This document shows, piece by piece, positions 1 through 64,000 of a stretch of DNA of 64,000 nt (positions are counted from its first letter, which is position 1; the number at the start of each line of letters is the position of its first letter). Source of the stretch: Microcoleus sp. CAWBG506 (GTDB lineage: Bacteria > Cyanobacteriota > Cyanobacteriia > Cyanobacteriales > Microcoleaceae); contig JAHREW010000004.1 of assembly GCA_020883125.1 (NCBI GenBank), forward strand, positions 136,496 through 200,495. Reading direction: 5' to 3'. The notes under the pieces are model-generated. The model did not search any database. It saw only the letters and a list, made by a program, of their open reading frames with translations, and was not told where the DNA came from. A program made the position numbers and the translations under genes.

Positions 1-134
1 TAGTAGTTAGTAGTTAGTAGTTAGTAGTTAGTAGTTAGTAGTTAGTAGTTAGTAGTTAGTAGTTAGTAGTTAGTAGTTAGTAGTTAGTAGTTAGTAGTTA
101 GTAGTTAGTAGTTAGTAGTTAGTAGTTAGTAGTT
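1..134. repeat. TAGTAGT heptamer tandem array
   Basis: A perfect 7-bp unit, TAGTAGT, is repeated about 19 times from the first base, so the array probably continues outside the window. Heptameric arrays of this kind are common between genes in filamentous cyanobacteria. No coding potential is seen. Confidence 0.95.
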
Positions 135-194
135 GTCAACTATAGCAGTCGCCAAGGCGTTTGGGTTATTGCTCCCTGAGCGGAGTCGAAGGGT

Positions 195-281
195 TCAATG
201 ACCAATAACCAATAACAAATAACCAATAACAAATAACTACTAACCAATGACTAATGACCAATGACTAATGACCAATGACTT
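195..281. repeat. Degenerate AATAACC / AATGACT heptamer array
   Basis: Units such as CCAATAA, CAAATAA and CTAATGA follow one another with a 7-bp period up to and across the 3' end of the cobD gene, so the last codons and stop of that gene lie in repeat-like sequence. The same kind of array recurs near 62925-63064. Confidence 0.8.
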
Positions 282-1404
282 CTTTAAGTGCAGAAATTAG
301 TCGTAAATTGTCAGCCCGATCGCGTACAGCAACCCGAAAAAAGCGATCGCCCAACTCAGGAAAACTCAAACAATCCCGAATCAAAATCCGGTGACATTCC
401 AGCAGACTTTTTTGAATCTCACAAACCGAAACCGACGACTCAACCAATAAAAAGTTAGCTGCGCCCGGAAAAGGTCGCAAACCCGGTAAACTAGCCAAAC
501 CCTCAAACAGCTCTTGTCGAGCCACTGGTAGCCAATCCCAGGTTTGCCGTTCAAAAACATCATCTCGCACCACAGCAGCCGCAGCAGCCGCAGCCAGAGC
601 GTTCACAGGCCAAGGATCGCGCTGTAACTGCCATCGACGGAGGCGATCGGGATGGGCGATCGCACAACCCAACCGCAATCCCGGTAGAGAATAGAATTTA
701 GTCAGCGATCGTAAAATCACCAAATTCGGAAACTCCGCCACAGCATCGATCGAACTCTCCTGTTGTTCCGGCGGTAGAAAGTCCATAAAAGCCTCATCTA
801 CCACCACCAGACCCAACTGCTCCACATAAGGCCTAATCGCCTCCCTACTGAACAGCAAACCCGTAGGATTATGCGGATTATTCAGCAGCAAAGCTCGATC
901 GCGATTCAGAGCAAGAGGCACCGGGACTTCTTTAGGAAGAGGAAAGATGCCTGTTGCACAAGAAAATTCATTTCTTGTGGAATGGGCATCTTGCCCGTTA
1001 TTGACCATGGTGCCAGATGTAAGATCCAAAGGACATTCCAGCACCTTCGCGCCGAAAGCCAAAAGAGCCCGCCAGTAATCACCAAAAGCCGGAGTCACCA
1101 AATAAGTTGCTTCCAGCTTCGACAAATCAAGAGCCGCCCAAGTCAACAATTCCGCCGAACCATTCCCAGGCAAAACCCAATCCGGGTCAACATTCAAAGC
1201 CTCACCCAAAACAGCCCTCAGTTGTCCATAATCAGGGTCTGGGTAAGCAGTCAGACTGCCCAGGTGTGCTTGAATCGCATCCAGAGCCGACTTAGGAGGG
1301 CCCAAAGGACTGATACTGGCAGAAAAATCGAGAATAGCAGAAGCAGGGCAACCAGCCAGTGTGGCTGCCCAAGCTAAATTCCCACCGTGAACAGGTCTAG
1401 TCAA
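265..1404 (-). CDS. cobD: Threonine-phosphate decarboxylase-like PLP enzyme (CobD)
   Basis: Class I/II aminotransferase-fold protein of 379 residues. By family it would decarboxylate L-threonine phosphate to aminopropanol phosphate for the cobalamin lower-ligand arm; histidinol-phosphate aminotransferase is the close alternative. Visible: an HGGN start, a NNPHNPTG loop, a VVDEAF strand and the PLP lysine in SLTKFYSLPGLRLG. The start is TTG, 19 bases after the HU stop codon, and I see no better in-frame ATG; the cyanobacterial family begins TRPVHGG. About 27 residues between CPLDLTSG and PLALNRDR are not expected in the family and are encoded by a nested-palindrome repeat (944-992) inserted in frame. 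Confidence 0.85.
   Translation of the reverse strand: MTRPVHGGNLAWAATLAGCPASAILDFSASISPLGPPKSALDAIQAHLGSLTAYPDPDYGQLRAVLGEALNVDPDWVLPGNGSAELLTWAALDLSKLEATYLVTPAFGDYWRALLAFGAKVLECPLDLTSGTMVNNGQDAHSTRNEFSCATGIFPLPKEVPVPLALNRDRALLLNNPHNPTGLLFSREAIRPYVEQLGLVVVDEAFMDFLPPEQQESSIDAVAEFPNLVILRSLTKFYSLPGLRLGCAIAHPDRLRRWQLQRDPWPVNALAAAAAAAVVRDDVFERQTWDWLPVARQELFEGLASLPGLRPFPGAANFLLVESSVSVCEIQKSLLECHRILIRDCLSFPELGDRFFRVAVRDRADNLRLISALKEVIGH
944..992. repeat. Nested palindrome inserted inside cobD
   Basis: Two perfect 8-bp stems are nested: AAGATGCC (944-951) pairs with GGCATCTT (985-992), and ACAAGAAA (958-965) pairs with TTTCTTGT (971-978). The reading frame of cobD runs through it without a stop. Similar palindromes are known as dispersed repeats in Oscillatoria-type genomes; that comparison is from memory. 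Confidence 0.7.
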
Positions 1405-1422
1405 AGCTTAGTTTGCCGATAT

Positions 1423-1710
1423 TTAGGAGTCTTTATCCGGTGCAACTCTGTCCTTAAACAATTTCCCTGCGGAAAAAGCAGGAACTCTGGTAGCCGGAAT
1501 TTCCATTTTAGCGCCAGTTTTCGGATTGCGACCCTCACGAGCCTTGCGTTCCCGTGACTCAAAGGAGCCAAAACCGACCAATGTCACCTTGTCGCCGTCG
1601 GAGACAGCTTCCATGATTGCTTCCAAGGCGGCACTCAAAACAGCATCTGCCTGTTTTTTAGTCACGCTAGCCTTTTCCGCGACTGCATCAACCAATTCAC
1701 CTTTGTTCAT
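1423..1710 (-). CDS. hup: HU family DNA-binding protein
   Basis: A 95-residue histone-like HU protein that bends and compacts DNA as a dimer. It has MNKGELVDAVAEKA at the N terminus, the GFGSFE turn, and the arm with RNPKTG and IPATRVPAFSAGK. I chose the ATG at 1710 because AAGGAG sits about six bases upstream; an in-frame extension to 1734 would put the ribosome site inside the gene. The cobD start follows 19 bases after the stop on the same strand, so the two may be co-transcribed, although a functional link is not evident. Confidence 0.95.
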   Translation of the reverse strand: MNKGELVDAVAEKASVTKKQADAVLSAALEAIMEAVSDGDKVTLVGFGSFESRERKAREGRNPKTGAKMEIPATRVPAFSAGKLFKDRVAPDKDS

Positions 1711-2297
1711 TAGGAACTCCTTCTGGATTTGCAAGATACGTTCAACAGAGTTTAACTATTAGCTGTGAGTTATCAACTGGATGGGGCTGTGCCTGGGGAG
1801 GTTTCGGTTGTACCCGATCGCCCCTGTCCGCTTCCCCGAATCAAAACTCCTGCTGAATACCAATTACCCTAGGATAATTGGTCAGAAAAGGATTTTTGAT
1901 TTTTGATTGCTGAAAACCTCACAGCATATAATTTTCACTGAATCATTCTAAAGTCTTCCCGACCCTTATGGATCGGTGGAACCTTTAATTTATATGGATT
2001 TGGACAATTTTTAGCTAGACAGACGGGAATCCACCCGCTTCGCGCGTGGATGAAAGGCGCGTGAGATGAGGATTCCACCCGCTGGCGCGTGACGTGAAAG
2101 CGTAGAAGAGTGGAAGATGGGCGGGTGGATGACGAGACAAACAAATTCCTTTTATGGTAGATTCAAAGAATACTACAGGTAGCATAACCGCCGATACACA
2201 TGAGACACGCCTGCTCAAACGACTGGTCGGAAAATAATAATGGTTAGTGGGTGGCGAACACCACGAATAAACATAGCCGGCCTGCCTAACGTAAGCC
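1711..2297. other. Non-coding stretch with short degenerate repeats
   Basis: No convincing gene. Around 2030-2135 three related GGAWTCCACCCGC units alternate with GCGCGTG blocks. On the minus strand about 25 codons ending at 1935 (LAKNCPNPYKLKVPP...) look protein-like but have no start or recognisable family, so they may be a gene remnant. Confidence 0.5.
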
Positions 2298-2562
2298 TTG
2301 CACCAGAAAACTCAAATTTTGAATGTTAAACGTACCGTGGGGCACACGGAAACACGGAAAAAAATCTCCGAAAGCTTGGGGAGACAAGCCCTCTGGGGCT
2401 ATCTAAGTTGGACTAGATGCACAGGTTCAATCGAACGGGTATTTGGTTTAAATATTGCCGAAAGGATAGGTAGTTTTAAGGTATGTCTGCGAACCAAGAA
2501 TCCCCGTACACTTCGACTACGCTCAGTGCGTCGCTTTTAAGTCGGGGAGTGTCAAAAAAATA
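2298..2562 (+). mobile_element. Probable IS605-type tnpB 3' end / omega-RNA remnant
   Basis: The reading frame gives degenerate text ending in SFKVCLRTKNPR, with NQESP in the adjacent frame. These resemble the C-terminal tails of cyanobacterial TnpB-type proteins. It is followed by a GAATCCCC / GGGGAGTGTCAA hairpin (about 2498-2552) typical of the right end, where the guide-RNA scaffold lies. No intact endonuclease or TnpA is present. The assignment is from remembered family patterns and is tentative. Confidence 0.4.
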
Positions 2563-2710
2563 CCACCTTGGAGAGCATATTTCTCCCCTCGGTGGATTTG
2601 AGAACCGGAAAAAAGCAGAAACAGAAGGAACAAAATGTCATTTGTCAAGGGCTAAAGGGGAGATTTTCCTTCTTCCTTCTTCCTTCTTCCGACTTCCATC
2701 GGACTTCGGG
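2563..2710. other. Gap before pilQ with CTTCTTC repeat
   Basis: A pyrimidine-rich CTTCCTTCTT heptamer-like run (about 2667-2690) sits just past the pilQ stop codon. Nothing coding is seen. Confidence 0.5.
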
Positions 2711-5128
2711 CTACTGCCGCGGCTGGACGGGCTGACTCCGCTGCAACAGTTGGCGGGCGTCGGGACTGATGTTGTTTTGGTAGCCAAAGTTCGATCGATC
2801 GCTATCATCCAAAATCTGCGGAGTCAGCAATACAATCACTTCCGCCCGCTGGTTTTCCTTATTAGTCCTCCTGAACAGCGAACCGATAATCGGCAAATCT
2901 CCTAAAATCGGAATCTTCCTGGCTGTCACCCGTTCTTGGTCGCTGATAATCCCCGATACAATCAAAGTCTGACCGTCTCGCAGGCGAATTAACCCCGACT
3001 GCAAAGAGCGCTCAGAAAGCAGTCTGATCGTATTGGTATTCGCGCCCGTAGAGAGTTGTTGCTCTGCGCCAGGAGCCCTGACGATCGGATTCACCCGCAA
3101 AGAGATAAAACCGTTGTCATCGATGCGATCGATCGCCACCCCCAACTGCAAACCCGCCTTGTCTTTGACCGCCGTAGTTGTTGTGGTACTGGTATTTCCG
3201 GTCGTCTGCGTTTGTTGCGTGATGTTAGTAAGCACCTCGTCGGTGATATTCACATTCGCCGTTTCCCCTTCTTGAACAACCAGAGTCGGATCTGTCAGAA
3301 TTTTAGCGTTCAGGGTGTTAATCTGTGCCTGCAACGCAGACAGGAACCTCCTGGGATACTGCAACAACGGGAACAATCCGAAAGTTGCACTTCCCGAACT
3401 GGTCGCTCCTCCAGGTGTGTAATCGGTAATTCCAACTTGTGTAGGGCTATTACTAACTGGGGCGATCGGCTGAAGGAGCACACCTTTAGCTGGACCGTTG
3501 ACACCTTGACCTGTCAATGGGACGGTAACGCGACCGTTCGCATCGTAGAAAACGTCTCCGGCTAGGGGGTTGTTGACGATCGGCGGAGTCGATAGGCTAC
3601 CGCTGACTTGCTGACCGTTAGCCGGCTGCAAGCCACCAAAATTCAGACTTGCCGCCCCGTTGTCATTGACAAAGAAATTGTTATTAACTCCGAAAGAAAA
3701 ACTGCTGCTACTGTTGTTTACTCCCGACAAATTGATATCGATCACCTTGACATTCACAGCCACTTGACGGCGGCGCAAATCTAGCTGCGTCAAGAAATTT
3801 ACAGCGACATCAACCTTGCGCGGATCTCCCACCAAAGTGATGGAATTGAGCCTCGCATCGGCCAGCACCGACAGTCCCCTCAGCAATAACGGGCCATTAC
3901 CATCCTTAGCCCCGATCGCCTTAATATCAGGTTCCCGAATTTCCACATCCCGCGCCGTATTTCCCTGTCCCACGGTTTGAATAGTCACGCGAGTAATCGG
4001 GAGTTGAGTTTCCGCACCTTGAGCGCTCAAAAAGTTAGCTGCATCCGTAGACCGAACTTGATTCAGTCGCAGAGTCCGAACGATAATATTCCGTGAGTCC
4101 AGTGGCAAATTAGCCCCAACAAAAATCGTCCGTCCCACCCGATTAGCTTGCAGCCCACTCAGGCGGAGCACGTAGTTAAAGACATCTTGCACCGACTCAT
4201 TTTCGATGTCCAAAGAAATCTTCGGCCCTTCATCCGAACCTCCTGCGGCACCCGCCGCCGGTGCAGCCGCTGGCTGGCCTGGCTGACCAGGAGCGCCGCC
4301 ACCGGTAAAAGCAATATTCAACCCCGCAGCACGAGCCAGTAGAGCCAACACGTCCCGAACAGGGGCATCCCGTAGGACTAACCGAGGGATGCGTTCTCCA
4401 GAACTCAGCTCGATATTTCCCGCCGCTGGAGCGATGTTAGAAACGGCGATATCTCCTAGGGGCGGAGCAACCGCCCGCGGTAGGAACGGCGCGGCCTGAC
4501 TGGTCGGAGATTGAATTTCGCTGGGGAGTGGTGGGCGATCGTTTCTAGTGATTGTAACTTCAGGATTTTGCAATACCACGTTCGGGTTTTGCGCTGTACG
4601 GATTTGGGGAGCAGGCACTGGGGCTGTTTGGCTCAGTGGCAGGCTAGGAGGTGGTGGCGGTGTTTGGTTGAGCGCGGGGGTTCCCGGCTGTCCAGCTTGA
4701 GTAGTCTGGGGTGTACCGCCCTGTCTGGCGACGCTCAGAACGATGCCATTGCCTTGTCCCTGAACGATTTGTCCGCTGGGAACGCCGTTAGTCCCTGTCA
4801 CCAACACGCGGATGCTGTTAGCGTCTGCCGGGGTGACTTCTACTGAAGAAATGCCAGGAGCTGGGTTTTCTTGCCGGAATGTGCTGCCTTGGCTCAAGCG
4901 GAGCTGGGTATTGATGATTGTGGCTTGGTAGGTATTGCCATTGTTAATGGCGAAGACTTGCGGCCGATCGCCCTTTTCGGTCGCCAACACAATATTTACC
5001 CCATTATTGGCTTGACTTACTTGCACTCCTGTGACTTGAGTTGGCGCTGCCCAAACGGGGGCTTGGGCCATCATCACTCCCGCCACACTGCTAAAGAGTC
5101 CTCCAGTTAATCGTAGATGCTGTTTCAC
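2711..5128 (-). CDS. pilQ: Type IV pilus secretin PilQ
   Basis: Outer-membrane secretin, 805 residues, that forms the gated channel through which type IV pili pass (motility, natural transformation). It has a signal peptide ending AQAPVWA, an AMIN domain (about 30-115), a Pro/Gln-rich linker, an STN-like domain around IPRLVLRDAPVRDVLALL, secretin N domains, and the C-terminal secretin domain with LTDPTLVVQEGE and IPILGDLPIIGSLF. The start codon is GTG with GAGGAG about seven bases upstream. It is the last gene of pilM-N-O-Q. Confidence 0.96.
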   Translation of the reverse strand: MKQHLRLTGGLFSSVAGVMMAQAPVWAAPTQVTGVQVSQANNGVNIVLATEKGDRPQVFAINNGNTYQATIINTQLRLSQGSTFRQENPAPGISSVEVTPADANSIRVLVTGTNGVPSGQIVQGQGNGIVLSVARQGGTPQTTQAGQPGTPALNQTPPPPPSLPLSQTAPVPAPQIRTAQNPNVVLQNPEVTITRNDRPPLPSEIQSPTSQAAPFLPRAVAPPLGDIAVSNIAPAAGNIELSSGERIPRLVLRDAPVRDVLALLARAAGLNIAFTGGGAPGQPGQPAAAPAAGAAGGSDEGPKISLDIENESVQDVFNYVLRLSGLQANRVGRTIFVGANLPLDSRNIIVRTLRLNQVRSTDAANFLSAQGAETQLPITRVTIQTVGQGNTARDVEIREPDIKAIGAKDGNGPLLLRGLSVLADARLNSITLVGDPRKVDVAVNFLTQLDLRRRQVAVNVKVIDINLSGVNNSSSSFSFGVNNNFFVNDNGAASLNFGGLQPANGQQVSGSLSTPPIVNNPLAGDVFYDANGRVTVPLTGQGVNGPAKGVLLQPIAPVSNSPTQVGITDYTPGGATSSGSATFGLFPLLQYPRRFLSALQAQINTLNAKILTDPTLVVQEGETANVNITDEVLTNITQQTQTTGNTSTTTTTAVKDKAGLQLGVAIDRIDDNGFISLRVNPIVRAPGAEQQLSTGANTNTIRLLSERSLQSGLIRLRDGQTLIVSGIISDQERVTARKIPILGDLPIIGSLFRRTNKENQRAEVIVLLTPQILDDSDRSNFGYQNNISPDARQLLQRSQPVQPRQ

Positions 5129-5211
5129 GTTCGCTCCTCAAATAAACTTTATGAATTATTGTCTGTTAGCTGCTGGGTATTCTGTTTTTTTAGATGGGCT
5201 TAACTAGCTGC

Positions 5212-6039
5212 TTATTTAGCAACAGGAGTTGCCGCTGCACTGGGACTTGGAGTCGGTGTCGGCAGTTTTTCCTCTTGTTTTAACGGCAGCAGTGCGTGTA
5301 AATCAAAAGCAGTTTTAATTTTAGTTTCCGGTGGCTGGATGGGGACTATTTTCCCTTTCAAAACGTCAACTTCTATGGTCTGATTTGGTTCTGCCAATTC
5401 AGATTTCAAATTTCTCACTACCAACAGCGACTGCATCAATTCCAAGTTACGCATAAAGCTGCGGGTTTGAGCAAAATTCCCTTCAAACTCTACCTTATAT
5501 TTTTTGCGTCTGAGCTTGCCAGCCAGAGACGACCCAAAAGACGTATCTTTTAGAATATCAGGGTCTGTGGCTCCAGGTCCGGTAGCCGAGGGTGCAGTTG
5601 TCGGCAAGATATCTGGCTCAAATTTTGTCAGTTTAGCTTTGCCCTGATCCCCTTGTACGCCTGCGTTGATTTTGTTCACCAGTTGATTCATGTCCAGCAA
5701 CAAGGTGGTGCTACCCTCGTCACTAGCAAACATTGCCGTCACCTCTGCCCTGCGCTGTTTTGCTTCTTCTTGTTTGGATTCCGCTTCAGCCCTTTTTTTG
5801 ATTTGAGCTTGCAAGCTCAGTTGCGTTTCTTTCCCTTCGCTAAGTTTTTGGTTGATGTCGGCGGTTTTCTGCATTTCTGGCATCACAAACTGGTAGCCGA
5901 TACCACCGGCAATTCCAAGCCCGATAACGGCGATAGCTATTGCTTTGACTTGGGGTGTCAGCTTAATCCCGAATAGTTCCTGACTAGATGATTCTTGTCC
6001 TTGTTCTCCGCTGGGAATAAACTCATTTGCTGCTGTCAT
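5212..6039 (-). CDS. pilO: Type IV pilus inner-membrane protein PilO
   Basis: A 275-residue bitopic protein that pairs with PilN to connect the cytoplasmic PilM ring with the secretin. One membrane helix lies near residues 31-50 (KAIAIAVIGLGIAGG), followed by a charged coiled coil (about 55-95) and a ferredoxin-like periplasmic domain. The C-terminal tail is rich in Pro, Thr and Ser. The ATG overlaps the pilN stop (ATGA, 6036-6039), which indicates translational coupling, and AGGAG lies upstream within pilN. Confidence 0.92.
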   Translation of the reverse strand: MTAANEFIPSGEQGQESSSQELFGIKLTPQVKAIAIAVIGLGIAGGIGYQFVMPEMQKTADINQKLSEGKETQLSLQAQIKKRAEAESKQEEAKQRRAEVTAMFASDEGSTTLLLDMNQLVNKINAGVQGDQGKAKLTKFEPDILPTTAPSATGPGATDPDILKDTSFGSSLAGKLRRKKYKVEFEGNFAQTRSFMRNLELMQSLLVVRNLKSELAEPNQTIEVDVLKGKIVPIQPPETKIKTAFDLHALLPLKQEEKLPTPTPSPSAAATPVAK

Positions 6040-6962
6040 GGTTTTTTAACTTCTCCTTTTTGTTCGCTTTTTGGTGTTTCTAGCACTCCTTTTTCTTGAA
6101 GTGTTTCTATCCGTATTGCCAGCCCATCTGCTTGCTGACTTCGCAGTTCGGGAAGCAACTCGGAGGCTACTGTCGGACTGATGCTGGTTTCAATTTTATA
6201 TTCCACCACCGGCCGCAGTTTGGGAATTTCTACCGCACCTAGGGCGCTTTGGTTCCTTACTTGTACTTGTGCTGGGTTGTTTTTTAAGGTGGCTGCTAGC
6301 AGTCTGGTATCAGTATTGAGGAAAAAAGGAGAGCGTTGAACTAGCAGCATGAAGTCGTTAACTTGAGCGAAGGTACTGGCGACTCCAGAAATTACTACCT
6401 TTGATGCCTGAACCGGGGCTACGGGGGTGGCCACTGCCACTGGGGTAGCGCTGGCTGCTGGGGACGGACTCCCTCCGGCTGGGGACGGGCTGGCTGCTGG
6501 GGTGGCGGCGGGCGGAGGGGGAGCTGCTGCTACTGGGGACGGGCTGGGGTCTATTTGCTCGATTTTGGCAATTTTTACTCCCGCCGGAGTTCGGTTACTT
6601 AGGTCTTGCAGCATTGCCGACCAAGGTTTAATTTGGTCGAATACTCCTGCTAATGCTTTGTATTCTGCCGTAACTTTATCGGTTTCGCTGTTGATGGCTT
6701 TGATGGCACTGGCTTGAGTGTTTAATTTTGCCACTTCTTGGTCAAGGGCTGTTTGTGCTGCACTCAAGCGATTATTTTCGTTAGTTGCCCACCACCAGGC
6801 ACCCATGACGGCGACGTTGATGCCCATGGCAAAGAGCACGGCACCAATTAACGGAAGTTGGTCTTTTGCTGAACCCGAACCTTTTTTGGTTGGAGCTTTG
6901 CTGGGTTCGTCCTGTTTGTATTCGGGACGGTCTCTGAGAAAGTTAATATCTAGGCTGTACAT
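6036..6962 (-). CDS. pilN: Type IV pilus assembly protein PilN
   Basis: A 308-residue protein with the conserved N-terminal PilM-binding segment (YSLDINFLRDRPE), a membrane helix near 37-58 and a periplasmic coiled coil plus fimbrial-type domain. A long Ala/Pro/Ser-rich insert (about 145-185) with repeated PSPAA and VATPVA units separates the coiled coil from the distal domain. The gene overlaps pilO by four bases and follows pilM. Confidence 0.92.
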   Translation of the reverse strand: MYSLDINFLRDRPEYKQDEPSKAPTKKGSGSAKDQLPLIGAVLFAMGINVAVMGAWWWATNENNRLSAAQTALDQEVAKLNTQASAIKAINSETDKVTAEYKALAGVFDQIKPWSAMLQDLSNRTPAGVKIAKIEQIDPSPSPVAAAPPPPAATPAASPSPAGGSPSPAASATPVAVATPVAPVQASKVVISGVASTFAQVNDFMLLVQRSPFFLNTDTRLLAATLKNNPAQVQVRNQSALGAVEIPKLRPVVEYKIETSISPTVASELLPELRSQQADGLAIRIETLQEKGVLETPKSEQKGEVKKP

Positions 6963-7009
6963 GGCTTTGCTCGATTTGAGATTTTAAATTTGAGATTTTA
7001 AGAGGCTGT

Positions 7010-8104
7010 TCACAAAAGCTCCCTTAGTCCTAAACCTAAAGCTACTCCTAAACCTGCTCGCTGTTCAGGGCTAATTTCTTCACTGACTTCCACTCCTAGG
7101 GTGTCGATGGGATCTACTTGAGAAGCTGGCAAGCTTAATCTTTGCATGAAAAATTCATCTAGTTTGCCGATCGCAGATCCTGGCCCTGCTAACAGGAGTT
7201 GTGCTACTTCTAGTTCTTCGCTCTGGTTGAGATAAAAGTCTACTGAACGACGCAGTTCGTCTGCGAGTTCTCCCAAGACTTTGACAATCGCATTTGTGCC
7301 CGGATTTGTATCCCCTGATGGACCCATTGTATCTGTGACGGGTAAGGTCATGCTTTGTAGTTCGCTGGTATCTCTGGTTGGTGGCAGATTCATGGCTTCG
7401 TTGAGGGCGGTCTGGATTTGGTAAGTGCCGATCGGGATGGTACGGTTGAATTGTGGTATGCCGTCCACCACTATAGCTAACTCAGTGCTGTCAAATTCTA
7501 TATCTGTCAAGACTGCTGCCTCTTGGGAGGAAAATTGTTGCAGTTGGTCTTTGAGGGTGCGGATCAGGGCAAAGCTGGTTACTTCTAGCACGTCTATAAT
7601 CAGTCCGGCTTCTTTGAATGTTTCTAGATAGGTGTCTGTCACTTCTTTGCGGGTAGCTACGAGTACAACTTGCACTTTTTCTACGCCGTCGTCATCGACA
7701 AATAGGCCTATTTTTTGATAGTCTACGTCGGCATCTTCTCTGGGAAAGGGCAAGTATAGCCCTGCTTCTGAATTCATGTATTCTCGCAGTTCTTCGTTGT
7801 TGAGTTCTGATGGGACTGGAATTAACCGAATGACGGCTTCCCGTCCGGGAATGGCTGTGGCTACGTGCTTGGCTTTGATTTTGTTTTCGGCGAGGACTGA
7901 ACGTATCAGTTCTGCCATCCCTGGCGGGTCGGCTATTTGTCCTTCTTGTACTATGTCTTCTGGTACTTCTATGGAGGCTAATGTGGCTATTTTTAATGCC
8001 TGAGCTTTCTTTTCCAGTTGAATGATGTTAATTCGGTCTGAGGCTAGTTCGATGCCGATTCCGGGCTGGCGTCTGGAAATTAGATTTTTGAAAAAGTTAA
8101 CCAT
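7010..8104 (-). CDS. pilM: Type IV pilus actin-like ATPase PilM
   Basis: Cytoplasmic actin-fold protein that binds the PilN N terminus. Typical text includes GIGIELASDRINIIQLEKK, AIPGREAVIRLIPVP and LLLAGPGSAIGKLDEFF. I prefer the ATG at 8104 (MVNFFKNL, 364 residues), because homologues start there. An in-frame ATG at 8212 would add 36 residues of unconvincing sequence, and neither start has a strong Shine-Dalgarno site. First gene of the pilMNOQ operon. Confidence 0.9.
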   Translation of the reverse strand: MVNFFKNLISRRQPGIGIELASDRINIIQLEKKAQALKIATLASIEVPEDIVQEGQIADPPGMAELIRSVLAENKIKAKHVATAIPGREAVIRLIPVPSELNNEELREYMNSEAGLYLPFPREDADVDYQKIGLFVDDDGVEKVQVVLVATRKEVTDTYLETFKEAGLIIDVLEVTSFALIRTLKDQLQQFSSQEAAVLTDIEFDSTELAIVVDGIPQFNRTIPIGTYQIQTALNEAMNLPPTRDTSELQSMTLPVTDTMGPSGDTNPGTNAIVKVLGELADELRRSVDFYLNQSEELEVAQLLLAGPGSAIGKLDEFFMQRLSLPASQVDPIDTLGVEVSEEISPEQRAGLGVALGLGLRELL

Positions 8105-8412
8105 GTGATTGGGTCGCTGGTATTTGCTATTTTCTTTAACTTGTGTTTGGCCAGCCTGAGTCAGCAGTTGGCTGTGGGAAACTTTGTTTCCACGCGGCGA
8201 GGGTGCTGACATCTCGCTATTGGGCAGTACCTAAACGGTGGCCACTGTGTGTGTTGCGCGATTGTCCGATTTTATCCTATCCAATCTACTTGAGATTGAG
8301 CATTTTGATGTGAATGTCAACAAATTTCAACTTGGGTCGATCGACCCGCCGGCCAATTCTGGAAACAACCCAGAGGAATTACCTAATAAATTACCTAATA
8401 GTTAAAACAAGG

Positions 8413-8417
8413 AGGCA
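8413..8417 (+). promoter_or_regulatory. Shine-Dalgarno site of the ABC binding-protein gene
   Basis: AAGGAGG stands about seven bases before the ATG at 8423. The 210-base divergent region between pilM and this gene holds the promoters of both, but I cannot place -35/-10 boxes with confidence. Confidence 0.6.
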
Positions 8418-8422
8418 GAAAG

Positions 8423-9706
8423 ATGAAACGTAAATCTTGGCGATTATTTACTATGTTTGGGCTAGTGGGGCTACTGTTGTCTGCCTTGGTCAGTTGTGGC
8501 AAGCCTGCTGTTAATTCTCCGACCAAGAATTCGGCGTCTCTTGAGTTCTGGACTATGCAACTGCAACCTCAGTTTACGGAATATTTCAATCAGACGATCG
8601 CCAATTTTGAAAAGGAAAATCCGACCGTGAAGGTGCGCTGGGTCGATGTCCCTTGGTCGGCGATGGAAAGTAAGATTTTGGGCGCTGTTTCGGCGAAAAC
8701 TGCCCCGGATGTGGTTAACCTTAATCCTGATTTTGCGTCGCTGTTGGCGGGGCGCAATGCTTGGCTGGATTTGGATGCTCGGATACCGGAGCAAGTGCGA
8801 TCGACCTATCTCCCAAATATCTGGAAATCTGGCGTTCTCGACGGCAAGAGTTTTGGTATTCCTTGGTATCTCACAACTGGGGTAACAATTTATAATACGG
8901 ACTTGTTGAAAAAAGCGGGAATTGCTAAGCCTCCTACTACTTATACTGAGTTGGCTCAAGTAGCAAAACAGGTGAAGCAGAAGACTGGTAAGTTTGCTTT
9001 TTTTGTGACTTTTGTACCGGAGGATTCGGCGGAGGTTTTGCAATCTTTGGTGCAGATGGGTGTCACTTTGGTTGATGCTCAAGGTAAGGCTGCTTTTAAT
9101 AACGATAAAGGTAAGGCTGCTTTTGAGTATTGGGTAGATTTGTACAAGGGCGGATTTTTGCCCCAGGATGTTTTGGTGCAGGGCCATCGTCGGGCGATCG
9201 AACTTTATCAATCTGGGGATACTGCTTTGTTGGCTTCTGGACCTCAATTTTTGAAGGCGATCGCCGAGAATGCTCCTAGTATAGGTGCTGTTTCGGCTGT
9301 GGCTCCTCAAATTACTGGTCCAAACGGCAAGAAGACTGTGGCGGTGATGAATTTGGTGGTGCCTCGTGACAGCAAGCGCCCTGATGATGCTGTCAAGTTT
9401 GCTTTGTTTGTGACTAATTCTCAGAATCAGTTGGCTTTTGCTAAGGCTGCTAATGTTTTGCCTTCTAATGTTGATGCTTTAAAGGACTCTTATTTTAAGA
9501 GTGTGCCGGCGGATGCTCCTACTGCCGATCGAGCTCGGATTGTCAGTGCTTCTGGGTTGGAAAAAGCTGAGTTGCTGATTCCGCCTCTCAAGGATGTTAA
9601 GAAGTTGCAAAAGGCGATTTATGACAATTTGCAAGCGGCTATGTTGGGGGAGAAGTCGGTAGAGCAGGCTGTGGCTGATGCGGCAACTGCTTGGGATCAA
9701 AGGTAG
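8423..9706 (+). CDS. ABC transporter sugar-type substrate-binding lipoprotein
   Basis: A 427-residue family 1 extracellular solute-binding protein. The signal peptide ends in a lipobox (ALVSC, Cys25), so it would be lipid-anchored at the outer face of the cytoplasmic membrane. Typical motifs are LEFWTMQLQPQ, NPTVKVRWVDVPW, APDVVNLNPDFA, PWYLTTGVTIYNTDLLKKAG and LLASGPQFL. The family binds sugars, oligosaccharides or glycerol phosphate; the ligand here is unknown. No permease or ATPase gene adjoins it, so its partners must lie elsewhere. Confidence 0.88.
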   Translation: MKRKSWRLFTMFGLVGLLLSALVSCGKPAVNSPTKNSASLEFWTMQLQPQFTEYFNQTIANFEKENPTVKVRWVDVPWSAMESKILGAVSAKTAPDVVNLNPDFASLLAGRNAWLDLDARIPEQVRSTYLPNIWKSGVLDGKSFGIPWYLTTGVTIYNTDLLKKAGIAKPPTTYTELAQVAKQVKQKTGKFAFFVTFVPEDSAEVLQSLVQMGVTLVDAQGKAAFNNDKGKAAFEYWVDLYKGGFLPQDVLVQGHRRAIELYQSGDTALLASGPQFLKAIAENAPSIGAVSAVAPQITGPNGKKTVAVMNLVVPRDSKRPDDAVKFALFVTNSQNQLAFAKAANVLPSNVDALKDSYFKSVPADAPTADRARIVSASGLEKAELLIPPLKDVKKLQKAIYDNLQAAMLGEKSVEQAVADAATAWDQR

Positions 9707-9715
9707 CAAATATAT

Positions 9716-9793
9716 CCGTAGGGGCGAAGCATTCCGGCAGTATGTCTCTGCTTCTGACTAATAAATTATCTGCCGGAATGCTTCGCCCCTACA
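9716..9793. repeat. Large inverted repeat (GTAGGGGCGAAGCATTCCGG)
   Basis: About 23 bases at 9718-9740 (GTAGGGGCGAAGCATTCCGG...) are repeated inverted at 9770-9792, with a 29-base loop. It lies 10 bases after the stop of the binding-protein gene and could act as a terminator, but similar TGTAGGGGC-ended palindromes elsewhere suggest a MITE-like dispersed element. Confidence 0.8.
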
Positions 9794-10273
9794 AAATTGG
9801 GATGCACGCGGGTTTTTTTGGCGATCGCCCCTTGCTTTTTTTTGTAGCTTGACGTATTATCTAATAATCGAAATCTGTGCGCGCATATATACAGCTTAAA
9901 GTTAATATCATACACTTCAGTATAGGACAAAAAATATCAACTATCAAGAACTTGGAGGAAGATAGGGGAATTTAAGAGTTTTTTACCGCAGAGGGCGCAG
10001 AGGACACAGAGGAGGAGAAGAGATACATTAATCTTTTTGTCCGCCACAGATGATGGTAATGGAACACTAATGAATTTAGGATGTTTTAGGCTGGGATGTG
10101 CGATCGCCAATCGCCTAATTTATTTTGGTTTTTCCTATTGCAATTTAGCGGGATGTGACATATCATATCATCATGGGAATCTGTGCCTGCATATAAGCTA
10201 GCTGTGCCTTAAGTTTGAAGATAATTTAGACCGCAGATGATGGCAGATGGAAGCAGATAGAAAAGAGATATTT
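9794..10273. other. Non-coding gap with ACCGCAGAG repeats
   Basis: Contains a HIP1-like site, one ACCGCAGAGGGCGCAGAGGA repeat (about 9986-10020) and a related GACCGCAGATGATGGCAGAT unit (about 10230-10257). No gene seen. Confidence 0.5.
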
Positions 10274-11536
10274 TTAGAGTTGGGTTTTTTGTAGTTGCAG
10301 AAAGTGACCTACTAGGTAAAGGGAACCACAAAGGACTGTAAAATTGTGTTCTGTTACAGCCGTGTCTAAGGCTGTTGTTAAGTCGGGGAAGGTTTGGCAG
10401 AGTGTTAACTGCGGACAGATGTTTTGGGCGAGGGCTGCTAATTCTGTTGGTGGTGTGGAATTTTGGTCGGGTACGGGTACTAGGTAAAGTCGATCGCCCT
10501 TTTTGAGTAATGCTTTGAATATATCATCGCTGTCTTTAGTAGCCAGAATGCCGATTACCCAGTTAATCGGTTGCTGATTATTAAATTTATCGACATATTC
10601 GCGCAACGCAATCGCGGCGGCTGGGTTGTGGGCTCCATCTATTAATATTGTCTGGTTTTTCCAGGTTGTTTGTTGGAGTCTTCCTCGCCATTGAGTTTTG
10701 GTGATACCGTTTTCAATCGCAGTTTGGGATATTTGCCATCCTCTGTGTTGCAGAATTTCGATAGTTGCGATCGCCATTGCTGAATTCATCAGTTGAATGT
10801 TTCCTAGCAATGGCAATTGATATCTTATTTTAACCCCATTTTGAGGTAACTGATACAGCGCTAATCCTTGTCCTAAATCTAGGGCTGGTTTTACCCAAGT
10901 TGCGGGACAGTCTAATTGTTGAATGCGTTTTTCTATGACTATTCTAGCCTCTTCTGGCAATTCTCCGATAATAGCCGGACAATTTGCTTTGAGAATTCCC
11001 GCTTTTTCCCCAGCAATGTCGGCGACAGTAGGGCCAAGTATTTGCCAATGTTCGAGGCTAATGGATGTGATGATGCAGGCTAGGGGATTTTCGCAAACAT
11101 TAGTCGCGTCTAGTCTTCCTCCCAATCCAGTTTCGATGATGGCGATGTCTGTTTTTTGTTCGGCGAAGTACAACCAAGCTGCTGCGGTGATGATTTCAAA
11201 TTGGGTGGGGGTTTCGGTGTTGTTTTGGGTGGTGGCGATTACTCGTTTGAGGTATGCTTGTAGTTCGATCGAGGAAATTGGTTTTTGGTTGATGCAAATT
11301 CTTTCTGTCCAATCAATTAAGTGCGGGGATGTGTAGCGCCCGACTCGATATCCTGCTGCGGTTAATATTGAGGATAGGTAAGCGCAAACGGAACCTTTCC
11401 CATTTGTGCCGGCGACGTGGATGATGGGGAATTTTTTCTGGGGGTTGTCTAGTTTTTCGAGAAGGTGTTTGATTCTTTCGAGACCGAGGTGGATGCCGAA
11501 GTGTTGGTATGATTGAAGGATGGATTCTGCATTCAT
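10274..11536 (-). CDS. folC: Bifunctional folylpolyglutamate / dihydrofolate synthase
   Basis: A 420-residue Mur-ligase-type enzyme that joins glutamate to dihydropteroate and adds polyglutamate tails to folates using ATP. It shows the P-loop GTNGKGS (43-49), the TSPHL motif, IIETGLGGRLDATN, EKAGI and the C-terminal ILIDGAHNPAAA. The length matches the family. Its start is close to the divergently oriented methyltransferase gene. Confidence 0.93.
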   Translation of the reverse strand: MNAESILQSYQHFGIHLGLERIKHLLEKLDNPQKKFPIIHVAGTNGKGSVCAYLSSILTAAGYRVGRYTSPHLIDWTERICINQKPISSIELQAYLKRVIATTQNNTETPTQFEIITAAAWLYFAEQKTDIAIIETGLGGRLDATNVCENPLACIITSISLEHWQILGPTVADIAGEKAGILKANCPAIIGELPEEARIVIEKRIQQLDCPATWVKPALDLGQGLALYQLPQNGVKIRYQLPLLGNIQLMNSAMAIATIEILQHRGWQISQTAIENGITKTQWRGRLQQTTWKNQTILIDGAHNPAAAIALREYVDKFNNQQPINWVIGILATKDSDDIFKALLKKGDRLYLVPVPDQNSTPPTELAALAQNICPQLTLCQTFPDLTTALDTAVTEHNFTVLCGSLYLVGHFLQLQKTQL

Positions 11537-11549
11537 TGAGGTGGGAGTT

Positions 11550-11592
11550 TTTTACGAACCGCGAAGGCGCGAAGGGCGCGAAGGAAGAAAGA
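11550..11592. repeat. ACCGCGAAGGCGCGAAGG dispersed repeat
   Basis: One copy of the GAACCGCGAAGGCGCGAAGG element, also seen at 22927-22965 and inverted at 29238-29275 and 29375-29402. It fills the space between folC and the methyltransferase and encodes the spurious N-terminal extension of the latter's reading frame. Confidence 0.8.
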
Positions 11593-11616
11593 AGAAAGAA
11601 GATAGATGTTAATTAT

Positions 11617-12630
11617 ATGAATATTATTTCTCTGTTTGCGGGTTGTGGTGGGTTGGATTTGGGTTTTCGTTTGGCTGGGTTTAATCCGGTTTGGGCTAAT
11701 GAGTACGATAAGTCTATTTGGGATACCTATCAATTTAACCATACTGACACTCTGTTAGATCGCAGGGATATCCGCCAAATCAATTCGGAGGAAGTTCCCG
11801 ACTGTGTTGGGATTATCGGTGGGCCTCCTTGTCAAAGTTGGAGTGCGGCTGGTGCTAAACGGGGGATTGATGACAGTCGCGGTCAGCTTTTTTGGGATTA
11901 TATCAGAATTGTGCGCGACAAGCAGCCTTTGTTTTTCTTGGCGGAGAATGTCAGTGGCCTTTTGGCTGCTAGAAACAGAGATGCTTTTACTTATATATTA
12001 TCGCAGTTTGAGGAAATTGGCTATCGGGTTTCGTACAAGTTGTTGAATGCTAGAAGTTTTGGGGTTCCCCAGGATAGGAAAAGGGTGATTGTGGTTGGTT
12101 ATCGGGAAGATTTGGGTTTTGGTTTTGAGTTTCCCGCACCTGGAAATGAGGTTTTGACTTTGCGAGATGCGATTGGTGATTTGGAGTCGATCGCACCTAT
12201 TGCTGTTCAAGGTAAGTTAGATAAGTATCACTCGCTAATTGCCAATCATGAATGTGCTGATTTGGGATTTTCGAGTATTTATATGTCGCGAAATCGAGTT
12301 AGAGGTTGGTCGGAATCTTCTTTTACAATTCAGGCGAGTGGGCGACACGCGCCTATCCATCCTCAAGCTAATAAAATGATTTTGATTGCGAAGGATAAAC
12401 GCATTTTTGACCCAAATTCGCCTCAGCCTTACCGCCGACTTTCGGTGAGGGAATGTGCGAGACTTCAGACTTTTCCCGATGAGTTTATTTTTAAGTATCA
12501 GCAGATTTCTGATGGTTACAAAATGGTAGGGAATGCTGTTCCGGTAAATTTTGCTAGAGTTTTGGCTAGTAAGATTTTTGAAGATATTGTCATTGGGAAT
12601 CGGGCATTATCTTTGTTATCTGTCATCTGA
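11617..12630 (+). CDS. DNA (cytosine-5-) methyltransferase, HaeIII/NgoPII-like
   Basis: A 337-residue C5-cytosine methyltransferase with motif I FAGCGGLDLGF, motif IV GGPPCQSW (catalytic Cys72), motif VI ENV (110-112), motif VIII QDRKRVIVVG and motif X VGNAVPVNFA. The target-recognition segment (MSRNRVRGWSESSFTIQASGR...HPQANKM) closely resembles the GGCC enzymes M.HaeIII and M.NgoPII from memory. A GGCC or related target is therefore likely, though HAPI replaces CQL in this stretch. I start at the ATG at 11617; the frame continues upstream through repeat sequence. No restriction endonuclease adjoins it, so it may be an orphan. Confidence 0.92.
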   Translation: MNIISLFAGCGGLDLGFRLAGFNPVWANEYDKSIWDTYQFNHTDTLLDRRDIRQINSEEVPDCVGIIGGPPCQSWSAAGAKRGIDDSRGQLFWDYIRIVRDKQPLFFLAENVSGLLAARNRDAFTYILSQFEEIGYRVSYKLLNARSFGVPQDRKRVIVVGYREDLGFGFEFPAPGNEVLTLRDAIGDLESIAPIAVQGKLDKYHSLIANHECADLGFSSIYMSRNRVRGWSESSFTIQASGRHAPIHPQANKMILIAKDKRIFDPNSPQPYRRLSVRECARLQTFPDEFIFKYQQISDGYKMVGNAVPVNFARVLASKIFEDIVIGNRALSLLSVI

Positions 12631-12702
12631 TTTTTCTCAACTCACCTAGGTTTTTAGGGGGTTGGGAATTCCTAAAACCATCGGTTTTGTCGTCGCTTCG
12701 TC

Positions 12703-13941
12703 CTAGCTGTAAAGTCGATCGAGTTTTAAGAAGGTTTGCAGCAGCGCATTTGCTCCCTGAGTACACTGTTCTGGGGATGTATATTCATCTTCTGCGTGGC
12801 TGATGCCGCCACGAGAAGTCACGAAAATCATCCCCATATCAGTAAACCTCCCGATTTCTTGAGCATCGTGTCCAGCCCTGCTGATTAAATATGTTGAACT
12901 CAATCCTAGTTCTTGGCAAACTTCGGCGATCGCATTTTGAATCTTTGGTGCTGCTAATGTCGGCAATACGTGCAGCATTTCGGTCATTTCAACTTCGGTT
13001 TTGGTGGCTAGTGCGATCGCCCTAAACTCTTCTTTCATTTTAACTAATAATTCCTCCAAATTAGTTTGAGATATATCCCGCAAGTCGATTTTAAAATCAA
13101 CTTTTCCTGGTACAATGTTTGTAGCATTCGGCGACAGGTTTAAGTAGCCTACTGTTGCTACTTGTTCCCCCGCTGCTTCTACTCCCAGTTTGTTGACTGC
13201 CAGTACCATTTGTGCAGCCGCCACCAGTGCATCTTTTCTGGCGTGCATCGGTGTTGAACCTGCATGATTGGGGCGCCCCGTTACCGTTACTGCGTAGCGG
13301 TATTGTCCGACAATGCCTTGAACAATGCCGATTTCATCCCCCGTACTTTCTAAAACACCCCCTTGTTCGACATGGAGTTCTACAAAAGCTGCTATTTCTT
13401 GGGGATGGCGTTTTGCCTGGGCAATTTTTGACCAATCTCCGCCAATTTGTGCTAAACAAGTTTCAATGGAAGTACCGTCGCTGCGCCGATAATATTCGGC
13501 ATCGCTGACTGTATTCCCGGCCATCGCTTTGCACCCAATGACGCTGTTTTCTTCGTCGGTAAATACGATGATCTCGATGGGGTGTTCCAAGCGCACGTTG
13601 TTTTCATACAGTAACCGCACGACTTCAATCCCTGCTAAAACTCCCAAAACTCCGTCGTAATGACCGCCAACGGGAACTGTGTCAATGTGAGAACCCGTGG
13701 CTAGAGCTCCACCCTCGCCCTTTCCCGGATATCGACCGATCATGTTCCCCGCGGCGTCAATCCGAACTGTCATCCCTGCTTCTACCATCCAAGATTCCAC
13801 CAGTAGGCGGGCGAGTAAATCTTCTTTGGTAAAAGCTACCCGACAGACTCCGCCTCCCGGCAATTTGCCGATTTGGGCGAGTTGAGTAATGCTGCTGTTG
13901 AGGCGAGCTCCGTTGACTCCAAGTGTTAATATAAGTGTCAT
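12703..13941 (-). CDS. allC: Allantoate amidohydrolase-type Zn hydrolase (M20 family)
   Basis: A 412-residue member of the M20 hydantoinase/carbamoylase group. The group includes allantoate amidohydrolases and N-carbamoyl amino acid hydrolases, which sequence alone hardly separates. Metal-site motifs are visible: GSHIDTVP (His85, Asp87), GGHYDG (Asp96), FTDEEN (Glu130/131), ELHVEQG and SRAGHDAQE. Location in a ureide cluster favours allantoate as substrate (allantoate to ureidoglycine, NH3 and CO2). The gene starts 36 bases from a TGTATAC operator-like site and is divergent from the next gene. Confidence 0.85.
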   Translation of the reverse strand: MTLILTLGVNGARLNSSITQLAQIGKLPGGGVCRVAFTKEDLLARLLVESWMVEAGMTVRIDAAGNMIGRYPGKGEGGALATGSHIDTVPVGGHYDGVLGVLAGIEVVRLLYENNVRLEHPIEIIVFTDEENSVIGCKAMAGNTVSDAEYYRRSDGTSIETCLAQIGGDWSKIAQAKRHPQEIAAFVELHVEQGGVLESTGDEIGIVQGIVGQYRYAVTVTGRPNHAGSTPMHARKDALVAAAQMVLAVNKLGVEAAGEQVATVGYLNLSPNATNIVPGKVDFKIDLRDISQTNLEELLVKMKEEFRAIALATKTEVEMTEMLHVLPTLAAPKIQNAIAEVCQELGLSSTYLISRAGHDAQEIGRFTDMGMIFVTSRGGISHAEDEYTSPEQCTQGANALLQTFLKLDRLYS

Positions 13942-13976
13942 TTAAAGTTTTCCTATTGATTGATTTAACTAATTGC

Positions 13977-13988
13977 TGTATACTGTAT
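13977..13988. promoter_or_regulatory. Candidate GntR operator, copy 1
   Basis: TGTATACTGTAT lies between the divergent allC and 14147 genes. The same core occurs three times in the ABC-transporter intergenic region. TGTATAC-type palindromes fit FCD-class GntR proteins, one of which is encoded at 15575-16276. Confidence 0.55.
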
Positions 13989-14146
13989 TTAATAACATTT
14001 AAATGGGCGACATAATGTAGCCTTGTTTACCAAAAACGATAGCTTTGGCAATTTAACTGATGTCGCTAAAATACAGCAGGGAAAATCAAGGCGATCGCGA
14101 CGATTTAACTGTACAAAAAAAAGCACAATTTTTAGATCGGGTGTAT

Positions 14147-14554
14147 ATGAGTCAAACAGCAATTGCAACTAAACGAGTGTTCATTTGCGGTTCGGCCCTT
14201 CGGGGTCAGCCGGACAACAGCAACCTCGGAGATGCTAAGTTTATTAGAGAAGCAAAAACTCGTCCGATTTACCGCCTGCATTCAGCAGAAAATGGCTGGC
14301 ATCCTGCAATTTATGAAGTGGCTACCTCCGGTGTATCGATTCCGGGCGAAGTTTACGAATTATCGTCAGAACAATTTGAACAGCTTGCAGCGGGGGAACC
14401 GCCACATATGTATCCATCCGATGTGGTTTTGGAGGACGGGGAAGTGCTGACGGCTTTCTTGTACCCCCAGGAGTTGATTGAAAAGTACCAGTGGGAAGAT
14501 ATTTCCGATCGCGGTGGGTGGGCCGCTTATAAAGCAAGTAAAGGGCCAAATTAG
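14147..14554 (+). CDS. Stand-alone allophanate-hydrolase C-terminal-like domain protein
   Basis: A 135-residue protein resembling the C-terminal domain of allophanate hydrolase (AtzF), which has a gamma-glutamylcyclotransferase-like fold. An N-terminal FICGSALRGQPDN loop corresponds to the GxxxxGxPLN region, and GGWAAY near the C terminus matches GGWRAY of AtzF. The N-terminal amidase domain is absent. The ATG at 14147 (MSQTAIAT) is preferred over an in-frame one at 14060. Its place between allC and puuE argues for a role in ureide nitrogen release. The actual reaction is unknown. Confidence 0.65.
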   Translation: MSQTAIATKRVFICGSALRGQPDNSNLGDAKFIREAKTRPIYRLHSAENGWHPAIYEVATSGVSIPGEVYELSSEQFEQLAAGEPPHMYPSDVVLEDGEVLTAFLYPQELIEKYQWEDISDRGGWAAYKASKGPN

Positions 14555-14578
14555 ACCGCAGTTGCGCCATGGAACTAA

Positions 14579-14645
14579 AGAAACCGGGTTTTTTTGCTGA
14601 TGTTATTGGTTTGAAGCAAATATGAGGGTTAAAAACCCGGTTTCT
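14579..14645. repeat. AGAAACCGGGTTTTT inverted repeat, copy 1
   Basis: AAGAAACCGGGTTTTT (14579-14594) is inverted at 14631-14645. The right arm encodes the last residues (EKPGF) and the TAA stop of puuE. Related copies lie at 22300-22363, 35332-35359 and, more degenerate, 39040-39115. Confidence 0.85.
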
Positions 14646-15555
14646 CGCCACTCAACCTGTGATCTTGATGCCAGTGTCGGGCGATATCGATGCGGCGGCA
14701 TACCCACACCTTTTCGTGCTGCTGCACGTAATCCAAAAAACGCCCTAGGGCCGCCGCCCGCCCCGGCCTCCCCGCCAAACGGCAGTGCAGCCCCACACTC
14801 ATCATTTTGGGGGCTGTCTCGCCCTCGGCGTAAAGTAGGTCGAAAGCATCCCGCAGATAAGCAAAAAATTGGTCGCCGGAATTAAACCCCTGACTCGTCG
14901 CAAACCTCATGTCGTTGTTGTCGAGGGTGTAGGGAATGACTAAGTGGGGTTTGTCGCCCTCGTGTACCCAGTAAGGCAAGTCATCGGCGTAGCTGTCGGA
15001 ATCGTAGAGAAAACCGCCTTCCTCGACTACTAGCTTGCGAGTATGGGGGCTTGTGCGCCCGGTATACCAGCCGAGGGGACGGCTACCGGTCACTTGGGTA
15101 TGAATGTCGATCGCCTTTTGCAAGTGCTCCCGTTCCGCCTCTTCCCCAAAATACTTATAATCTATCCAGCGCCACCCGTGGCTGGCAATTTCCCAATCGG
15201 CTTCTAGCATTGCTGCTACTGCTTCGGGATGCCTTTCTAAGGCCATTGCTACCCCATAAACTGTGAGTGGCATTCCCCTGGAAGTAAACATCCGGTGCAG
15301 TCGCCAAAAACCCGCCCTACTGCCGTATTCGTAACAGGATTCCATGTTCATGTGGCGCATCCCGGATAAGGGAACTGCCCCGACAATCTCTGACAAAAAT
15401 GTTTCGGAAGAGGAATCTCCGTGGAGGATGCAGGTTTCGCCGCCTTCTTCGTAGTTAATCACAAATTGTAGGGCTAAGCGCGCTCCTTGGGGCCATTTAG
15501 GGTCTGGGGGATTTTGGCCGTAACCGATTAAGTCTCTTGGATAATTTTGTGGCAT
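14629..15555 (-). CDS. puuE: Allantoinase PuuE (polysaccharide deacetylase-like)
   Basis: A 308-residue NodB-fold enzyme of the metal-independent allantoinase group, opening allantoin to allantoate. Family hallmarks are YPRDLIGYGQNPPDPKWP, FVINYEEGGE, SFLSEI-type and ESCYEYGSRAGFWRL segments, WEIASHGWRWIDY and TSPHTRKLVVEEGGFLYDSDSYADDLPYW. Residues at the extreme C terminus come from a dispersed palindrome, so the natural end may have been replaced. The gene follows gntR on the same strand (20-base gap). Confidence 0.93.
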   Translation of the reverse strand: MPQNYPRDLIGYGQNPPDPKWPQGARLALQFVINYEEGGETCILHGDSSSETFLSEIVGAVPLSGMRHMNMESCYEYGSRAGFWRLHRMFTSRGMPLTVYGVAMALERHPEAVAAMLEADWEIASHGWRWIDYKYFGEEAEREHLQKAIDIHTQVTGSRPLGWYTGRTSPHTRKLVVEEGGFLYDSDSYADDLPYWVHEGDKPHLVIPYTLDNNDMRFATSQGFNSGDQFFAYLRDAFDLLYAEGETAPKMMSVGLHCRLAGRPGRAAALGRFLDYVQQHEKVWVCRRIDIARHWHQDHRLSGEKPGF

Positions 15556-15557
15556 AT

Positions 15558-15594
15558 AAGTTATTTGTTATTTGTTATTTGTTATTTGTTGTTT
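15558..15594. repeat. TTATTTG heptamer array at the gntR-puuE junction
   Basis: About five TTATTTG/TTGTTTG units join gntR to puuE and supply the last codons of gntR (TTNNK). No separate function is evident. Confidence 0.75.
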
Positions 15595-16276
15595 GTTCTA
15601 TCTCTTGAATTTCTTTGATTACCCGCGCTTTGCTGGCAATTAAATGTTCTTTAATTGCTTGGGCTGCTGCGACGGGATTTTGTTCGATGACAGCTTGAAA
15701 AATGTGGCGGTGTTCGGTGCGGATTTCCAATACTCCGGGATTGTATTGCATTGTACGGAGTCGCACTAAGATCATTTTGTCAAATACCTGATCTAACAGA
15801 GTTACCAACCAAGAATTGCCGGAACATTGGGCTAGCAATCGGTGAAATTGATAGTCTGCGTACAGCAATTGGTAGTTTGTCAGTTCGCCCGATCGCGCTT
15901 GTGTGTTATTTTCTGCTTGAGAGACGATGGATTCGAGTTGTTTCAATTGAGCCTCTGTCGCATTTTGACTGGCCCCGGCGGCTGATAATTGTTCCAAAGC
16001 GATGCGACAATCGTAAAGATCCGCAGCATCGGCGATCGACAAGCTAGCAACTCGCAATCCATGATGGGGATCTGCGGTGACTAAATTCTCTCGTTGCAGT
16101 TGGCACAAAGCTTCTCTCACCGGAGTTCTGCTGACGTTTAACATTTCGGCCAGTTGTGTTTCGATCAATCGTTCTCCACCTGCTAATTCTCCTGACAGGA
16201 TAGCAGTTCGGAGAGCTTGGTATGTTTGCTCGTGGAGGGATTGAGTGCGGCGAATCGCGCGAAATGACAGGCCCAA
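15575..16276 (-). CDS. GntR family (FCD) transcriptional regulator
   Basis: A 233-residue protein with an N-terminal winged HTH (about 12-75: LAEMLNVSRTPVREALCQLQRENLV) and a C-terminal FCD ligand domain containing RIALEQLSAAGA, DYQFHRLL and HRHIFQAV. Such proteins usually bind a small acid or ureide and release a palindromic operator. It resembles the role of HpxS/PuuR-type regulators in purine catabolic clusters. The gene is directly upstream of puuE and probably controls the TGTATAC sites of this region (inference). Strand and spacing suggest co-transcription with puuE. Confidence 0.9.
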   Translation of the reverse strand: MGLSFRAIRRTQSLHEQTYQALRTAILSGELAGGERLIETQLAEMLNVSRTPVREALCQLQRENLVTADPHHGLRVASLSIADAADLYDCRIALEQLSAAGASQNATEAQLKQLESIVSQAENNTQARSGELTNYQLLYADYQFHRLLAQCSGNSWLVTLLDQVFDKMILVRLRTMQYNPGVLEIRTEHRHIFQAVIEQNPVAAAQAIKEHLIASKARVIKEIQEIEQTTNNK

Positions 16277-16514
16277 AATTACTTATCCTTAAGTTCAAAC
16301 TACAGTAAATTCTCTATTGTTAAAAATTGTTAATTCAGCATCAAAACTTATGTTTTTATGTTATGTAACAGGAGGTTTCGGCTGACTCATTATCAATGAT
16401 ACAGCACATTGAAGCTTCTGTAGCAGGTAGGTATAGATTGCCGGTGACTGGTCTGTAGGGACTTGAGCTCGGCGCCGAGGTGTCAACAACCACGCGCTTG
16501 GACGAAGTACGGCA

Positions 16515-16658
16515 GCATTCCGGCAGGGGTTTAAACCCCTGCCTCAAAGCGAAAGTCGGTTGAAACCGACTAAAGAGGTTGATGGAAACTGCGATTCATT
16601 TTAGTCCTCTTTGAGAGGACTTTCGCTATGAGACAGGGGTTTTTAACCCCTGGCGGAC
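16515..16658. repeat. Composite palindromic element (CAGGGGTTTAAACCCCTG)
   Basis: Outer arms CCGGCAGGGGTTTAAACCCC (from 16520) and CAGGGGTTTTTAACCCCTGG (near 16634) are themselves palindromes. Inside them GCGAAAGTC pairs with GACTTTCGC, and GTCGGTTGAAACCGAC forms a further stem. The nested design, without an ORF, is typical of a small non-autonomous mobile repeat. It separates the gntR promoter from the porin gene. Confidence 0.75.
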
Positions 16659-16676
16659 TATGGGAATAGCACTCCC

Positions 16677-18716
16677 TTAAAAGCTAAACTGAGTGCGCAG
16701 ATTTCCGACAAATACGGTGGGGTTGCCATCAAAATTGTTGGCATTAAAGATAGCATAAAATGCCGGGACGATCGCAATATTATTCGTAATCGGGTAGTAG
16801 TACGAACCCTCTACTTCGTACTGAGTACCTCCATTACCCCCGCCTGAGAGCAAAAATCTGCGGCCGGATATGTAATCCTGGGGAACCACAAATGAAATTA
16901 CTCCCAACGCGCCCTTTTTTCCCAAATCGGGAAATCCCATGCCGACTTGAAAAGATTGTACCTTAATATCTCCGCCAGAGCGATCGCGATTTACTGGATT
17001 TACCTCAAGTTGGCCGTAGGAATAGCGCCCGAATAAACCAAAATTACGGCTCAGCAACCAATCAAAATTAACTACAAAAGTATCGGCGCCGGAGTCTCTA
17101 ACTTTCCCCCCGAAACCGTCATCTGCATAGCCGTAAGGGAGCGGTTCGCCCACTGCTCCGCCGATGAATCCATTATAAGGTTTGAGGCTCGATCGCGCGT
17201 AAATCAGTCTCAGATTGAAAGAGTTGCTGGGGGCGTATTCCAACTGGGCTGTCATCGTGTTGGAACTGTTGAACAAACCATCGCTGGGATTGCTAGCGGT
17301 ATTAAATACCGCAGGATTCAAAAATTCGGTATTTTCCGCCATATAAGCAGCGGTGAATTTCAGCGGTTTGGCAATTTGCCAAGTTATAGCAGCGCCCGAT
17401 CCGCGATCGACTGCATTTAACAGTGTACTGCCGTTGGAGTTAAAACTCGTCGCTCCTTTCATGAAAAATGTGAAACGATTGCCGTCAAAATAGCGATAAT
17501 AGTTTAACTGCGGTCCGATCGCAACTTGCACCTTATCTCCAACAGGAAACGTGTAAGACATCTCGCGAATTCCCACAGTATTTGCCGTCGGTACGCCAGT
17601 TTGATCTAAAAACGGCGTTCCCCAAGAGTTGTAAAAACCCGCTGATACCAGTTCATTTGCAGGGGAGTTGCCGTTCCCAAATACTAACTGAGTTACCAGG
17701 GAATCTTTGCCTGTAAATGAAGTATTTAGGGTCAAAAAAGCGTAGTAGCTAAAAGTAGTTTCCGGGCGATCGCGTTCGACGCGAGTCGGTCGATTATTGG
17801 CATCGCGAGTTGGAGGAGCAAAGGCACTACCTGGGGCGGTGCGGCTGCGTTCAGCAGTGATATCGCCTGTGGGAAATGCTGATGTCAGGTTGAACCAAAC
17901 CGTACCATTTAGTTTGGTGGTGGTCGAGAATTGATTGGATTCTAGCTCGGCTGTGCGAGCTTCTAATACATTGATTCTACCGCGAAGGATTGCTAGTTCG
18001 GCTGCAAATTGTTCTTGCAGTTTTTGGACTTTTTCTACATCTTCTTTTTTGACTAAATTAGAACCTCCGGCTCTGATTAATTCCGTAACTTTATCTAGAC
18101 ACGCATTTAAGCCGGCGGCAAATTCGTAGCGCGTCATGGCTCGATTTCCGCGAAAGGTTCCGTCAGGATATCCTGCGATACATCCGTAGCGTTCAACTAA
18201 GGATTGCAGTGCGCCAAATGCCCAGTCTGTGGGTTTGACATCGCTGAGTTGGGAAACGGAGGTGACTTGCTCGATTTGGGAAGCGTCGTTGATTTCTAGG
18301 CTGTCTGTTTGTGGGATATCGGTGATAGTTGTAGCCGGATTTTGCTCTGTTTGAATTGACTCTGCTAAGTCGTTAGATGCGCCGGATGCTTGGGCTGTTG
18401 TTTCTGGATCTTTTATTTCGCTGTTTTGAGATATTTCGGCAGGTTTTTCGCTGTCGGTAGCGACGGAAATATTCTCAGTTTGTGGAAGTTTTTCGAGTTC
18501 GATATTCGCGGTTTTTTCTGGCGTTATCGCAGGATTTATCTGTGGTTGAGTTGGTGCGATCGCCTCTGGTGATGCTGCTAATTCTGCTGTCGCCGCTATG
18601 GCTTCTTCAGTAATGGCAATTTCCGCAGCATAGCTGGCCGGAGAATGCAGCAAATGAATACAAAAAAAGGCTGGCGTTGCTGTCAGCAGGATTTGGAAAA
18701 ACAAAAATTTAGACAT
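16677..18716 (-). CDS. SLH domain and OprB-type porin
   Basis: A 679-residue cyanobacterial outer-membrane porin. Order: signal peptide (ends SYAAE), an acidic low-complexity region, one SLH domain (about 175-235: DVKPTDWAFGALQSLVERYGCIAGYPDGTF), a coiled coil (LQEQFAAELAILRGRINVLEARTAELE) and an OprB-like beta-barrel ending in Phe. The SLH domain anchors it to peptidoglycan. Some family members are linked to iron or carbohydrate uptake. I start at the ATG at 18716, with GAGG just upstream; an in-frame start at 18764 is less likely. Its position in the purine island suggests a role in admitting purines or ureides, but this is inference. Confidence 0.9.
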   Translation of the reverse strand: MSKFLFFQILLTATPAFFCIHLLHSPASYAAEIAITEEAIAATAELAASPEAIAPTQPQINPAITPEKTANIELEKLPQTENISVATDSEKPAEISQNSEIKDPETTAQASGASNDLAESIQTEQNPATTITDIPQTDSLEINDASQIEQVTSVSQLSDVKPTDWAFGALQSLVERYGCIAGYPDGTFRGNRAMTRYEFAAGLNACLDKVTELIRAGGSNLVKKEDVEKVQKLQEQFAAELAILRGRINVLEARTAELESNQFSTTTKLNGTVWFNLTSAFPTGDITAERSRTAPGSAFAPPTRDANNRPTRVERDRPETTFSYYAFLTLNTSFTGKDSLVTQLVFGNGNSPANELVSAGFYNSWGTPFLDQTGVPTANTVGIREMSYTFPVGDKVQVAIGPQLNYYRYFDGNRFTFFMKGATSFNSNGSTLLNAVDRGSGAAITWQIAKPLKFTAAYMAENTEFLNPAVFNTASNPSDGLFNSSNTMTAQLEYAPSNSFNLRLIYARSSLKPYNGFIGGAVGEPLPYGYADDGFGGKVRDSGADTFVVNFDWLLSRNFGLFGRYSYGQLEVNPVNRDRSGGDIKVQSFQVGMGFPDLGKKGALGVISFVVPQDYISGRRFLLSGGGNGGTQYEVEGSYYYPITNNIAIVPAFYAIFNANNFDGNPTVFVGNLRTQFSF

Positions 18717-18774
18717 GATCCTCACACCGTAAATATCGAATAGCGAAACTGGAGGCAGAGCCAAAGCATCTGCG

Positions 18775-18805
18775 TTACCAGGCTCTTTCTGGTAACGAGT
18801 AGATT
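18775..18805. repeat. CAGGCTCTTTCTGGTAACGAG dispersed hairpin
   Basis: TTACCAGGCTC...GGTAACGAG belongs to a short hairpin family also present at about 24602-24640 (CAGAGCCTGGCAACCAG) and 30610-30642 (CAGAGCCTGGGAACGAG). It lies between the ABC binding protein and the porin. Confidence 0.65.
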
Positions 18806-18848
18806 CGTTTGACTCTTGAGCGGTTTGAACCGCCGATCGATCGATCTT

Positions 18849-19970
18849 TTAAGTCAAAGGTTTGCGATCGCCCGCAGCAGGTAAAGCCCGCTCTTCTTTC
18901 GGAGGTAAATAGCTCTCATCAACTATCTTATCAACTGGGGGAGCTGCAATTTTCAAGACTTCTGCTACTTGTTTTGCTGTCGCTTCCAGACGAACTGGAT
19001 CGACTCCGCCCAAGCCAACTTTTTCAACTTCTGGAGTTATATATAGCCTTTCTAAAGCAATTTGCAGGCGACGCTTTTCCGCATTTTTGTCCATCAAGCT
19101 ATCTCCAGCTTTCACCACCGATTCCAATCCGGCTGTCGGATCTTTTAACGTATCTTGGAGTCCTTTAAAATACGCTCTCAAAAAGCCTTTTACTACTTCT
19201 GGATTTTTATCTAAAAATGCTTTTTTGACAACGATCGCATTTCCGTACAAATCTAAACCGTTATCGGTATAGTAAAAGACATTCATATCTTCTGGCTTTT
19301 TGCCTGCTTTTTCTAACGCGGGGATGATGGTGGTTGCAAAACCGCTGACTGCATCCACATCGCCTTTAATTAATAATGTTTCGCGCAGCTTTGGTTCCAT
19401 GGTAATCCACTCTACGCCATCGGCGGGTACGCCCACTTTTTGGGCAAATACCGGCCACAATTTGCGCGGTGCATCTCCTGCGGGTGCTCCTAGCTTTTTG
19501 CTGGCTAATGCTTTGGGATCGGCTATGTTGCTCGATTTGAGGGTGACTATGGAAAAGGCCGATCGATTGTAAGGTACTGCAACTGCTACTACTGGATCGT
19601 TGGGATTCTTGGCGTTGAACTCCATCATGGAGTAAATATCGCCAAATCCGATCTCGAATTGACCTGCTGCAACTTTGGTAATTGTATCAGATGAACCGTA
19701 CCCCCGTTCGATTTTGACATCCAATCCTTCGGCTGGAAAATAGCCTTTGTCGATCGCCATTGTCAGCGGTGCGTTGTCGCCTTGTAACAGCCAAGATGGA
19801 TTGACTTTAATGCTGCGTTTCTGTGACGTATCGGCGGCTGTGGTGGCAGTTGCTCCCCCCGATGCAGGGGTAGTTGCGGCATTCGGCTGCTGAGATTGGC
19901 AGCTACTTAGAATTAGTAGCGCTGCGATCGGCACTAGGGATAGCGATCGTCCTAACCACGTATTTTTCAT
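18849..19970 (-). CDS. NMT1/THI5 (SsuA-like) ABC substrate-binding lipoprotein
   Basis: A 373-residue periplasmic binding protein with signal peptide and lipobox (ILSSC). Motifs are NPSWLLQGDNAPLTMAIDKGYF, GYGSSDTITKVAAGQFEIGFGD and DPKALASKKLGAPAGD. Relatives bind nitrate, sulfonates, taurine, pyrimidines or riboflavin. It is divergent from its ATPase and permease genes across a region with three operator-like sites. That arrangement and the flanking purine genes suggest a purine or ureide ligand, not proven by sequence. Confidence 0.88.
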   Translation of the reverse strand: MKNTWLGRSLSLVPIAALLILSSCQSQQPNAATTPASGGATATTAADTSQKRSIKVNPSWLLQGDNAPLTMAIDKGYFPAEGLDVKIERGYGSSDTITKVAAGQFEIGFGDIYSMMEFNAKNPNDPVVAVAVPYNRSAFSIVTLKSSNIADPKALASKKLGAPAGDAPRKLWPVFAQKVGVPADGVEWITMEPKLRETLLIKGDVDAVSGFATTIIPALEKAGKKPEDMNVFYYTDNGLDLYGNAIVVKKAFLDKNPEVVKGFLRAYFKGLQDTLKDPTAGLESVVKAGDSLMDKNAEKRRLQIALERLYITPEVEKVGLGGVDPVRLEATAKQVAEVLKIAAPPVDKIVDESYLPPKEERALPAAGDRKPLT

Positions 19971-20084
19971 GAAAAAAAGCTTGCTATTTGGACCACAAAC
20001 TGAGGGGAAAACCCCTGTAGCTCACCAAACGCGATCGCTTATGTTTGCGGATTTCGCGTCAAAGTAAAGCTGCTAATCGGCTTC

Positions 20085-20126
20085 TTGTATACTGTATTGT
20101 TTTGTTTTTAAGCATACTGTATACAA
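20085..20126. promoter_or_regulatory. Candidate GntR operators, copies 2 and 3 (inverted pair)
   Basis: TTGTATACTGTAT at 20085-20097 and ATACTGTATACAA at 20114-20126 form an imperfect inverted pair with a 16-base spacer. Both match the core upstream of allC. The site lies about 115 bases upstream of the binding-protein start. Confidence 0.6.
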
Positions 20127-20302
20127 AGACACAGTTTTTCGGTTTTTGTCAAACAATAATCAAATAGACAAGGGGAGATTTGGGGCAGTATTTGCTGATA
20201 CTGCGATCGCTGGCTAGATTATCCAAAAGTTTGTATTTTGCGATACAGACAATGGAAAAGTTATCTACAATAACTATAAGTGATAAGTTTTGAAGAAATA
20301 AG

Positions 20303-20316
20303 TGTATACAGCATAC
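20303..20316. promoter_or_regulatory. Candidate GntR operator, copy 4
   Basis: TGTATACAGCATAC lies about 50 bases before the GTG start of the ABC ATPase gene, a position suited to repression of that promoter. It differs from the other copies by two bases in the right half. Confidence 0.5.
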
Positions 20317-20367
20317 GTTTAAGAAAACACTGTTGAGTTTATCCGAAAAAAAGGAGGTAAAGTAACT

Positions 20368-21195
20368 GTGGTACAGCCGAAAATGGTAACAGATGCGCTC
20401 GAAACGCAAGAACCGACTCTTTTGGAATTCGATCGCGTGGGTTTAGAGTATCGAGTTGACGGTCAACCCAGACGAATTATCGACGAGATTTCGCTGTCGA
20501 TCGCCCAAGGAGAATTTGTGTCCTTTGTAGGTCCTAGCGGTTGCGGTAAAACATCTATCTTAAGGATGGTTTCCGGGCTGTCTCCAGCGCCGATTGGCGA
20601 AGTTAGGATGCGGGAAAAGAAAATTATCAAACCGCTAAAAAATGTCGGAATTGCCTTTCAGAATCCAGTGCTGTTACCTTGGCGAAATACCCTCGACAAC
20701 GTACTTTTGCCGCTGGAAGTAGTGCAGCCTTACAAGCGAGAATCAAAAGATCCGAAGCGGCGCGAAATGTTTGTGCGCCAAGCCCAAGAATTGTTAGCTA
20801 CCGTCGGATTGCAAGACTTTCAAAAACAGTTTCCCTGGCAATTGTCAGGCGGAATGCGACAGAGGGCTTCCCTGTGTCGGGGATTAATTCACCAACCGGA
20901 AATCCTGCTGTTAGACGAACCTTTTGGGGCGTTAGATGCTTTCACTCGCGAGGAAATGTGGGTGATGTTGCAAGAGTTGTGGATGCGGGTGAAGTGCGTT
21001 TGCATCCTGATCACTCATGATTTGCGCGAGGCAGTTTTCTTGTCAGATACAGTTTATGTGATGGGCCCGCGTCCGAGTTCCATCGTCTACAAAGTAAAAG
21101 TCAATCTCCCCCGTCCTACCAATCTAGATATGATGATGTCGGATGATTTCAATCACATTGTAGCAGAACTGCGTCGCCACATTCACCGCAATTAA
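20368..21195 (+). CDS. ABC transporter ATP-binding protein (SsuB/TauB-like)
   Basis: A 275-residue nucleotide-binding subunit with Walker A GPSGCGKTS, Q-loop IAFQNPVLLPW, signature LSGGMRQR, Walker B ILLLDEPFGALD and switch His in LITHDLREA. The start codon is GTG with AAGGAGGT about nine bases upstream. It forms an operon with the permease 16 bases downstream, and its binding protein is encoded divergently. Confidence 0.94.
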   Translation: MVQPKMVTDALETQEPTLLEFDRVGLEYRVDGQPRRIIDEISLSIAQGEFVSFVGPSGCGKTSILRMVSGLSPAPIGEVRMREKKIIKPLKNVGIAFQNPVLLPWRNTLDNVLLPLEVVQPYKRESKDPKRREMFVRQAQELLATVGLQDFQKQFPWQLSGGMRQRASLCRGLIHQPEILLLDEPFGALDAFTREEMWVMLQELWMRVKCVCILITHDLREAVFLSDTVYVMGPRPSSIVYKVKVNLPRPTNLDMMMSDDFNHIVAELRRHIHRN

Positions 21196-21211
21196 AAAAC
21201 ACGAGAAAGCA

Positions 21212-21982
21212 ATGGATAATTTAGAGAAATTTGCACGCTCAAAAACAGCAAGTGTTGTGATGCCAATTGCTGCGACTATCTTGCTGTTCCTGGTGTGGGA
21301 AATTCTGGTATTTTTGTTTAAAATTCCTCCCTATAACTTGCCCGCACCTTCGGCGATTCTGGCCGCTACTTTCAACCAAAGTCAGGCACTGATCGAAAAC
21401 AGCGGCCAAACTTTGTTTACAACTTTAGCGGGTTTTCTCATCGCCATTGTCGCTGGCATAGTGCTGGGGTTTCTCATCGGGTATTCGCGCATTGCCTATG
21501 TAGTTCTTTACCCGCTATTAGTTGGGTTCAATACTGTACCGAAAGTCGCGTTAGTGCCGCTGTTTGCGCTGTGGTTTGGCATCGGCACAGTGCCAGCAAT
21601 TCTCACTGCTTTTTTGCTGGCATTTTTCCCGATCGCGGTTAACGTAGCTTTAGGATTAGATACAGTGGAACCAGAGATGAAAGATGTGATGCGATCGCTT
21701 GGTGCATCCCAGATTGAAATTTTCCAAAAAGTGGGTTTCCCCCACACCTTACCCTACGTCTTTGCATCCCTAAAAGTAGCAATTTCCCTTGCCTTTGTCG
21801 GCGCTGTAATTTCGGAAACAGTAGCATCCAACAAAGGCTTAGGCTACTTAATTGTCACGGCGAGTTCTAACTTTGACGTGCCTTTAGGTTTTGCAGGATT
21901 GATGGTTTTGGCGGTGATGGGAACCGTGCTTTATGGCTTGTTTGCGGCGGCGGAGAAGTACCTAATTTACTGGGCGCGGTGA
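21212..21982 (+). CDS. ABC transporter permease (SsuC/TauC-like)
   Basis: A 256-residue inner-membrane protein with about six helices and the BPD_transp_1 cytoplasmic loop (EPEMKDVMRSLGASQIEIFQKVGFPHTLP), the EAA motif that docks on the ATPase. It is co-transcribed with the ATPase gene. The gene end overlaps an opposite-strand small ORF by 16 bases. Confidence 0.93.
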   Translation: MDNLEKFARSKTASVVMPIAATILLFLVWEILVFLFKIPPYNLPAPSAILAATFNQSQALIENSGQTLFTTLAGFLIAIVAGIVLGFLIGYSRIAYVVLYPLLVGFNTVPKVALVPLFALWFGIGTVPAILTAFLLAFFPIAVNVALGLDTVEPEMKDVMRSLGASQIEIFQKVGFPHTLPYVFASLKVAISLAFVGAVISETVASNKGLGYLIVTASSNFDVPLGFAGLMVLAVMGTVLYGLFAAAEKYLIYWAR

Positions 21983-22122
21983 TGGGATGGATTCAACCAA
22001 ACCCAGTGCCGGAAATTGCGGTGCATATGGCCCATCGGTTCTTCGTGCTCAGCCTGTTTGATGTCTGCTACAGGTAATGGCGCGGGGGATTTTTTTGTGA
22101 ATTTGCGATTGAAGAATGTCAT
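21967..22122 (-). CDS. Small 51-residue protein, unknown
   Basis: A short ORF beginning MTFFNRKFTKK and containing HMHRNFRHWVWLNPS, rich in His and basic residues. The start has a strong GGAGG about eight bases upstream, which is the main support. It could close the minus-strand group hpxO-uraH-Rieske-uraD, although a palindromic repeat intervenes. I recognise no family and predict no membrane segment. A chance ORF cannot be excluded. Confidence 0.45.
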   Translation of the reverse strand: MTFFNRKFTKKSPAPLPVADIKQAEHEEPMGHMHRNFRHWVWLNPSHHRAQ

Positions 22123-22164
22123 AACTTTGCCTCCAAGATAGTTTTTCTGGGAGGCACATGGAAA

Positions 22165-22200
22165 CCTGTCACCATACCAGCTTGATTTGGTATGTCCGAA
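22165..22200. other. Short hairpin ACCATACCAG...TTGGTATGT
   Basis: ACCATACCA and TGGTATGT can pair across a short AT-rich loop just upstream of the 51-residue ORF on the minus strand. It may be a leader structure or a weak terminator. Confidence 0.4.
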
Positions 22201-22299
22201 TCTTTTTCTGTGCCTTATGATACTAATATACAACTATTTTGGTGGAAAGTATCGCCCGATCGGGTGATATTTCCTGCATTTAAATTGTGATTGGGCCCC

Positions 22300-22364
22300 A
22301 GAAACCGGGTTTTTTGGGAATCTGCGGGCTGTAACGCAGTATTTTCGTAAAAACCCGGTTTCTT
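22300..22364. repeat. AGAAACCGGGTTTTT inverted repeat, copy 2
   Basis: CAGAAACCGGGTTTTTT (22300-22316) is inverted at 22349-22363, with an inner GCGGGCTGTAACGC segment. It ends 13 bases from the uraD stop codon, a terminator-like place, but the arms match the copy at puuE and so belong to a dispersed family. Confidence 0.85.
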
Positions 22365-22376
22365 GAGTCGGAGTGA

Positions 22377-22877
22377 TTAATTTCGGATTGCTGACTCGAT
22401 GCGAAAGCGGGCTATTTCGCAAATTTCAGCTACAGCCTGCTGCATTTCAGTTTCTGGGGAATTGTCCAGGCGCTGTTTAAATGCTGCGAGAATGCTGGTT
22501 TTAGTATGGTTTTTCACCGCCACAATGAAGGGAAAACCAAACTTTTCGCGGTACGATCGATTTAGGGATTGAAAGCGATCGAACTCGTCAACTGACAGCC
22601 TATCCAAACCCGCACCGGCTTGTTCGCTAACGGAGGCTTCTGCCATTTTTGCTTTGCTTCCTAAATCCGGGTGGGCTTGAATTAAAGCTAGTTTTTCGCC
22701 GACATTCATGGCGCTGACTACTGTTACCATTTTGGCGTATAAGTCGGCTGTGGATGCAAAAGGGCGATCGTCCCAAGTGCGACGGGCGATGTCGGGCGTG
22801 TGTTCAAAAATCGCGCCCAAAGCTTGGGTAAATTCTTCCTGGCTGAGTTGGTTGAGTTGAACTAAAGAGTATGGCAT
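22377..22877 (-). CDS. uraD: OHCU decarboxylase
   Basis: A 166-residue 2-oxo-4-hydroxy-4-carboxy-5-ureidoimidazoline decarboxylase giving S-allantoin. Family segments are FEHTPDIARRTWDDRPF, LIQAHPDLGSKAKMAEASVSEQAGAGLDRL and FIVAVKNHTKTSILAAFKQRLDN; the HPDLG His is the likely catalytic residue. The length matches the single-domain family. Confidence 0.95.
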   Translation of the reverse strand: MPYSLVQLNQLSQEEFTQALGAIFEHTPDIARRTWDDRPFASTADLYAKMVTVVSAMNVGEKLALIQAHPDLGSKAKMAEASVSEQAGAGLDRLSVDEFDRFQSLNRSYREKFGFPFIVAVKNHTKTSILAAFKQRLDNSPETEMQQAVAEICEIARFRIESAIRN

Positions 22878-22926
22878 TTTGAATCGGGTTGATTATGTTC
22901 AATTTTTGTTTTACTTTTTAGTACAT

Positions 22927-22990
22927 CGAACCGCGAAGGCGCGAAGGGCACGAAGGAAGAAGAGGGAAGAAGAAGAAGAAGGAAGTAGTA
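22927..22990. repeat. ACCGCGAAGG repeat followed by GAAGAAGGAA run
   Basis: GAACCGCGAAGGCGCGAAGGGCACGAAGG followed by purine-rich GAAGAAG units. Same family as at 11550. Confidence 0.75.
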
Positions 22991-23022
22991 AATAATCTTC
23001 AACTGTTGATTGACTATGATTC

Positions 23023-23086
23023 CTGTAGGGGCGGGTTTCACCAACAATAGTCGCCAAAAACCGACTATCTCAAAAACCCGCCCCGG
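23023..23086. repeat. GTAGGGGCGGGTTT palindromic element
   Basis: Left arm GTAGGGGCGGGTTTCACC, inner GTCGCC...GACTATCTC and right arm AAAACCCGCCCC, ending 8 bases before the Rieske gene stop. Same family as 39270-39440 and 56310-56524. Confidence 0.8.
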
Positions 23087-23093
23087 CTATGTA

Positions 23094-24110
23094 TTATGGA
23101 CTGACTTTGGTTTTTTCGGTTTCGCCGTGGGCTTTTAGGAGTGCTGCAATTTTGCGGCGCATGATAATTCCCGGCTTATCTGTTAGCATATGTTGTTCTT
23201 GGTTGATGTCGAGGGGTACGTCCCAATCTGTTGTTTCTAAAATGCGTTTGTCTTCTAATGTAACGGCGCGATCGAAGGCAATAATGTCGCTGGTTTTGGC
23301 ATCTGTTTCGGTGTCGTTGCGGAGGCAAAATTGCACCATTTGAGAAGTGGAATCGTTAATCGGAGTCATGGTATTGACAATGATGTGAACGAGTCCATTT
23401 GGGTAAACAATCCTGAGTTTGACGGTAAATGGCATAAACCAAATTCCATCGATTGTCCGCACTGTTTCCTGTTCCTCCATTTTTAAGTTTTGCTGTTGCT
23501 GGGCAGGATTGACTACACCTAAAACGCTGTGATAGTGTAGTTCCCATTCTGTTTCTTGAAATTCCATTACATCCGGTGTCAGATGTGATTCGCTACCGAA
23601 GGTTGTGGTATGTACAAAAGTAGGATGAGCCATGTCTAATTCATTTTCCATTACTCGCAATCCTGCGCAATTCCATGGTTCGTAAAATTCGTGAATTTGG
23701 CGGTAGTTGGGGTCTGAAGCTTCGGGAATATCGGGAATATCTGTTAGGGGTTCTCCCAGACAAACCCAAGCGTATCCGTAGCGATCGCACGTTTGGTATG
23801 CTTTTACTTTGTAGTTAGGAGAGATGGTGTCTTTTTGCTGCTGCGGAACGCAAACACAGGTTCCAGATGAGTTAAATGTCCAGCCGTGGTAGGCACAGGA
23901 AATGTTACCATCGACAACTTTTCCTAGGGAAAGTTTGGCTGTGCGGTGACAGCATCTGTCTTCAACTGCTGCGGGTTTACCTTGGGAATCTAACCACAAA
24001 ACTATGGGTTCTCCTAATAGTTCAAAACCTTTTGGTTCGCCGGACAATTGGGCTGTGGGAATGACTGGATACCAGAATTGTTTGAAAACAGGTTGCTTTG
24101 TAACTAACAT
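23094..24110 (-). CDS. Rieske [2Fe-2S] non-heme iron oxygenase
   Basis: A 338-residue oxygenase alpha subunit. The Rieske ligands are C53/C54-H55 and C72-x2-H75 (CCHR...CAYHGW). The mononuclear iron site shows N156/D159 and H162/H167 in ENELDMAHPTFVH. The family includes PaO, VanA and the Klebsiella HpxD hypoxanthine/xanthine oxygenase. Placement between uraH and uraD makes purine-ring hydroxylation to urate the leading hypothesis. No reductase is encoded nearby, so a photosynthetic ferredoxin could supply electrons. Confidence 0.85.
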   Translation of the reverse strand: MLVTKQPVFKQFWYPVIPTAQLSGEPKGFELLGEPIVLWLDSQGKPAAVEDRCCHRTAKLSLGKVVDGNISCAYHGWTFNSSGTCVCVPQQQKDTISPNYKVKAYQTCDRYGYAWVCLGEPLTDIPDIPEASDPNYRQIHEFYEPWNCAGLRVMENELDMAHPTFVHTTTFGSESHLTPDVMEFQETEWELHYHSVLGVVNPAQQQQNLKMEEQETVRTIDGIWFMPFTVKLRIVYPNGLVHIIVNTMTPINDSTSQMVQFCLRNDTETDAKTSDIIAFDRAVTLEDKRILETTDWDVPLDINQEQHMLTDKPGIIMRRKIAALLKAHGETEKTKVSP

Positions 24111-24197
24111 ATTCTCTCCTATTCTAAATAATAATTAAACCCTTCTTCCTTCTTCTCTCTCCCCTCTTCCTTCTTCCTTCTTCCTTCTTCCCTCTAT

Positions 24198-24560
24198 TCA
24201 ACTACCGCGATAGGTGCTATAAGACCAAGGAGAAACTAGCAAAGGTACGTGATAGTGTGCCGTGATATCGGCAATGCCGAACTGAATCGGAATGCTATTT
24301 AAAAAAGGCGGTTCTGGCAAATTTTTGGCAGATTGCGCGAAGTATTCGCCAACGGAAAAGACTAATTCGTAAACTCCTGGTTTGAGTTCGCTTTCTGATA
24401 GTAACGGGGCTGCGGTGCGGCCGTCGGCATTCGTTGTTACAGTTTTCAACAGGGTTTTTGCGCCGGATTTTGGGTCAATAGATTGCAGGGCGATCGACAT
24501 ATTTGCTGCCGGACACCCGCTGGCTGTATCGAGAACGTGAGTAGTAAGTTTTCCTGACAT
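24198..24560 (-). CDS. uraH: 5-hydroxyisourate hydrolase
   Basis: A 120-residue transthyretin-like enzyme that hydrolyses HIU, the unstable product of urate oxidation. It has the N-terminal [13 protein letters not shown] motif (His8) and the C-terminal signature ending YRGS, both active-site elements. The gene is preceded by hpxO and followed by the Rieske gene on the same strand. A CTTCTTCC pyrimidine run (24145-24193) follows the stop codon. Confidence 0.95.
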
Positions 24561-24648
24561 TATTGAATGATTGATTAACTGCTAATTTCTACTCGTCAAC
24601 TCGTTACCAAGCAGAGCCTGGCAACCAGACTAACGGCGCTAGTTTCTA

Positions 24649-25809
24649 TTAGTGTAACGGGCCGGCCGAGATGACTTTGGCGATCGCATCGGTGACATCA
24701 GTAGGCTTTTCATAGGCCAATTGTGCATACCATTTTTCTGTTACAACTGGATCTTTGCCGTGTATTTGTTCCGCGCGCTGTCGGGCTTTTTCGACAACGG
24801 CATTGGCCCGCTGTTTGCGCTCGGTTTCGTAACGTTTGAGCGCGTCTTCTACCCCCAAATTCGTACTCAAAAGGTAGTTACTGAGTACCAGCCCATCTTC
24901 CATGGCTTGACAGCCTCCTTGGCCGAGATCCGGGCAGGTGGCGTGGGCGGAATCTCCCAGCAAAGCTACTTTACCGCGAACGAAATGATCGATCGGTCCT
25001 ACGTCGTGAATTTCCGGCCGCGCCACTGCTGCGGGATCTAACCTATCTATCAGCAACTGTACTGGTTCTGCCCAACCTTTAAAGTGTTCTTTGAGTTCCG
25101 TTTTGTAATTATCGGGATTAGCGGGAGTGCCTTTGGGTAAGGGAACATCTAAGAAAAAGTAAAATCTATCCCCCGCCACTGGCATCATTGATGCCCGTTT
25201 GTGCTCGCCGACATATATCGCCCAAGTGTTTTTCGGCGCGAGTTCTGCATCGGCTGGAACTAGCCCATTCCAGTTGATATAACCGCCGTATTTTGGCTCT
25301 ACTTCGTAGCCCAATACATAGGTACGCAAAATAGAGCGCACGCCGTCAGCAGCCACTAATAAATTGCCCTGGGCTTTGTCTCCATTTTCAAAAATTGCTG
25401 TTACTTTGTTTTCATCTTCTTCTACAGCAATACATTTGCGATCGAGCTTGACTTCTCCTTGAAATGCCGATCGCAACATATTTTGCAAATCGCGGCGCGC
25501 AACGGGATAGGGGCGCTGACCAACTTGTTCAATTAGTGGCATTAAATCGATGTCGTTGAGGAGTTTGCCTGTTTTGGTGCGGTATTCCATGCGCTCCATT
25601 TGCCCGCCGATTTTTGCCATTTCTTCGCCTAAGCCCAGGCGGTTGAGAACTTTGACTCCATTGGACCATAGGGAGATGCCAGCGCCGGCGGGGCGCAGTT
25701 CTTTTACGCGATCGTAAATCTCAACTTCATAGCCAGCTTGTTGTAGGGCAATGCCCGCAGTTAAGCCGCCAATTCCCGCACCGATGATGACAACTTTCAA
25801 GTCGTGCAT
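24649..25809 (-). CDS. hpxO: FAD-dependent urate hydroxylase (HpxO-like)
   Basis: A 386-residue group A flavoprotein monooxygenase. It shows GxGxxG (VVIIGAGIGGLTA, about 6-18), the DG motif LVAADGVRS and the GD motif GDSAHATCPDLGQGGCQAMED. The family converts urate to 5-hydroxyisourate with NADH and O2 and replaces classical uricase. General aromatic hydroxylases are similar, but the adjacent uraH makes urate the best substrate. It is the first gene of the minus-strand group hpxO-uraH-Rieske-uraD. Confidence 0.88.
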   Translation of the reverse strand: MHDLKVVIIGAGIGGLTAGIALQQAGYEVEIYDRVKELRPAGAGISLWSNGVKVLNRLGLGEEMAKIGGQMERMEYRTKTGKLLNDIDLMPLIEQVGQRPYPVARRDLQNMLRSAFQGEVKLDRKCIAVEEDENKVTAIFENGDKAQGNLLVAADGVRSILRTYVLGYEVEPKYGGYINWNGLVPADAELAPKNTWAIYVGEHKRASMMPVAGDRFYFFLDVPLPKGTPANPDNYKTELKEHFKGWAEPVQLLIDRLDPAAVARPEIHDVGPIDHFVRGKVALLGDSAHATCPDLGQGGCQAMEDGLVLSNYLLSTNLGVEDALKRYETERKQRANAVVEKARQRAEQIHGKDPVVTEKWYAQLAYEKPTDVTDAIAKVISAGPLH

Positions 25810-25997
25810 TCTGTGTTTCTCCTACTGAATGACATCTTATTTCAAAAATTTATCACAGTTCAATAACTTTTGTTTGCGACCTGCCGGAACTTTAGAAACT
25901 TAGTATATTTTATAATACCATAAATGTGGTTGTGACTGTAGCAAAAATTACTAATTCATGCGGTTTTAGACAATTGCGATCGCCTTTGGTGCGACAT

Positions 25998-26032
25998 ATC
26001 CCGTAGGGACACGGCATTGCCGTGTCCTGTGG
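25998..26032. repeat. GGACACGGCATTGCCGTGTCC hairpin
   Basis: A near-perfect palindrome, GGACACGGCA/TTGCCGTGTCC with no real loop, directly beyond the glycosyltransferase stop codon. It may terminate transcription; this sequence is also a common dispersed palindrome in such genomes. Confidence 0.7.
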
Positions 26033-26037
26033 GTATC

Positions 26038-27261
26038 TTACTTAGCTATAAACTTTGTGAGCTCGCCGAGATTTTGTTGAATCGTATTTATCCCGCGCAG
26101 GTGAGAAAGGGGCGAACCTCCGTATAAAAAGCTGTTCAAGCTGACTTGATAGTTTTGCTGAACTGCTAAATCCAGCCACAAATTGTTAACAACATCTCCG
26201 GGTTTGTAGTCGGGAATGTTGTGCTGGTAGTAGGGAAAACTGTCTATACAAGTATTGAAAAAGTTCTTGCGCCCGCAATGCTTTAAATACTGATATCGCG
26301 GTTTGAATTCTGTCCGATTTTCTAATACTGTATATATAGTATCAGCGAGAGATTCTGGGTCGAATTTAGCATACAGCCCTGCACCTTCGGGGAAAATAGG
26401 TGCGTTTCCTCTGGCATATTGGTTGAATTCTTGGAAGCAAATTACTGGTACGTTGCAACTCATGGCTTCGGTGATTCCTCGGTTTTTTCCTTCGAGGAGG
26501 GAACCGAGAACAAATGCTTTGGATCGCGAATAATACAGAGGCATTTCGTTGTAGTAGTCAACTCTCGGCAGTAAGTTGATGTAGTCTGAGGGATTACCTA
26601 AAATTGTCTCGACTTGCTGCCATTCTTTTAAGGCGTACTCGTCGAGGGTTTTGAGGTTGTTTGCATCAAAATCGTGTCCGCTGACAACTGTTAATTTTAT
26701 TGGTTTTTGCGGGTATTTTTGGCGGTAAATTTTTAAGGCTTTGGCGATTGTGGGTAAGTTTTTTTCTTCGGAGATGCGGGCGACGGCTAGTAAGTCGATG
26801 TCTTTTTCAGGGACGTTTCTGGGGGAAATTAGGTATTCGTTGATGAAGTCGGTGTCTTGTAGTGGTATAATTGGTTTGTGGGCGCGATCGGGATAAGTTT
26901 CGCGAAACCATTTCTCGCGCTGTGGGTTTTTGTACAAGCTGGAATATGCCTCGGCTACGGGGGCCCAAGAATAGGAGATTCCGGGAGAATAGGTAAAGGC
27001 AAAAAATACTGATTCAAGTTGGGGAAAGAGTTTTTTGATGAGTTCGACTCCTTCGCTGAAGTAAATGCCTTTGATGAATTTTCCTTCGTAAAACAATGGG
27101 GGAAGTAAGACGTAGAAACTTACTGTATCGAAGCGGTGAGGTTGATCCTCGAATATTTCCCAGCTAAAGGCGTCTAAGTCTGCATAAATCTCGGCGATTG
27201 GTTTGTTGATGTGGGGGTTGCTTAAATAGGGTTTTTGTCGATCGTAGTTTCCGCGTACCAT
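26038..27261 (-). CDS. Glycosyltransferase, GT1/GT4-like
   Basis: A 407-residue protein with the C-terminal nucleotide-sugar half of GT-B enzymes: DIDLLAVARISEEKNLPTIAKAL, GSLLEGKNRGITEAMSCNVPVICF and PEGAGLYAKFDPESLADTI. The substrate is unknown. It seems to stand alone between the purine island and rsmI. No strong Shine-Dalgarno site precedes the ATG. Confidence 0.8.
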   Translation of the reverse strand: MVRGNYDRQKPYLSNPHINKPIAEIYADLDAFSWEIFEDQPHRFDTVSFYVLLPPLFYEGKFIKGIYFSEGVELIKKLFPQLESVFFAFTYSPGISYSWAPVAEAYSSLYKNPQREKWFRETYPDRAHKPIIPLQDTDFINEYLISPRNVPEKDIDLLAVARISEEKNLPTIAKALKIYRQKYPQKPIKLTVVSGHDFDANNLKTLDEYALKEWQQVETILGNPSDYINLLPRVDYYNEMPLYYSRSKAFVLGSLLEGKNRGITEAMSCNVPVICFQEFNQYARGNAPIFPEGAGLYAKFDPESLADTIYTVLENRTEFKPRYQYLKHCGRKNFFNTCIDSFPYYQHNIPDYKPGDVVNNLWLDLAVQQNYQVSLNSFLYGGSPLSHLRGINTIQQNLGELTKFIAK

Positions 27262-27295
27262 ATAGTTTTTAGTATGATTGTCTGGCTTTTTTTAT

Positions 27296-27332
27296 TTAAC
27301 CACAGAGGGCGCAGAGGGCGCAGAGGGGAGGA
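27296..27332. repeat. ACCACAGAGGGCGCAGAGG dispersed repeat
   Basis: One copy of the ACCGCAGAGGGCGCAGAGG family between rsmI and the glycosyltransferase. Other copies: 9986-10020, 37725-37756 (inverted), 61601-61635, 61801-61835. Confidence 0.8.
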
Positions 27333-27340
27333 AGGGAGGT

Positions 27341-28204
27341 TTATTCTGGTGATTGGTTGTCGTCTAGTGTGAGGGCGAGTTGGTAGATTTGGCGGCGGGG
27401 GAGGGATGTTTGTTGGGCTAGTTGGCGGCTGGCTTGGGAACGACTGATTCCTTCATTGATTAATGTTTGTAATTCGGCTTTGATGGCGTCTTCGGAGAAT
27501 ATTGGCGCGGCTGTTTGGAGGCCGCCGATGATGAGGGTAAATTCTCCTTTGGGTTCATTATTTGTGTAAAGTTCGATCGCACTTTCTACACTACCACGCC
27601 AAAACTCTTCGTGCATCTTGGTCAACTCCCTCGCCAGTACAATCTGTCTGTCGCTTCCCAGACTATTTGCTAAATCTTGTAAAGTTTGTCGCAATCGGTG
27701 GGGAGATTCGTATAAGATAATGGTGCGGGATTCTATTTGCAAAGCTTCTAAACTTTGTTGGCGTTCTTGACCTTTAGCGGGCAAGAAACCTTCAAATACA
27801 AATCTGTCGGTGGGTAATCCTGATGCACTAATTCCTACTATGCAAGCACAGGCTCCGGGAATGGGGATGATGTTAATATTAGCATCGGCGCAGGCTTTGA
27901 CTAACTCGGAACCTGGGTCGGAAATTCCGGGCATTCCAGCATCTGTAACTAGGGCGATATCTTTGCCTAAAAGCAGTTTGTCGATGAGTTCGGGAAGTCG
28001 TTGATGTCGGTTGTGTTCGTGATAGCTGATTTGGGGAGTTTTGATTTGGAAATGTTGCAAAAGTTTACCTGTATGGCGGGTATCTTCGGCGGCGATGAAG
28101 TCGGCTGCTTGCAAAATTTTGATGGCGCGAAATGTCATGTCTTCGAGGTTGCCGATCGGGGTTCCGACGATGTAAAGTGTTCCTGTATTAGGATTTGCTT
28201 GCAT
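27341..28204 (-). CDS. rsmI: 16S rRNA 2'-O-ribose C1402 methyltransferase
   Basis: A 287-residue tetrapyrrole-methylase-fold enzyme. It shows the N-terminal VGTPIGNLEDMTFRAI, AAEDTRHTGKLL, ALVTDAGMPGISDPG and TIILYESPHRL segments typical of RsmI. It methylates the ribose of C1402 in the decoding centre using SAM. The length is normal. Confidence 0.96.
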   Translation of the reverse strand: MQANPNTGTLYIVGTPIGNLEDMTFRAIKILQAADFIAAEDTRHTGKLLQHFQIKTPQISYHEHNRHQRLPELIDKLLLGKDIALVTDAGMPGISDPGSELVKACADANINIIPIPGACACIVGISASGLPTDRFVFEGFLPAKGQERQQSLEALQIESRTIILYESPHRLRQTLQDLANSLGSDRQIVLARELTKMHEEFWRGSVESAIELYTNNEPKGEFTLIIGGLQTAAPIFSEDAIKAELQTLINEGISRSQASRQLAQQTSLPRRQIYQLALTLDDNQSPE

Positions 28205-28219
28205 TTTAAGATGTAGATT

Positions 28220-28253
28220 TTTTAACCGCAGATAAACGCGGATTAACGCAGAT
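28220..28253. repeat. ACCGCAGATAAACGCGGATTAACGC repeat abutting a start codon
   Basis: AACCGCAGAT, AACGCGGATT and AACGCAGAT units end right at the ATG of the kinase gene, so this repeat forms its 5' untranslated region and could limit ribosome access. Confidence 0.65.
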
Positions 28254-29111
28254 ATGAAAACGGGATTGTTTTTGGGATTGGGGACTTTGGATTTAATTTA
28301 TTTAGCCCAGCAGCCTCCAGGTGAAAATCAAAAAGTTGTTGCTTCCGATTGTACCATTGCAGCGGGCGGGCCGGCGGCGAATGCTGCGGTGACTTTTAGT
28401 TATTTGGGGAATAGGGCGATATGGGCTGGGGTTTTGGGCACTCATGCGATCGCCCAATTAATTAAAAATGACCTGGCTGAGTATAATGTGAGGATAATCG
28501 ATTTAGGACTGAGGCGATCGGATCAACCGCCAGTTTCTTCAATTATTGTAACTCAAGGAACCGGAGAGCGATCGGTGATCTCGATTAATGCTACAAAATC
28601 CCAGGTTGACACTCAAACAATTAACCCAGATATTTTAACATCCGTTAATATTGTCCTGATAGACGGACACCAAATATTAGCCAGCACACAAATTGCTAAA
28701 ATTGCCAATTCCCAGAACATCCCAATGGTACTCGACGGAGGCAGTTGGAAACCAGGATTAGACAAAATATTACCATTTATTGAATGGGCTATATGCTCCG
28801 ATAATTTTCATCCACCCAACTGCTACAACCCAGAAGAAGTGTTTGCTTATTTATCAGCAGCCGGAATTCCAAATATTGCCATCACTCGTGGCGAAAAACC
28901 GATTTTATACCTCAGCAATGGCAACTATGGCAGTTTAGAAATACCTCAAATTCAAGCCACAGACACTTTAGGTGCAGGCGATATTTTTCACGGAGCTTTT
29001 TGTCACTACATTCTGCAAAAAAAGTTTACAGACAGTCTCAGCGCAGCAGCCAAAATCGCTGGGGATTCCTGCCAAGAATTCGGAACCCGTAGCTGGATAA
29101 AAAATAGTTAA
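28254..29111 (+). CDS. PfkB family carbohydrate kinase
   Basis: A 285-residue ribokinase-fold kinase. It has an N-terminal GG-containing sugar-binding region (AAGGPAANAAVTFSYLGNRA) and the C-terminal signature DTLGAGDIFHGAF containing the catalytic Asp. Substrate unknown. It is divergent from rsmI, and no Shine-Dalgarno site is visible because the repeat occupies the region. Confidence 0.9.
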   Translation: MKTGLFLGLGTLDLIYLAQQPPGENQKVVASDCTIAAGGPAANAAVTFSYLGNRAIWAGVLGTHAIAQLIKNDLAEYNVRIIDLGLRRSDQPPVSSIIVTQGTGERSVISINATKSQVDTQTINPDILTSVNIVLIDGHQILASTQIAKIANSQNIPMVLDGGSWKPGLDKILPFIEWAICSDNFHPPNCYNPEEVFAYLSAAGIPNIAITRGEKPILYLSNGNYGSLEIPQIQATDTLGAGDIFHGAFCHYILQKKFTDSLSAAAKIAGDSCQEFGTRSWIKNS

Positions 29112-29222
29112 TCTTCAAGTAAAACTTACCAAAATATCCGGGGAAAACCACTCCCCGCCAGAAAACTTGAACAGACAACACTCCCTAAGTTAAAATCTTA
29201 AAAACAACCCCGACAAAAATTC

Positions 29223-29440
29223 TAAACTTCATCCCAATCTTCCTTCGCGCCCTTTGCGCCTTCGCGGTTCGCTAAAATTGCTATACTTAGTCCCAAAACA
29301 ACATACAAAAATCATGCAAAAATTGTAAACTTCATCCCAATCTTCCTACCCTTCGGGAACCCCTGCGGGGAACGCGCCCTTTGCGCCTTCGCGGTTCGCT
29401 AAAATAGCTATACTTAGTCCCAAAACAACATACCAAAATC
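29223..29440. repeat. Tandem duplication of a promoter/5' leader
   Basis: Copy 1 (about 29223-29320) and copy 2 (about 29325-29443) share TAAACTTCATCCCAATCTTCC, CGCGCCCTTTGCGCCTTCGC, the TATACT box and AAAACAACATAC...ATCATGC. In both, TATACT to ATG is 32 bases. Copy 2 has an extra ~27 bases holding a CCCTTCGGG/CCCCTGCGGGG pair. Copy 1 ends in a four-codon ORF (ATG 29314). Confidence 0.85.
29409..29414 (+). promoter_or_regulatory. Candidate -10 box for the cupin_8 gene
   Basis: TATACT, repeated at 29282-29287 in the upstream duplicate with the same distance to an ATG. No clear -35 box. Confidence 0.45.
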
Positions 29441-30565
29441 ATGCCTGATACCCAACCCCTAACCATCACACTTCCCCCTTTGCGGATTACCATGACTGAC
29501 CAACAGCAGGTTAATCTAGAATGGCTGACGCAAAACCTGCAAAATCTACTTACTCCAAGCAAAAAAGAAGTCCCCGACAACATGAGACAGTGGGTAGCAG
29601 CCAACAAATTATTAAATAAACCCGACGCCGAAATCATTCAAGCCCTAGTAAGTACGGGTATAGATGCAGAAACAGCCACAGCAGAAGTCCGGGAAATATC
29701 CTCTCACCCCTACTTCCAAGCCGGTAATCAATACGTGCAGTTATTGCAGAAATTAGAATCCCAACTTAGCATTAACAATCAATTAGCATCCCTGTCGGCA
29801 AAATACGGGACAATCGAACGCAAGAGCAGCCTTTCGCGAGAATATTTCCTAGAAAATTACTACGCCAAAAATACGCCAGTAATTATTACGAACATCATGC
29901 ACAATTGGAAAGCGTTGCAGTTGTGGACACCGGAGTATTTGCAGCAAAAATACGGCGATGCAGAGGTGCAAATTCAAGTCAACCGGAACTCAGACCCGGA
30001 TTATGAAATTAAGATCGAAAATCACAAAAAAACTGTATTATTCCGCGAATACGTGGATATGGTGGTCAATGGTGGCCCCACCAATGACTGCTACATGGTG
30101 GCTAACAACCAAACTTTGGAAAGAGCGGAATTCAAACCTCTATTTAATGACATCGAAATTTTTCCAGAATACTTAAATCCTGCGGAAACAAGCGGTAGAG
30201 TTTTCTTTTGGTTCGGTCCAAAAGGTACGATTACGCCCCTACACCATGACCCAGTTAATTTAATTTTAGCGCAAGTTTCGGGTCGAAAATTAATTAAATT
30301 AATTTGTCCCCAACAAACACCTCTGCTTTACAATCATGTGGGCGTTTTTAGTAAGGTGGATGGCGAAAATCCCGACTATGAAAAGTATCCTCTTTACAGA
30401 GAGGCGAAAATCATTGAAGTGATTTTGGAACCGGGAGAAGCTATCTTTATTCCTGTGGGTTGGTGGCATCATGTAAAATCCTTGGATGTGAGTATTTCGG
30501 TTTCCTTTACTAATTTTGTATTTCCCAATTATTATGAGTGGAAATATCCTCATATTAATTGGTAA
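29441..30565 (+). CDS. JmjC/cupin_8 family Fe(II)/2OG oxygenase-like protein
   Basis: A 374-residue protein. The N-terminal 110 residues are helical and unrecognised. The rest is a JmjC fold with PVIITNIMHNW, the metal motif HHD in TPLHHDPVNLILAQVSG, a lysine in GRKLIKL and a distal His in VGWWHHV. The family includes FIH-like protein hydroxylases. An in-frame ATG at 29492 is an alternative start. It is a different JmjC class from the cupin_4 gene at 41.6 kb. Confidence 0.85.
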   Translation: MPDTQPLTITLPPLRITMTDQQQVNLEWLTQNLQNLLTPSKKEVPDNMRQWVAANKLLNKPDAEIIQALVSTGIDAETATAEVREISSHPYFQAGNQYVQLLQKLESQLSINNQLASLSAKYGTIERKSSLSREYFLENYYAKNTPVIITNIMHNWKALQLWTPEYLQQKYGDAEVQIQVNRNSDPDYEIKIENHKKTVLFREYVDMVVNGGPTNDCYMVANNQTLERAEFKPLFNDIEIFPEYLNPAETSGRVFFWFGPKGTITPLHHDPVNLILAQVSGRKLIKLICPQQTPLLYNHVGVFSKVDGENPDYEKYPLYREAKIIEVILEPGEAIFIPVGWWHHVKSLDVSISVSFTNFVFPNYYEWKYPHINW

Positions 30566-30676
30566 TTTTCAGGGGCGAGCACGGAGCACCGCCCCTACAG
30601 AAGTTCTCTCGTTACTAGGCAGAGCCTGGGAACGAGTAACGAGTATGATTAAGCTAATATTAGGGGAAGTTTGAGG

Positions 30677-31555
30677 ATGAAAAAATTAGAAGAAATCAGC
30701 GAAATCGTGCGATCGATCGCCTGGGGTGCATCAGATCTCTTACAATCCTACTATCGCCAGGATTCCCACACTCCCAACCTCAACATCCAAGAACAAAAAG
30801 ATGGGCCAGTCACCGCCGCCGATGTCGCTGTCAATTCTTATATTCTCGCTGAATTACAATCATCTTTAGGGAATGCAGAATTTGGGTATCTTAGCGAAGA
30901 AACTTACAAAACTTATTTAGAAAAAAACGGGAAAGTTGCCTTAACTCAAGATTGGGTTTGGATTATTGACCCTTTGGATGGAACGCGGGATTTTATTGAT
31001 AGGACAGGGGAATTTGCAGTTCATATTGCTTTAGCATACCACGGAAGACCTGTTTTGTCAGTGGTGGCTTGGCCGGAACAACAAAAGATTTATTACGCCA
31101 TCAAAGATGCTGGTGCTTTTGTGGAAAGTCGAGATGGTTCTAGGGTAAAGTTGCAGGTTTCTGATCGCAATATAGTGGCGGATTTATCTATAGTAACCAG
31201 TCGCAGTCACCGGGACGATCGCTTTAATAAATTATTGCATAAACTGCCTTGTCAAAATCAACTAGCTGTGGGAAGCATCGGCTGTAAAGTGGCGACAATT
31301 GTGGAACAAAGGGCTGATGTTTATATTGCGCTGTCGGGAAAGTCTGCGCCTAAAGATTGGGATTTGGCGGCACCAGAATTGATTTTGACCGAAGCGGGCG
31401 GCCGATTTACTCGTTTTGACGGTTCTGCTTTGCAATATAACCGGGGAGATGTGAGTCAGTGGGGGGGATTGTTGGCTAGTAACGGTTGCTGTCATGCTGC
31501 TTTGTGTGGGGAAGCTGAGGCGATTTTAGCAGGGATAGATATGGATTTTAAATAA
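30677..31555 (+). CDS. CysQ/inositol monophosphatase-family phosphatase
   Basis: A 292-residue Mg-dependent phosphatase of the IMPase superfamily. Motifs are GPVTAADVAVN, the catalytic WIIDPLDGTRDFI and DWDLAAPELILTEAGGRF. The family hydrolyses 3'-phosphoadenosine 5'-phosphate or inositol phosphates; the CysQ type is more likely, not certain. I use the ATG at 30677, about nine bases after AGGGGA; a TTG two codons upstream is possible. Confidence 0.85.
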   Translation: MKKLEEISEIVRSIAWGASDLLQSYYRQDSHTPNLNIQEQKDGPVTAADVAVNSYILAELQSSLGNAEFGYLSEETYKTYLEKNGKVALTQDWVWIIDPLDGTRDFIDRTGEFAVHIALAYHGRPVLSVVAWPEQQKIYYAIKDAGAFVESRDGSRVKLQVSDRNIVADLSIVTSRSHRDDRFNKLLHKLPCQNQLAVGSIGCKVATIVEQRADVYIALSGKSAPKDWDLAAPELILTEAGGRFTRFDGSALQYNRGDVSQWGGLLASNGCCHAALCGEAEAILAGIDMDFK

Positions 31556-31573
31556 GTGCGATCGCCTTGAGAA

Positions 31574-31602
31574 AATACCTTATATTATCAATATAAGGTA
31601 TT
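31574..31602. terminator. Bidirectional hairpin terminator
   Basis: A perfect 13-bp stem, AATACCTTATATT (31574-31586) and AATATAAGGTATT (31590-31602), with a 3-base loop and a T-rich tail on the plus strand. It lies between two convergent genes, cysQ-like and xseB, and suits termination from both sides. Confidence 0.8.
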
Positions 31603-31662
31603 GTTTGGTTTGGGATAGGGACTCATGGTGATTACGATATTTTGGTAGATTATTAAGAAGTC

Positions 31663-31881
31663 CTAAAAATCTATTTCATCTTCTAAAATCTCGATCGACA
31701 AATTCATCTGTTCCTTTCCCCGCGCCAAAAAACTTTCGCACTCCTGCAAATATTCGACAGCTACCGAGAACTGCTCAAAAACCTGTTCTAGAGGCAATTG
31801 TCCCGATTCTACTCGCTGAATTATTGCTTCTATGCGATCGACTGTTGCTTCATAATTCCAGTCTAACTCTGAATCAATCAT
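31663..31881 (-). CDS. xseB: Exodeoxyribonuclease VII small subunit
   Basis: A 72-residue helical protein (YEATVDRIEAIIQRVESGQLPLEQVFEQFSVAVEYLQECESFL) that assembles with XseA. I place the start at the ATG at 31881 (MIDSEL), which overlaps the xseA end by eight bases and suits translational coupling; an in-frame start at 31911 would overlap more. Confidence 0.92.
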   Translation of the reverse strand: MIDSELDWNYEATVDRIEAIIQRVESGQLPLEQVFEQFSVAVEYLQECESFLARGKEQMNLSIEILEDEIDF

Positions 31882-33046
31882 AACTTTTTTCTGCATCCAA
31901 TATTTCGACAATCTTAACTTTCAAAATGCCCCGACTCAACTTAACGGTCAACTCCTCTCCTAATACTAAACCATCTGTTGTACGGACAATCGTAGCATCA
32001 CTTTGGATGACCGCAGCATAACCTCTTTGCAAAACCGCCGCCGGATTTAAGGTCGATAACTTTTCTTGCAACACCTCCAATTTACCACTGGCTTGCTGTA
32101 AACTTCGAGATGTCGTAGGTAAACGCTTTAATCGATTTTGTAGCAGTTGTAAATGTTGCTCTTCTGTCTGAAATTTTGCTCGTACAGCGTTTCCTAAATT
32201 GACGACTCGCTGTCGATGTTGGAGGTAAATATCTGCTAAATTAGGTACTGATTGTTCCGCCGCCGCTGTCGGAGTATGAGCTCGTCTATCGGCCACTAAA
32301 TCGGCGAGAGATTCGTCTCTTTCGTGACCGATGCCTGTTATAATTGGAATGGCACAATTCGCGATCGCCCTGACAACTCGCTCATCATTAAAACTAGCCA
32401 AATCTTCGGCAGCACCGCCGCCCCGCCCTAAAATGATCAAATCAGCCCTACCGTCCAATTCCACGCGGGCGATCGCTCTCACAATGCCCACAGGAGCCAA
32501 TTCTCCCTGCACCCCAGTCGGCGATAACAATACCTGCAAGCCGGGATATCTTTGAGCCAGAGTGCGTTGAATGTCTCCCCAAGCCGCACTGGTATCGGAT
32601 GTCACCACGGCGACGATTTTCGGGTGTGTGGGAATTGGGCGTTTTCTCGCGGGTGAGAACAAACCCTCAGCATCCAAGCGCGATCGTAATTGTTGCAATC
32701 GCAAAGCTTGTAAGCCTTCCCCAGCGATTACACATTCGGAAACAGTCAACTGGTACTCGCCACGGACTTTATAAACCCGGAGGCTTCCCATTACTAGCAA
32801 TTTCGCTCCTTTTGTCGGCTTCTCTATTAATTTTATTCGCTGAGATTTCCAGACTACGCAGCGAATAGCAGCGCTTTTGTCGGCATCGCAGAGGGTGAAA
32901 TAAGTACCGCTGGGGTGTTCGGAAACGCTGGCGACCTCCCCTGTTACCCACAGGGATTGCAAGTGGCGATCGCCTTCCAACAAGTCTTGGAGGTAAGATG
33001 TGAGTCGAGCAACAGATAAAGCTATGTCGGAAATACTTGAATTCAT
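31874..33046 (-). CDS. xseA: Exodeoxyribonuclease VII large subunit
   Basis: A 390-residue nuclease subunit degrading single-stranded DNA. It has an N-terminal OB fold (LWVTGEVASVSEHPSGTYFTLCD), a central catalytic domain with VVTSDTSAAWGDI, DLIILGRGGGAAEDLASFNDE and ITGIGHERDESLADLVADRRAHTPTAAAE, and a C-terminal coiled coil. Co-transcribed with xseB. Confidence 0.96.
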   Translation of the reverse strand: MNSSISDIALSVARLTSYLQDLLEGDRHLQSLWVTGEVASVSEHPSGTYFTLCDADKSAAIRCVVWKSQRIKLIEKPTKGAKLLVMGSLRVYKVRGEYQLTVSECVIAGEGLQALRLQQLRSRLDAEGLFSPARKRPIPTHPKIVAVVTSDTSAAWGDIQRTLAQRYPGLQVLLSPTGVQGELAPVGIVRAIARVELDGRADLIILGRGGGAAEDLASFNDERVVRAIANCAIPIITGIGHERDESLADLVADRRAHTPTAAAEQSVPNLADIYLQHRQRVVNLGNAVRAKFQTEEQHLQLLQNRLKRLPTTSRSLQQASGKLEVLQEKLSTLNPAAVLQRGYAAVIQSDATIVRTTDGLVLGEELTVKLSRGILKVKIVEILDAEKSYD

Positions 33047-33122
33047 CGATCGTCCTAATTTGGCAAATCTAGGCTAATATATCTAAGGTGATTTATTCAA
33101 CTTGTTTGGAAATAATATATTA

Positions 33123-33857
33123 ATGATATCAGTTTCTATGACTTCCATGAATATGTTGCGCCAAGAGGCGGAGGCGATCGGTATTACTGAGGAAGAAGCC
33201 AGAAAATATGGCAACATTCGACACAGAAGAACTTGGTCTCTGGCGATCGAACATCACCTCTCCATACAAGCAGAAGCCGATCGCATTCAACCATCTTTCA
33301 CCACTGGCGAGCCCAATTCCTCCTTTCCATCCACAGAATCTCAGCAGAAGGATCATCGCCAAGAGTTAAAGGATTACGGCATTCAACTAACTGCAAATCT
33401 AGGGGAATCTGGACATAGAATAGCACAGCAAACAGCACCAATGATTGCGGCCGCACCGCCAGCAGAACATTCCATGTCGCGCAGCAAATCCATCCACCAC
33501 CTCAAGCAAGCTCGAAGTTTTGACCAAGTAGTTCAAAATCACATTAAAGCCTTAAAAATCGCATCAAATACTCGCACAAATTCGCCACATTTATCGAGCT
33601 GCAATTGGGTTTGTCCTGAGTGTGGCCCCCAAGCCGGAATTAGCTGTCACCTTTGTGAAGGGACCGGAAATATCACTGACATTGCAGCCATTGGATGGAC
33701 CCTAGCTTATATGGAAATGTTGGGCTGTTCCGCCCGCGAAATTGAACCAATCAGGAGATTATTCCCGGACTCAAATATACTGGAATTGAATTTAAAAATT
33801 TGTGTAGCCATCAAACAAAGTACCGAAGTTTTAGCCCGCACTGAAAAATGGTTATAG
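33123..33857 (+). CDS. Hypothetical protein with CxxC zinc-ribbon motif
   Basis: A protein of about 244 residues that I do not recognise. A charged N-terminal helix (RQEAEAIGITEEEARKYG), a low-complexity middle and a C-terminal metal motif CPECG...CHLCEGTG, like the zinc repeats of DnaJ, are visible, followed by a helical tail. The start is uncertain: ATG 33123, or TTG 33102, or a later Met. A GAAGGAA microsatellite begins at the stop codon. Confidence 0.7.
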   Translation: MISVSMTSMNMLRQEAEAIGITEEEARKYGNIRHRRTWSLAIEHHLSIQAEADRIQPSFTTGEPNSSFPSTESQQKDHRQELKDYGIQLTANLGESGHRIAQQTAPMIAAAPPAEHSMSRSKSIHHLKQARSFDQVVQNHIKALKIASNTRTNSPHLSSCNWVCPECGPQAGISCHLCEGTGNITDIAAIGWTLAYMEMLGCSAREIEPIRRLFPDSNILELNLKICVAIKQSTEVLARTEKWL

Positions 33858-33945
33858 AAGAAGGAAGAAGGAAGAAGGAAGAAGGAAGAAGGAAGAAGGA
33901 AGAAGGAAGAAGGAAGAGGGAAGAGGGAATGGGGAAGAAGGAAGA
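33857..33945. repeat. GAAGGAA heptamer microsatellite
   Basis: About eleven AGAAGGA/GAAGAGG units follow immediately after the preceding stop. Such arrays vary in copy number by slippage. Past it, 33955-34010 has a TTCGACT...AGTCCGAG hairpin-like dispersed sequence. Confidence 0.9.
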
Positions 33946-34026
33946 GGGCCATTCGACCCTTCGACTAGGCCGCGCACCGCGAAGCTGACTGAAGCGAGTC
34001 AGTCCGAGAACCGAGGGAAGAAACAG

Positions 34027-34584
34027 TCAACATTCAACAGTCAAAACAGATTCCAGCCCTTTTAAAGCAACTTCCAAATCATCATTAATAACTTGAAAAT
34101 CAAATTCTCCAGCAGCTTCAATTTCTGCTTTAGCCCGTAACAACCGACGGGTAATCGCACTTTCAGAATCTAGACCCCGACTCCGCAGACGGCGTTCCAA
34201 TTCTTCCCAAGAAGGAGGTAAAATAAAAATTCGCAGCGCCTCTGGAAACTTATCTCTAATTTGTCTAGCACCTTCGAGCTCAATTTCTAGCAATACCAAC
34301 TTTCCCGCTTCGATACCCCGCTGGAGAGCAAAATAGGGAGTACCGTAAAAATTACCTGCAAACTCAGCCCATTCAACCAATTCTCCAGCCTCAACCATTT
34401 GTTGAAAGCGACTGCGACTGACAAAATAGTAGTGTTGTCCGTCAATTTCTCCTTCACGAGACCCACGAGTTGTCACCGATACAGAGAGATGAAGTTCGGG
34501 ATGGCGCATGAGGAGCGATCGAACTAAGGTGCCTTTCCCCACACCGCTAGGCCCTGTCAGAACAATTAATTTCCCTGATTTCAT
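34027..34584 (-). CDS. gmk: Guanylate kinase
   Basis: A 185-residue kinase converting GMP to GDP. It shows the P-loop GPSGVGKGT, the GMP-binding [23 protein letters not shown] and [12 protein letters not shown] start at the ATG at 34584 (MKSGKLIV); an in-frame ATG at 34608 is possible. It follows a remA-like gene, the gene order seen in many bacteria. Confidence 0.96.
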
Positions 34585-34663
34585 GTTGACAATAGAAACT
34601 TTTAACAATTTAAGTTGTCGCTCAGTCTAGACTGTAGGCGCTCAAATTGCAACCGTCACAAGC

Positions 34664-34930
34664 TCAATCATCCCGACTTTGGCCCTCTTTGCTCACCACA
34701 AAGCGATTAGCCACGGTTTCCGGCTGAATCGCCGAGAGAATCACATGGCTTGAATCCGTAATAATAACCGCTCTCGTGCGGCGTCCGTAGGTAGCATCCA
34801 CCAGTTGTCCTCGCTCCCGCGCATCGGTAATAATCCGTTTAATTGGCGCTGACTCTGGGCTGACAATGGCAATCACTCGATTAGCAGACACAATATTACC
34901 AAAACCGATATTAATTAATTGAATATCCAT
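34664..34930 (-). CDS. RemA-like (DUF370) regulatory protein
   Basis: An 88-residue member of the RemA family ([51 protein letters not shown]). In Bacillus RemA is a DNA-binding matrix regulator encoded next to gmk; the same gene order here supports the assignment, but the targets in cyanobacteria are not known. Confidence 0.93.
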
Positions 34931-35331
34931 GAAAAGCTGAATGTATAGGTGAACGATCGACTGTTATTCCTGATTTATCATCATATATACAAATATTGTT
35001 TTTTTACCACTTTCAAACTCAGCTCAAATACTTTTTTAGTTTTAGACTCCTGGATTGATTCGATCGCAAACTGACTGACAGAAAACAGCCCAAATCCCCA
35101 TCAGTCGCAGTCCCCCTTCTTTATCAAAACTTTAAGAAATAGCAGCTATTTTTCCCGGTGTATGAAAAATTTTGTAAAGTTCTCGATTTATAGTTGCCAA
35201 TAAAAGCATTATCTGTATCCAAACAAAATCCACTCAATAGGAAAAACTATTAACTCCTATTTTTAAGTAAAATTACATACTTAATTCAACAAATACTCAA
35301 GGGATAATAGCCGTAATAATACTGATACTAC
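34931..35331. other. AT-rich non-coding stretch
   Basis: No gene or RNA recognised; probably the promoter region of the remA-gmk unit plus unassigned sequence. Confidence 0.5.
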
Positions 35332-35470
35332 AAAACCCGGTTTCTGACAGAAACCGGGTGGGAGCATCCCGATTTTGCATAGGCGAAGCATGACCGCAGA
35401 CAATTTATTAGCTCGCGCCAGAGATTTACAGCGGTCATGCTTCGCCCTACGAATATACTTGCAAAATAGA
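35332..35470. repeat. Nested palindromes (ACCCGGTTTCTG and GGCGAAGCATGACCGC)
   Basis: A compact hairpin CCCGGTTTCTGACAGAAACC (35337 on) of the AGAAACCGGGT family is followed by GGCGAAGCATGACCGC (about 35382-35397), inverted as GCGGTCATGCTTCGCC (about 35432-35447). Half-matching GAGCATCCCGATTTTGCAT and ATGCAAAATAGAGATGC flanks enclose it. This suggests one element inserted next to another, downstream of prlC. Confidence 0.75.
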
Positions 35471-35519
35471 GATGCACCCAACCGGGTTCTTTGTCCCTTG
35501 TGGGTATGTCCTGAGTGGA

Positions 35520-37622
35520 TTAAGCCGCCACTAAACCGCTATGTCTTAACAAAGCTTTAGTGCTCGGTTCCCGTCCCCGGAAACTTTTAAACACTTCCAT
35601 CGGGTGCAAACTGCCACCCAATCCTAATACTGTATCGCGGAAGCGCTTGCCTGTAGAGGCGATCGCACTTTCATCCTCCAAACCCGCTTCCTCAAAGGCC
35701 GCAAAAGCATCAGCACTAAGCACTTCTGCCCATTTATAACTGTAATAACCCGCTGCATAGCCACCAGCAAAAATGTGTCCGAAAGCGCACAAAAATGCGT
35801 CTTCTTCCAGAGGAGGTAAAACAGTAGTAGTTTTAGCAATGCGGTTGCGGACATCTATCACAGTTTCGCTACCTCCGGACTGATAGCGGTGGTGCAATTC
35901 GATATCAACACTGCTAAAATGTACTTGTCTGAGCATGGCACTACCACTCATGTAATGCCGCGCTGCTAACAGCTTTTGGTAATAATGTTCTGGCAAAGTT
36001 TCCCCAGTTTCATAATGCTTTGCCATCCCGAACAACGTAGCGCGATCGTAACACCAATTTTCCATAAATTGACTGGGCAACTCCACAGCATCCCACTCAA
36101 CATTATTAATGCCAGATGCTCCCGCATAATCGACCTTGGTCAACATATGCTGCAAACCGTGACCGAATTCATGGAACAAAGTTTCTACTTCCAAGAAAGT
36201 CATTAAACTCGGTTTACCATCCACGGGCGGACTTTGGTTGCAAACCAAATATGCCACAGGTAAGCGCGTCTTAGTAGCACCCGCTTCCACAAAGGAAGCC
36301 CGGACCACGCACTCGTTCATCCAAGCACCGCCACGCTTTTCTTCCGGGCGATTGTAGGCATCTAAATAGAAATAGGCGATCGCATTTCCTGATTCATCAT
36401 TTATTTGGAAATAACGCACATCTTTGTTCCACACAGGAGCTTGACCGTCCGCAGCAATTACTGTCACGCCGAACAGTCGTTTAACTAATCCAAATAACCC
36501 CTCCAATACCTGTGGTAAAGCAAAATAAGGACGTAATTCTTCCGCACTAAAAGCAAACAATTCTTCCCGTCGTCGTTCCGACCAAAAAGTGACATCCCAG
36601 TGCTTCAATTTCCCAGATTCCAGTCCGCCTTTTGCCTCCGCAAAAGCCTGCAATTCTTCTAAATCTTTAACCGCAGCATTGTAACTAGAGAGGCGCAATT
36701 CTTCTAATAAAGCTTCCACTGCTGCAACGTTGGGAGCCATTTTGCTCGCCAAACTCAATTCTGCATAACTACTGAAACCCAGCAAAGCAGCTTGTTCCTG
36801 GCGTAGTGCTAAAATGCGATCGGTCAAGGGCCAGTTATTCAATTCCCCACTAGAAGCGCGGCTAATAAAAGCTTTGTACAATTTTTCCCGCAAATCAGCA
36901 CGGGTGCTGTGCTGCATGAAAGGGCCGTAACTGGGAAAGTCTAACGTAATGCGCCAAGGGCCATTTTCAGCATCAGCATTTTCTGCGCCGGCGCTGCGAG
37001 CAACTTGGGCTGCTAAACTCAACAAACTCGGAGGTAAACCATCAATTTCATCTTTGTTGGTGAGGGTGAGACTAAAGGCTTTGGTAGCGTCGAGAACGTG
37101 ATTGGAAAATAGAGTAGTAGCTTCTGCTAATTCTAATTGAATGGCATTAAAACGCTCTTTTTTTTCACCTTCTAAACCAACGCCAGAGAGTTCAGCATCT
37201 CGCAGAGCAGCTTCTACAATTCGCTGTTGAGCTGACTCCAGGCTATCCCAACTTTCGCTAGCCCGCAGTGCTTTAAAAGCTTCGTAAAGAGGCTTACTTT
37301 GACTGAGCTTGCTCCAAAATTTTACTACTTCTGGCTGTACAGTTTCGTGAGCCGATCGCAATTCCGGGCTATTTTTCACCCCCATCAAATGTCCGACAAT
37401 GCCCCAAGTCCAATTTAAACGCTCTCCGAGTTCCTGTAGAGGTTCTACTAGGCCACTCCAAGTGGGCTTGACAGAGACTTCTAAAGCAGTCAGTTCTGCT
37501 TCTAGTTGCGGCAGCAGGTGGGCGATCGCAGGGATAATGTGTTCGGGGGCGATCGCTTCAAAAGGAGGCAATCCTTTGCCAATTAGTAACGGATTCTCAG
37601 TCATTGTAACGGTTGCAGTCAT
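35520..37622 (-). CDS. prlC: Oligopeptidase A (M3 metallopeptidase)
   Basis: A 700-residue cytosolic zinc peptidase degrading short peptides. The zinc motif HEFGH lies in LFHEFGHGLQHML, with the third ligand downstream in NVEWDAVELPSQFMENW. The whole length matches PrlC/OpdA. Two near in-frame starts exist (37622 and 37604, MTENPLLIG); the second fits the family better, but the difference is six residues. Confidence 0.95.
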   Translation of the reverse strand: MTATVTMTENPLLIGKGLPPFEAIAPEHIIPAIAHLLPQLEAELTALEVSVKPTWSGLVEPLQELGERLNWTWGIVGHLMGVKNSPELRSAHETVQPEVVKFWSKLSQSKPLYEAFKALRASESWDSLESAQQRIVEAALRDAELSGVGLEGEKKERFNAIQLELAEATTLFSNHVLDATKAFSLTLTNKDEIDGLPPSLLSLAAQVARSAGAENADAENGPWRITLDFPSYGPFMQHSTRADLREKLYKAFISRASSGELNNWPLTDRILALRQEQAALLGFSSYAELSLASKMAPNVAAVEALLEELRLSSYNAAVKDLEELQAFAEAKGGLESGKLKHWDVTFWSERRREELFAFSAEELRPYFALPQVLEGLFGLVKRLFGVTVIAADGQAPVWNKDVRYFQINDESGNAIAYFYLDAYNRPEEKRGGAWMNECVVRASFVEAGATKTRLPVAYLVCNQSPPVDGKPSLMTFLEVETLFHEFGHGLQHMLTKVDYAGASGINNVEWDAVELPSQFMENWCYDRATLFGMAKHYETGETLPEHYYQKLLAARHYMSGSAMLRQVHFSSVDIELHHRYQSGGSETVIDVRNRIAKTTTVLPPLEEDAFLCAFGHIFAGGYAAGYYSYKWAEVLSADAFAAFEEAGLEDESAIASTGKRFRDTVLGLGGSLHPMEVFKSFRGREPSTKALLRHSGLVAA

Positions 37623-37724
37623 TGAATTTTCTGGTAACAGGTTGAAAAAAAATCAGCTAGATAGATTAGCTTTTAATTGTTTAACACAAATAGCATAATC
37701 CTGTCTTCATCTCACTGGAATCTC

Positions 37725-37760
37725 CCTCTGCGCTCTCTGCGTCCTCTGCGGTTAAATAAT
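37725..37760. repeat. Inverted ACCGCAGAG-family repeat
   Basis: CTCTGCGCTCTCTGCGTCCT followed by CTGCGGTTAAA is the reverse of the ACCGCAGAG family, between the prlC start and the coiled-coil gene. Confidence 0.75.
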
Positions 37761-37795
37761 TCCGATCCAACCGGAAACGACACTACTAACTTTTA

Positions 37796-38614
37796 CTAAG
37801 TATTCTGCAACTGCTTCACCACAGAAATTAAGCGCTTGAGGTGAGGTTTGACAACCTCTTGATGTTCCTGTTCCAAATTATCGACTTGCGCCTTGACGAG
37901 GGATAAATCTCCCGATTGTTGTGTTTGAGCCTGCACTTGGCTTTGGAGATTAGCAATTACTTTCTGGACTTCTAAAAATCGAGTATTGACTCCTTCCCAG
38001 TCATCTTGGGTGATCGAAGTTTCTCCCAATAGTTGAGTCACGCTTTGCAATTCCTCAATCGCCTGTTCAACTGCTTCGAGATTTGTCGGCGATCCCACGG
38101 ATAAATCTTGGAGTTGTTCTCTCACCTGGTGGCGGACATCTAGGACAGCGGAGGCGACAATTTCCTGCAAAGAAGCTACCGACTGCCCCAAGCTCAGCAA
38201 CTGCTGCTCTATATTGATGGAATCCTCAAAACTTTCGGGCCGTGGTAGTGCAGACATTTGCTGGCGGAGTGATTCTATATCTGCGGACAACTGCTTACGG
38301 ACTTTGAGAATTACCGTCGCCGCAGTTTTCTCGACTTTGTTTACAGACTTTTGCACTGTGGCAATTTCCGAGTTTTGATAAAGCCGCACTTGCTGCTCAA
38401 ATCGATAACGGTTGGCAACATTCAGCGACAAAGCTAAAGTTAGGGGGGCCACACCGTAAAAAGCTTGACCCGACAGGGCCACGGCTAGGGAACCGACACC
38501 AGAGGCTGCGAGGGAGGCGTATTCTGCCAACTCCAGCCAGTGTCTTTGAGGGGCTGTTTGTCTCAACTGCTTAGAGGCTGAGGGGTTTGGCTGCCGCAGG
38601 ACTCTTTGGGTCAT
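37796..38614 (-). CDS. Membrane-associated coiled-coil protein, unknown
   Basis: A 272-residue protein of unknown function. After a basic N terminus, two hydrophobic segments (about 33-72: SLAASGVGSLAVALSG and GVAPLTLALSLNVA) could form a membrane hairpin, followed by about 190 residues of heptad-rich coiled coil with many Gln and Glu. I start at the ATG at 38614 (MTQRVLRQ); an in-frame ATG at 38659 adds 15 residues. Confidence 0.75.
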   Translation of the reverse strand: MTQRVLRQPNPSASKQLRQTAPQRHWLELAEYASLAASGVGSLAVALSGQAFYGVAPLTLALSLNVANRYRFEQQVRLYQNSEIATVQKSVNKVEKTAATVILKVRKQLSADIESLRQQMSALPRPESFEDSINIEQQLLSLGQSVASLQEIVASAVLDVRHQVREQLQDLSVGSPTNLEAVEQAIEELQSVTQLLGETSITQDDWEGVNTRFLEVQKVIANLQSQVQAQTQQSGDLSLVKAQVDNLEQEHQEVVKPHLKRLISVVKQLQNT

Positions 38615-38884
38615 AGTATCTTCTCGTTGTTGGTAAGGTTGCGAGATTGGGTGGAGCATTGATTTTTATCCTTTTTAAAACTATATTTCTTAGATTATTT
38701 CCTGCCACTCTTAATATTTTTACCTGAGCGAGTCAGTTAAAGATGGCTGGCATATTATGATATGTCTAGTGTATTTAGCGGTTTGTGGCTATCGGTCAGA
38801 GCGCGCCCCTATTCTACAGGATTTTGCGCGTAAGTCCTAGTCAACATCCATTGCCCATCCCAAATTTATGGTAATAATTGACCG

Positions 38885-39019
38885 ATGAACTCAGAAAAAC
38901 CCGGAATTGGCGATCGGCTCCAGTCTATTTTGAGTATCACAATCTTTGTGATTCTGGTATTAGGAGTAGGTTTTTTAAGCGTTAATTTTATTTTAGCTCT
39001 TTATGCAAAATTTTCTTAA
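38885..39019 (+). CDS. Small single-span membrane protein (44 residues)
   Basis: A short ORF: a polar N terminus (MNSEKPGIGDRLQSIL), one long hydrophobic helix (about 17-41) and a short basic tail. This is the composition of genuine small membrane proteins, and the hydrophobic run is unlikely by chance. No clear Shine-Dalgarno site is seen. It stands alone between the coiled-coil gene and repeats. Confidence 0.5.
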   Translation: MNSEKPGIGDRLQSILSITIFVILVLGVGFLSVNFILALYAKFS

Positions 39020-39029
39020 ACAAGACTAG

Positions 39030-39125
39030 ATAGCGCAGAAACCAGGTTTTTTGCGAGAATATTTCGTCGCAGCCACAGATTTAGTAAAAACCTGCTGGTT
39101 GAGCGAAGTCGAAACCCGTTTTCTT
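39030..39125. repeat. Degenerate AGAAACCGGGTTTTT element, copy 4
   Basis: GCAGAAACCAGGTTTTTTGC and GTAAAAACCTGCTGGTTGAG enclose GAATATTTCGTCGCAGCC, the same layout as copy 2 with diverged arms, and a TTGAGCGAAGTCGAAACCCG tail. Confidence 0.65.
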
Positions 39126-39267
39126 TGATAGCACAGTCACAGTCATTTATGATTGGGCGGTTTTAACCGCTTCTACATAAACAAAGTCTGCCTCCGCCGA
39201 CTAAGAAATAAAGGAGGTATTTAAGGCGGATTGGGTATAATTGAAATCTTACCCTCTGTCAAAAAAT

Positions 39268-39477
39268 TGTAGGGGCGGGTTTTACGAATAATCATCGCCA
39301 GAAACAAACAATCTCGAAAACCCGCCCTCACCCAACGGTAAATCGCAACCCATTTCTTGAGTGCTCTGTGTTAAAAATGTGTAGGGGCGGGTTTTACGAA
39401 TAATCATCGCCAGAAACAAACAATCTCGAAAACCCGCCCTCTAACTCTAAGCCAACGGTAAATCGCAACCCATTTCT
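39268..39477. repeat. Tandem duplicate of a GTAGGGGCGGGTTTT palindromic element
   Basis: GTAGGGGCGGGTTTTACGAA through AAAACCCGCCC occurs at 39270-39328 and again at 39382-39440, each followed by CAACGGTAAATCGCAACCCA. The second copy ends at the stop codon of the STAND ATPase gene. An inverted relative lies at 56463-56524. Confidence 0.9.
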
Positions 39478-40839
39478 TTAGTGTGATCGTCGAGTTTTGA
39501 TATACTGCTTCAGTACAGGTGACAGAGTGTAAAGACTTTCCTGTTTTTCGATCAAGCAGCGGCGCGATAGAGATTGCAAGGCGTTGAGCAAATCTGATGA
39601 TGATATTTGTGCATTTTGGAGCAATTTGGCGAAGTTGACTGGCTGGTTTTCTGTCGCCAGCAATGACAGGACTTGTTTTTCTAGTTCGGAAGTGCGATCG
39701 AACTGCTCATGTAAAACATCTTTCAAATCTTCTGGTAACAATATGGTATCATCTATTAATAAGTCAGTCGCGCCGATTCCCAACTCTTGCATCAAAGTCG
39801 CCACGCTTTTTAACCATAACGGATTGCCTTGGTAGCGGTGAATGAGTGCTTCGCAGTTGTCGAGTTCTGCTAATCCTTTATCTCTGAGAACTTCCCGTGC
39901 GGCTGCGGTGTCTAAACCAGTGAGTTGTAAGGTACGAATGGGAGTATTTTGGCTGGTGAGTTGAGGAACTTCTTTGGGCGGTTCCCAACCGATTAGCAGG
40001 AAGCAACTTTGATGGGATATTTTTTCTATTTTTTTGAATAAAGAGCGATATTCTTCGTATTCTGGCTGATATTTTCCTGCTAATTCGCCGCTGCTGAACA
40101 GGTTGTGTATGTCATCTAAGATTACTAAGCAGCGATATTTTTGTAAATATTTAATTAGGGGTAATGCTTTCTGGTTGGTTGTGGGTGATTCTTGCTTTTC
40201 TGACTGGGAGAAAAACTGGATTAAGTGGGCTTCAAATTCAGGGAGGGTGGGGGATGTGTCGAAGTTGCACCAAATGACGTATTCAAACTCGTCTTTGATT
40301 TGTTGGACGAGTTGCACTGCTAAGGTTGTTTTGCCGATACCGAGTCCGCCGGTGATGGTTATGAGGCTGCTGTTTTGTTGTAGAATCGAGGTTGTGAGGG
40401 TTTTGAGTTGTGGGGTGCGATCGAAGAAAGCCCCTAATTCTGGCATCTCGCTTAAGTCGTGATGGGATGTTTCTTGATTTGGTGGGTTTGAGTTTGGTAT
40501 GTTTGGCGGGTGTTTGGTTTCTCCACAATAATTAACTAAGCCTATTTGTGCAGAGTCTTGTGCATAATGTGAAACTATCGAGACTTGGAATCTTTGCATT
40601 GCCGATCGTAAATTTGATTTACTGACATCTTCTCCTAACTGTTCTGAAAGCATTTTCCATAGTTCCGAGCCTACTTTTCTCACACTACTTTCAGAACAGT
40701 CAAAGTCTTTGGCTATGTGCTTGTATGTCTCACGTTCTACGGTGCCTTTTAGTACCGCTTCCTGTAAGTCGTCGAGGTGCTGACCCGTTTTCTCGAAGAC
40801 TATGCGATCGGCGAGTTTTAAGGCTTCTTTTAGGTTCAT
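39478..40839 (-). CDS. STAND ATPase: VMAP-type HTH plus NB-ARC
   Basis: A 453-residue protein. The N-terminal ~85 residues form the HTH domain found on cyanobacterial VMAP/STAND proteins (LKEALKLADRIVFEKTGQHLDDLQ, YKHIAKDFDCSESSVRKVGSELWKML). The NB-ARC ATPase has Walker A GGLGIGKTTLA, Walker B CLVILDDI, GxP-like GNPLWL and a winged helix. No C-terminal repeat sensor follows, so it is a minimal form. These proteins often act as signalling or defence switches; the role here is unknown. Paralogue of the protein at 58012-59535. Confidence 0.85.
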   Translation of the reverse strand: MNLKEALKLADRIVFEKTGQHLDDLQEAVLKGTVERETYKHIAKDFDCSESSVRKVGSELWKMLSEQLGEDVSKSNLRSAMQRFQVSIVSHYAQDSAQIGLVNYCGETKHPPNIPNSNPPNQETSHHDLSEMPELGAFFDRTPQLKTLTTSILQQNSSLITITGGLGIGKTTLAVQLVQQIKDEFEYVIWCNFDTSPTLPEFEAHLIQFFSQSEKQESPTTNQKALPLIKYLQKYRCLVILDDIHNLFSSGELAGKYQPEYEEYRSLFKKIEKISHQSCFLLIGWEPPKEVPQLTSQNTPIRTLQLTGLDTAAAREVLRDKGLAELDNCEALIHRYQGNPLWLKSVATLMQELGIGATDLLIDDTILLPEDLKDVLHEQFDRTSELEKQVLSLLATENQPVNFAKLLQNAQISSSDLLNALQSLSRRCLIEKQESLYTLSPVLKQYIKTRRSH

Positions 40840-40878
40840 GGAGATCGGGGACTGTAAGTTATTTTGTATTATAGCTCA

Positions 40879-40921
40879 CATTAACGAACATTTTAATACA
40901 TTTTTGTACATTTTTGTACAT
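40879..40921 (-). promoter_or_regulatory. 10-bp-phased ATGTACAAAA repeat upstream of the STAND gene
   Basis: On the minus strand ATG recurs at exact 10-base steps five times (ATGTACAAAA twice, ATGTATTAAA, ATGTTCGTTA, ATG), 40-80 bases upstream of the start at 40839. A helical period suggests cooperative protein binding on one DNA face or intrinsic curvature. Confidence 0.6.
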
Positions 40922-41066
40922 AAATAGATGAAATGAAGCCACTGGGGGGACGGGCATGGAGACAAAGTTGAACTTTTTTGGGGTAGACAAAGCTTTGATT
41001 TATAGGGATCATGAGAGAAGTATGAAGCGTAACTTTAGGGATTGAACAGTTGCTGCTTTCTAGCGT

Positions 41067-41110
41067 GTAACAGTGTGTTAGATATCTGTTACAGTCTAAC
41101 ACACTGTTAC
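41067..41110. promoter_or_regulatory. Perfect 16-bp stem-loop before the peptide genes
   Basis: GTAACAGTGTGTTAGA (41067-41082) pairs without mismatch with 41095-41110 around a 12-base loop that itself repeats CTGTTACAG. It lies 67 bases before the first peptide start, and no T-tract follows. It may be an operator or a leader structure. Confidence 0.75.
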
Positions 41111-41177
41111 CATGCTCCAGTTGCTGCTGTTGCGACGCTTGTACATTGTCTACTTTGAACTTAAGGAGTCCTGAACA

Positions 41178-41318
41178 ATGAAAAATGAGATCAAGACTTG
41201 CAGCAAGGGAAAAAAGAATGTCAACGTAATGCAAATCTCGGTTGAGAATTACCCCAGTATGCAACCGAAGTTTACAAAGTTGAATTGGAGTAGCGGGGAG
41301 GGTGATGATAATGCCTAA
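41178..41318 (+). CDS. Short peptide A, putative RiPP precursor
   Basis: A 46-residue peptide with a Lys-rich N terminus and the segment YPSMQPKFTKLNWSSGE near residues 25-41. AAGGAG lies nine bases before the ATG. The second peptide, 42 bases downstream, has the same length and shares Y-P-x3-P-K-F-T-K-x2-W-x-S-G-E, so both are under selection as peptides. A single Cys is at position 8. There is no signal peptide. The tail is acidic. Proximity to a JmjC oxygenase suggests post-translational modification; whether the C-terminal part is a cleaved core is unknown. Confidence 0.72.
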   Translation: MKNEIKTCSKGKKNVNVMQISVENYPSMQPKFTKLNWSSGEGDDNA

Positions 41319-41360
41319 TCTAGTGTGAGGTCGGATTAATCAATTTTATGAGGTGTTTGC

Positions 41361-41501
41361 ATGAAATCCAAGTCGAAACAAGAGAATAAGGTTCTGTCGG
41401 TCGTGATTGGAGTTAAACCTTACCCAGTCGCCCGTCCAAAATTTACAAAGCAAACTTGGGAAAGCGGTGAGAATGGAGGAGAGGGGGCAGAATCAGGTTA
41501 G
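41361..41501 (+). CDS. Short peptide B, putative RiPP precursor
   Basis: A 46-residue peptide, again Lys-rich at the N terminus, with YPVARPKFTKQTWESGE near residues 21-37 and a Gly/Glu tail. GAGGTG lies about five bases before the ATG. Outside the shared motif it differs from peptide A almost everywhere, as seen in leader/core families or small paralogous substrates. It contains no Cys. It precedes the JmjC gene by 109 bases and is probably in the same transcript. Confidence 0.72.
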   Translation: MKSKSKQENKVLSVVIGVKPYPVARPKFTKQTWESGENGGEGAESG

Positions 41502-41610
41502 TGGGTTTAACAGCATCTAACGGATATATCAATTCAGCCAAGTTAGGAAATTATTACTTCAAGCTTGGTTGAATTTACATTTTTTATCAATTTGCCCAAA
41601 ATCTATTTCG

Positions 41611-42795
41611 ATGTATAATATGGCAACAACTTTATCAAAAATTTTGGCACCAATTACTCTAAAAGAGTTCAGAGAACTTTATTACACAAAGCGTTCTATT
41701 TTAATTAGAAGCGAGGGAAAAAAGTTTGATTGGTTGTTTGGATGGTCTTCCTTAAACCAAATAATGAATAAGTCTTTCTTTCCTCTTCCTACGATGAAAC
41801 TTGTTTTAGACGGAAAACCCATTAACGATCTATCTGAGCAGTCGAAGATTATTGATTGGTGTCGGAAAGGTGCTACAGTCATCATCGACCAACTACAGAA
41901 CTATGACTCACAAGTTAGAAGAGCAGTTGATTCGCTATCCAAGGAAATTGGGGAGCCTGTTAATGCTAACCTCTACTTCTCTCAACCAGAGCGGCAAGCA
42001 TTCAATGTACACTACGATCATCATGATGTGATTATTCTTCAAATTGAAGGTCACAAAAGGTGGAAAGTCTATGAAGACTCAGAAGATACAAAGTTCCCAC
42101 TATTTGTACAAAAGAGTCATAGCTCTGACATTCCTGATTCTCCTGTCCTAGATTGTCTCTTATCTTCAGGAGATGTTCTATACATTCCAAGAGGTCATTG
42201 GCACGCTGCAACTGCAAAGGATGATCAGTCGCTGCATCTGACTATCGGTATAGATGCAAGAACAGGGATTGATTTTGCAACGTGGTTGACCAATGAATTG
42301 CGTGATGATGTCTCTTTTAGGCAATCTTTTCCTCTAGTTTTTAGCCACGAAATTCATGAGAAACAATACTATCACGAGCTTCACTTACAACATTTTAATG
42401 GCTTAAAACAAAAGCTTATTCACAAATTAAATGACAATCAACTCTTTGATCATTATACAAGGTACTGTGTAAGCAAATCGCAAGTATTTGAACCATTCTA
42501 TTTACCTTACTCTACTGACAAAAACAGAATTAACTTTCCTAATACTTCTTCATTTGTACGATATAATAATCAGCAGTTTTTGCTAAATTTAGATGACGAT
42601 AAGCTCATGATAAATCTGATAATTTATGGAAAAATCCATCGTTTTAGTAGTAAGGCGGAACGTCTTCTTGAATTTATATTTAGCCACAATGAATTCAGCC
42701 TTCAAGACTCTCTTCAAGTGTCTGATATTTCTGAAGATGATGTTGCTGCTATATTGGAACATCTGCTAAGTGAAGCATTGATAAAATTTGCTTGA
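41611..42795 (+). CDS. JmjC (cupin_4, ROX-like) Fe(II)/2OG oxygenase
   Basis: A 394-residue protein with the JmjC metal triad H134-x-D136 (NVHYDHHDVIILQIEGHKRWKVY) and a distal His in YIPRGHWHAAT (H196 or H198). It has a middle helical linker and a C-terminal winged-helix-like tail, the architecture of bacterial ribosomal oxygenases such as YcfD. Those enzymes hydroxylate Arg or His in proteins. The gene follows two short peptides, so these are candidate substrates (inference). The start is ATG 41611 or 41620; no clear Shine-Dalgarno site. The gene lacks HIP1 octamers by eye, unlike its surroundings. Confidence 0.85.
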   Translation: MYNMATTLSKILAPITLKEFRELYYTKRSILIRSEGKKFDWLFGWSSLNQIMNKSFFPLPTMKLVLDGKPINDLSEQSKIIDWCRKGATVIIDQLQNYDSQVRRAVDSLSKEIGEPVNANLYFSQPERQAFNVHYDHHDVIILQIEGHKRWKVYEDSEDTKFPLFVQKSHSSDIPDSPVLDCLLSSGDVLYIPRGHWHAATAKDDQSLHLTIGIDARTGIDFATWLTNELRDDVSFRQSFPLVFSHEIHEKQYYHELHLQHFNGLKQKLIHKLNDNQLFDHYTRYCVSKSQVFEPFYLPYSTDKNRINFPNTSSFVRYNNQQFLLNLDDDKLMINLIIYGKIHRFSSKAERLLEFIFSHNEFSLQDSLQVSDISEDDVAAILEHLLSEALIKFA

Positions 42796-42853
42796 AGGCA
42801 TTATGTGAATTTTTCTCACTAACATTATCTTGAGCTACTCTGATGAGGTAAGT

Positions 42854-43804
42854 ATGGTAACATCAAACAAGTTTTTTTGCTCGGCTCAATCTTTACTTCT
42901 TAACGAGGAACTTATTGGTACAGCACTTTTAACAGAAGTGTATATTTTGATTGAATGTAAAAAACCCTGGGCTAACGAAGCATTTGAATCGAAAAAAATT
43001 CCTCACAAGTTACGCTTAATGGTTAAACAATATCGTGAATCTGCACGTTTTCTTTTAATTCAAAACAACAATACTAAGCATATAGATCATATTCAAGTTT
43101 TGTTTTATTTGCGCTCCAGTAATTATATTTTCTCCAAGGGATTTACTTTATATAAAGCAGAATGTTCAGATTACGATCGGGTATGTGATACCATTGAAGA
43201 TTACTTCATTAATCAGAAACTTCCATCACAAGACAACTCTGAAAATAATCGTAACATCCTGATTTGTACTCATGGAGGATTTGATCAATGCTGTGGCAAG
43301 TACGGAACATCATTCTACATAAAATCTAACGATATACTAGACTCGAACAATATTCATGAAAAAGTTGAAGTATGGGAGTCGAGTCACTTTGGAGGGCATC
43401 GTTTTGCACCAACCATGATTGATTTTCCAGATGGTAGATACTATGGAAGAATGAACGAAGATGTTTTTACTGCAATCATTAGCCGAACCGGAGACTTAAA
43501 CACAACTGTATCCTCTTATAGAGGATGGGCAATACTGCCTAAAGTAGCACAATTAGTAGAGAAGCAACTGTTGCTCGATTTTGGTTGGCAGTGGTTTAAC
43601 GCCTCTGCTGCTAGTTACGTAAAACTATTAGAAGATGGTGTGTCCTACGACGTTACAATCAGATACTTACTGGGGCATGATGAGGAGAGAGTGTACTCTG
43701 CTAGAGTATCAAAAAAACATTCTCAATCTTTGAGCATGAGAATTCGCTGCCAAAATCCAGTAGAGACCGTAGTTCCTCAATTTTCCGTTGATAGCCTTGA
43801 TTAA
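42854..43804 (+). CDS. Sucrase/ferredoxin-like (Apd1-type) [2Fe-2S] protein
   Basis: A 316-residue member of the Suc_Fer-like thioredoxin-fold ferredoxin family. The motif CTHGGFDQCCGKYG gives C138 and C147, nine apart; HFGGHRF gives H178 and H182, four apart. This spacing matches the bis-His [2Fe-2S] site known in yeast Apd1. A first half with a conserved EELIGTA segment matches the family. GAGGT precedes the ATG at 42854. It lies 58 bases after the JmjC gene, and a redox role in the cassette is inferred. Confidence 0.85.
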   Translation: MVTSNKFFCSAQSLLLNEELIGTALLTEVYILIECKKPWANEAFESKKIPHKLRLMVKQYRESARFLLIQNNNTKHIDHIQVLFYLRSSNYIFSKGFTLYKAECSDYDRVCDTIEDYFINQKLPSQDNSENNRNILICTHGGFDQCCGKYGTSFYIKSNDILDSNNIHEKVEVWESSHFGGHRFAPTMIDFPDGRYYGRMNEDVFTAIISRTGDLNTTVSSYRGWAILPKVAQLVEKQLLLDFGWQWFNASAASYVKLLEDGVSYDVTIRYLLGHDEERVYSARVSKKHSQSLSMRIRCQNPVETVVPQFSVDSLD

Positions 43805-43851
43805 AGCTAGTAGCAATCCCAAAAAGTATGATGTGTATTTTGAAAAGTCTG

Positions 43852-43995
43852 TCACGGTCTAATTAACTGTTTTAAGATTATGCTGATAAATCTTGGTGAC
43901 TGACATTCATCGCGATCGCCCTTTCCTACATATTCCATTAACCCTCGTGTCACCCAACCTCTATTTTCACTGACAATCCGCTCCATTTCCACCAT
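43852..43995 (-). pseudogene. Coding-like fragment, possible gene remnant
   Basis: About 47 codons from an ATG at 43995 encode a normal-looking mixed sequence (MVEMERIVSENRGWVTRGL...FISIILKQLIRP) containing a HIP1 site. Upstream, the frame stays open about 13 codons to a TAG. It looks like the C-terminal end of a larger lost gene, or a small protein. I recognise no family. Confidence 0.35.
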
Positions 43996-44331
43996 TTCAA
44001 AGGGTGACGATTGCACCGAGGGTGTGAAGCGTAGCTATCCTGTAGGGATCTCGCCCTTTCTATGTTCTCATGAGCGATCGCCCAGCGTACAAAAGGGCGA
44101 TCGCACTTTTTAACATTTCGGACTGTTTTTGATTGCCAAGAGTAGAATAAGGATTTAATCGGGATTTAGCGATCGAGTTTCCAAGGGAGAATCAAGGGTG
44201 TTAGACTACTACCTAAAAACAGTCCTGATTATTGTTACCTTTACCGAAGAGGCTAATATAAAAATCCCCAGAAGAATAGCCTAAATTTCTGGTAATATAT
44301 AGCGCGTACTTGAATCAAACAATCTACATTT
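43996..44331. other. Non-coding gap before the 44.3-kb pair
   Basis: Contains two HIP1 sites and a GTG-started 28-codon ORF (about 44199) with an AAGGGAG upstream that I do not consider a gene. No promoter is certain. Confidence 0.4.
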
Positions 44332-44658
44332 GTGGAAAGAATTCCAAACGAAGCCTTAGTAGTTCGTGGCGGTCGTAATCGCCCAGAAGATATTAAACGC
44401 AGCACCGGAACTCACCCCAGCGGCATCACGGGTATTTCTGTAGAATGTGCAGTAGAATTATCTGTAGCAGAATTAGCAATGACCATCCCTCATGGACAAG
44501 TTGGTGTGACAACAGTGGGTGAGGTGCGATCGTCCAATGGAGATGTCATCCGTACTTCTGGAAGAAGCCCAAATCATGCAACATTAACAGGCTTAACACC
44601 AGAACAAACAAGTCTGCTGCTGACACCAACGATTGCTAACCCATCACAACCATCCTGA
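44332..44658 (+). CDS. Unknown 108-residue protein, first of a pair
   Basis: A GTG-started ORF with sequence VERIPNEALVVRGGRNRPEDIKRSTG, then AVELSVAELAMTIPHGQVGVTTVGEV and NHATLTGLTPEQTSLLLTP. It has folded-domain character with repeated Gly/Arg, but I cannot name the family. It is 13 bases from a second small gene, in a region with two toxin-antitoxin loci, so a similar module is conceivable. Confidence 0.6.
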   Translation: MERIPNEALVVRGGRNRPEDIKRSTGTHPSGITGISVECAVELSVAELAMTIPHGQVGVTTVGEVRSSNGDVIRTSGRSPNHATLTGLTPEQTSLLLTPTIANPSQPS

Positions 44659-44671
44659 GTGGAGCAAAAAT

Positions 44672-44932
44672 ATGAATTATCCCAGAATCTTTGCAGACTT
44701 TCATAATGCAGATGAACAAGGTCGCCTTCGCCTAAATTGCGTTGGTACAATTGAAGATTTGAGTCGCCAAAATATTAAGTTGCAAGATGGTCAATTACTA
44801 GCATTTTATGACGAAGAGTTAGAAGTCGATGGCGTGGTGCAATATTCAGAAGAAGAAAGTCTTTGGGTTGCAGCAATTGATTGGAAGCAAATTAAGCAGT
44901 TAGAAGATATGCTTGTTCAAGCAACAGTCTAG
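44672..44932 (+). CDS. Unknown 86-residue acidic protein, second of a pair
   Basis: A protein starting MNYPRIFADFHNADEQGRLRLNCVG with acidic segments (FYDEELEVDGVVQYSEEE). GGAG lies about seven bases before the ATG at 44672. Acidic character beside a basic partner recalls toxin/immunity or toxin/antitoxin pairs, but I cannot support a function. Confidence 0.65.
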   Translation: MNYPRIFADFHNADEQGRLRLNCVGTIEDLSRQNIKLQDGQLLAFYDEELEVDGVVQYSEEESLWVAAIDWKQIKQLEDMLVQATV

Positions 44933-44933
44933 T

Positions 44934-44989
44934 GCGATCGCCCTTCACACCAAATACCAAACACTGCGATAATTGTACGAGTTGCGATG
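44934..44989. repeat. ~55-bp TA-flanking repeat, copy 1
   Basis: GCGATCGCCCTTCACACCAA, ATACCAAACACTGCGAT and ATTGTACGAGTTGCGAT. The copies at 45050-45110, 46623-46680 and 46673-46725 share this order. Confidence 0.85.
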
Positions 44990-45049
44990 CTTGAGTAAAA
45001 AAGAGCGATCGCCCTTTTTTTTTCAGACGCTCGATCGCCTAAAACGAAA

Positions 45050-45110
45050 GATCGATCGCCCTTCACACCAAATACCAAACACTGCGATGATTGTACGGAG
45101 TGCGATCGAC
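45050..45110. repeat. ~55-bp TA-flanking repeat, copy 2
   Basis: Nearly identical to copy 1 (GATCGCCCTTCACACCAAAT then ACTGCGATGATTGTACGGAG), ending with TGCGATCGAC just before the vapC-type gene end. Confidence 0.85.
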
Positions 45111-45132
45111 AGAATAAATGAGAAGTAAAATC

Positions 45133-45534
45133 TCACGAATTTGCTGCCCAAAGAATAGTAATATCGCTGTATTGCTTGAACATTGAATCAGCACTCACAA
45201 GCGTCATCTCCTCGATCTGAGCCTGGGCAATTAGCATTCGATCAAAGGGATCTCGATGATGTAATGGTAACGCAGCCGCCCGCAGGGCATGAGGTGCTGT
45301 AATTTCCAACGATCGCACATCTAACTGTATCATACGGCTAGAAATGTAGGTATCTATCGGTTCTGGCAGTGGCAACTTTCCGAGCGCAACTTTGATACCC
45401 ATTTCCCAGATACTAGCAACAGAAAACCACAATTCGTTCGTTTCATCGGCAATCTGTGCGATCGCCTCCTCATTCAATCGCTCTGGTTGGGCAAACCACC
45501 ACAAAAAGCACTGCGTATCCAGCAATAGTTTCAC
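45133..45534 (-). CDS. PIN-domain toxin (VapC-type)
   Basis: A 133-residue PIN RNase-like toxin. Acidic residues of the family are visible: LLLDTQCFLWW (Asp6), SIWEMGIK (Glu) and HHRDPFDRMLIAQA (two Asp). It overlaps its antitoxin gene by four bases. Such toxins cleave tRNA or rRNA; the target here is unknown. Confidence 0.9.
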   Translation of the reverse strand: MKLLLDTQCFLWWFAQPERLNEEAIAQIADETNELWFSVASIWEMGIKVALGKLPLPEPIDTYISSRMIQLDVRSLEITAPHALRAAALPLHHRDPFDRMLIAQAQIEEMTLVSADSMFKQYSDITILWAANS

Positions 45535-45776
45535 TTTTCATCCCCCTCGAATGCGGTCAAAATATCTTTTGGCAAAGGATCGTTAAAGTCCTCTGGCAAA
45601 ACAAATCTCCCTCGATCTTGCCCTAAACTAGCTCGTCGATTAGATGAAGTACGAAACGGCACCAACTTCGCGATTGGGATGTCTCCGTTTGCAATAATGA
45701 TTTCTTCTCCCAATTCTACACGCAACAGTAGTAGTGAGAGATTTGTTTTAGCTTGATGGATATTTACAGTTTCCAT
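45531..45776 (-). CDS. Phd/YefM-type antitoxin
   Basis: An 81-residue protein with the N-terminal DNA-binding part METVNIHQAKTNLSLLLLRVELGEEIIIANGDIPIAKLVPF typical of Phd/YefM antitoxins and a C-terminal toxin-binding tail. It is upstream of and overlaps the PIN gene (ATGA-type coupling). Confidence 0.9.
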   Translation of the reverse strand: METVNIHQAKTNLSLLLLRVELGEEIIIANGDIPIAKLVPFRTSSNRRASLGQDRGRFVLPEDFNDPLPKDILTAFEGDEK

Positions 45777-45817
45777 GCTCTTAAAAAATTAAGTCTATAA
45801 GTTAAGTTTAGTTCGAT

Positions 45818-45883
45818 GGTGAGAGTTCTGCAAGATCGAGTTTATGAATGCTCTACAAATACCACCCGGCGCATACTCTCACC
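45818..45883. promoter_or_regulatory. Inverted GGTGAGAGT / ACTCTCACC pair between two TA operons
   Basis: A perfect 9-bp inverted repeat, 45818-45826 and 45875-45883, with a 48-base spacer in the divergent promoter region of the two TA modules. It might be an operator for one of the antitoxins. A TATAAT at about 45948 would serve the plus-strand module. Confidence 0.45.
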
Positions 45884-45993
45884 AAAATTAATAGCGATCG
45901 CCTTAGTTCGATCGCCCGTCACAGCAAATACCTTCTGACTGCAATTACAGTATAATGAGTAAACATGATCAGCGTAAAAATTGCACAAAAATC

Positions 45994-46215
45994 ATGACTA
46001 TCGATCTAGAGATTTTTCAAACAGTCGTCAAGATGCCAGAATCTCTCAAACAAGAGATATTGCATTATGCAAAATATTTACTTGAGAAACACGCAAAAAC
46101 TGAATCATCTCCAGAACAACTTGAACAACCTCATGGTTATGGTAGCTGGGCCGGTCAAATCGTTATGTCTGATGATTTCGATGAACCGCTGGAAGATTTA
46201 AAGGAATATATGTAA
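45994..46215 (+). CDS. DUF2281-type antitoxin
   Basis: A 73-residue protein, MTIDLEIFQTVVKMPESLKQEILHYAKYLLEKH then WAGQIVMSDDFDEPLEDLKEYM, of the DUF2281/VapB-like group. The ATG at 45994 is chosen; an earlier frame start at 45955 adds a basic stretch without support. One base separates its stop from the PIN gene. Confidence 0.88.
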   Translation: MTIDLEIFQTVVKMPESLKQEILHYAKYLLEKHAKTESSPEQLEQPHGYGSWAGQIVMSDDFDEPLEDLKEYM

Positions 46216-46216
46216 C

Positions 46217-46597
46217 ATGGAATTTCTTTTAGATACTCATGCCTTTCTGTGGTACTTGCTTGGCGATTCCAATCTCGGTAGTAAAGCAAAAGAAGCGATC
46301 GATACTAAAACAGGTTTGTATTTTAGTATTGCCAGCCTGTGGGAAATATCCATTAAAATTAATGTTGGTAAGCTGCAACTGAATCGGTCATTTGAATATC
46401 TGCCACAAGAATTGGAATACATTAACGCTCAAATTTTACCAATTACGTTTAAAGACACTGAGATTTATGCAAGTCTTCCTCTGCATCACCGAGATCCGTT
46501 CGATCGCATTTTGGTAGCACAGACGATGAATAATTCGCTGGTTTTGATTAGTCGTGATGAGGCTTTTGATGCTTATCCAATTCAGCGGGTGTGGTGA
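46217..46597 (+). CDS. PIN-domain toxin (VapC-type), second module
   Basis: A 126-residue PIN protein (LLDTHAFLWYLLGD, SIASLWEISIKINVGKL, LHHRDPFDRILVAQ) paralogous to the toxin at 45133 but with a different class of antitoxin. Translated together with its antitoxin. Confidence 0.9.
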   Translation: MEFLLDTHAFLWYLLGDSNLGSKAKEAIDTKTGLYFSIASLWEISIKINVGKLQLNRSFEYLPQELEYINAQILPITFKDTEIYASLPLHHRDPFDRILVAQTMNNSLVLISRDEAFDAYPIQRVW

Positions 46598-46622
46598 TGA
46601 AGAAGGCAAAAATGTGAGATTA

Positions 46623-46725
46623 GCGATCGCCCTTGGCACCAAATACCAAACACTGCGATCGTTGTACGGAGTGCGATCGCCCGTAACACCAAAAACTGCG
46701 ATTATTGTACGGAGTGCGATCGTCC
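46623..46725. repeat. ~55-bp TA-flanking repeat, copies 3 and 4 in tandem
   Basis: Copy 3 (46623-46680) and a shortened copy 4 (46673-46725, lacking AAATACC) follow each other, sharing a GCGATCGC. They end close to the second PIN gene. Confidence 0.8.
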
Positions 46726-46856
46726 TTTGTTGTTTCTGATGAGCGATCGCCTAAAACATTGTTTCCATATAAGAATCCAGAAACTTCGAGCAATTCTAGT
46801 TTAATTCAAAGCTGTTCACTTTTGCCAGTATCTCGTGACTGATGACGAATGACTAA

Positions 46857-47150
46857 CTAATGCAAGAACTTACGAACTTGATATTCGCGACTTTCGGCGA
46901 TCGGCATTTGTAAATCCCCCATTTTAGCATCCAACTCATCGATTAGACTTTGCGGCACCGACTTCCACAACTCTCTAGTTTGCCAGCGAATCAACATCAC
47001 CACCTCATTCTCCACCGGATCTACCCAAGTTTCCTTGCCCAAAAAACCGGGGAAACTTCTTAATCCAGCAGTCCAAACTTCCTCGTCTCGCTGAATAAAT
47101 GCTTCCCACTTTTCGTGAGGTACTTTAAATCTCAGCCACTCGATTACCAT
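46857..47150 (-). CDS. TIGR03792 family protein
   Basis: A 97-residue dimeric ferredoxin-like-fold protein (MVIEWLRFKVP...FIQRDEEVWTAGLRSFPGFLGKETWVDP) resembling antibiotic-biosynthesis monooxygenase folds. It is conserved in cyanobacteria and uncharacterised. It lies just downstream of the sensor kinase gene on the same strand. Confidence 0.85.
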   Translation of the reverse strand: MVIEWLRFKVPHEKWEAFIQRDEEVWTAGLRSFPGFLGKETWVDPVENEVVMLIRWQTRELWKSVPQSLIDELDAKMGDLQMPIAESREYQVRKFLH

Positions 47151-47176
47151 ATTATTTCCCCTTTGTAAATAGCTAA

Positions 47177-49423
47177 TTAACCATTGCCGATCGCAATTTT
47201 AACAATTACCTCAGTTCCCCGTCCCGGCTCAGAAACGTATTCCAATTTGCCGCCATGTTTTTCTACTACTAAATGTCGGGATATTGACAAACCCAAACCC
47301 GTACTCGTGCCTGGAGGTTTAGTTGTAAACAAAGGGTCAAAGATGCAGCCCAGGACTTCTTCTGTCATGCCTGGCCCGTTGTCGCTAATGGCGATCGCCA
47401 CTTCGCTTTCCCCTACCATTTCCGTCCGAATCCGAATTTCGGGATTTAGTATTTCACCTGCGGAGCCGTGAGGGGATAAATAAGCATGGTCTTTGATTGT
47501 ACCATATTTATCAGAATCTTTTACCCCTTTTTCCAAGGCATCGATCGCATTTGTTAACAGGTGCATGAACACTTGATTGAGATGTCCAGGATAGCAATGG
47601 ACTTGTGGCAAATCACCGTATTCTTTAACTAGAGAAATCCCGGTTCGTCCGCCTTTCGCTTGCAGGCGATTTTGCAAAATCAGCAAAGTGCTATCCAACC
47701 CCTCGTGGATGTCTGCGGACTTCATTTCAGCTTCGTCGGTACGGGAAAATAGGCGGAGCGATCGCACGACATCGCGAATTCTTTCCGAACCTACCTGCAT
47801 AGAATTTAGCAGTTTCACCAAATCTTTTTTGAGAAAATCTAAGTCTAATTCTTCGATGTAATTTTGAATTTCTGGCACTACACTGGGATAATATTTTTGG
47901 TAAAGTTCCACCAATTGCAACAGATCTTCAATGTAGCCTCTAGCGTGGCTGACATTGCCGGAAATAAAACTAACTGGATTGTTAATTTCGTGGGCGACTC
48001 CAGCCACCAATTGTCCCAGAGATGACATTTTTTCCGTTTGAATCAATTGAGTTTGAGTGCGCTGCAACACCCACAGCATTTGTTCCAATTTTGCTGCTTG
48101 CTGTCGCAGGCGTTCCTCGGATTCCTGCAAAGCTGAGAGAGCTTGTTTCCTGTCTGTAATGTCCAATCCTACAAACACAGCCATGGTATTTTTTTGGTAT
48201 TTTTGAGCAACAATTAAATAAGTTTTGTTTTCTCCTTTAACGCTGGCTGTTACTTCTTCCGATGTGGTTTTATCAGTGCTGGCAAAAAACTTGTAGACTA
48301 AATCGTTAAACTTGGAACTTGTTTCTAAAAAACCTACTTTTTGACCTACAAATATTTCAGCAGGCATTTGGTAAGCAGCAGCTAAATGGCGGTTAACTCC
48401 CAAGTACCGCAAATCTGAACTTACCCAAGAAACTAATCCGGGCACGGCATCCAAGACGGCTTGAAGTTGCTCTTTGGCTTCTAAAAGTGCTGATTCTGCT
48501 ACTTTGCGATCGGAGATATCGCGGGCGATCGCGCAGTAGTATTCTTCACCGTCGGATTCAAAATAATTGACTTTTACTTCTACGGGCAAACTTTTGCCTT
48601 CTTTGGTTTGACACAGGGATTCAAAAGTCAGACAATTTTGTTCCTTAATTTGACTACAGTGAGTCTGCCAATCTACTAAGGATAACTGGGGATTTATGTC
48701 GCTAACTTTGAGTTGTTGCAGTTCTGACTGAGAGTAGCCGAGATTGCGACAAATAGCTTGGTTGGCGTAGCATATTTGACCTTCTGAGGTAGTGAACAGG
48801 ACTAGATCGGGGCAGGTATCGATCGCCAGTTTAGTGATGTGTGCTGGTGTTTCTGGGCGATCGGTTTTGATCTCCGATGGCAAAGGGCGATCGCCATGAT
48901 GTGAGGAGATGCGATCGGCTAAGGATGAAGTAGATAGAATCAAACCTCCGATCGCCCCGTCGCTATTTTTCCAAGGTTTAAAGGCCCATTTGATGGCTTC
49001 GGCAGTGGCGCCGGGCCCGGTTTTTTTGGCGATCGATAATGTCGATGGCGCTTCGACAAACTCGGTATATTCTAAAACACCAGCCAACATAGCGCGGATG
49101 GTTTGCTGCCAATATTGGGCCAGATGAGGAAACAGTTCCCAATGAGACTGGCCGATGACATCTGGGGCACTTAAGTTACAAGCTGTTTCCCAGGGACGAG
49201 AAACAGACAGATAGCGCATTTCACAGTCTACCATTGCTACGGCGTCAGGGGAATGCTCCACAAACCGCCGAAATTGCTCTTTAATCTCAGACACGGTTGC
49301 CTCTGTCAGTTTGTGGGTAACGAAGGTTGGACGATCGGCATACCTTTCCAGTACCTGACTTTTTTGCTTAACTGGCCTAGTTTGCACGGTTGGGGAAGTC
49401 CTCCTGATCTGTCTAGTTGGCAA
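47177..49423 (-). CDS. PAS-domain sensor histidine kinase
   Basis: A 748-residue cytoplasmic kinase. Three PAS/PAC units are visible (about 50-175, 195-320, 320-435), then HisKA with the phosphorylatable His in GVAHEINNPVSF and a HATPase_c with NAIDAL, ISDNGPGMTEE and STGLGLSIS. No receiver follows, and no response regulator is adjacent. The start is weak: only a TTG at 49423, and another-frame ORF overlaps this end. Confidence 0.85.
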   Translation of the reverse strand: MPTRQIRRTSPTVQTRPVKQKSQVLERYADRPTFVTHKLTEATVSEIKEQFRRFVEHSPDAVAMVDCEMRYLSVSRPWETACNLSAPDVIGQSHWELFPHLAQYWQQTIRAMLAGVLEYTEFVEAPSTLSIAKKTGPGATAEAIKWAFKPWKNSDGAIGGLILSTSSLADRISSHHGDRPLPSEIKTDRPETPAHITKLAIDTCPDLVLFTTSEGQICYANQAICRNLGYSQSELQQLKVSDINPQLSLVDWQTHCSQIKEQNCLTFESLCQTKEGKSLPVEVKVNYFESDGEEYYCAIARDISDRKVAESALLEAKEQLQAVLDAVPGLVSWVSSDLRYLGVNRHLAAAYQMPAEIFVGQKVGFLETSSKFNDLVYKFFASTDKTTSEEVTASVKGENKTYLIVAQKYQKNTMAVFVGLDITDRKQALSALQESEERLRQQAAKLEQMLWVLQRTQTQLIQTEKMSSLGQLVAGVAHEINNPVSFISGNVSHARGYIEDLLQLVELYQKYYPSVVPEIQNYIEELDLDFLKKDLVKLLNSMQVGSERIRDVVRSLRLFSRTDEAEMKSADIHEGLDSTLLILQNRLQAKGGRTGISLVKEYGDLPQVHCYPGHLNQVFMHLLTNAIDALEKGVKDSDKYGTIKDHAYLSPHGSAGEILNPEIRIRTEMVGESEVAIAISDNGPGMTEEVLGCIFDPLFTTKPPGTSTGLGLSISRHLVVEKHGGKLEYVSEPGRGTEVIVKIAIGNG

Positions 49424-49614
49424 AAAATCAACGCAGAAATCTGGTTTTTCGATCCAAATACGGCGTTAAGACTTTTAATTCTGTCAAAAAACCGGTTTAT
49501 TTGGTCAGGAGTGGGTAAATCCTGAAAAATTCTATTTAATACAAAAATGCTTTGTCCCTGATGAACTCGATCGGCTAATACCCTAGAGGGGGTCTCACCC
49601 ATCATTGATATCAT
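49306..49614 (-). other. Overlapping ORF at the kinase N terminus (possible frameshift)
   Basis: A 102-codon ORF with a proper ATG (49614) runs into the kinase start region in another frame. Its first 65 residues (GQSIFVLNRIFQDLPTPDQINRFFDRIKSLNAVF) look like real protein. It could be the true N terminus of the kinase separated by a frameshift, a small upstream gene, or a coincidence. Confidence 0.35.
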
Positions 49615-49788
49615 TTTCGATCGGGATCTGTCTATAGGCGATCGGAAAATTTCGCTTTAAATATCAGATTCAAGTCTTAACAGCCTGTTTGGGAAATGTC
49701 TCAGACTCAGTATTCTCAGTATTATTGCGTATTGCCAGAGGGTAAATTGATGCGCTCGCGCAGATTTATAAAGACTCTGAAATTTAAT

Positions 49789-51000
49789 TCAGACAAATTT
49801 GTACGTAAATTCACAGGTAAAATCCACTCTTCCTTTCCGTAATATTGCGGGGTCTAGTCTTTCTGTGGTATTGCACGTCATCAAAACTACGAGTTTTTGC
49901 TGAAATTGAATACCATGTTCATCTATGACACTTTGATACAAAGTTCCATCCAACAAACTCAGAATATGTTCAGTTTTATTACTACGTTGGGCTGAAACAG
50001 TCGATCGATCCTGAGCCAAATTATCAGCTTCATTGATAATGATACAAATCCGCTCTAAATAACTCGGCGGCACAAAATTTTCCACAGCATCGTGGTCTAA
50101 GATACAAATCACATAACCAAGGGGAACTAAAATTTCCTTAGCAACGGCTTGAGTCCAAGCAGTTTTGCCAGTCCCTGGTGCGCCGCTGATCAGAACAGCC
50201 AACTGATTTTGGTCAAGAATTGCCTGCTGAACACTATCTGTAAAACTTTGAACATCGGCGGGAAAAGTCCGAATTTGGTACTGACTATTCACCTGTCCAA
50301 CGCGGCTTTTGTATCCACTCAGAATCACTGCTAAATTGTAAGTTGCTTTCCTGACCATTGGCGCAATGTTTTGGCAAATTAGAGTGTAGCGCCGCTTTCC
50401 CCTATCGTAGCTGTCTATTTGTAACCAGCAGGATGCGTCAGCCCAATAAGCATACACAGTACCCAAAACTTCCAAGCGTTCCCAGCTCATAAATCGTTCC
50501 GGGGGATAGGAAAAATTTCTGTCCATAAATAGCTGGGTAATGCCATCGGGCTTACCCAACAAATCCAGAATTTTGAAAACAGTAATTTCTTGGAGTTTAT
50601 TGAGAACATATTCGATGGGAATGCTGGCGCGACTGACTAATTGTACCACTGGTGTTTCGGTGGTCAATACATCTTGGAAGCGATAATTTGGGTAAACTTG
50701 CTGGGGAGTGATGTAATCCCAATATTCGTCAATTTCGTAACGAGTATTTTCGGAAAATATATTTAAAATATTGGCAAACCAACTATATTGATGTCGTCCC
50801 ATTGCATCGGCAATATCGCTGGCTATATCTAAGGTTTTTTGAGTTAATTCCTTGGGGTCTGTTGCCACTAAGTGCAGGAAGTGTTCCCAGTCAAATTGTC
50901 GATATAGAGGTTGCCACCCCGCTCCTAGTAAGCCTCGGTTTTGAGGATTTTTTTGATTGTAATTGTTGTCGAAATCGTTCATATATATTTTGAAGGTCAT
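49789..51000 (-). CDS. AAA family ATPase
   Basis: A 403-residue ATPase. The N-terminal ~240 residues are unrecognised; then Walker A SGAPGTGKTAW, Walker B RICIIINEADN, sensor 1 LMTCNTTERL and the DPAILRKGRVDF arginine-finger region. These resemble AAA-type remodelling ATPases common in cyanobacterial accessory regions. The start is either 51000 or 50982, without a clear Shine-Dalgarno site. The partner is unknown. Confidence 0.78.
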   Translation of the reverse strand: MTFKIYMNDFDNNYNQKNPQNRGLLGAGWQPLYRQFDWEHFLHLVATDPKELTQKTLDIASDIADAMGRHQYSWFANILNIFSENTRYEIDEYWDYITPQQVYPNYRFQDVLTTETPVVQLVSRASIPIEYVLNKLQEITVFKILDLLGKPDGITQLFMDRNFSYPPERFMSWERLEVLGTVYAYWADASCWLQIDSYDRGKRRYTLICQNIAPMVRKATYNLAVILSGYKSRVGQVNSQYQIRTFPADVQSFTDSVQQAILDQNQLAVLISGAPGTGKTAWTQAVAKEILVPLGYVICILDHDAVENFVPPSYLERICIIINEADNLAQDRSTVSAQRSNKTEHILSLLDGTLYQSVIDEHGIQFQQKLVVLMTCNTTERLDPAILRKGRVDFTCEFTYKFV

Positions 51001-51524
51001 TGTATATTTTTCTTAACTTATGCTCATTTATTTATTTAGGCTTCGTTTGTGAATTTAGATACACAAATATTTTTTATTAATATGTTAATATTCTAGTTCC
51101 TCAATCCTCTGTTAACTAAATTTTAATTTATTGTATTATACAATAATACAATAAAGATACACATCTGTCAAGGTGTAGAAAAAAAATGATAAAAATTGCT
51201 ACCGATAGGAAGATGTGCCATGGATTACTCCAGGAACATAAATTATTTATGAATAATCTATACCTCTGTATTGAGTGCGGTAATTACACAACAATTACCA
51301 TAAAGCTAAGCAGGGGCTGACATTGCACACCGAATAATAAGAGTAGGCAGCGATGGAGGGGATAGTTATATAATTGATGTGACTCCAGACTAGGGGCGAC
51401 TAGGGAGTCCCGTTGAAAATCAAAATCTAGCAAGTATTTCACTCCCAGGCGCGGTAAAAAAAACAGGGTAATGTCTGTGGGTATGAGTAAATAAGGTGTT
51501 AGCTATCAGGGAAAAAAAACAGCA
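51001..51524. other. Divergent intergenic region with AT-rich dyad
   Basis: TTTATTGTATTA (51127-51138) and TAATACAATAAA (51144-51155) form a perfect 12-bp dyad with a 5-base loop. It could be an operator or a terminator-like hairpin. No gene seen elsewhere in the region. Confidence 0.6.
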
Positions 51525-54245
51525 ATGAATATCAAAAAGCAGATTCAGAATCAAAAAGAATTCAAAAAACAGCAGGGAGCGGCTCGCGAGGGCATTAATA
51601 TTGCCAAAGGTATAGACTCATCTATTCAAGAATGTTTAGATTTGAAAGTAGCGATCGACCGCTCGGCATTGGCGGTAAGAACAGATGGGAAGGGAATTAT
51701 CAATTACGTGAGCGATCGAGTTTGCTCGATTTCTAAATATCCACGAAGCGAACTAATCGGTTGTCACTTTGGTATCCTCCATTCGGAAGATCAATCTTCG
51801 GCATTAATGAGAAATTTGCGGTCAACGGTAACAAAAAGTGAAGTTTGGCAAGGGGAAATTAAAAATCAAACCAAAGATGGCACTGATTATTGGGTACATG
51901 GAGTAATAGTTCCGTTCCTGGATTTTCAAGGAAAACCCGATCAGTATTTAGCGATCGGATTCGACATCACAAACCACAAAACCGAGGAAGCAGCATTAGC
52001 CCAACTCAACCGCGCCAAAGATGAATTTTTGGGAATCGCTTCCCACGAACTACGATCGCCCCTGAGCGCCATTTTGGGATGGGTGCAACTAGCGCGATCG
52101 CGGAAATTAAACGAAGCCACTACCAGTAGGGCTTTGGAAATCATCGAGCGCAACGCCAAGATACAAAACCAGCAAATAGACAATCTCCTAGATTTGTCGC
52201 GGCTGCTGCGAGGTCAAGTACGCCTGAACATGCTTCGAGTCCACCTCCCATCAGCGATCGAATCGGCGATCGAAATTCTCCGTCCAGCAGCAGATGCCAA
52301 AAACCTCCAAATAGAAAAATCTTTCGATCCGGCCATCCACTATATTTTGGGAGATGCAGAACGCTTGCAGCAAATAATCTGGAATTTGCTTTCCAACGCG
52401 ATCAAATTTACCCCGAAATCGGTGGCGGGGGTAGTTCAAATCACAATGGAGTCTGTCCCGTCGGGGGTGCTGATTCAAGTCAGGGATAGGGGTTGCGGGA
52501 TCGATGGTAAATTGTTGCCCCACATTTTTGACTACTTCCGCCCCGGAGATAACTGGAATAGCAAGGAACAAAACCGTCTGGGTTTGGGGCTGTCGATTGT
52601 ACGCCAGTTGGTGGAACTCCACGGAGGAAGTGTGTGGGCTTCGAGTCCTGGTATTGGTGAGGGGGCGACCTTTGGGGTGCAGCTACCGATGGTCAATCAC
52701 CAGAATGTACCAGACGATCGCCTTGGTGCGATCGGTCACAGGAAAAATAAAGACTCATCAGTTCCCCAAGCCTTGGCCGGAAAGCAAGTGCTGCTGGTGA
52801 AGGACAGCGCCGACAGCGGGGAATATTTGATTTCTGCCTTAGAAGCATGGGGAGCAAAGGTAACAGCGGTTCGTAGTGTCCCGGAAGTAATGGCAGAGTT
52901 AACAAAGTCATGGCCTGACCTGTTGGTGAGCGATTTGGCGATACCGGAAGCAGAGGGCTGGGATTTGATTGGTCGCGTCAGAGCCCTGGAAATTTCTGAG
53001 CGGAGGGAATTGCTGCCGGCGGTGGCGCTGACTCCTGGTGCGGCGGAAGATGATGCAGCATGGGCTCAGGAAGCAGGTTTTCAGAAACATTTGTCCAAGC
53101 CCGTGGAGCTAAATCAGTTGGTGGGTGCGATCGTTCAACTGGCGGGACTCAATGGATTTGGGAATTCCCCGTGGCTGAGGGAAAATGTGACAGCGATCGG
53201 CCAGGAATGCCTTCTGGCCGGAACTAATAGTTTGCAGTCGCCAAAAAACGCAGCCGAATGTGTCGATGACTGCCGAGAATTACCGCTGTTACTGGTAGTA
53301 GAAGACAACTATTTTTTGCTGGTATACTTGCAAACTTTACTCACTCCTCATTACCGAGTGGCTGTAGCGCGGGACGGAGTAGAAGGTTTAGAAACTGCCA
53401 AAATATTGCGACCAAATTTAATTATCAGCGACCAAATAATGCCCAGACAAGACGGGTTGCATTTACTGAAACAAATTCGGAATACAGCAGAATTGAACTC
53501 AACTCCGGTCATTTTTTTGACGGCGCGCACGGGGATGGAAGCTCGGATAGAAAGTTTGGATGCTGGTGCGGACGATTATATTTCTAAGCCTTTTGATGAG
53601 AGAGAATTGCTGGCGAGGGTGAGAAATTTGTTGCGATCGCACGCGGCGGAACAGCAGTTGGTAGCGCTCAACCGTCAGTTGCTGGAGCAAAAACAGCAGT
53701 TAGAAACGGTGAATCAAGCCTTGCAGTATTTGGCTACCTATGACAGTTTAACTCAGGTAAAAAATCGTCGGTGTTTTAATGAATATCTCGATACTGAATG
53801 GCGACGTTTGGCGAGGGAAGAAGCTACGCTGTCTTTGATTATGTGCGATATCGATTATTTCAAGCTTTACAACGATACCTACGGCCACCAAGCGGGGGAT
53901 GAATGTTTGCTGCGAGTGGCTGCTGTGATTCAGCGTTCGGTGAAGCGTTCTGCTGATTTAGTGGCGCGTTATGGTGGCGAAGAATTTGTAGTAGTTTTGC
54001 CGAATACGGATATTCAAGGTGCTGCTTGCGTGGCTGAATTTATCCGCGAACAAGTGCGGGATTTGCAGATAGTTCACGCTAAGTCTGCTGTTAGCGAATA
54101 TGTGACGCTGAGTTTGGGTGTCGCTTGCTGTATTCCGGCACCGATGTCGCAGTCTGGGACGCTGATTGCGATCGCCGATGAGGCACTTTATCGAGCTAAA
54201 AAAGCTGGGCGCGATCGGGTATCAGTTGCCTCTTTTCCAGAATAG
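51525..54245 (+). CDS. Hybrid PAS histidine kinase with two receivers and GGDEF
   Basis: A 906-residue protein: PAS (about 45-160), HisKA (FLGIASHELRSPLSAILGW), HATPase (NLLSNAIKF, GLGLSIVRQ), a first receiver (about 425-540), a second receiver (about 590-705: VVEDNYF, ISDQIMPRQDG, SKPFDE) and a GGDEF diguanylate cyclase with an intact GGEEF motif. The first receiver keeps the phospho-Asp (LLVSDLAIPE) and the Lys but has VKDSAD where two acids are usual. The chain could link phosphotransfer to c-di-GMP synthesis. Confidence 0.92.
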   Translation: MNIKKQIQNQKEFKKQQGAAREGINIAKGIDSSIQECLDLKVAIDRSALAVRTDGKGIINYVSDRVCSISKYPRSELIGCHFGILHSEDQSSALMRNLRSTVTKSEVWQGEIKNQTKDGTDYWVHGVIVPFLDFQGKPDQYLAIGFDITNHKTEEAALAQLNRAKDEFLGIASHELRSPLSAILGWVQLARSRKLNEATTSRALEIIERNAKIQNQQIDNLLDLSRLLRGQVRLNMLRVHLPSAIESAIEILRPAADAKNLQIEKSFDPAIHYILGDAERLQQIIWNLLSNAIKFTPKSVAGVVQITMESVPSGVLIQVRDRGCGIDGKLLPHIFDYFRPGDNWNSKEQNRLGLGLSIVRQLVELHGGSVWASSPGIGEGATFGVQLPMVNHQNVPDDRLGAIGHRKNKDSSVPQALAGKQVLLVKDSADSGEYLISALEAWGAKVTAVRSVPEVMAELTKSWPDLLVSDLAIPEAEGWDLIGRVRALEISERRELLPAVALTPGAAEDDAAWAQEAGFQKHLSKPVELNQLVGAIVQLAGLNGFGNSPWLRENVTAIGQECLLAGTNSLQSPKNAAECVDDCRELPLLLVVEDNYFLLVYLQTLLTPHYRVAVARDGVEGLETAKILRPNLIISDQIMPRQDGLHLLKQIRNTAELNSTPVIFLTARTGMEARIESLDAGADDYISKPFDERELLARVRNLLRSHAAEQQLVALNRQLLEQKQQLETVNQALQYLATYDSLTQVKNRRCFNEYLDTEWRRLAREEATLSLIMCDIDYFKLYNDTYGHQAGDECLLRVAAVIQRSVKRSADLVARYGGEEFVVVLPNTDIQGAACVAEFIREQVRDLQIVHAKSAVSEYVTLSLGVACCIPAPMSQSGTLIAIADEALYRAKKAGRDRVSVASFPE

Positions 54246-54333
54246 TCTCTGGTTTTTTGTTGGTTGGGAAACCTGGGCGTAAAAAAGGTGTTTTTACCTA
54301 TTGATTTTTGGTGTTTTTGGGTTTATATTTTAG

Positions 54334-54383
54334 ATAATGGGAGTGGTGACAAAAATAATTATTTTTGTCACCACTCCCATTAT
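54334..54383. terminator. 50-bp perfect palindrome
   Basis: Arms of 25 bases meet with no loop (centre between 54358 and 54359; core GACAAAAATAATTATTTTTG). It is 88 bases after the kinase-GGDEF stop, so termination is plausible. The perfect symmetry could also reflect a dimer-binding site. Confidence 0.7.
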
Positions 54384-54613
54384 TAGATAATACCTAATTA
54401 ACTAGGAATTGTCAACCTTTTAAGCTGAAAAAAAAGGGCGATTTTTTTTAATTCTTATCAAAAAAAAATCTTGAAATGATTTAAGTAGAAATAGAAACAA
54501 AAGAAGAGGCGATGGATAGTCAAAGCTAGAGTTGTGGCGAAGCAGAGCCAACTTGAGTGAAGGCGCAAACTAGCTGGCAACCACATAATAAATTATCACG
54601 AATTTGTCCTCTA

Positions 54614-54649
54614 ATGTACGAAATGTAAGGAATGTACGGAATGTCAGAA
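54614..54649. promoter_or_regulatory. 9-bp direct repeats upstream of the protease gene
   Basis: ATGTACGAA, ATGTAAGGA, ATGTACGGA and ATGTCAGAA follow each other at an exact 9-base step, 105-140 bases before the protease start. Similar to the ATGTAC units at 40879-40921, but with another period. Confidence 0.55.
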
Positions 54650-54753
54650 AAAGGGCGATCGCCTGAAAAATTCGAGTAGATTGATTTTTCCGACAAGGGA
54701 TTTTCGCCTATACTATTCAGAGTATAAAAACTATCACTCTTCAGCAATTATCT

Positions 54754-56268
54754 ATGAATAGGAGTTATTCGCGGTTAGATTCCCTCGCCAGCATCCTAGC
54801 AGGAACAGTAACGGTAGCAGGAATAGTCATGTTTGCGCCTGCACCGATTTTCGCGATGTCTTCGCCAGAAATTGCCAAATTAGCTCAATCTGTCACCGTT
54901 CAAATCAATGGTAAATCTCCAAATTTCGTGAGTAGCGGAACAGGATTTCTTATTGCTAAACAAGGCACAACTTACACTGTACTGACAGCTAATCACGTTG
55001 TTGTAGATCCTAAATTTACTTATACAATTCGCACATCTACAGGAAAAGACTATCAAGTAACCAGAAGTGTACTATTGCAGAAAGGCCAGAATGCTCCAGA
55101 TTTAGCAGTCGTAACATTTAACAGTGCAGAATCTTATCCTGTTGTCACTTTAGGCGATTCCGAACAAGCGGCAGTTGGTACACCAATTTTTGTGTTTGGA
55201 TATCCAGGTATTCCGGCTAGCAGAAAAGATCAAACTGAACGTAACTTTGAGTTTTCACCAGGCTTTGTTACCAGCCGTCTCCCGAATCATTCAGACGGTT
55301 ATACTTTGCGCTACAATTCTGTCACGAAAGGGGGAATGAGTGGAGGGCCGGTATTTGATGGAGAAGGGCGTGTAGTTGGAGTTCATGGAGAGGGCGATCG
55401 CGATTACGATCCTGTCACAGATAGCGACAGAAAAGTCCGCACGGGTTTAGCAATTACTAAAACAGGGTTTAATTCAGCGATTCCTATTAACACTTTTATA
55501 GCTAAATTATCAGAAGCTGGTTTAAATCGATCGGCACTTTTGATAAATACCTCCCCAACAGCTAATGTACCTCTGAAATTGAATAATCCCCAAGATGCTA
55601 AAACTTATTATGTTCGGGGTTTAACTCGGTTTGATAAGGGAGATGCGTCAGGGGCTGTTGCCGATTTTAGCAAGGCGATTCAAACTCAATCGGATTATGT
55701 AGAAGCTTATTTTTATCGGGGACTGGCGTATTTTGATTTGAGGGAAATTCCCAGAAGTATTGCTGATTATAGCAAGGCGATCGCCCTAAATGGCAGTTAT
55801 CTCGATGCGTACTACAATCGGGGGCTGGTTTTGTCGGCGATGGGGGACAAACCGGGGGCGATCGCAGATTATACTCAAGTCATCCGTCAGGATCGCAACT
55901 TTGCAGCGGCTTACAACAACCGAGGCGTAGCGCTTTCAGACTTGGGCGATCAAAAAGGGGCGATCGACGATTTCAATCAAGCGCTGCAAATCAATCCAGG
56001 TCGCGCTAACACTTATTTTAACCGAGGATTAGCGCTATTTCGCATCAATAACGATCGCTCTGCCTTAGCTGATTACACCCAAGCAATTCAACTCAATCCC
56101 AGCTATGCTAAGGCTTATGCTAATCGAGGGATTACGTTGGTGAGAATGGGAGATAGGCCAGGGGCGATCGCAGATTTGCAGCAAGCCGCCCGTTTATTTA
56201 GAGTTCAAGGAATGAATGCAGATGCTCAAAAAGCATTAGATTTGATTAGTCAATTGCAAAGACAATAA
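54754..56268 (+). CDS. Secreted trypsin-like serine protease with TPR repeats
   Basis: A 504-residue protein. Signal peptide (to about residue 34), then an S1C/trypsin-2 domain with catalytic His in LTANHVV, Asp in APDLAVV and Ser in GGMSGGPVF. After about residue 280 there are some six TPRs (YYVRGLTRFDKGDASGAVADF, YNRGLVLSAMGDKPGAIADY and similar). Cyanobacterial relatives are periplasmic. The substrate is unknown. Confidence 0.9.
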   Translation: MNRSYSRLDSLASILAGTVTVAGIVMFAPAPIFAMSSPEIAKLAQSVTVQINGKSPNFVSSGTGFLIAKQGTTYTVLTANHVVVDPKFTYTIRTSTGKDYQVTRSVLLQKGQNAPDLAVVTFNSAESYPVVTLGDSEQAAVGTPIFVFGYPGIPASRKDQTERNFEFSPGFVTSRLPNHSDGYTLRYNSVTKGGMSGGPVFDGEGRVVGVHGEGDRDYDPVTDSDRKVRTGLAITKTGFNSAIPINTFIAKLSEAGLNRSALLINTSPTANVPLKLNNPQDAKTYYVRGLTRFDKGDASGAVADFSKAIQTQSDYVEAYFYRGLAYFDLREIPRSIADYSKAIALNGSYLDAYYNRGLVLSAMGDKPGAIADYTQVIRQDRNFAAAYNNRGVALSDLGDQKGAIDDFNQALQINPGRANTYFNRGLALFRINNDRSALADYTQAIQLNPSYAKAYANRGITLVRMGDRPGAIADLQQAARLFRVQGMNADAQKALDLISQLQRQ

Positions 56269-56309
56269 ACTGTATGATATCATCGACTATAATATCGCCG
56301 TTAATCCTG

Positions 56310-56524
56310 TAGGGGCGGGTTTCACCAACAATATTTGACACAAACAAACAGGTGAAATAAACCCGCCCCAATCCCACGAATAGGGTTGGGGCGGGTTTCA
56401 CCAACAATATTGGAAACAAACAAACAGGTGAAATAAACCCGCCCCAATCCCACGAATAGGGCTGGGGCGGGTTTTCGAGATTGTTTGTTTCGGGCGATGA
56501 TTATTCGTAAAACCCGCCCCTACA
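56310..56524. repeat. Triple GTAGGGGCGGGTTT palindromic element
   Basis: Two tandem ~75-bp copies (GGGGCGGGTTTCACCAACAA ... AATAAACCCGCCCCAATCCC) are followed by an inverted unit ending AAAACCCGCCCCTACA, which matches in inverted sense the elements at 39270-39440. It separates the protease gene from the convergent 56.5-kb gene. Confidence 0.85.
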
Positions 56525-56562
56525 TAATGTCGTAATATAGATCGTCGCGATGCTGATTTCCC

Positions 56563-57342
56563 CTAAAACCTCACAGTCACCAAAATCACCCGCCGAGGCT
56601 GATTTTCAGCTTCAATAGTAAACTCAACACGCCCAAAACCTTTCGGCCCCGGTTCAACTAAATCATAGCGAGATGTCACCGTCCCCGCCGCTGTGTCATA
56701 TTGAGCAAAAACAGCACCAGGATTTCTCCCAGCAGACGCATCGCTATCACCTCCCCAGGAAATGAAATCATCCACTCGCGATCGAGTTGGTAATAGAGAA
56801 GCTGCGATTTCTGGCGGTGTTAATCTTTGATCGGCTAAGACTCTTTGGGCGTTATCAATCGCGCACATTGTCGGCCCAGAAATTTTGGCATCGCTATATT
56901 GATCTTCCCACTTTTGTACGAAGCCAAAACCGACATTCGGGCCGACTTTATCCTGTCTTTGCCGCCCCCACAGCCGACTGGTATCGGATGCAAAATTAGA
57001 ACCGCTGCCAGTTACGGCTAATTCGGTTCTTTTGCTGGTAAAATTGCGATTGACAAATTCTTTATCTGCCGTGCGAATGGCGTTAGCGGCGGCTGATTCT
57101 ATTTTACTGCTAACATTACTATTTCCTTGTAAGATTGGTGAGAGAACGCCGGGGATGGGCTGTGCTCCACAATATTTTTGAATACCGCTGAAAACGCGAT
57201 CGGCTGATAAGGCACTAATCGGAAATTCTAGGGAATAAGCCTCGGCGGGTTTGGGGAAGAAAATGCCCGATGTTGCGGAAGCAGCAAAAGAAGCTCCACC
57301 CCAGATAATGATACGATTAAATTGACGGCGGCTGATACTCAT
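56563..57342 (-). CDS. Tat-exported protein, unknown
   Basis: A 259-residue protein with a twin-arginine signal (SRRQFNRIIIWGG) and a cleavage region at PKPAEA. The mature part shows no family that I know; one region, ADQRLTPPEIAASLLPTRSR, looks helical and a C-terminal beta-rich end is visible. It is three bases downstream of the Sec-secreted gene and should be co-transcribed. Confidence 0.75.
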   Translation of the reverse strand: MSISRRQFNRIIIWGGASFAASATSGIFFPKPAEAYSLEFPISALSADRVFSGIQKYCGAQPIPGVLSPILQGNSNVSSKIESAAANAIRTADKEFVNRNFTSKRTELAVTGSGSNFASDTSRLWGRQRQDKVGPNVGFGFVQKWEDQYSDAKISGPTMCAIDNAQRVLADQRLTPPEIAASLLPTRSRVDDFISWGGDSDASAGRNPGAVFAQYDTAAGTVTSRYDLVEPGPKGFGRVEFTIEAENQPRRVILVTVRF

Positions 57343-57345
57343 AAT

Positions 57346-57858
57346 TTATCGACCTCCAGGAGAGGATGCCCCCGGCTCAATCTGAGCTTTCATAAACCAG
57401 TAAGTATCTCCTCTGCTATTGCAATTTGTGGCCCTAGCACAAAATACTTCTATTGCTAAACTTTTGCCATTACTAATATTTACTAGCATTGTATGTACTT
57501 TACCTTTATCACCAGTCCGAGAAGCTACTTGATTTCCGTCTACATAAACATCTATTCGTGCTGGTGGGGCTGGCGAGGTGTCTGTAATCGCAAACTCGAA
57601 TCGGAGAGTAGCGGGGCCGCCAGGAAGCCTACAAGTAAAAGTGGTACTCGGATCAATATATATAACAGTGGTGTAAATTTGTCTGCCTACAGAAATATCT
57701 CGTTGGTCAGGACCCCAGCTACCCGATCGCTTAACACATTGCAAGTCAGTCAAAGGAATAGGGCGCTGGGCCTGGGCCACCTGTGCACCAACAGTCGCTA
57801 GAGTAAAAGATAACACCCCAGCCGCGAACAAACCACTGAGCCACCGAACTCGCTTCAT
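57346..57858 (-). CDS. Sec-secreted beta-rich protein, unknown
   Basis: A 170-residue protein with a signal peptide (MKRVRWLSGLFAAGVLSFTLA...AQAQ), four Cys in the mature part (QCVKR, FTCRLPG, VFCARATNC) that could form two disulphides, and a lectin-like beta pattern. I start at the ATG at 57858; an in-frame ATG at 57873 adds five residues. Its operon partner is the Tat protein. Confidence 0.78.
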   Translation of the reverse strand: MKRVRWLSGLFAAGVLSFTLATVGAQVAQAQRPIPLTDLQCVKRSGSWGPDQRDISVGRQIYTTVIYIDPSTTFTCRLPGGPATLRFEFAITDTSPAPPARIDVYVDGNQVASRTGDKGKVHTMLVNISNGKSLAIEVFCARATNCNSRGDTYWFMKAQIEPGASSPGGR

Positions 57859-58011
57859 AAAATATCTTGCCAAAACTTTAATAAACTACTATAAAGGATG
57901 AGCTGTGTAGGAAAAGTCCTGACTTTAGATCGATCGCAAAATCTAAATTGTCTCATTTGTACGAAATGTCACGTATAATAAATCGTGTAAACTCCAGCGT
58001 CTCCTTTATGT

Positions 58012-59535
58012 ATGGATATTGCCGCAGCTTTAAAACTGGCAGATGACCTAGTTTTTGTCCAAACGGGAAAGCGCTTAGATTATGTGCAACAAGCTATCCT
58101 GCGGGGAACTCTCAAAAAACGCACCTACACGCAAATTGCTAAGGAAGTTTACTCAAGTTCAAGTCATGTCAGAAATGTCGGTTCGGAACTCTGGAAAATA
58201 CTTTCTGAAGGATTAGGCGAAAATATTACTAAAGCTAGTTTGAAACCAATATTAGAAAAGGGTACATTTTATAATTATCAATCAGCTATTGTTGAAAATA
58301 TAACAGGTGAGACTGTAACAGTTAATAATAAGCTTAATATTTGTTATAAAAAAGCCCATGAATCTAGGGAATCGCCCAAAACACCCCAAAACCCGCAACC
58401 AACAGCCAAACAGCCCCGCATCGACTTAGGCGACGCACCGGAAATCCTGACATTTTACGATCGCACTTCCCAACTCACCACCCTCGAAAACTGGATTTTA
58501 GCAAGTCGCACCCGTCTGATCGCGATCCTCGGATTGGCTGGAAGCGGCAAAAGTGCGATCGCCCTCCAACTCATCCCACAAATTCAACACCAATTCGATT
58601 GCATCATCTGGCGAAGTCTCCGCAACTCTCCACCGCTGAGTGCACTCCAAACCGACTTAATCAAATTCTGTAGGGGCGGTGCCCCCGTGCCCGCCCTCCC
58701 CGTGCCCGCCCTCCCCGTGCCCGCCCTCCCCGTGCCCGCCCTCCCCGTGCCCGCCCTCCCCGTGCCCGCCCTCCCCGTGCCCGCCCTCCCCGTGCCCGCC
58801 CTCCCCGTGCCCGCCCCAGAGGAAGAAGGGGCAACCACGGGGGGATTGCCCCTACAATATTTACGATCGCACCGCTGTCTGATCGTCCTCGATGATGTCC
58901 AAACAATCTTCAGCAGCCAACAACTAGCAGGAAACTACAAACCAGGCTATGAAAATTATGGCACTTTCTTCAAACAAATAGCAGAATCATGCCACAACAG
59001 TTGCATGATTTTGCTGAGTTGGGAAAAACCCAGAGAAATTGCAGCATTAGAAAGCCAGCAGAAAAGTTGTCAAACATTGCAACTCAATGGTTTAGGAGAA
59101 TCAGCACGAGAACTCTTCACAGAAAAAGGCTTTGCAGAATCAGAAAAATGGTCAGAATTAATCGAGCTTTACCGAGGAAATCCCTTCTGGTTGAATACAG
59201 CAGCCGCTGCAATTCAAGACTTATTTAACGGCAAGATTTCTGATTTCTTATCCTATGATAGCTTAGTTTTAGGAGACTTAGAATACTTATTAGACAAACA
59301 TTTTCAGCGCTTGTCAGACACTGAAAAACAAGTCATGTCCTGGTTGGCAAATCAAAACAAAGCAGTCGAAATCTCCAAAAAGCCAGCCCTGCTCGAATTA
59401 TCGCCGTCAGAATTTCTAAAAGCCGTCGAATCCTTGAGACGGAGGTTGTTAATCGAAAAAGTCCAAAAGGGCGATCGCACCCTCTTCCAACTGCAACCAG
59501 CCATCGCAGAATACATAAAAGAGCGCATCAAATAA
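58012..59535 (+). CDS. STAND ATPase (VMAP-type HTH plus NB-ARC) with in-frame repeat insertion
   Basis: A 507-residue paralogue of the protein at 39478-40839: HTH (ALKLADDLVFVQTGKRLDYVQ, YTQIAKEVYSSSSHVRNVGSELWKIL), Walker A GLAGSGKSAIA, Walker B CLIVLDDV, then GNPFWL and winged helix. Between Walker A and B it carries a block with eight VPALP units encoded by a repeat element (58669-58856), in place of about 18 unrelated residues in the paralogue. The frame is kept and the protein ends at the usual place, so the gene may still be active. Confidence 0.85.
   Translation: MDIAAALKLADDLVFVQTGKRLDYVQQAILRGTLKKRTYTQIAKEVYSSSSHVRNVGSELWKILSEGLGENITKASLKPILEKGTFYNYQSAIVENITGETVTVNNKLNICYKKAHESRESPKTPQNPQPTAKQPRIDLGDAPEILTFYDRTSQLTTLENWILASRTRLIAILGLAGSGKSAIALQLIPQIQHQFDCIIWRSLRNSPPLSALQTDLIKFCRGGAPVPALPVPALPVPALPVPALPVPALPVPALPVPALPVPALPVPAPEEEGATTGGLPLQYLRSHRCLIVLDDVQTIFSSQQLAGNYKPGYENYGTFFKQIAESCHNSCMILLSWEKPREIAALESQQKSCQTLQLNGLGESARELFTEKGFAESEKWSELIELYRGNPFWLNTAAAAIQDLFNGKISDFLSYDSLVLGDLEYLLDKHFQRLSDTEKQVMSWLANQNKAVEISKKPALLELSPSEFLKAVESLRRRLLIEKVQKGDRTLFQLQPAIAEYIKERIK
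58669..58856. repeat. TGTAGGGGC-ended element with 15-bp tandem repeat
   Basis: The ends TGTAGGGGC (58669) and GCCCCTACA (58848-58856) are inverted repeats. Inside are eight perfect copies of GTGCCCGCCCTCCCC (58687-58806) and a partial ninth. The 15-bp unit keeps any reading frame open. Ends of the same type bound other palindromes of this window. Confidence 0.9.
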
Positions 59536-59592
59536 CCGCCCTTAGTTGAGAATTTGGGAGTTTTCACCGCAACCTGGTTTTGGGGATTTTGC

Positions 59593-59598
59593 TATAAT
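59593..59598 (+). promoter_or_regulatory. Candidate -10 box for the SUKH gene
   Basis: TATAAT in TTTGCTATAATTTG, 35 bases before the ATG at 59633. No clear -35 box. Confidence 0.4.
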
Positions 59599-59632
59599 TT
59601 GTATCATGTAACTTAAATGCCGATGAGCTTAT

Positions 59633-60277
59633 ATGGACAACCAGTTTAGGCCCCAAACTCCTCTCGTCATCACCTTTGCACAAACCTTAGAAAATTGCTA
59701 TCCCGATGCGCTAAGTTTACTCAATCCCGGTGTAGCAGAAACAGAAATCGAATTATTCAAAAATCGTTACCAACGGGAACTTCCTCAAACATTCTACGAT
59801 TTTTACCGCTGTTGTAATGGTTCAGCCTATGAAAGTTTAGAGGATAATTGGCTGTTTCCTTTCGAGCATGGTAGGAGTCTTTTACCTTTGGAATGTATTG
59901 CGAAGGAGAAAGTTTTTTGGGATGGGGAGAGTAAGGTTAGTTTCTCTGAATGGAAACCAGGGGAATATTGGAATGAAGCATGGATTCCGTTTATGAAAGT
60001 AGATAGTTGGTGGCTGCGGGTTGTGGATACTGAAGGCTGTTTCGGCGGTATTCCCGGACAAATCATCAGTTTTGACTACAAGAGTTATCCGTTTAGAAGT
60101 ATTGAATATGATTCCTTTGACAAGTGGCTGGAAACTGTGATTGCGAAAATTGAGTCTGGGTTTTTGTTTAAAGAGTTTCATGAAATCGGGTTGGAGGAGG
60201 ATAAGGCAATATTTGCGATGGAAAAACGGATCAATCCCCAGCGCCGCAGTATTGAACTAGAACCCAACAAAGTGTAA
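59633..60277 (+). CDS. SMI1/KNR4 (SUKH) family protein
   Basis: A 214-residue SUKH-fold protein (GVAETEIELFKNRYQRELPQTFYDFYRCCNGS, WLFPFEHGRSLLPLECI, EAWIPFMKVDSWWLRVVD). In bacteria this fold often neutralises polymorphic toxins; no toxin gene is adjacent, and other cellular roles exist. It lies between the STAND ATPase and sbcD. Confidence 0.85.
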   Translation: MDNQFRPQTPLVITFAQTLENCYPDALSLLNPGVAETEIELFKNRYQRELPQTFYDFYRCCNGSAYESLEDNWLFPFEHGRSLLPLECIAKEKVFWDGESKVSFSEWKPGEYWNEAWIPFMKVDSWWLRVVDTEGCFGGIPGQIISFDYKSYPFRSIEYDSFDKWLETVIAKIESGFLFKEFHEIGLEEDKAIFAMEKRINPQRRSIELEPNKV

Positions 60278-60345
60278 AATTAAGATGGAGTTGATAGTTG
60301 CACTTTGAATCACGACTAAGCTAACAACCAATCACCAATAACAAA

Positions 60346-61587
60346 ATGATTAAAATTTTACACCTTTCAGATATCCACATGGGAAGCGGCTTTTCTCACG
60401 GGCGCGTCAATCCTGAAACCGGTTTAAATACACGCTTGGAAGACTTCGCAAATAGCCTGAGTAAATGTATGGATAGAGCGATTTCTGAACCGGTAGATTT
60501 AGTCATATTCGGCGGGGATGCTTTCCCCGATTCCACGCCACCACCGTTTGTAAAAGAGGCTTTTGCGCGTCAATTTAGCCGCTTAGTTGATGCGCAAATT
60601 CCGACGGTTTTGTTGGTGGGAAATCACGATCAACATTCCCAGGGACAAGGTGGGGCGAGTTTGGGGATTTATCGGACTTTGGGTATACCTAAGTTTATTG
60701 TAGGCGATCGCCTGGATACTCACCGCATCGAAACCCGCAACGGCCCGGTACAGGTGGTAACATTACCTTGGTTGACGCGATCGACTTTAATGACTAAATC
60801 AGAAACCGAAAACCTTTCCGTGGGAGATGTTAACCAATTATTAACCGAAAAACTGACGATCGCCCTAGAAGGAGAAATCCGCCGTCTCGATCCAAACATC
60901 CCCACTGTACTTTTAGCACACTTAATGGCAGATAAAGCCAGTTTGGGTGCAGAGCGTTTTTTAGCAGTGGGAAAAGGCTTTAATATTCCCGTCTCCATGT
61001 TAACTCGTCCGTGTTTCGATTATGTGGCTCTCGGCCACGTTCACAAACACCAAAACCTGAATGCTTCTAACAATCCGCCGGTGATTTATCCGGGAAGCAT
61101 TGAACGAGTTGATTTTAGTGAAGAGAAAGAAGACAAGGGTTTTGTGCTAGTTAATTTGCAACGGGGAAAAGCAGATTGGGAATTCTGCACTTTACCTGTG
61201 CGGAAATTTCAGACTATTAAGGTGAATGTGGCTGAAGCGGACAACCCGCAAACTGAGTTGGTGAAAGCGATTGGGAAGAAAGAGATAACTGACGCGGTGG
61301 TGAGATTGATCTACCAATTGCGATCGGAACAATTAGACTTAATTGATAACGCAGAATTGCACGCACTTTTGGGCGCAGCGCACAGCTACACCATTCAACC
61401 GGAATTAATCAGTCAGTTAGCAAGGCCGCGGTTGCCAGAATTGAATGCTAATAATAGTATAGACCCATTGGATGCTTTGAAAACTTATTTGGCAAGTCGT
61501 GAAGATTTGAAGGATGTGGCGGAGAGTATGTTGGAGGCGGCGCAGGGTTTGTTGGGAGGGAAAGAGGAATTTGTGGCAGATTTTTAG
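60346..61587 (+). CDS. sbcD: SbcD/Mre11-like DNA repair metallophosphoesterase
   Basis: A 413-residue nuclease with metallophosphoesterase motifs LHLSDIHMG, IFGGDAF, LVGNHD and ALGHVHKH. The C-terminal capping region is present. The partner ATPase SbcC/Rad50 is not in the window. Confidence 0.9.
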   Translation: MIKILHLSDIHMGSGFSHGRVNPETGLNTRLEDFANSLSKCMDRAISEPVDLVIFGGDAFPDSTPPPFVKEAFARQFSRLVDAQIPTVLLVGNHDQHSQGQGGASLGIYRTLGIPKFIVGDRLDTHRIETRNGPVQVVTLPWLTRSTLMTKSETENLSVGDVNQLLTEKLTIALEGEIRRLDPNIPTVLLAHLMADKASLGAERFLAVGKGFNIPVSMLTRPCFDYVALGHVHKHQNLNASNNPPVIYPGSIERVDFSEEKEDKGFVLVNLQRGKADWEFCTLPVRKFQTIKVNVAEADNPQTELVKAIGKKEITDAVVRLIYQLRSEQLDLIDNAELHALLGAAHSYTIQPELISQLARPRLPELNANNSIDPLDALKTYLASREDLKDVAESMLEAAQGLLGGKEEFVADF

Positions 61588-61600
61588 GTAGGGGAATTAT

Positions 61601-61875
61601 TTAACCGCAGAGAGCGCAGAGAACACAGAGGGAGATAGGAGAGATAGGAATAATTTTGATGAAGAGTTGATTTGATTTTATACTAAATTCTGGTTTTTTA
61701 CCCCGTTTATCTCTTAGTTAGTCGGCGTAGGCCGACTTTGTTTATGTAGACGCGGTTTCAACCGCCGAGTCATATCATTTCCGATTGTATGGGAATGATT
61801 TAACCGCAGAGAACGCAGAGAACACAGAGGAAGATCAGAGAGATAGGAATAATTTTGATGAATAGTTGATTTTAT
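61601..61875. repeat. Direct repeat of an ACCGCAGAG block around a spacer
   Basis: Blocks at about 61601-61680 and 61799-61875 share TTAACCGCAGAG, AACACAGAGG and AGAGATAGGAATAATTTTGA. The spacer holds an AGTCGGCGTAGGCCGACTTT hairpin. The second block lies just downstream of fmt. Confidence 0.85.
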
Positions 61876-61892
61876 GTTATATCGTTTTCGTT

Positions 61893-62906
61893 CTAACTCT
61901 TAACCTCCACACCACCAAAAATTTCGCCCGCAGCCAATCGAGTTCCATTGGCAAAATCCACCCCAGACTGCACTTTTTTACCCGCTAACTGCACCTCCCG
62001 TAATAATAATAGACCATTGCCAGTCTGCACGATCGCCCCTAAGCCCTTCGCAACCTTCACAACCGCCCCATTCTCCCCGGACAACTGGGACAAAACAGGC
62101 CAATCGCGTTCCAACACCCTCAACTCTGGCGGTAATTGCAGCCAATATTCTGGTCCGACTGGGGCTGTAGCCATCACCTTCAGAGAATTACCGCGAAAAG
62201 TCGTTGTACAATCCGGGTGAAAACCCCTAACTTGATTGTGCAGCGCGATCGCACTTTTCGACCAATCCAACACAAAATCAACACCCTTAATCATCGGCGA
62301 ATAAGTCGCTTCTGCCTCATTTTGAGGAATAGCTTCTATTTTCCCATCCCTCAACTTAACCAAAGTTTCCACCAACAAATCCGCCCCAATTTCTGACAGC
62401 CTATCTCCCAAAGAATCAGCATTATCCAACAGCGTAATTCCCGCAAAATCCTTCAACAACATCGCCCCAGTATCCATCCCCGCATCCATCAACATCGTAG
62501 TAATTCCGGTTTCCTTTTCCCCATCATAAAGACAGCGCTGAATCGGTGCCGCGCCGCGATACTTGGGTAAAATTGAACCATGAACGTTGATGCAAGCTAT
62601 ATTAGGAATATCCAGTATTTCTTGAGACAGAATCTGACCGTAAGCTACCACTACAAACACATCAGCTTCGGCTGCCCGCAGTTTGGCAATTGTTTCGGCA
62701 TCTTTCTTGATTCGCGAGGGCTGCAACACCGGGAGGCTGTGATTTAAAGCAGCCATTTTGACTGGTGAAGCCATCAATTGATTGCCTCTTCCCCGACGCT
62801 TGTCCGGCTGAGTGACTACAGCTACCACCTCGAATTCGGGATGACTTAGCAGGCTGGATAAAGTAGGAACCGCAAATTCTGGAGTGCCAAAAAAGATAAT
62901 TTTCAT
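61893..62906 (-). CDS. fmt: Methionyl-tRNA formyltransferase
   Basis: A 337-residue enzyme formylating initiator Met-tRNA. It shows MKIIFFGTPEFAVPTL at the start, the formyltransferase HGSILPKYRGAAPIQ motif, and the C-terminal domain after GGVDFA-type sequence. The ATG at 62906 is chosen; an in-frame extension to 62972 is encoded by AATTGGT repeats. Confidence 0.96.
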   Translation of the reverse strand: MKIIFFGTPEFAVPTLSSLLSHPEFEVVAVVTQPDKRRGRGNQLMASPVKMAALNHSLPVLQPSRIKKDAETIAKLRAAEADVFVVVAYGQILSQEILDIPNIACINVHGSILPKYRGAAPIQRCLYDGEKETGITTMLMDAGMDTGAMLLKDFAGITLLDNADSLGDRLSEIGADLLVETLVKLRDGKIEAIPQNEAEATYSPMIKGVDFVLDWSKSAIALHNQVRGFHPDCTTTFRGNSLKVMATAPVGPEYWLQLPPELRVLERDWPVLSQLSGENGAVVKVAKGLGAIVQTGNGLLLLREVQLAGKKVQSGVDFANGTRLAAGEIFGGVEVKS

Positions 62907-62924
62907 ATAAATTTGTAATTGGTA

Positions 62925-63064
62925 ATTGGTAATTGGTAATTTGTAATTGTTATTAGAACCAAAAACTAACAACGAACAATTAACAAAAAATAACCAACAA
63001 ATGACTAATGACTAATGACTACTGACTAATGACTACTGACTAATGACTACTGACTACTGACTAA
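62925..63064. repeat. AATTGGT and TGACTAC/AATGACT heptamer arrays
   Basis: GGTAATT units (62925-62950) and then TGACTAA/TGACTAC units (63000-63064) extend into the end of the ompA-like gene, whose last codons and TAG come from it. A sister array is at 195-281. Confidence 0.85.
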
Positions 63065-63983
63065 TTGCTACTTCAATGCGGCGATTGCGCTGCCGATTGG
63101 CATCGGAACCATTATCCACCGAAGGGCGACTGTCTCCATAGCCGATCGCCACCCAATGATACTTCTCCCCAAGCACATTAGACAAATAGTTCGCCACCGC
63201 CTGAGCTCGCGCAAAAGACAAATTGCGATTATCCACCGCTTCCCCCACATTATCAGTGTGTCCAGAAACCTGCACCGTCGCCCCCTGGTAATTGCGCAAA
63301 TCCGCCACCAAATTATCTAAAATCGCATTGGTTCCCACGCGCAAGGAAATACTGCCAGTATCAAACAAAACATCACTAGGCAAAGTCACCATCAGCGCCT
63401 CCCCTGCAAACACGGGATTATTATCGCTTGGTTGCGCCTCCGTCACAGGCTGTGGAGTTGGAGTCGCGCCAATGGCGGGTAAAGCCGGAGTAGGAGTTGT
63501 GGCTGTTTCCGGTGATGCTAATTCCCGCGACATCAACTGCAATCGCTTTTCCAAGGTTTCCGTCGGGCGACTGCTACCCAACTGACTTTCCAAAGCAGCC
63601 GTGCGCCCGATGAGGGCGTTCAACTCTCCCTGTAACTGTCTCAAATCTGACTGCAACTTTTGTTTGACGGCGGGATTGAGTTGCGACTGCGGGCTCGGCG
63701 TAGTAGTTGGTGTTGGTAGCACCGGAATTTGCTTGGCTCGTGGGCTTTTCGCACCGGGGGTCAAATTTTGAGTTAGACGCAGGAATCTCTCGGCTAGGGG
63801 CATTTCTGTGGCGCTAGATGGGTAAATTTGGGCGATCGACATTCCCAAAACCCAGGCAAAACCGCTGCCGACCCCCAGCAGTAACAGTCGAAAAATCAGC
63901 GATAGTACGAAAACACCTTTCCCCCGCGACTTGGGGACGCGAGTTGGGGGAATTGAAGGTTTTTGATTAAAAGATGCCGTCAT
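63054..63983 (-). CDS. OmpA-family peptidoglycan-binding protein
   Basis: A 309-residue protein. One membrane helix (about 29-50), then a coiled coil (RQLQGELNALIGRTAALESQL), a Pro/Thr linker, and a C-terminal OmpA-like domain (VSGHTDNVGEAVDNRNLSFARAQAVANYL, GYGDSRPSVDNGSDANRQRNRRIEVAI) that binds peptidoglycan. GGGAGGAG precedes the ATG. The terminal SQ-stop comes from a heptamer array. Possible roles: cell-envelope anchoring or a MotB-like function. Confidence 0.88.
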   Translation of the reverse strand: MTASFNQKPSIPPTRVPKSRGKGVFVLSLIFRLLLLGVGSGFAWVLGMSIAQIYPSSATEMPLAERFLRLTQNLTPGAKSPRAKQIPVLPTPTTTPSPQSQLNPAVKQKLQSDLRQLQGELNALIGRTAALESQLGSSRPTETLEKRLQLMSRELASPETATTPTPALPAIGATPTPQPVTEAQPSDNNPVFAGEALMVTLPSDVLFDTGSISLRVGTNAILDNLVADLRNYQGATVQVSGHTDNVGEAVDNRNLSFARAQAVANYLSNVLGEKYHWVAIGYGDSRPSVDNGSDANRQRNRRIEVAISQ

Positions 63984-64000
63984 GACTCCTCCCTCTCGGT

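Follow-up and report, generated by a model that had tools for sequence, protein, structure and literature searches.

JmjC-related oxygenases are already known from the biosynthesis of ribosomal peptides. In the biphenomycin-type RiPP pathway, a JmjC-related enzyme (BipG or PbsQ) hydroxylates a precursor side chain, that of ornithine; according to the accessible parts of PMC12707348 and PMC12257519, these clusters also contain an MNIO, an arginase, a B12-rSAM enzyme, a TldD-type protease and FRF-type precursors. Bacterial JmjC homologues in RiPP-like contexts, including fusions of an RRE-like domain to a JmjC domain (PF08007), were reported in 2025 (PMC12710340), and RREs bind RiPP leaders as a β-strand (same source); the accessible part of that paper describes no precursor family, Suc_Fer partner, multi-core peptide or cassette for the fusions. 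The eukaryotic enzymes NO66 (RIOX1) and MINA53 (RIOX2) are ribosomal histidyl hydroxylases, as stated in the available portions of PMC4556315 and PMC9994133. Apd1 and Aim32 of yeast are thioredoxin-like ferredoxins with a C-X8-C-Xn-H-X3-H cluster motif, for which the available text of PMC8482512 describes no oxygenase partner.

The window analysed here, a stretch of 64,000 nucleotides of Microcoleus DNA, contains a cassette that is probably a RiPP-type pathway, with two precursor peptides, P1 and P2, whose cores would be hydroxylated by an RRE–JmjC fusion. Hydroxylation of a precursor side chain by a JmjC enzyme, proposed here, is the likeness to the biphenomycin pathway; the window JmjC is, however, the sole recognised modifying enzyme besides the Suc_Fer protein, and the precursors are different. 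The enzyme has the same domain pairing as the reported RRE-like fusions, but is accompanied by peptides and a Suc_Fer partner. NO66 and MINA53 target histidine in ribosomal proteins, whereas the peptides encoded next to the window JmjC contain no histidine. The original prediction knew of no described system of this kind; a description of the cassette was indeed not found in the literature searched, but JmjC hydroxylases in RiPP pathways and RRE-like JmjC fusions were known already, as the cited parts of PMC12257519, PMC12707348 and PMC12710340 show.

The four-gene block and its surroundings

The features of the locus are as follows.

41067..41110, no strand: perfect 16-bp inverted repeat with a 12-nt loop, a possible operator or hairpin
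41178..41318, + strand: peptide P1 of the PKFTK type (46 aa), with a conserved C-terminal part; the N-terminal part varies and includes a strand-like segment, QISVE
41361..41501, + strand: peptide P2, likewise 46 aa, a paralogue that is 42% identical to P1 across 39 residues; in Nostoc its C-terminal half is almost unchanged
41620..42795, + strand: JmjC_2 oxygenase, NO66/MINA53-like (PF08007, E 5.9e-28; start ATG 41620 by homology)
42523..42795, + strand: winged-helix domain resembling an RRE, at the C-terminus of the JmjC protein (predicted fold)
42854..43804, + strand: Suc_Fer/Apd1-type thioredoxin-like ferredoxin (PF06999, E 1.4e-28; start ATG 42854 by homology)

The four genes (P1, P2, JmjC_2 and Suc_Fer), all on the + strand, make one operon-like unit, and a Nostoc plasmid has all four in this order, in agreement with the predicted succession of peptides, JmjC and Suc_Fer on one strand. 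The predicted distance of at most 110 bases between the peptides and the JmjC gene depends on the start codon: the gap is 118 bp from the homology-based ATG at 41620 and 109 bp from the ATG at 41611.

The arms of the inverted repeat occupy 41067–41082 and 41095–41110, and the P1 gene starts 67 bp downstream; the DNA fold of the repeat has a z of −5.9. Its 15-bp core occurs genome-wide, with up to one mismatch, in these two arms only. Since the core has no other genomic copy, transposon ends were rejected, and an operator or hairpin seems a better match for the repeat. The block had been described as flanked by repeats and toxin–antitoxin genes; the notable repeat is this operator- or hairpin-like one, and toxin–antitoxin-like genes are found from 1.3 kb downstream. 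The GC content of the block is 36.8% vs 45.2% for the window. HIP1 octamers, said to be missing from the block, number zero there (2.3 expected) and 54 in the window, which is not striking alone.

As for the suggested mobility, the block lies in a strain-variable insertion: one complete congener has 0.34 kb in place of about 39.7–46.8 kb of the window. On the Nostoc plasmid, the close copy of the cassette is preceded at 2.9 kb by a gene for a tyrosine recombinase and directly followed by transposase genes. On the other hand, no integrase was found among the Pfam-scanned ORFs of 39.5–46.6 kb (part of the ORFs were scanned), and no terminal repeats were recognised. A role in anti-phage defence was also considered and rejected: JmjC and Suc_Fer have no PADLOC match at E 0.01, and the NB-ARC proteins have weak matches only.

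An NB-ARC gene is located divergently upstream of the window cassette, an NB-ARC–TPR gene has the same divergent upstream position on the Nostoc plasmid, as do NsdA-type TPR regulators at Streptomyces loci (L027, L029, L198). Together with the possible operator upstream of P1, these genes would suit peptide signalling, with the modified peptide acting as a pheromone read by the divergently encoded TPR or NB-ARC protein. Such a role is quite improbable, as no such regulator is conserved beside the cassettes with SKIQ-type peptides described below, the upstream gene of one locus (L199) has no Pfam match, and the window and Nostoc NB-ARC proteins share only 24% identity across the aligned region. 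Moreover, the NB-ARC gene is present at this locus in two congeners (G579 and G354), for which the cassette has no match among the matches listed; its membership of the cassette is therefore not supported.

Peptides, enzymes and the proposed pathway

The original prediction of two 46-residue peptides with ribosome sites and a common motif agrees with the sequence: the ORFs are preceded by Shine–Dalgarno-like AAGGAG and GAGGT, and both peptides contain PKFTK-x2-W-x-SGE. The two genes are 72% identical across a 36-nt stretch of DNA. Between Microcoleus and Nostoc, dN/dS values are 0.28/1.57 for P1 and 0.18/0.91 for P2, compared with 0.18/1.33 for JmjC and 0.24/0.86 for Suc_Fer; each rests on two sequences and dS is high. 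Judging from these sequence comparisons, the peptide genes are under purifying selection, with an enzyme-like dN/dS of about 0.2. Because the gene order recurs on the Nostoc plasmid and the dN/dS of P1 and P2 resembles that of the enzymes, the four-gene block is more than a chance arrangement. The C-terminal part of the peptides is better conserved than the N-terminal part, the opposite of most RiPPs. As regards a leader and a core, only a strand-like segment (QISVE/VVIGV) and a weak, non-significant SKIQ match can be discerned. Among nine peptides compared with NCBIfam, six had no match at E 1 and three had weak matches, far under curated cut-offs and mostly to low-complexity adhesins.

The JmjC protein models as an NO66/MINA53-type oxygenase with an intact Fe/2-oxoglutarate site. 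The metal ligands H131, D133 and H195, as well as K146, are unchanged across a 45-sequence alignment; the HxD, Lys and distal His line up with NO66. The site and fold are thus those of a JmjC 2-oxoglutarate hydroxylase, with full-length matches to NO66 (Z 30.7), MINA53 (Z 27.9) and YcfD (Z 20.4). The C-terminal domain, folded alone (pLDDT 91.2), has an RRE-like order and matches RRE-bearing RiPP proteins (TruD, MccB, ThcOx, McbBCD, TbiB1, PbtF, PqqD) with Z 6.7–7.9. Scores in the same range were obtained for YcfD (7.7), the NRPS oxidase BmdC (8.0), GdmN (7.0), PKMT1 (6.9) and an RNA polymerase III winged helix (6.7); the RRE-like fold is not specific, and Z below 8 can reflect a common arrangement.

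The predicted Apd1-type [2Fe-2S] nature of the Suc_Fer protein fits its motif C138-X8-C147…H178-X3-H182, which is unchanged across a 23-sequence alignment and has the C-X8-C-Xn-H-X3-H form of the thioredoxin-like ferredoxins Apd1 and Aim32 (PMC8482512, available part); the window protein is paired with a JmjC. Comparison with solved structures by sequence gave no credible match. The tree built for Suc_Fer puts the copy of the window and that of Nostoc outside the remaining 52 rows, a placement subject to a long-branch warning; this tree is compatible with the pairing having arisen once or twice. With 167/388 genomes of the order carrying one, Suc_Fer genes greatly outnumber the JmjC–Suc_Fer pair, so the gene by itself marks nothing.

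With RiPP clusters the cassette shares short conserved precursor genes, two in number, beside a modifying enzyme and an RRE-type recognition-element fold, which other winged helices resemble with similar scores. In the proposed pathway, P1 and P2 would be the precursors. The hydrophobic β-strand segment of the N-terminal half (QISVE/VVIGV) would dock on the RRE-like JmjC domain, feeding the C-terminal core (PKFTK..W.SGE and an acidic, Gly-rich tail) into the Fe(II)/2-oxoglutarate site, where one or more side chains may be hydroxylated. Suc_Fer would most likely be an electron donor that keeps the iron ferrous or serves a second redox step. Host enzymes would have to do the trimming and export, since neither a protease nor an exporter was recognised in the cassette.

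Related cassettes and precursor types

Many cyanobacteria, and some bacteria of other groups, have related sets of genes. An upstream motif peptide is present in all 44 of the 44 testable JmjC–Suc_Fer pairs of other cyanobacteria (named pairs with more than 500 bp upstream), compared with none of 3,202 ORFs at 34 control loci; pairs without peptides, which would have spoken against the original prediction, were not found among them. These peptides combine a β-strand-like SKIQVEVKEI motif with a DADGGD-type core in one, two or three tandem units; leader and core are clearly divided in the SKIQ peptides whose cores are in tandem. Where a JmjC relative lacks Suc_Fer, it is often accompanied by repeat peptides that are N/D-rich, look exported and carry a similar motif. 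With 80 of 380 JmjC relatives kept, an ORF with a strand motif and polar tail, defined by a regex written after the peptides were seen, lies upstream of JmjC in 57/79 sense vs 0/79 antisense regions, and in 1/140 and 0/264 controls. No recognised motif peptide is present at 8/35 JmjC loci without Suc_Fer; three of these are Rhizonema/Scytonema loci (L106, L133, L174) with 1.4–2.2 kb of downstream sequence, where Suc_Fer is absent too. One JmjC relative sits in a YcaO/ThcOx cluster; a second is flanked by a C39-ABC exporter/HlyD on one side and a Lant_dehydr_C gene on the other.

The full-length similarity to NO66 and YcfD and the ribosomal function of NO66 and MINA53 might suggest that the window JmjC is a ribosomal-protein oxygenase, and that the small ORFs next to it have a regulatory role or no connection with it. 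This is very unlikely: the peptide genes are about as constrained as the enzymes, the motif peptide is retained in all testable pairs though genomic contexts of SKIQ-type pairs differ between genera, and relatives occur in RiPP clusters. The patchy distribution (24/386 genomes of the phylum) is ill-suited to a housekeeping ribosome enzyme, and the sense–antisense difference likewise argues against chance ORFs. The predicted RiPP-like role, with the peptides as JmjC substrates, is indirectly well supported by conservation, the related pairs and the modelled RRE fold.

β-Hydroxyaspartate is a known iron ligand. Hydroxylated Asp/Asn-rich peptides could accordingly bind iron, with Suc_Fer reducing or releasing the metal; acidic cores (DADGGD, GEGDDNA) would fit, as would D-rich lipoprotein-like peptides beside some Bacteroidota JmjC relatives, two loci having, by reading, a TonB-receptor-like gene upstream. 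On Deinococcus plasmids, some Suc_Fer matches overlie features including genes of ABC substrate-binding proteins, one annotated as iron. The residues conserved in P1 and P2 (PKFTK, W) are, however, atypical metal ligands, and other precursors have NSNSNS repeats with few carboxylates; metal handling is unlikely.

Beyond the RiPP-type pathway itself, it is an evenly balanced question whether the cassette belongs to a broad RiPP class defined by the RRE–JmjC fusion, with human NO66 and MINA53 as relatives of such leader-guided hydroxylases. The precursor types of this putative class would be cytosolic SKIQVEVKEI peptides with 1–3 DADGGD-type cores, Suc_Fer and often GNAT; exported peptides containing long NS or DQ repeats; peptides of the PKFTK type; and a Streptomyces-plasmid version with an aldo/keto-reductase. 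As far as searches show, no description of this class exists in the literature searched. If the proposals hold, one JmjC enzyme, guided by the leader through a recognition domain of its own, would be enough to make hydroxylated ribosomal peptides in many cyanobacterial genera. The cassette would then be a compact system in which to study the chemistry of such peptides and what they do, and a handle on why a [2Fe-2S] protein accompanies a 2-oxoglutarate oxygenase; it would also let an ancestral link between the winged helix of human NO66/MINA53 and peptide-recognition domains be tested.

Direct homology of P1 and P2 to the SKIQ peptides is not supported, with a non-significant E of 0.02–0.13 against the SKIQ HMM (four sequences searched) and a profile–profile probability of 10.9%. 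The best SKIQ-type match elsewhere in the own genome had E 0.9, and no relative was confirmed in viral contigs. By sequence, the window peptides are of the rarer PKFTK type, which was not seen in 11 further loci read (L185–L195); a P2 search of 148 genomes gave one match, in the own genome, and profile A3 matched 2/386 genomes, the second at E 0.0098. Beyond Nostoc, one further relative was found, in a Flavobacteriaceae MAG, where a PKF-type peptide (E 0.0013) lies upstream of a JmjC gene; a search of the class of that genome with this JmjC gave matches in 11/395 genomes.

The cassette and its surroundings

The cassette consists of genes for two peptides (P1 and P2), a JmjC oxygenase and a Suc_Fer (Apd1-type ferredoxin-like) protein, with the following features in and near it:

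41067-41110: perfect 16-bp inverted repeat, 67 bp before P1
41178-41318, + strand: ORF of P1, 46 aa
41361-41501, + strand: ORF of P2, 46 aa
from ATG 41620 (start from homologues), + strand: JmjC_2 protein (PF08007, E 5.9e-28)
from ATG 42854 (start from homologues), + strand: Suc_Fer-like protein (PF06999, E 1.4e-28)
45133-46597: PIN/Phd and DUF2281/PIN pairs

The original prediction of two 46-residue peptides with one motif, followed by JmjC and Suc_Fer genes on the same strand, holds throughout, and both Pfam families were matched. The motif PKFTK-x2-W-x-SGE is common to P1 and P2, neither of which has a Pfam or NCBIfam match at E 1. The core of the inverted repeat, a candidate operator, has no further copy anywhere in the genome.

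The block 41067-43804 has a GC content of 36.8% (45.2% in the window) and, as had been noticed by eye, contains no HIP1 octamer, with 2.3 expected; the window has none between 37549 and 43912. The flanks at ~39,694 and ~46,836, 7.1 kb apart in the window, are separated by only 0.34 kb in the complete genome of congener G099 and by 1.6 kb in congener G566. Congener G579 possesses the NB-ARC gene, from which the right flank is ~2 kb away, against 5.9 kb in the window. The cassette thus sits in an insertion that varies between strains. The NB-ARC gene is probably part of the locus rather than of the cassette. This gene occupies 39478-40839 in the window; its family is multi-copy in Microcoleus genomes.

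A plasmid search with the window JmjC protein found a 68.5% identical copy on plasmid p057_I of Nostoc sp. C057, where the gene order is the same: both peptides (the second without annotation), JmjC and 'sucrase ferredoxin'. A tyrosine recombinase gene is located upstream of this copy and transposase genes downstream. The proposal of a mobile unit is supported in part, by the strain-variable insertion and by the Nostoc copy, which lies on a plasmid near recombinase and transposase genes. In a Nei-Gojobori comparison of Microcoleus with Nostoc, limited to two sequences and with high dS, the dN/dS pairs were 0.28/1.57 for P1, 0.18/0.91 for P2, 0.18/1.33 for JmjC and 0.24/0.86 for Suc_Fer, the peptides being under about the same constraint as the enzymes. 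The intergenic stretches are 50-60% identical, and the conserved part of both peptides is C-terminal.

JmjC relatives and their peptides

Of 386 genomes from the phylum, 24 encode JmjC relatives (E up to 1e-10). Suc_Fer adjoins JmjC in nine of the 24 (own genome, L060-L066, L073); two of the other 15 are represented by short contigs (L075, L081). A contig scan of 405 candidate stretches yielded 380 JmjC relatives, of which the best 80 were used. A Suc_Fer gene follows JmjC in the same orientation, at most 2 kb away, in 45 of these 80. An iterated HMM, started from six peptides that came from six loci, matched 69 ORFs, several genomes being fetched twice and hence double-counted, and every one is upstream of JmjC on the same strand. 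A check for pairs of JmjC and Suc_Fer genes without a peptide found none: all 44 pairs with >500 bp upstream carry a motif peptide, although many are from congeners and not independent. The remaining pair, L102, has only 157 bp upstream. The same HMM matched nothing among 3,202 ORFs from 34 control loci that had been retrieved by their Suc_Fer genes, most of these loci having flanks of ~1.5 kb, normally too short to reach a peptide upstream of JmjC; four hold JmjC (L030, which is the own locus, and L041, L055 and L057).

In these SKIQ-type peptides, (R)(A/P/T)SKIQVEVK(E/D)I is followed by a spacer and then by a core, LNVDADGSDVTNE for example; some carry two or three tandem nine-residue cores (NFDADGGDR x3 in Okeania, NTDADGSDL x2 in Brasilonema). 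Genes outside the cassette vary from genus to genus. In 16 of the 23 loci chosen as representative, Suc_Fer is followed by a gene of one GNAT-like cluster that points the other way (three tested, all confirmed by Pfam); the window and Nostoc copies have no such gene. GNAT acetyltransferase genes by JmjC cassettes include:

L127: 7340-7771
L129: 7115-7594
L101: 7437-7868
L142: 6109-6564

Such a gene also stands beside JmjC in a Flavobacteriaceae locus.

Among the best 80 relatives, 35 named loci are without Suc_Fer. Three of them have SKIQ-type peptides, two on contigs ending right after the JmjC gene. In a further 24, read by eye, an ORF combines a strand motif of similar kind (IEVEVVDL, LHVEIEDL etc.) with an N/D/G/S-rich tail, most with an apparent signal peptide in front and NSNSNS or DQNQD repeats; these repeat ORFs possibly encode exported hydroxylated peptides. 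In L151-L178, signal-peptide-like ORFs with the strand motif and long repeats of this kind precede most Suc_Fer-less JmjC genes. No motif peptide was recognised by eye in eight (L106, L124, L128, L133, L167, L174, L175, L179). Three of these, from Rhizonema/Scytonema (L106, L133, L174), have no Suc_Fer either over 1.4-2.2 kb, so this kind of JmjC gene does occur with neither partner. A regular expression, composed after the peptides were seen and not matching P1 or P2 themselves, matched upstream of JmjC in 57/79 loci in sense (33/44 with Suc_Fer, 24/35 without) and 0/79 in antisense, with 1/140 segments of Suc_Fer-only loci and 0/264 far-downstream segments as controls.

P1 and P2 belong to a rarer type. 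When an HMM was built from the four Microcoleus/Nostoc peptides, 24,611 ORFs gave one further match under the threshold (E 0.0013; next 3.0), directly upstream of JmjC in a Flavobacteriaceae MAG and containing PKFNRANQSS. The SKIQ HMM matched the four only at E 0.02-0.13, which is not significant; hhalign of the two profiles gave E 0.0028 but a probability of 10.9%. A quick JmjC tree without bootstrap places the window and Nostoc proteins outside a clade of 42 rows, most of them cyanobacterial (SH-aLRT 98). Their grouping with the Flavobacteriaceae protein and one from a Streptomyces clavuligerus plasmid, both on long branches, is weak (81). A foreign origin of the window and Nostoc JmjC is possible.

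The oxygenase and the proposed modification

The predicted JmjC model (mean pLDDT 90.7, 45 sequences) resembles NO66 over the entire chain (Z 30.7, 386 aligned, rmsd 6.9), MINA53 (27.9), B. subtilis YxbC (20.8) and YcfD (20.4). H131, D133, H195 and K146 are invariant in the alignment of 45 sequences, and NO66 has HxD, Lys and the distal His at the corresponding positions. The profile of these bacterial JmjC proteins scores eukaryotic NO66 and MINA53 (E ~1e-37 and ~1e-32) far above bacterial YcfD (~1e-10), a clue to where the eukaryotic ribosomal oxygenases may have come from.

The C-terminal 90 residues, modelled alone (pLDDT 91.2), form several strands, then three helices, in the order of a RiPP recognition element (RRE) with extra short strands. 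The best matches are MINA53 and NO66, followed by RRE-bearing RiPP proteins: heterocyclase 4v1v (LynD; Z 7.9), TruD and MccB (both 7.5), ThcOx (7.4), McbBCD and TbiB1 with leader (both 7.3), the PbtF RRE (6.9) and PqqD (6.8). Since non-RiPP proteins score alike (BmdC 8.0, YcfD 7.7, GdmN 7.0, PKMT1 6.9), as does an RNA polymerase III winged helix (6.7), the modelled fold would permit leader binding without proving it. According to an excerpt of PMC12710340, leaders dock on strand 3 of the RRE in the form of a beta-strand, RRE-like folds are fused to PF08007 JmjC domains in fish and algae, and bacterial homologues of these fusions occur in RiPP-like contexts.

C138, C146, C147, H178 and H182 are kept across 23 Suc_Fer sequences; the Aim32 motif C-X8-C-Xn-H-X3-H, as excerpted from PMC8482512, fits the conserved residues of the window protein. 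The best reading, and a fairly probable one, is that the RRE-JmjC fusion would hydroxylate P1 and P2, guided by the leader, and that Suc_Fer would either donate electrons or be a second redox enzyme. Candidate targets are Asp/Asn, shared by most related cores, or the Lys, Thr, Phe and Trp also shared by P1 and P2. That JmjC is instead a ribosomal-protein oxygenase of the NO66/MINA53/YcfD type, the small ORFs being unrelated or regulatory, is improbable; the unspecific winged-helix matches slightly raise this alternative and slightly lower leader-guided hydroxylation. As a rival or an addition to the latter, metal binding by the modified peptides is unlikely, and signalling by them quite unlikely.

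The original prediction knew of no described system of this kind. Among the open-licence PMC matches listed, no published description of the P1/P2-JmjC-Suc_Fer cassette was found, nor was 'sucrase ferredoxin' together with 'RiPP' in that literature; excerpts of PMC12257519 and PMC12707348 describe JmjC/cupin hydroxylases in biphenomycin RiPP pathways. What is known already, then, is RiPPs and their JmjC/cupin hydroxylases, and what was not found described in open-licence PMC is this gene combination.

JmjC genes in other company

In L072 (genome G030), a JmjC relative adjoins YcaO, sulfotransferase and ThcOx genes, likely an azoline RiPP pathway. L124 (Saprospiraceae) has a C39-peptidase ABC exporter and HlyD, then a JmjC relative and a Lant_dehydr_C protein. 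Streptomyces plasmids (L027, L029, L198, L199) encode a 43-49-aa peptide, ending in GGGTG(R/K)SDGND in three of four, JmjC, an aldo/keto reductase and one more protein; the divergent upstream gene encodes an NsdA-type TPR regulator in all three examined (L027, L029, L198). Two other actinobacterial plasmid loci carry a peptide and JmjC without reductase (L028), or JmjC and reductase without annotated peptide (L200). By eye, 90-99-aa lipoprotein-like peptides with D-rich tails precede JmjC in Bacteroidota (L185, L186, L188, L195), with an apparent TonB-dependent receptor gene also upstream in L186 and L195.
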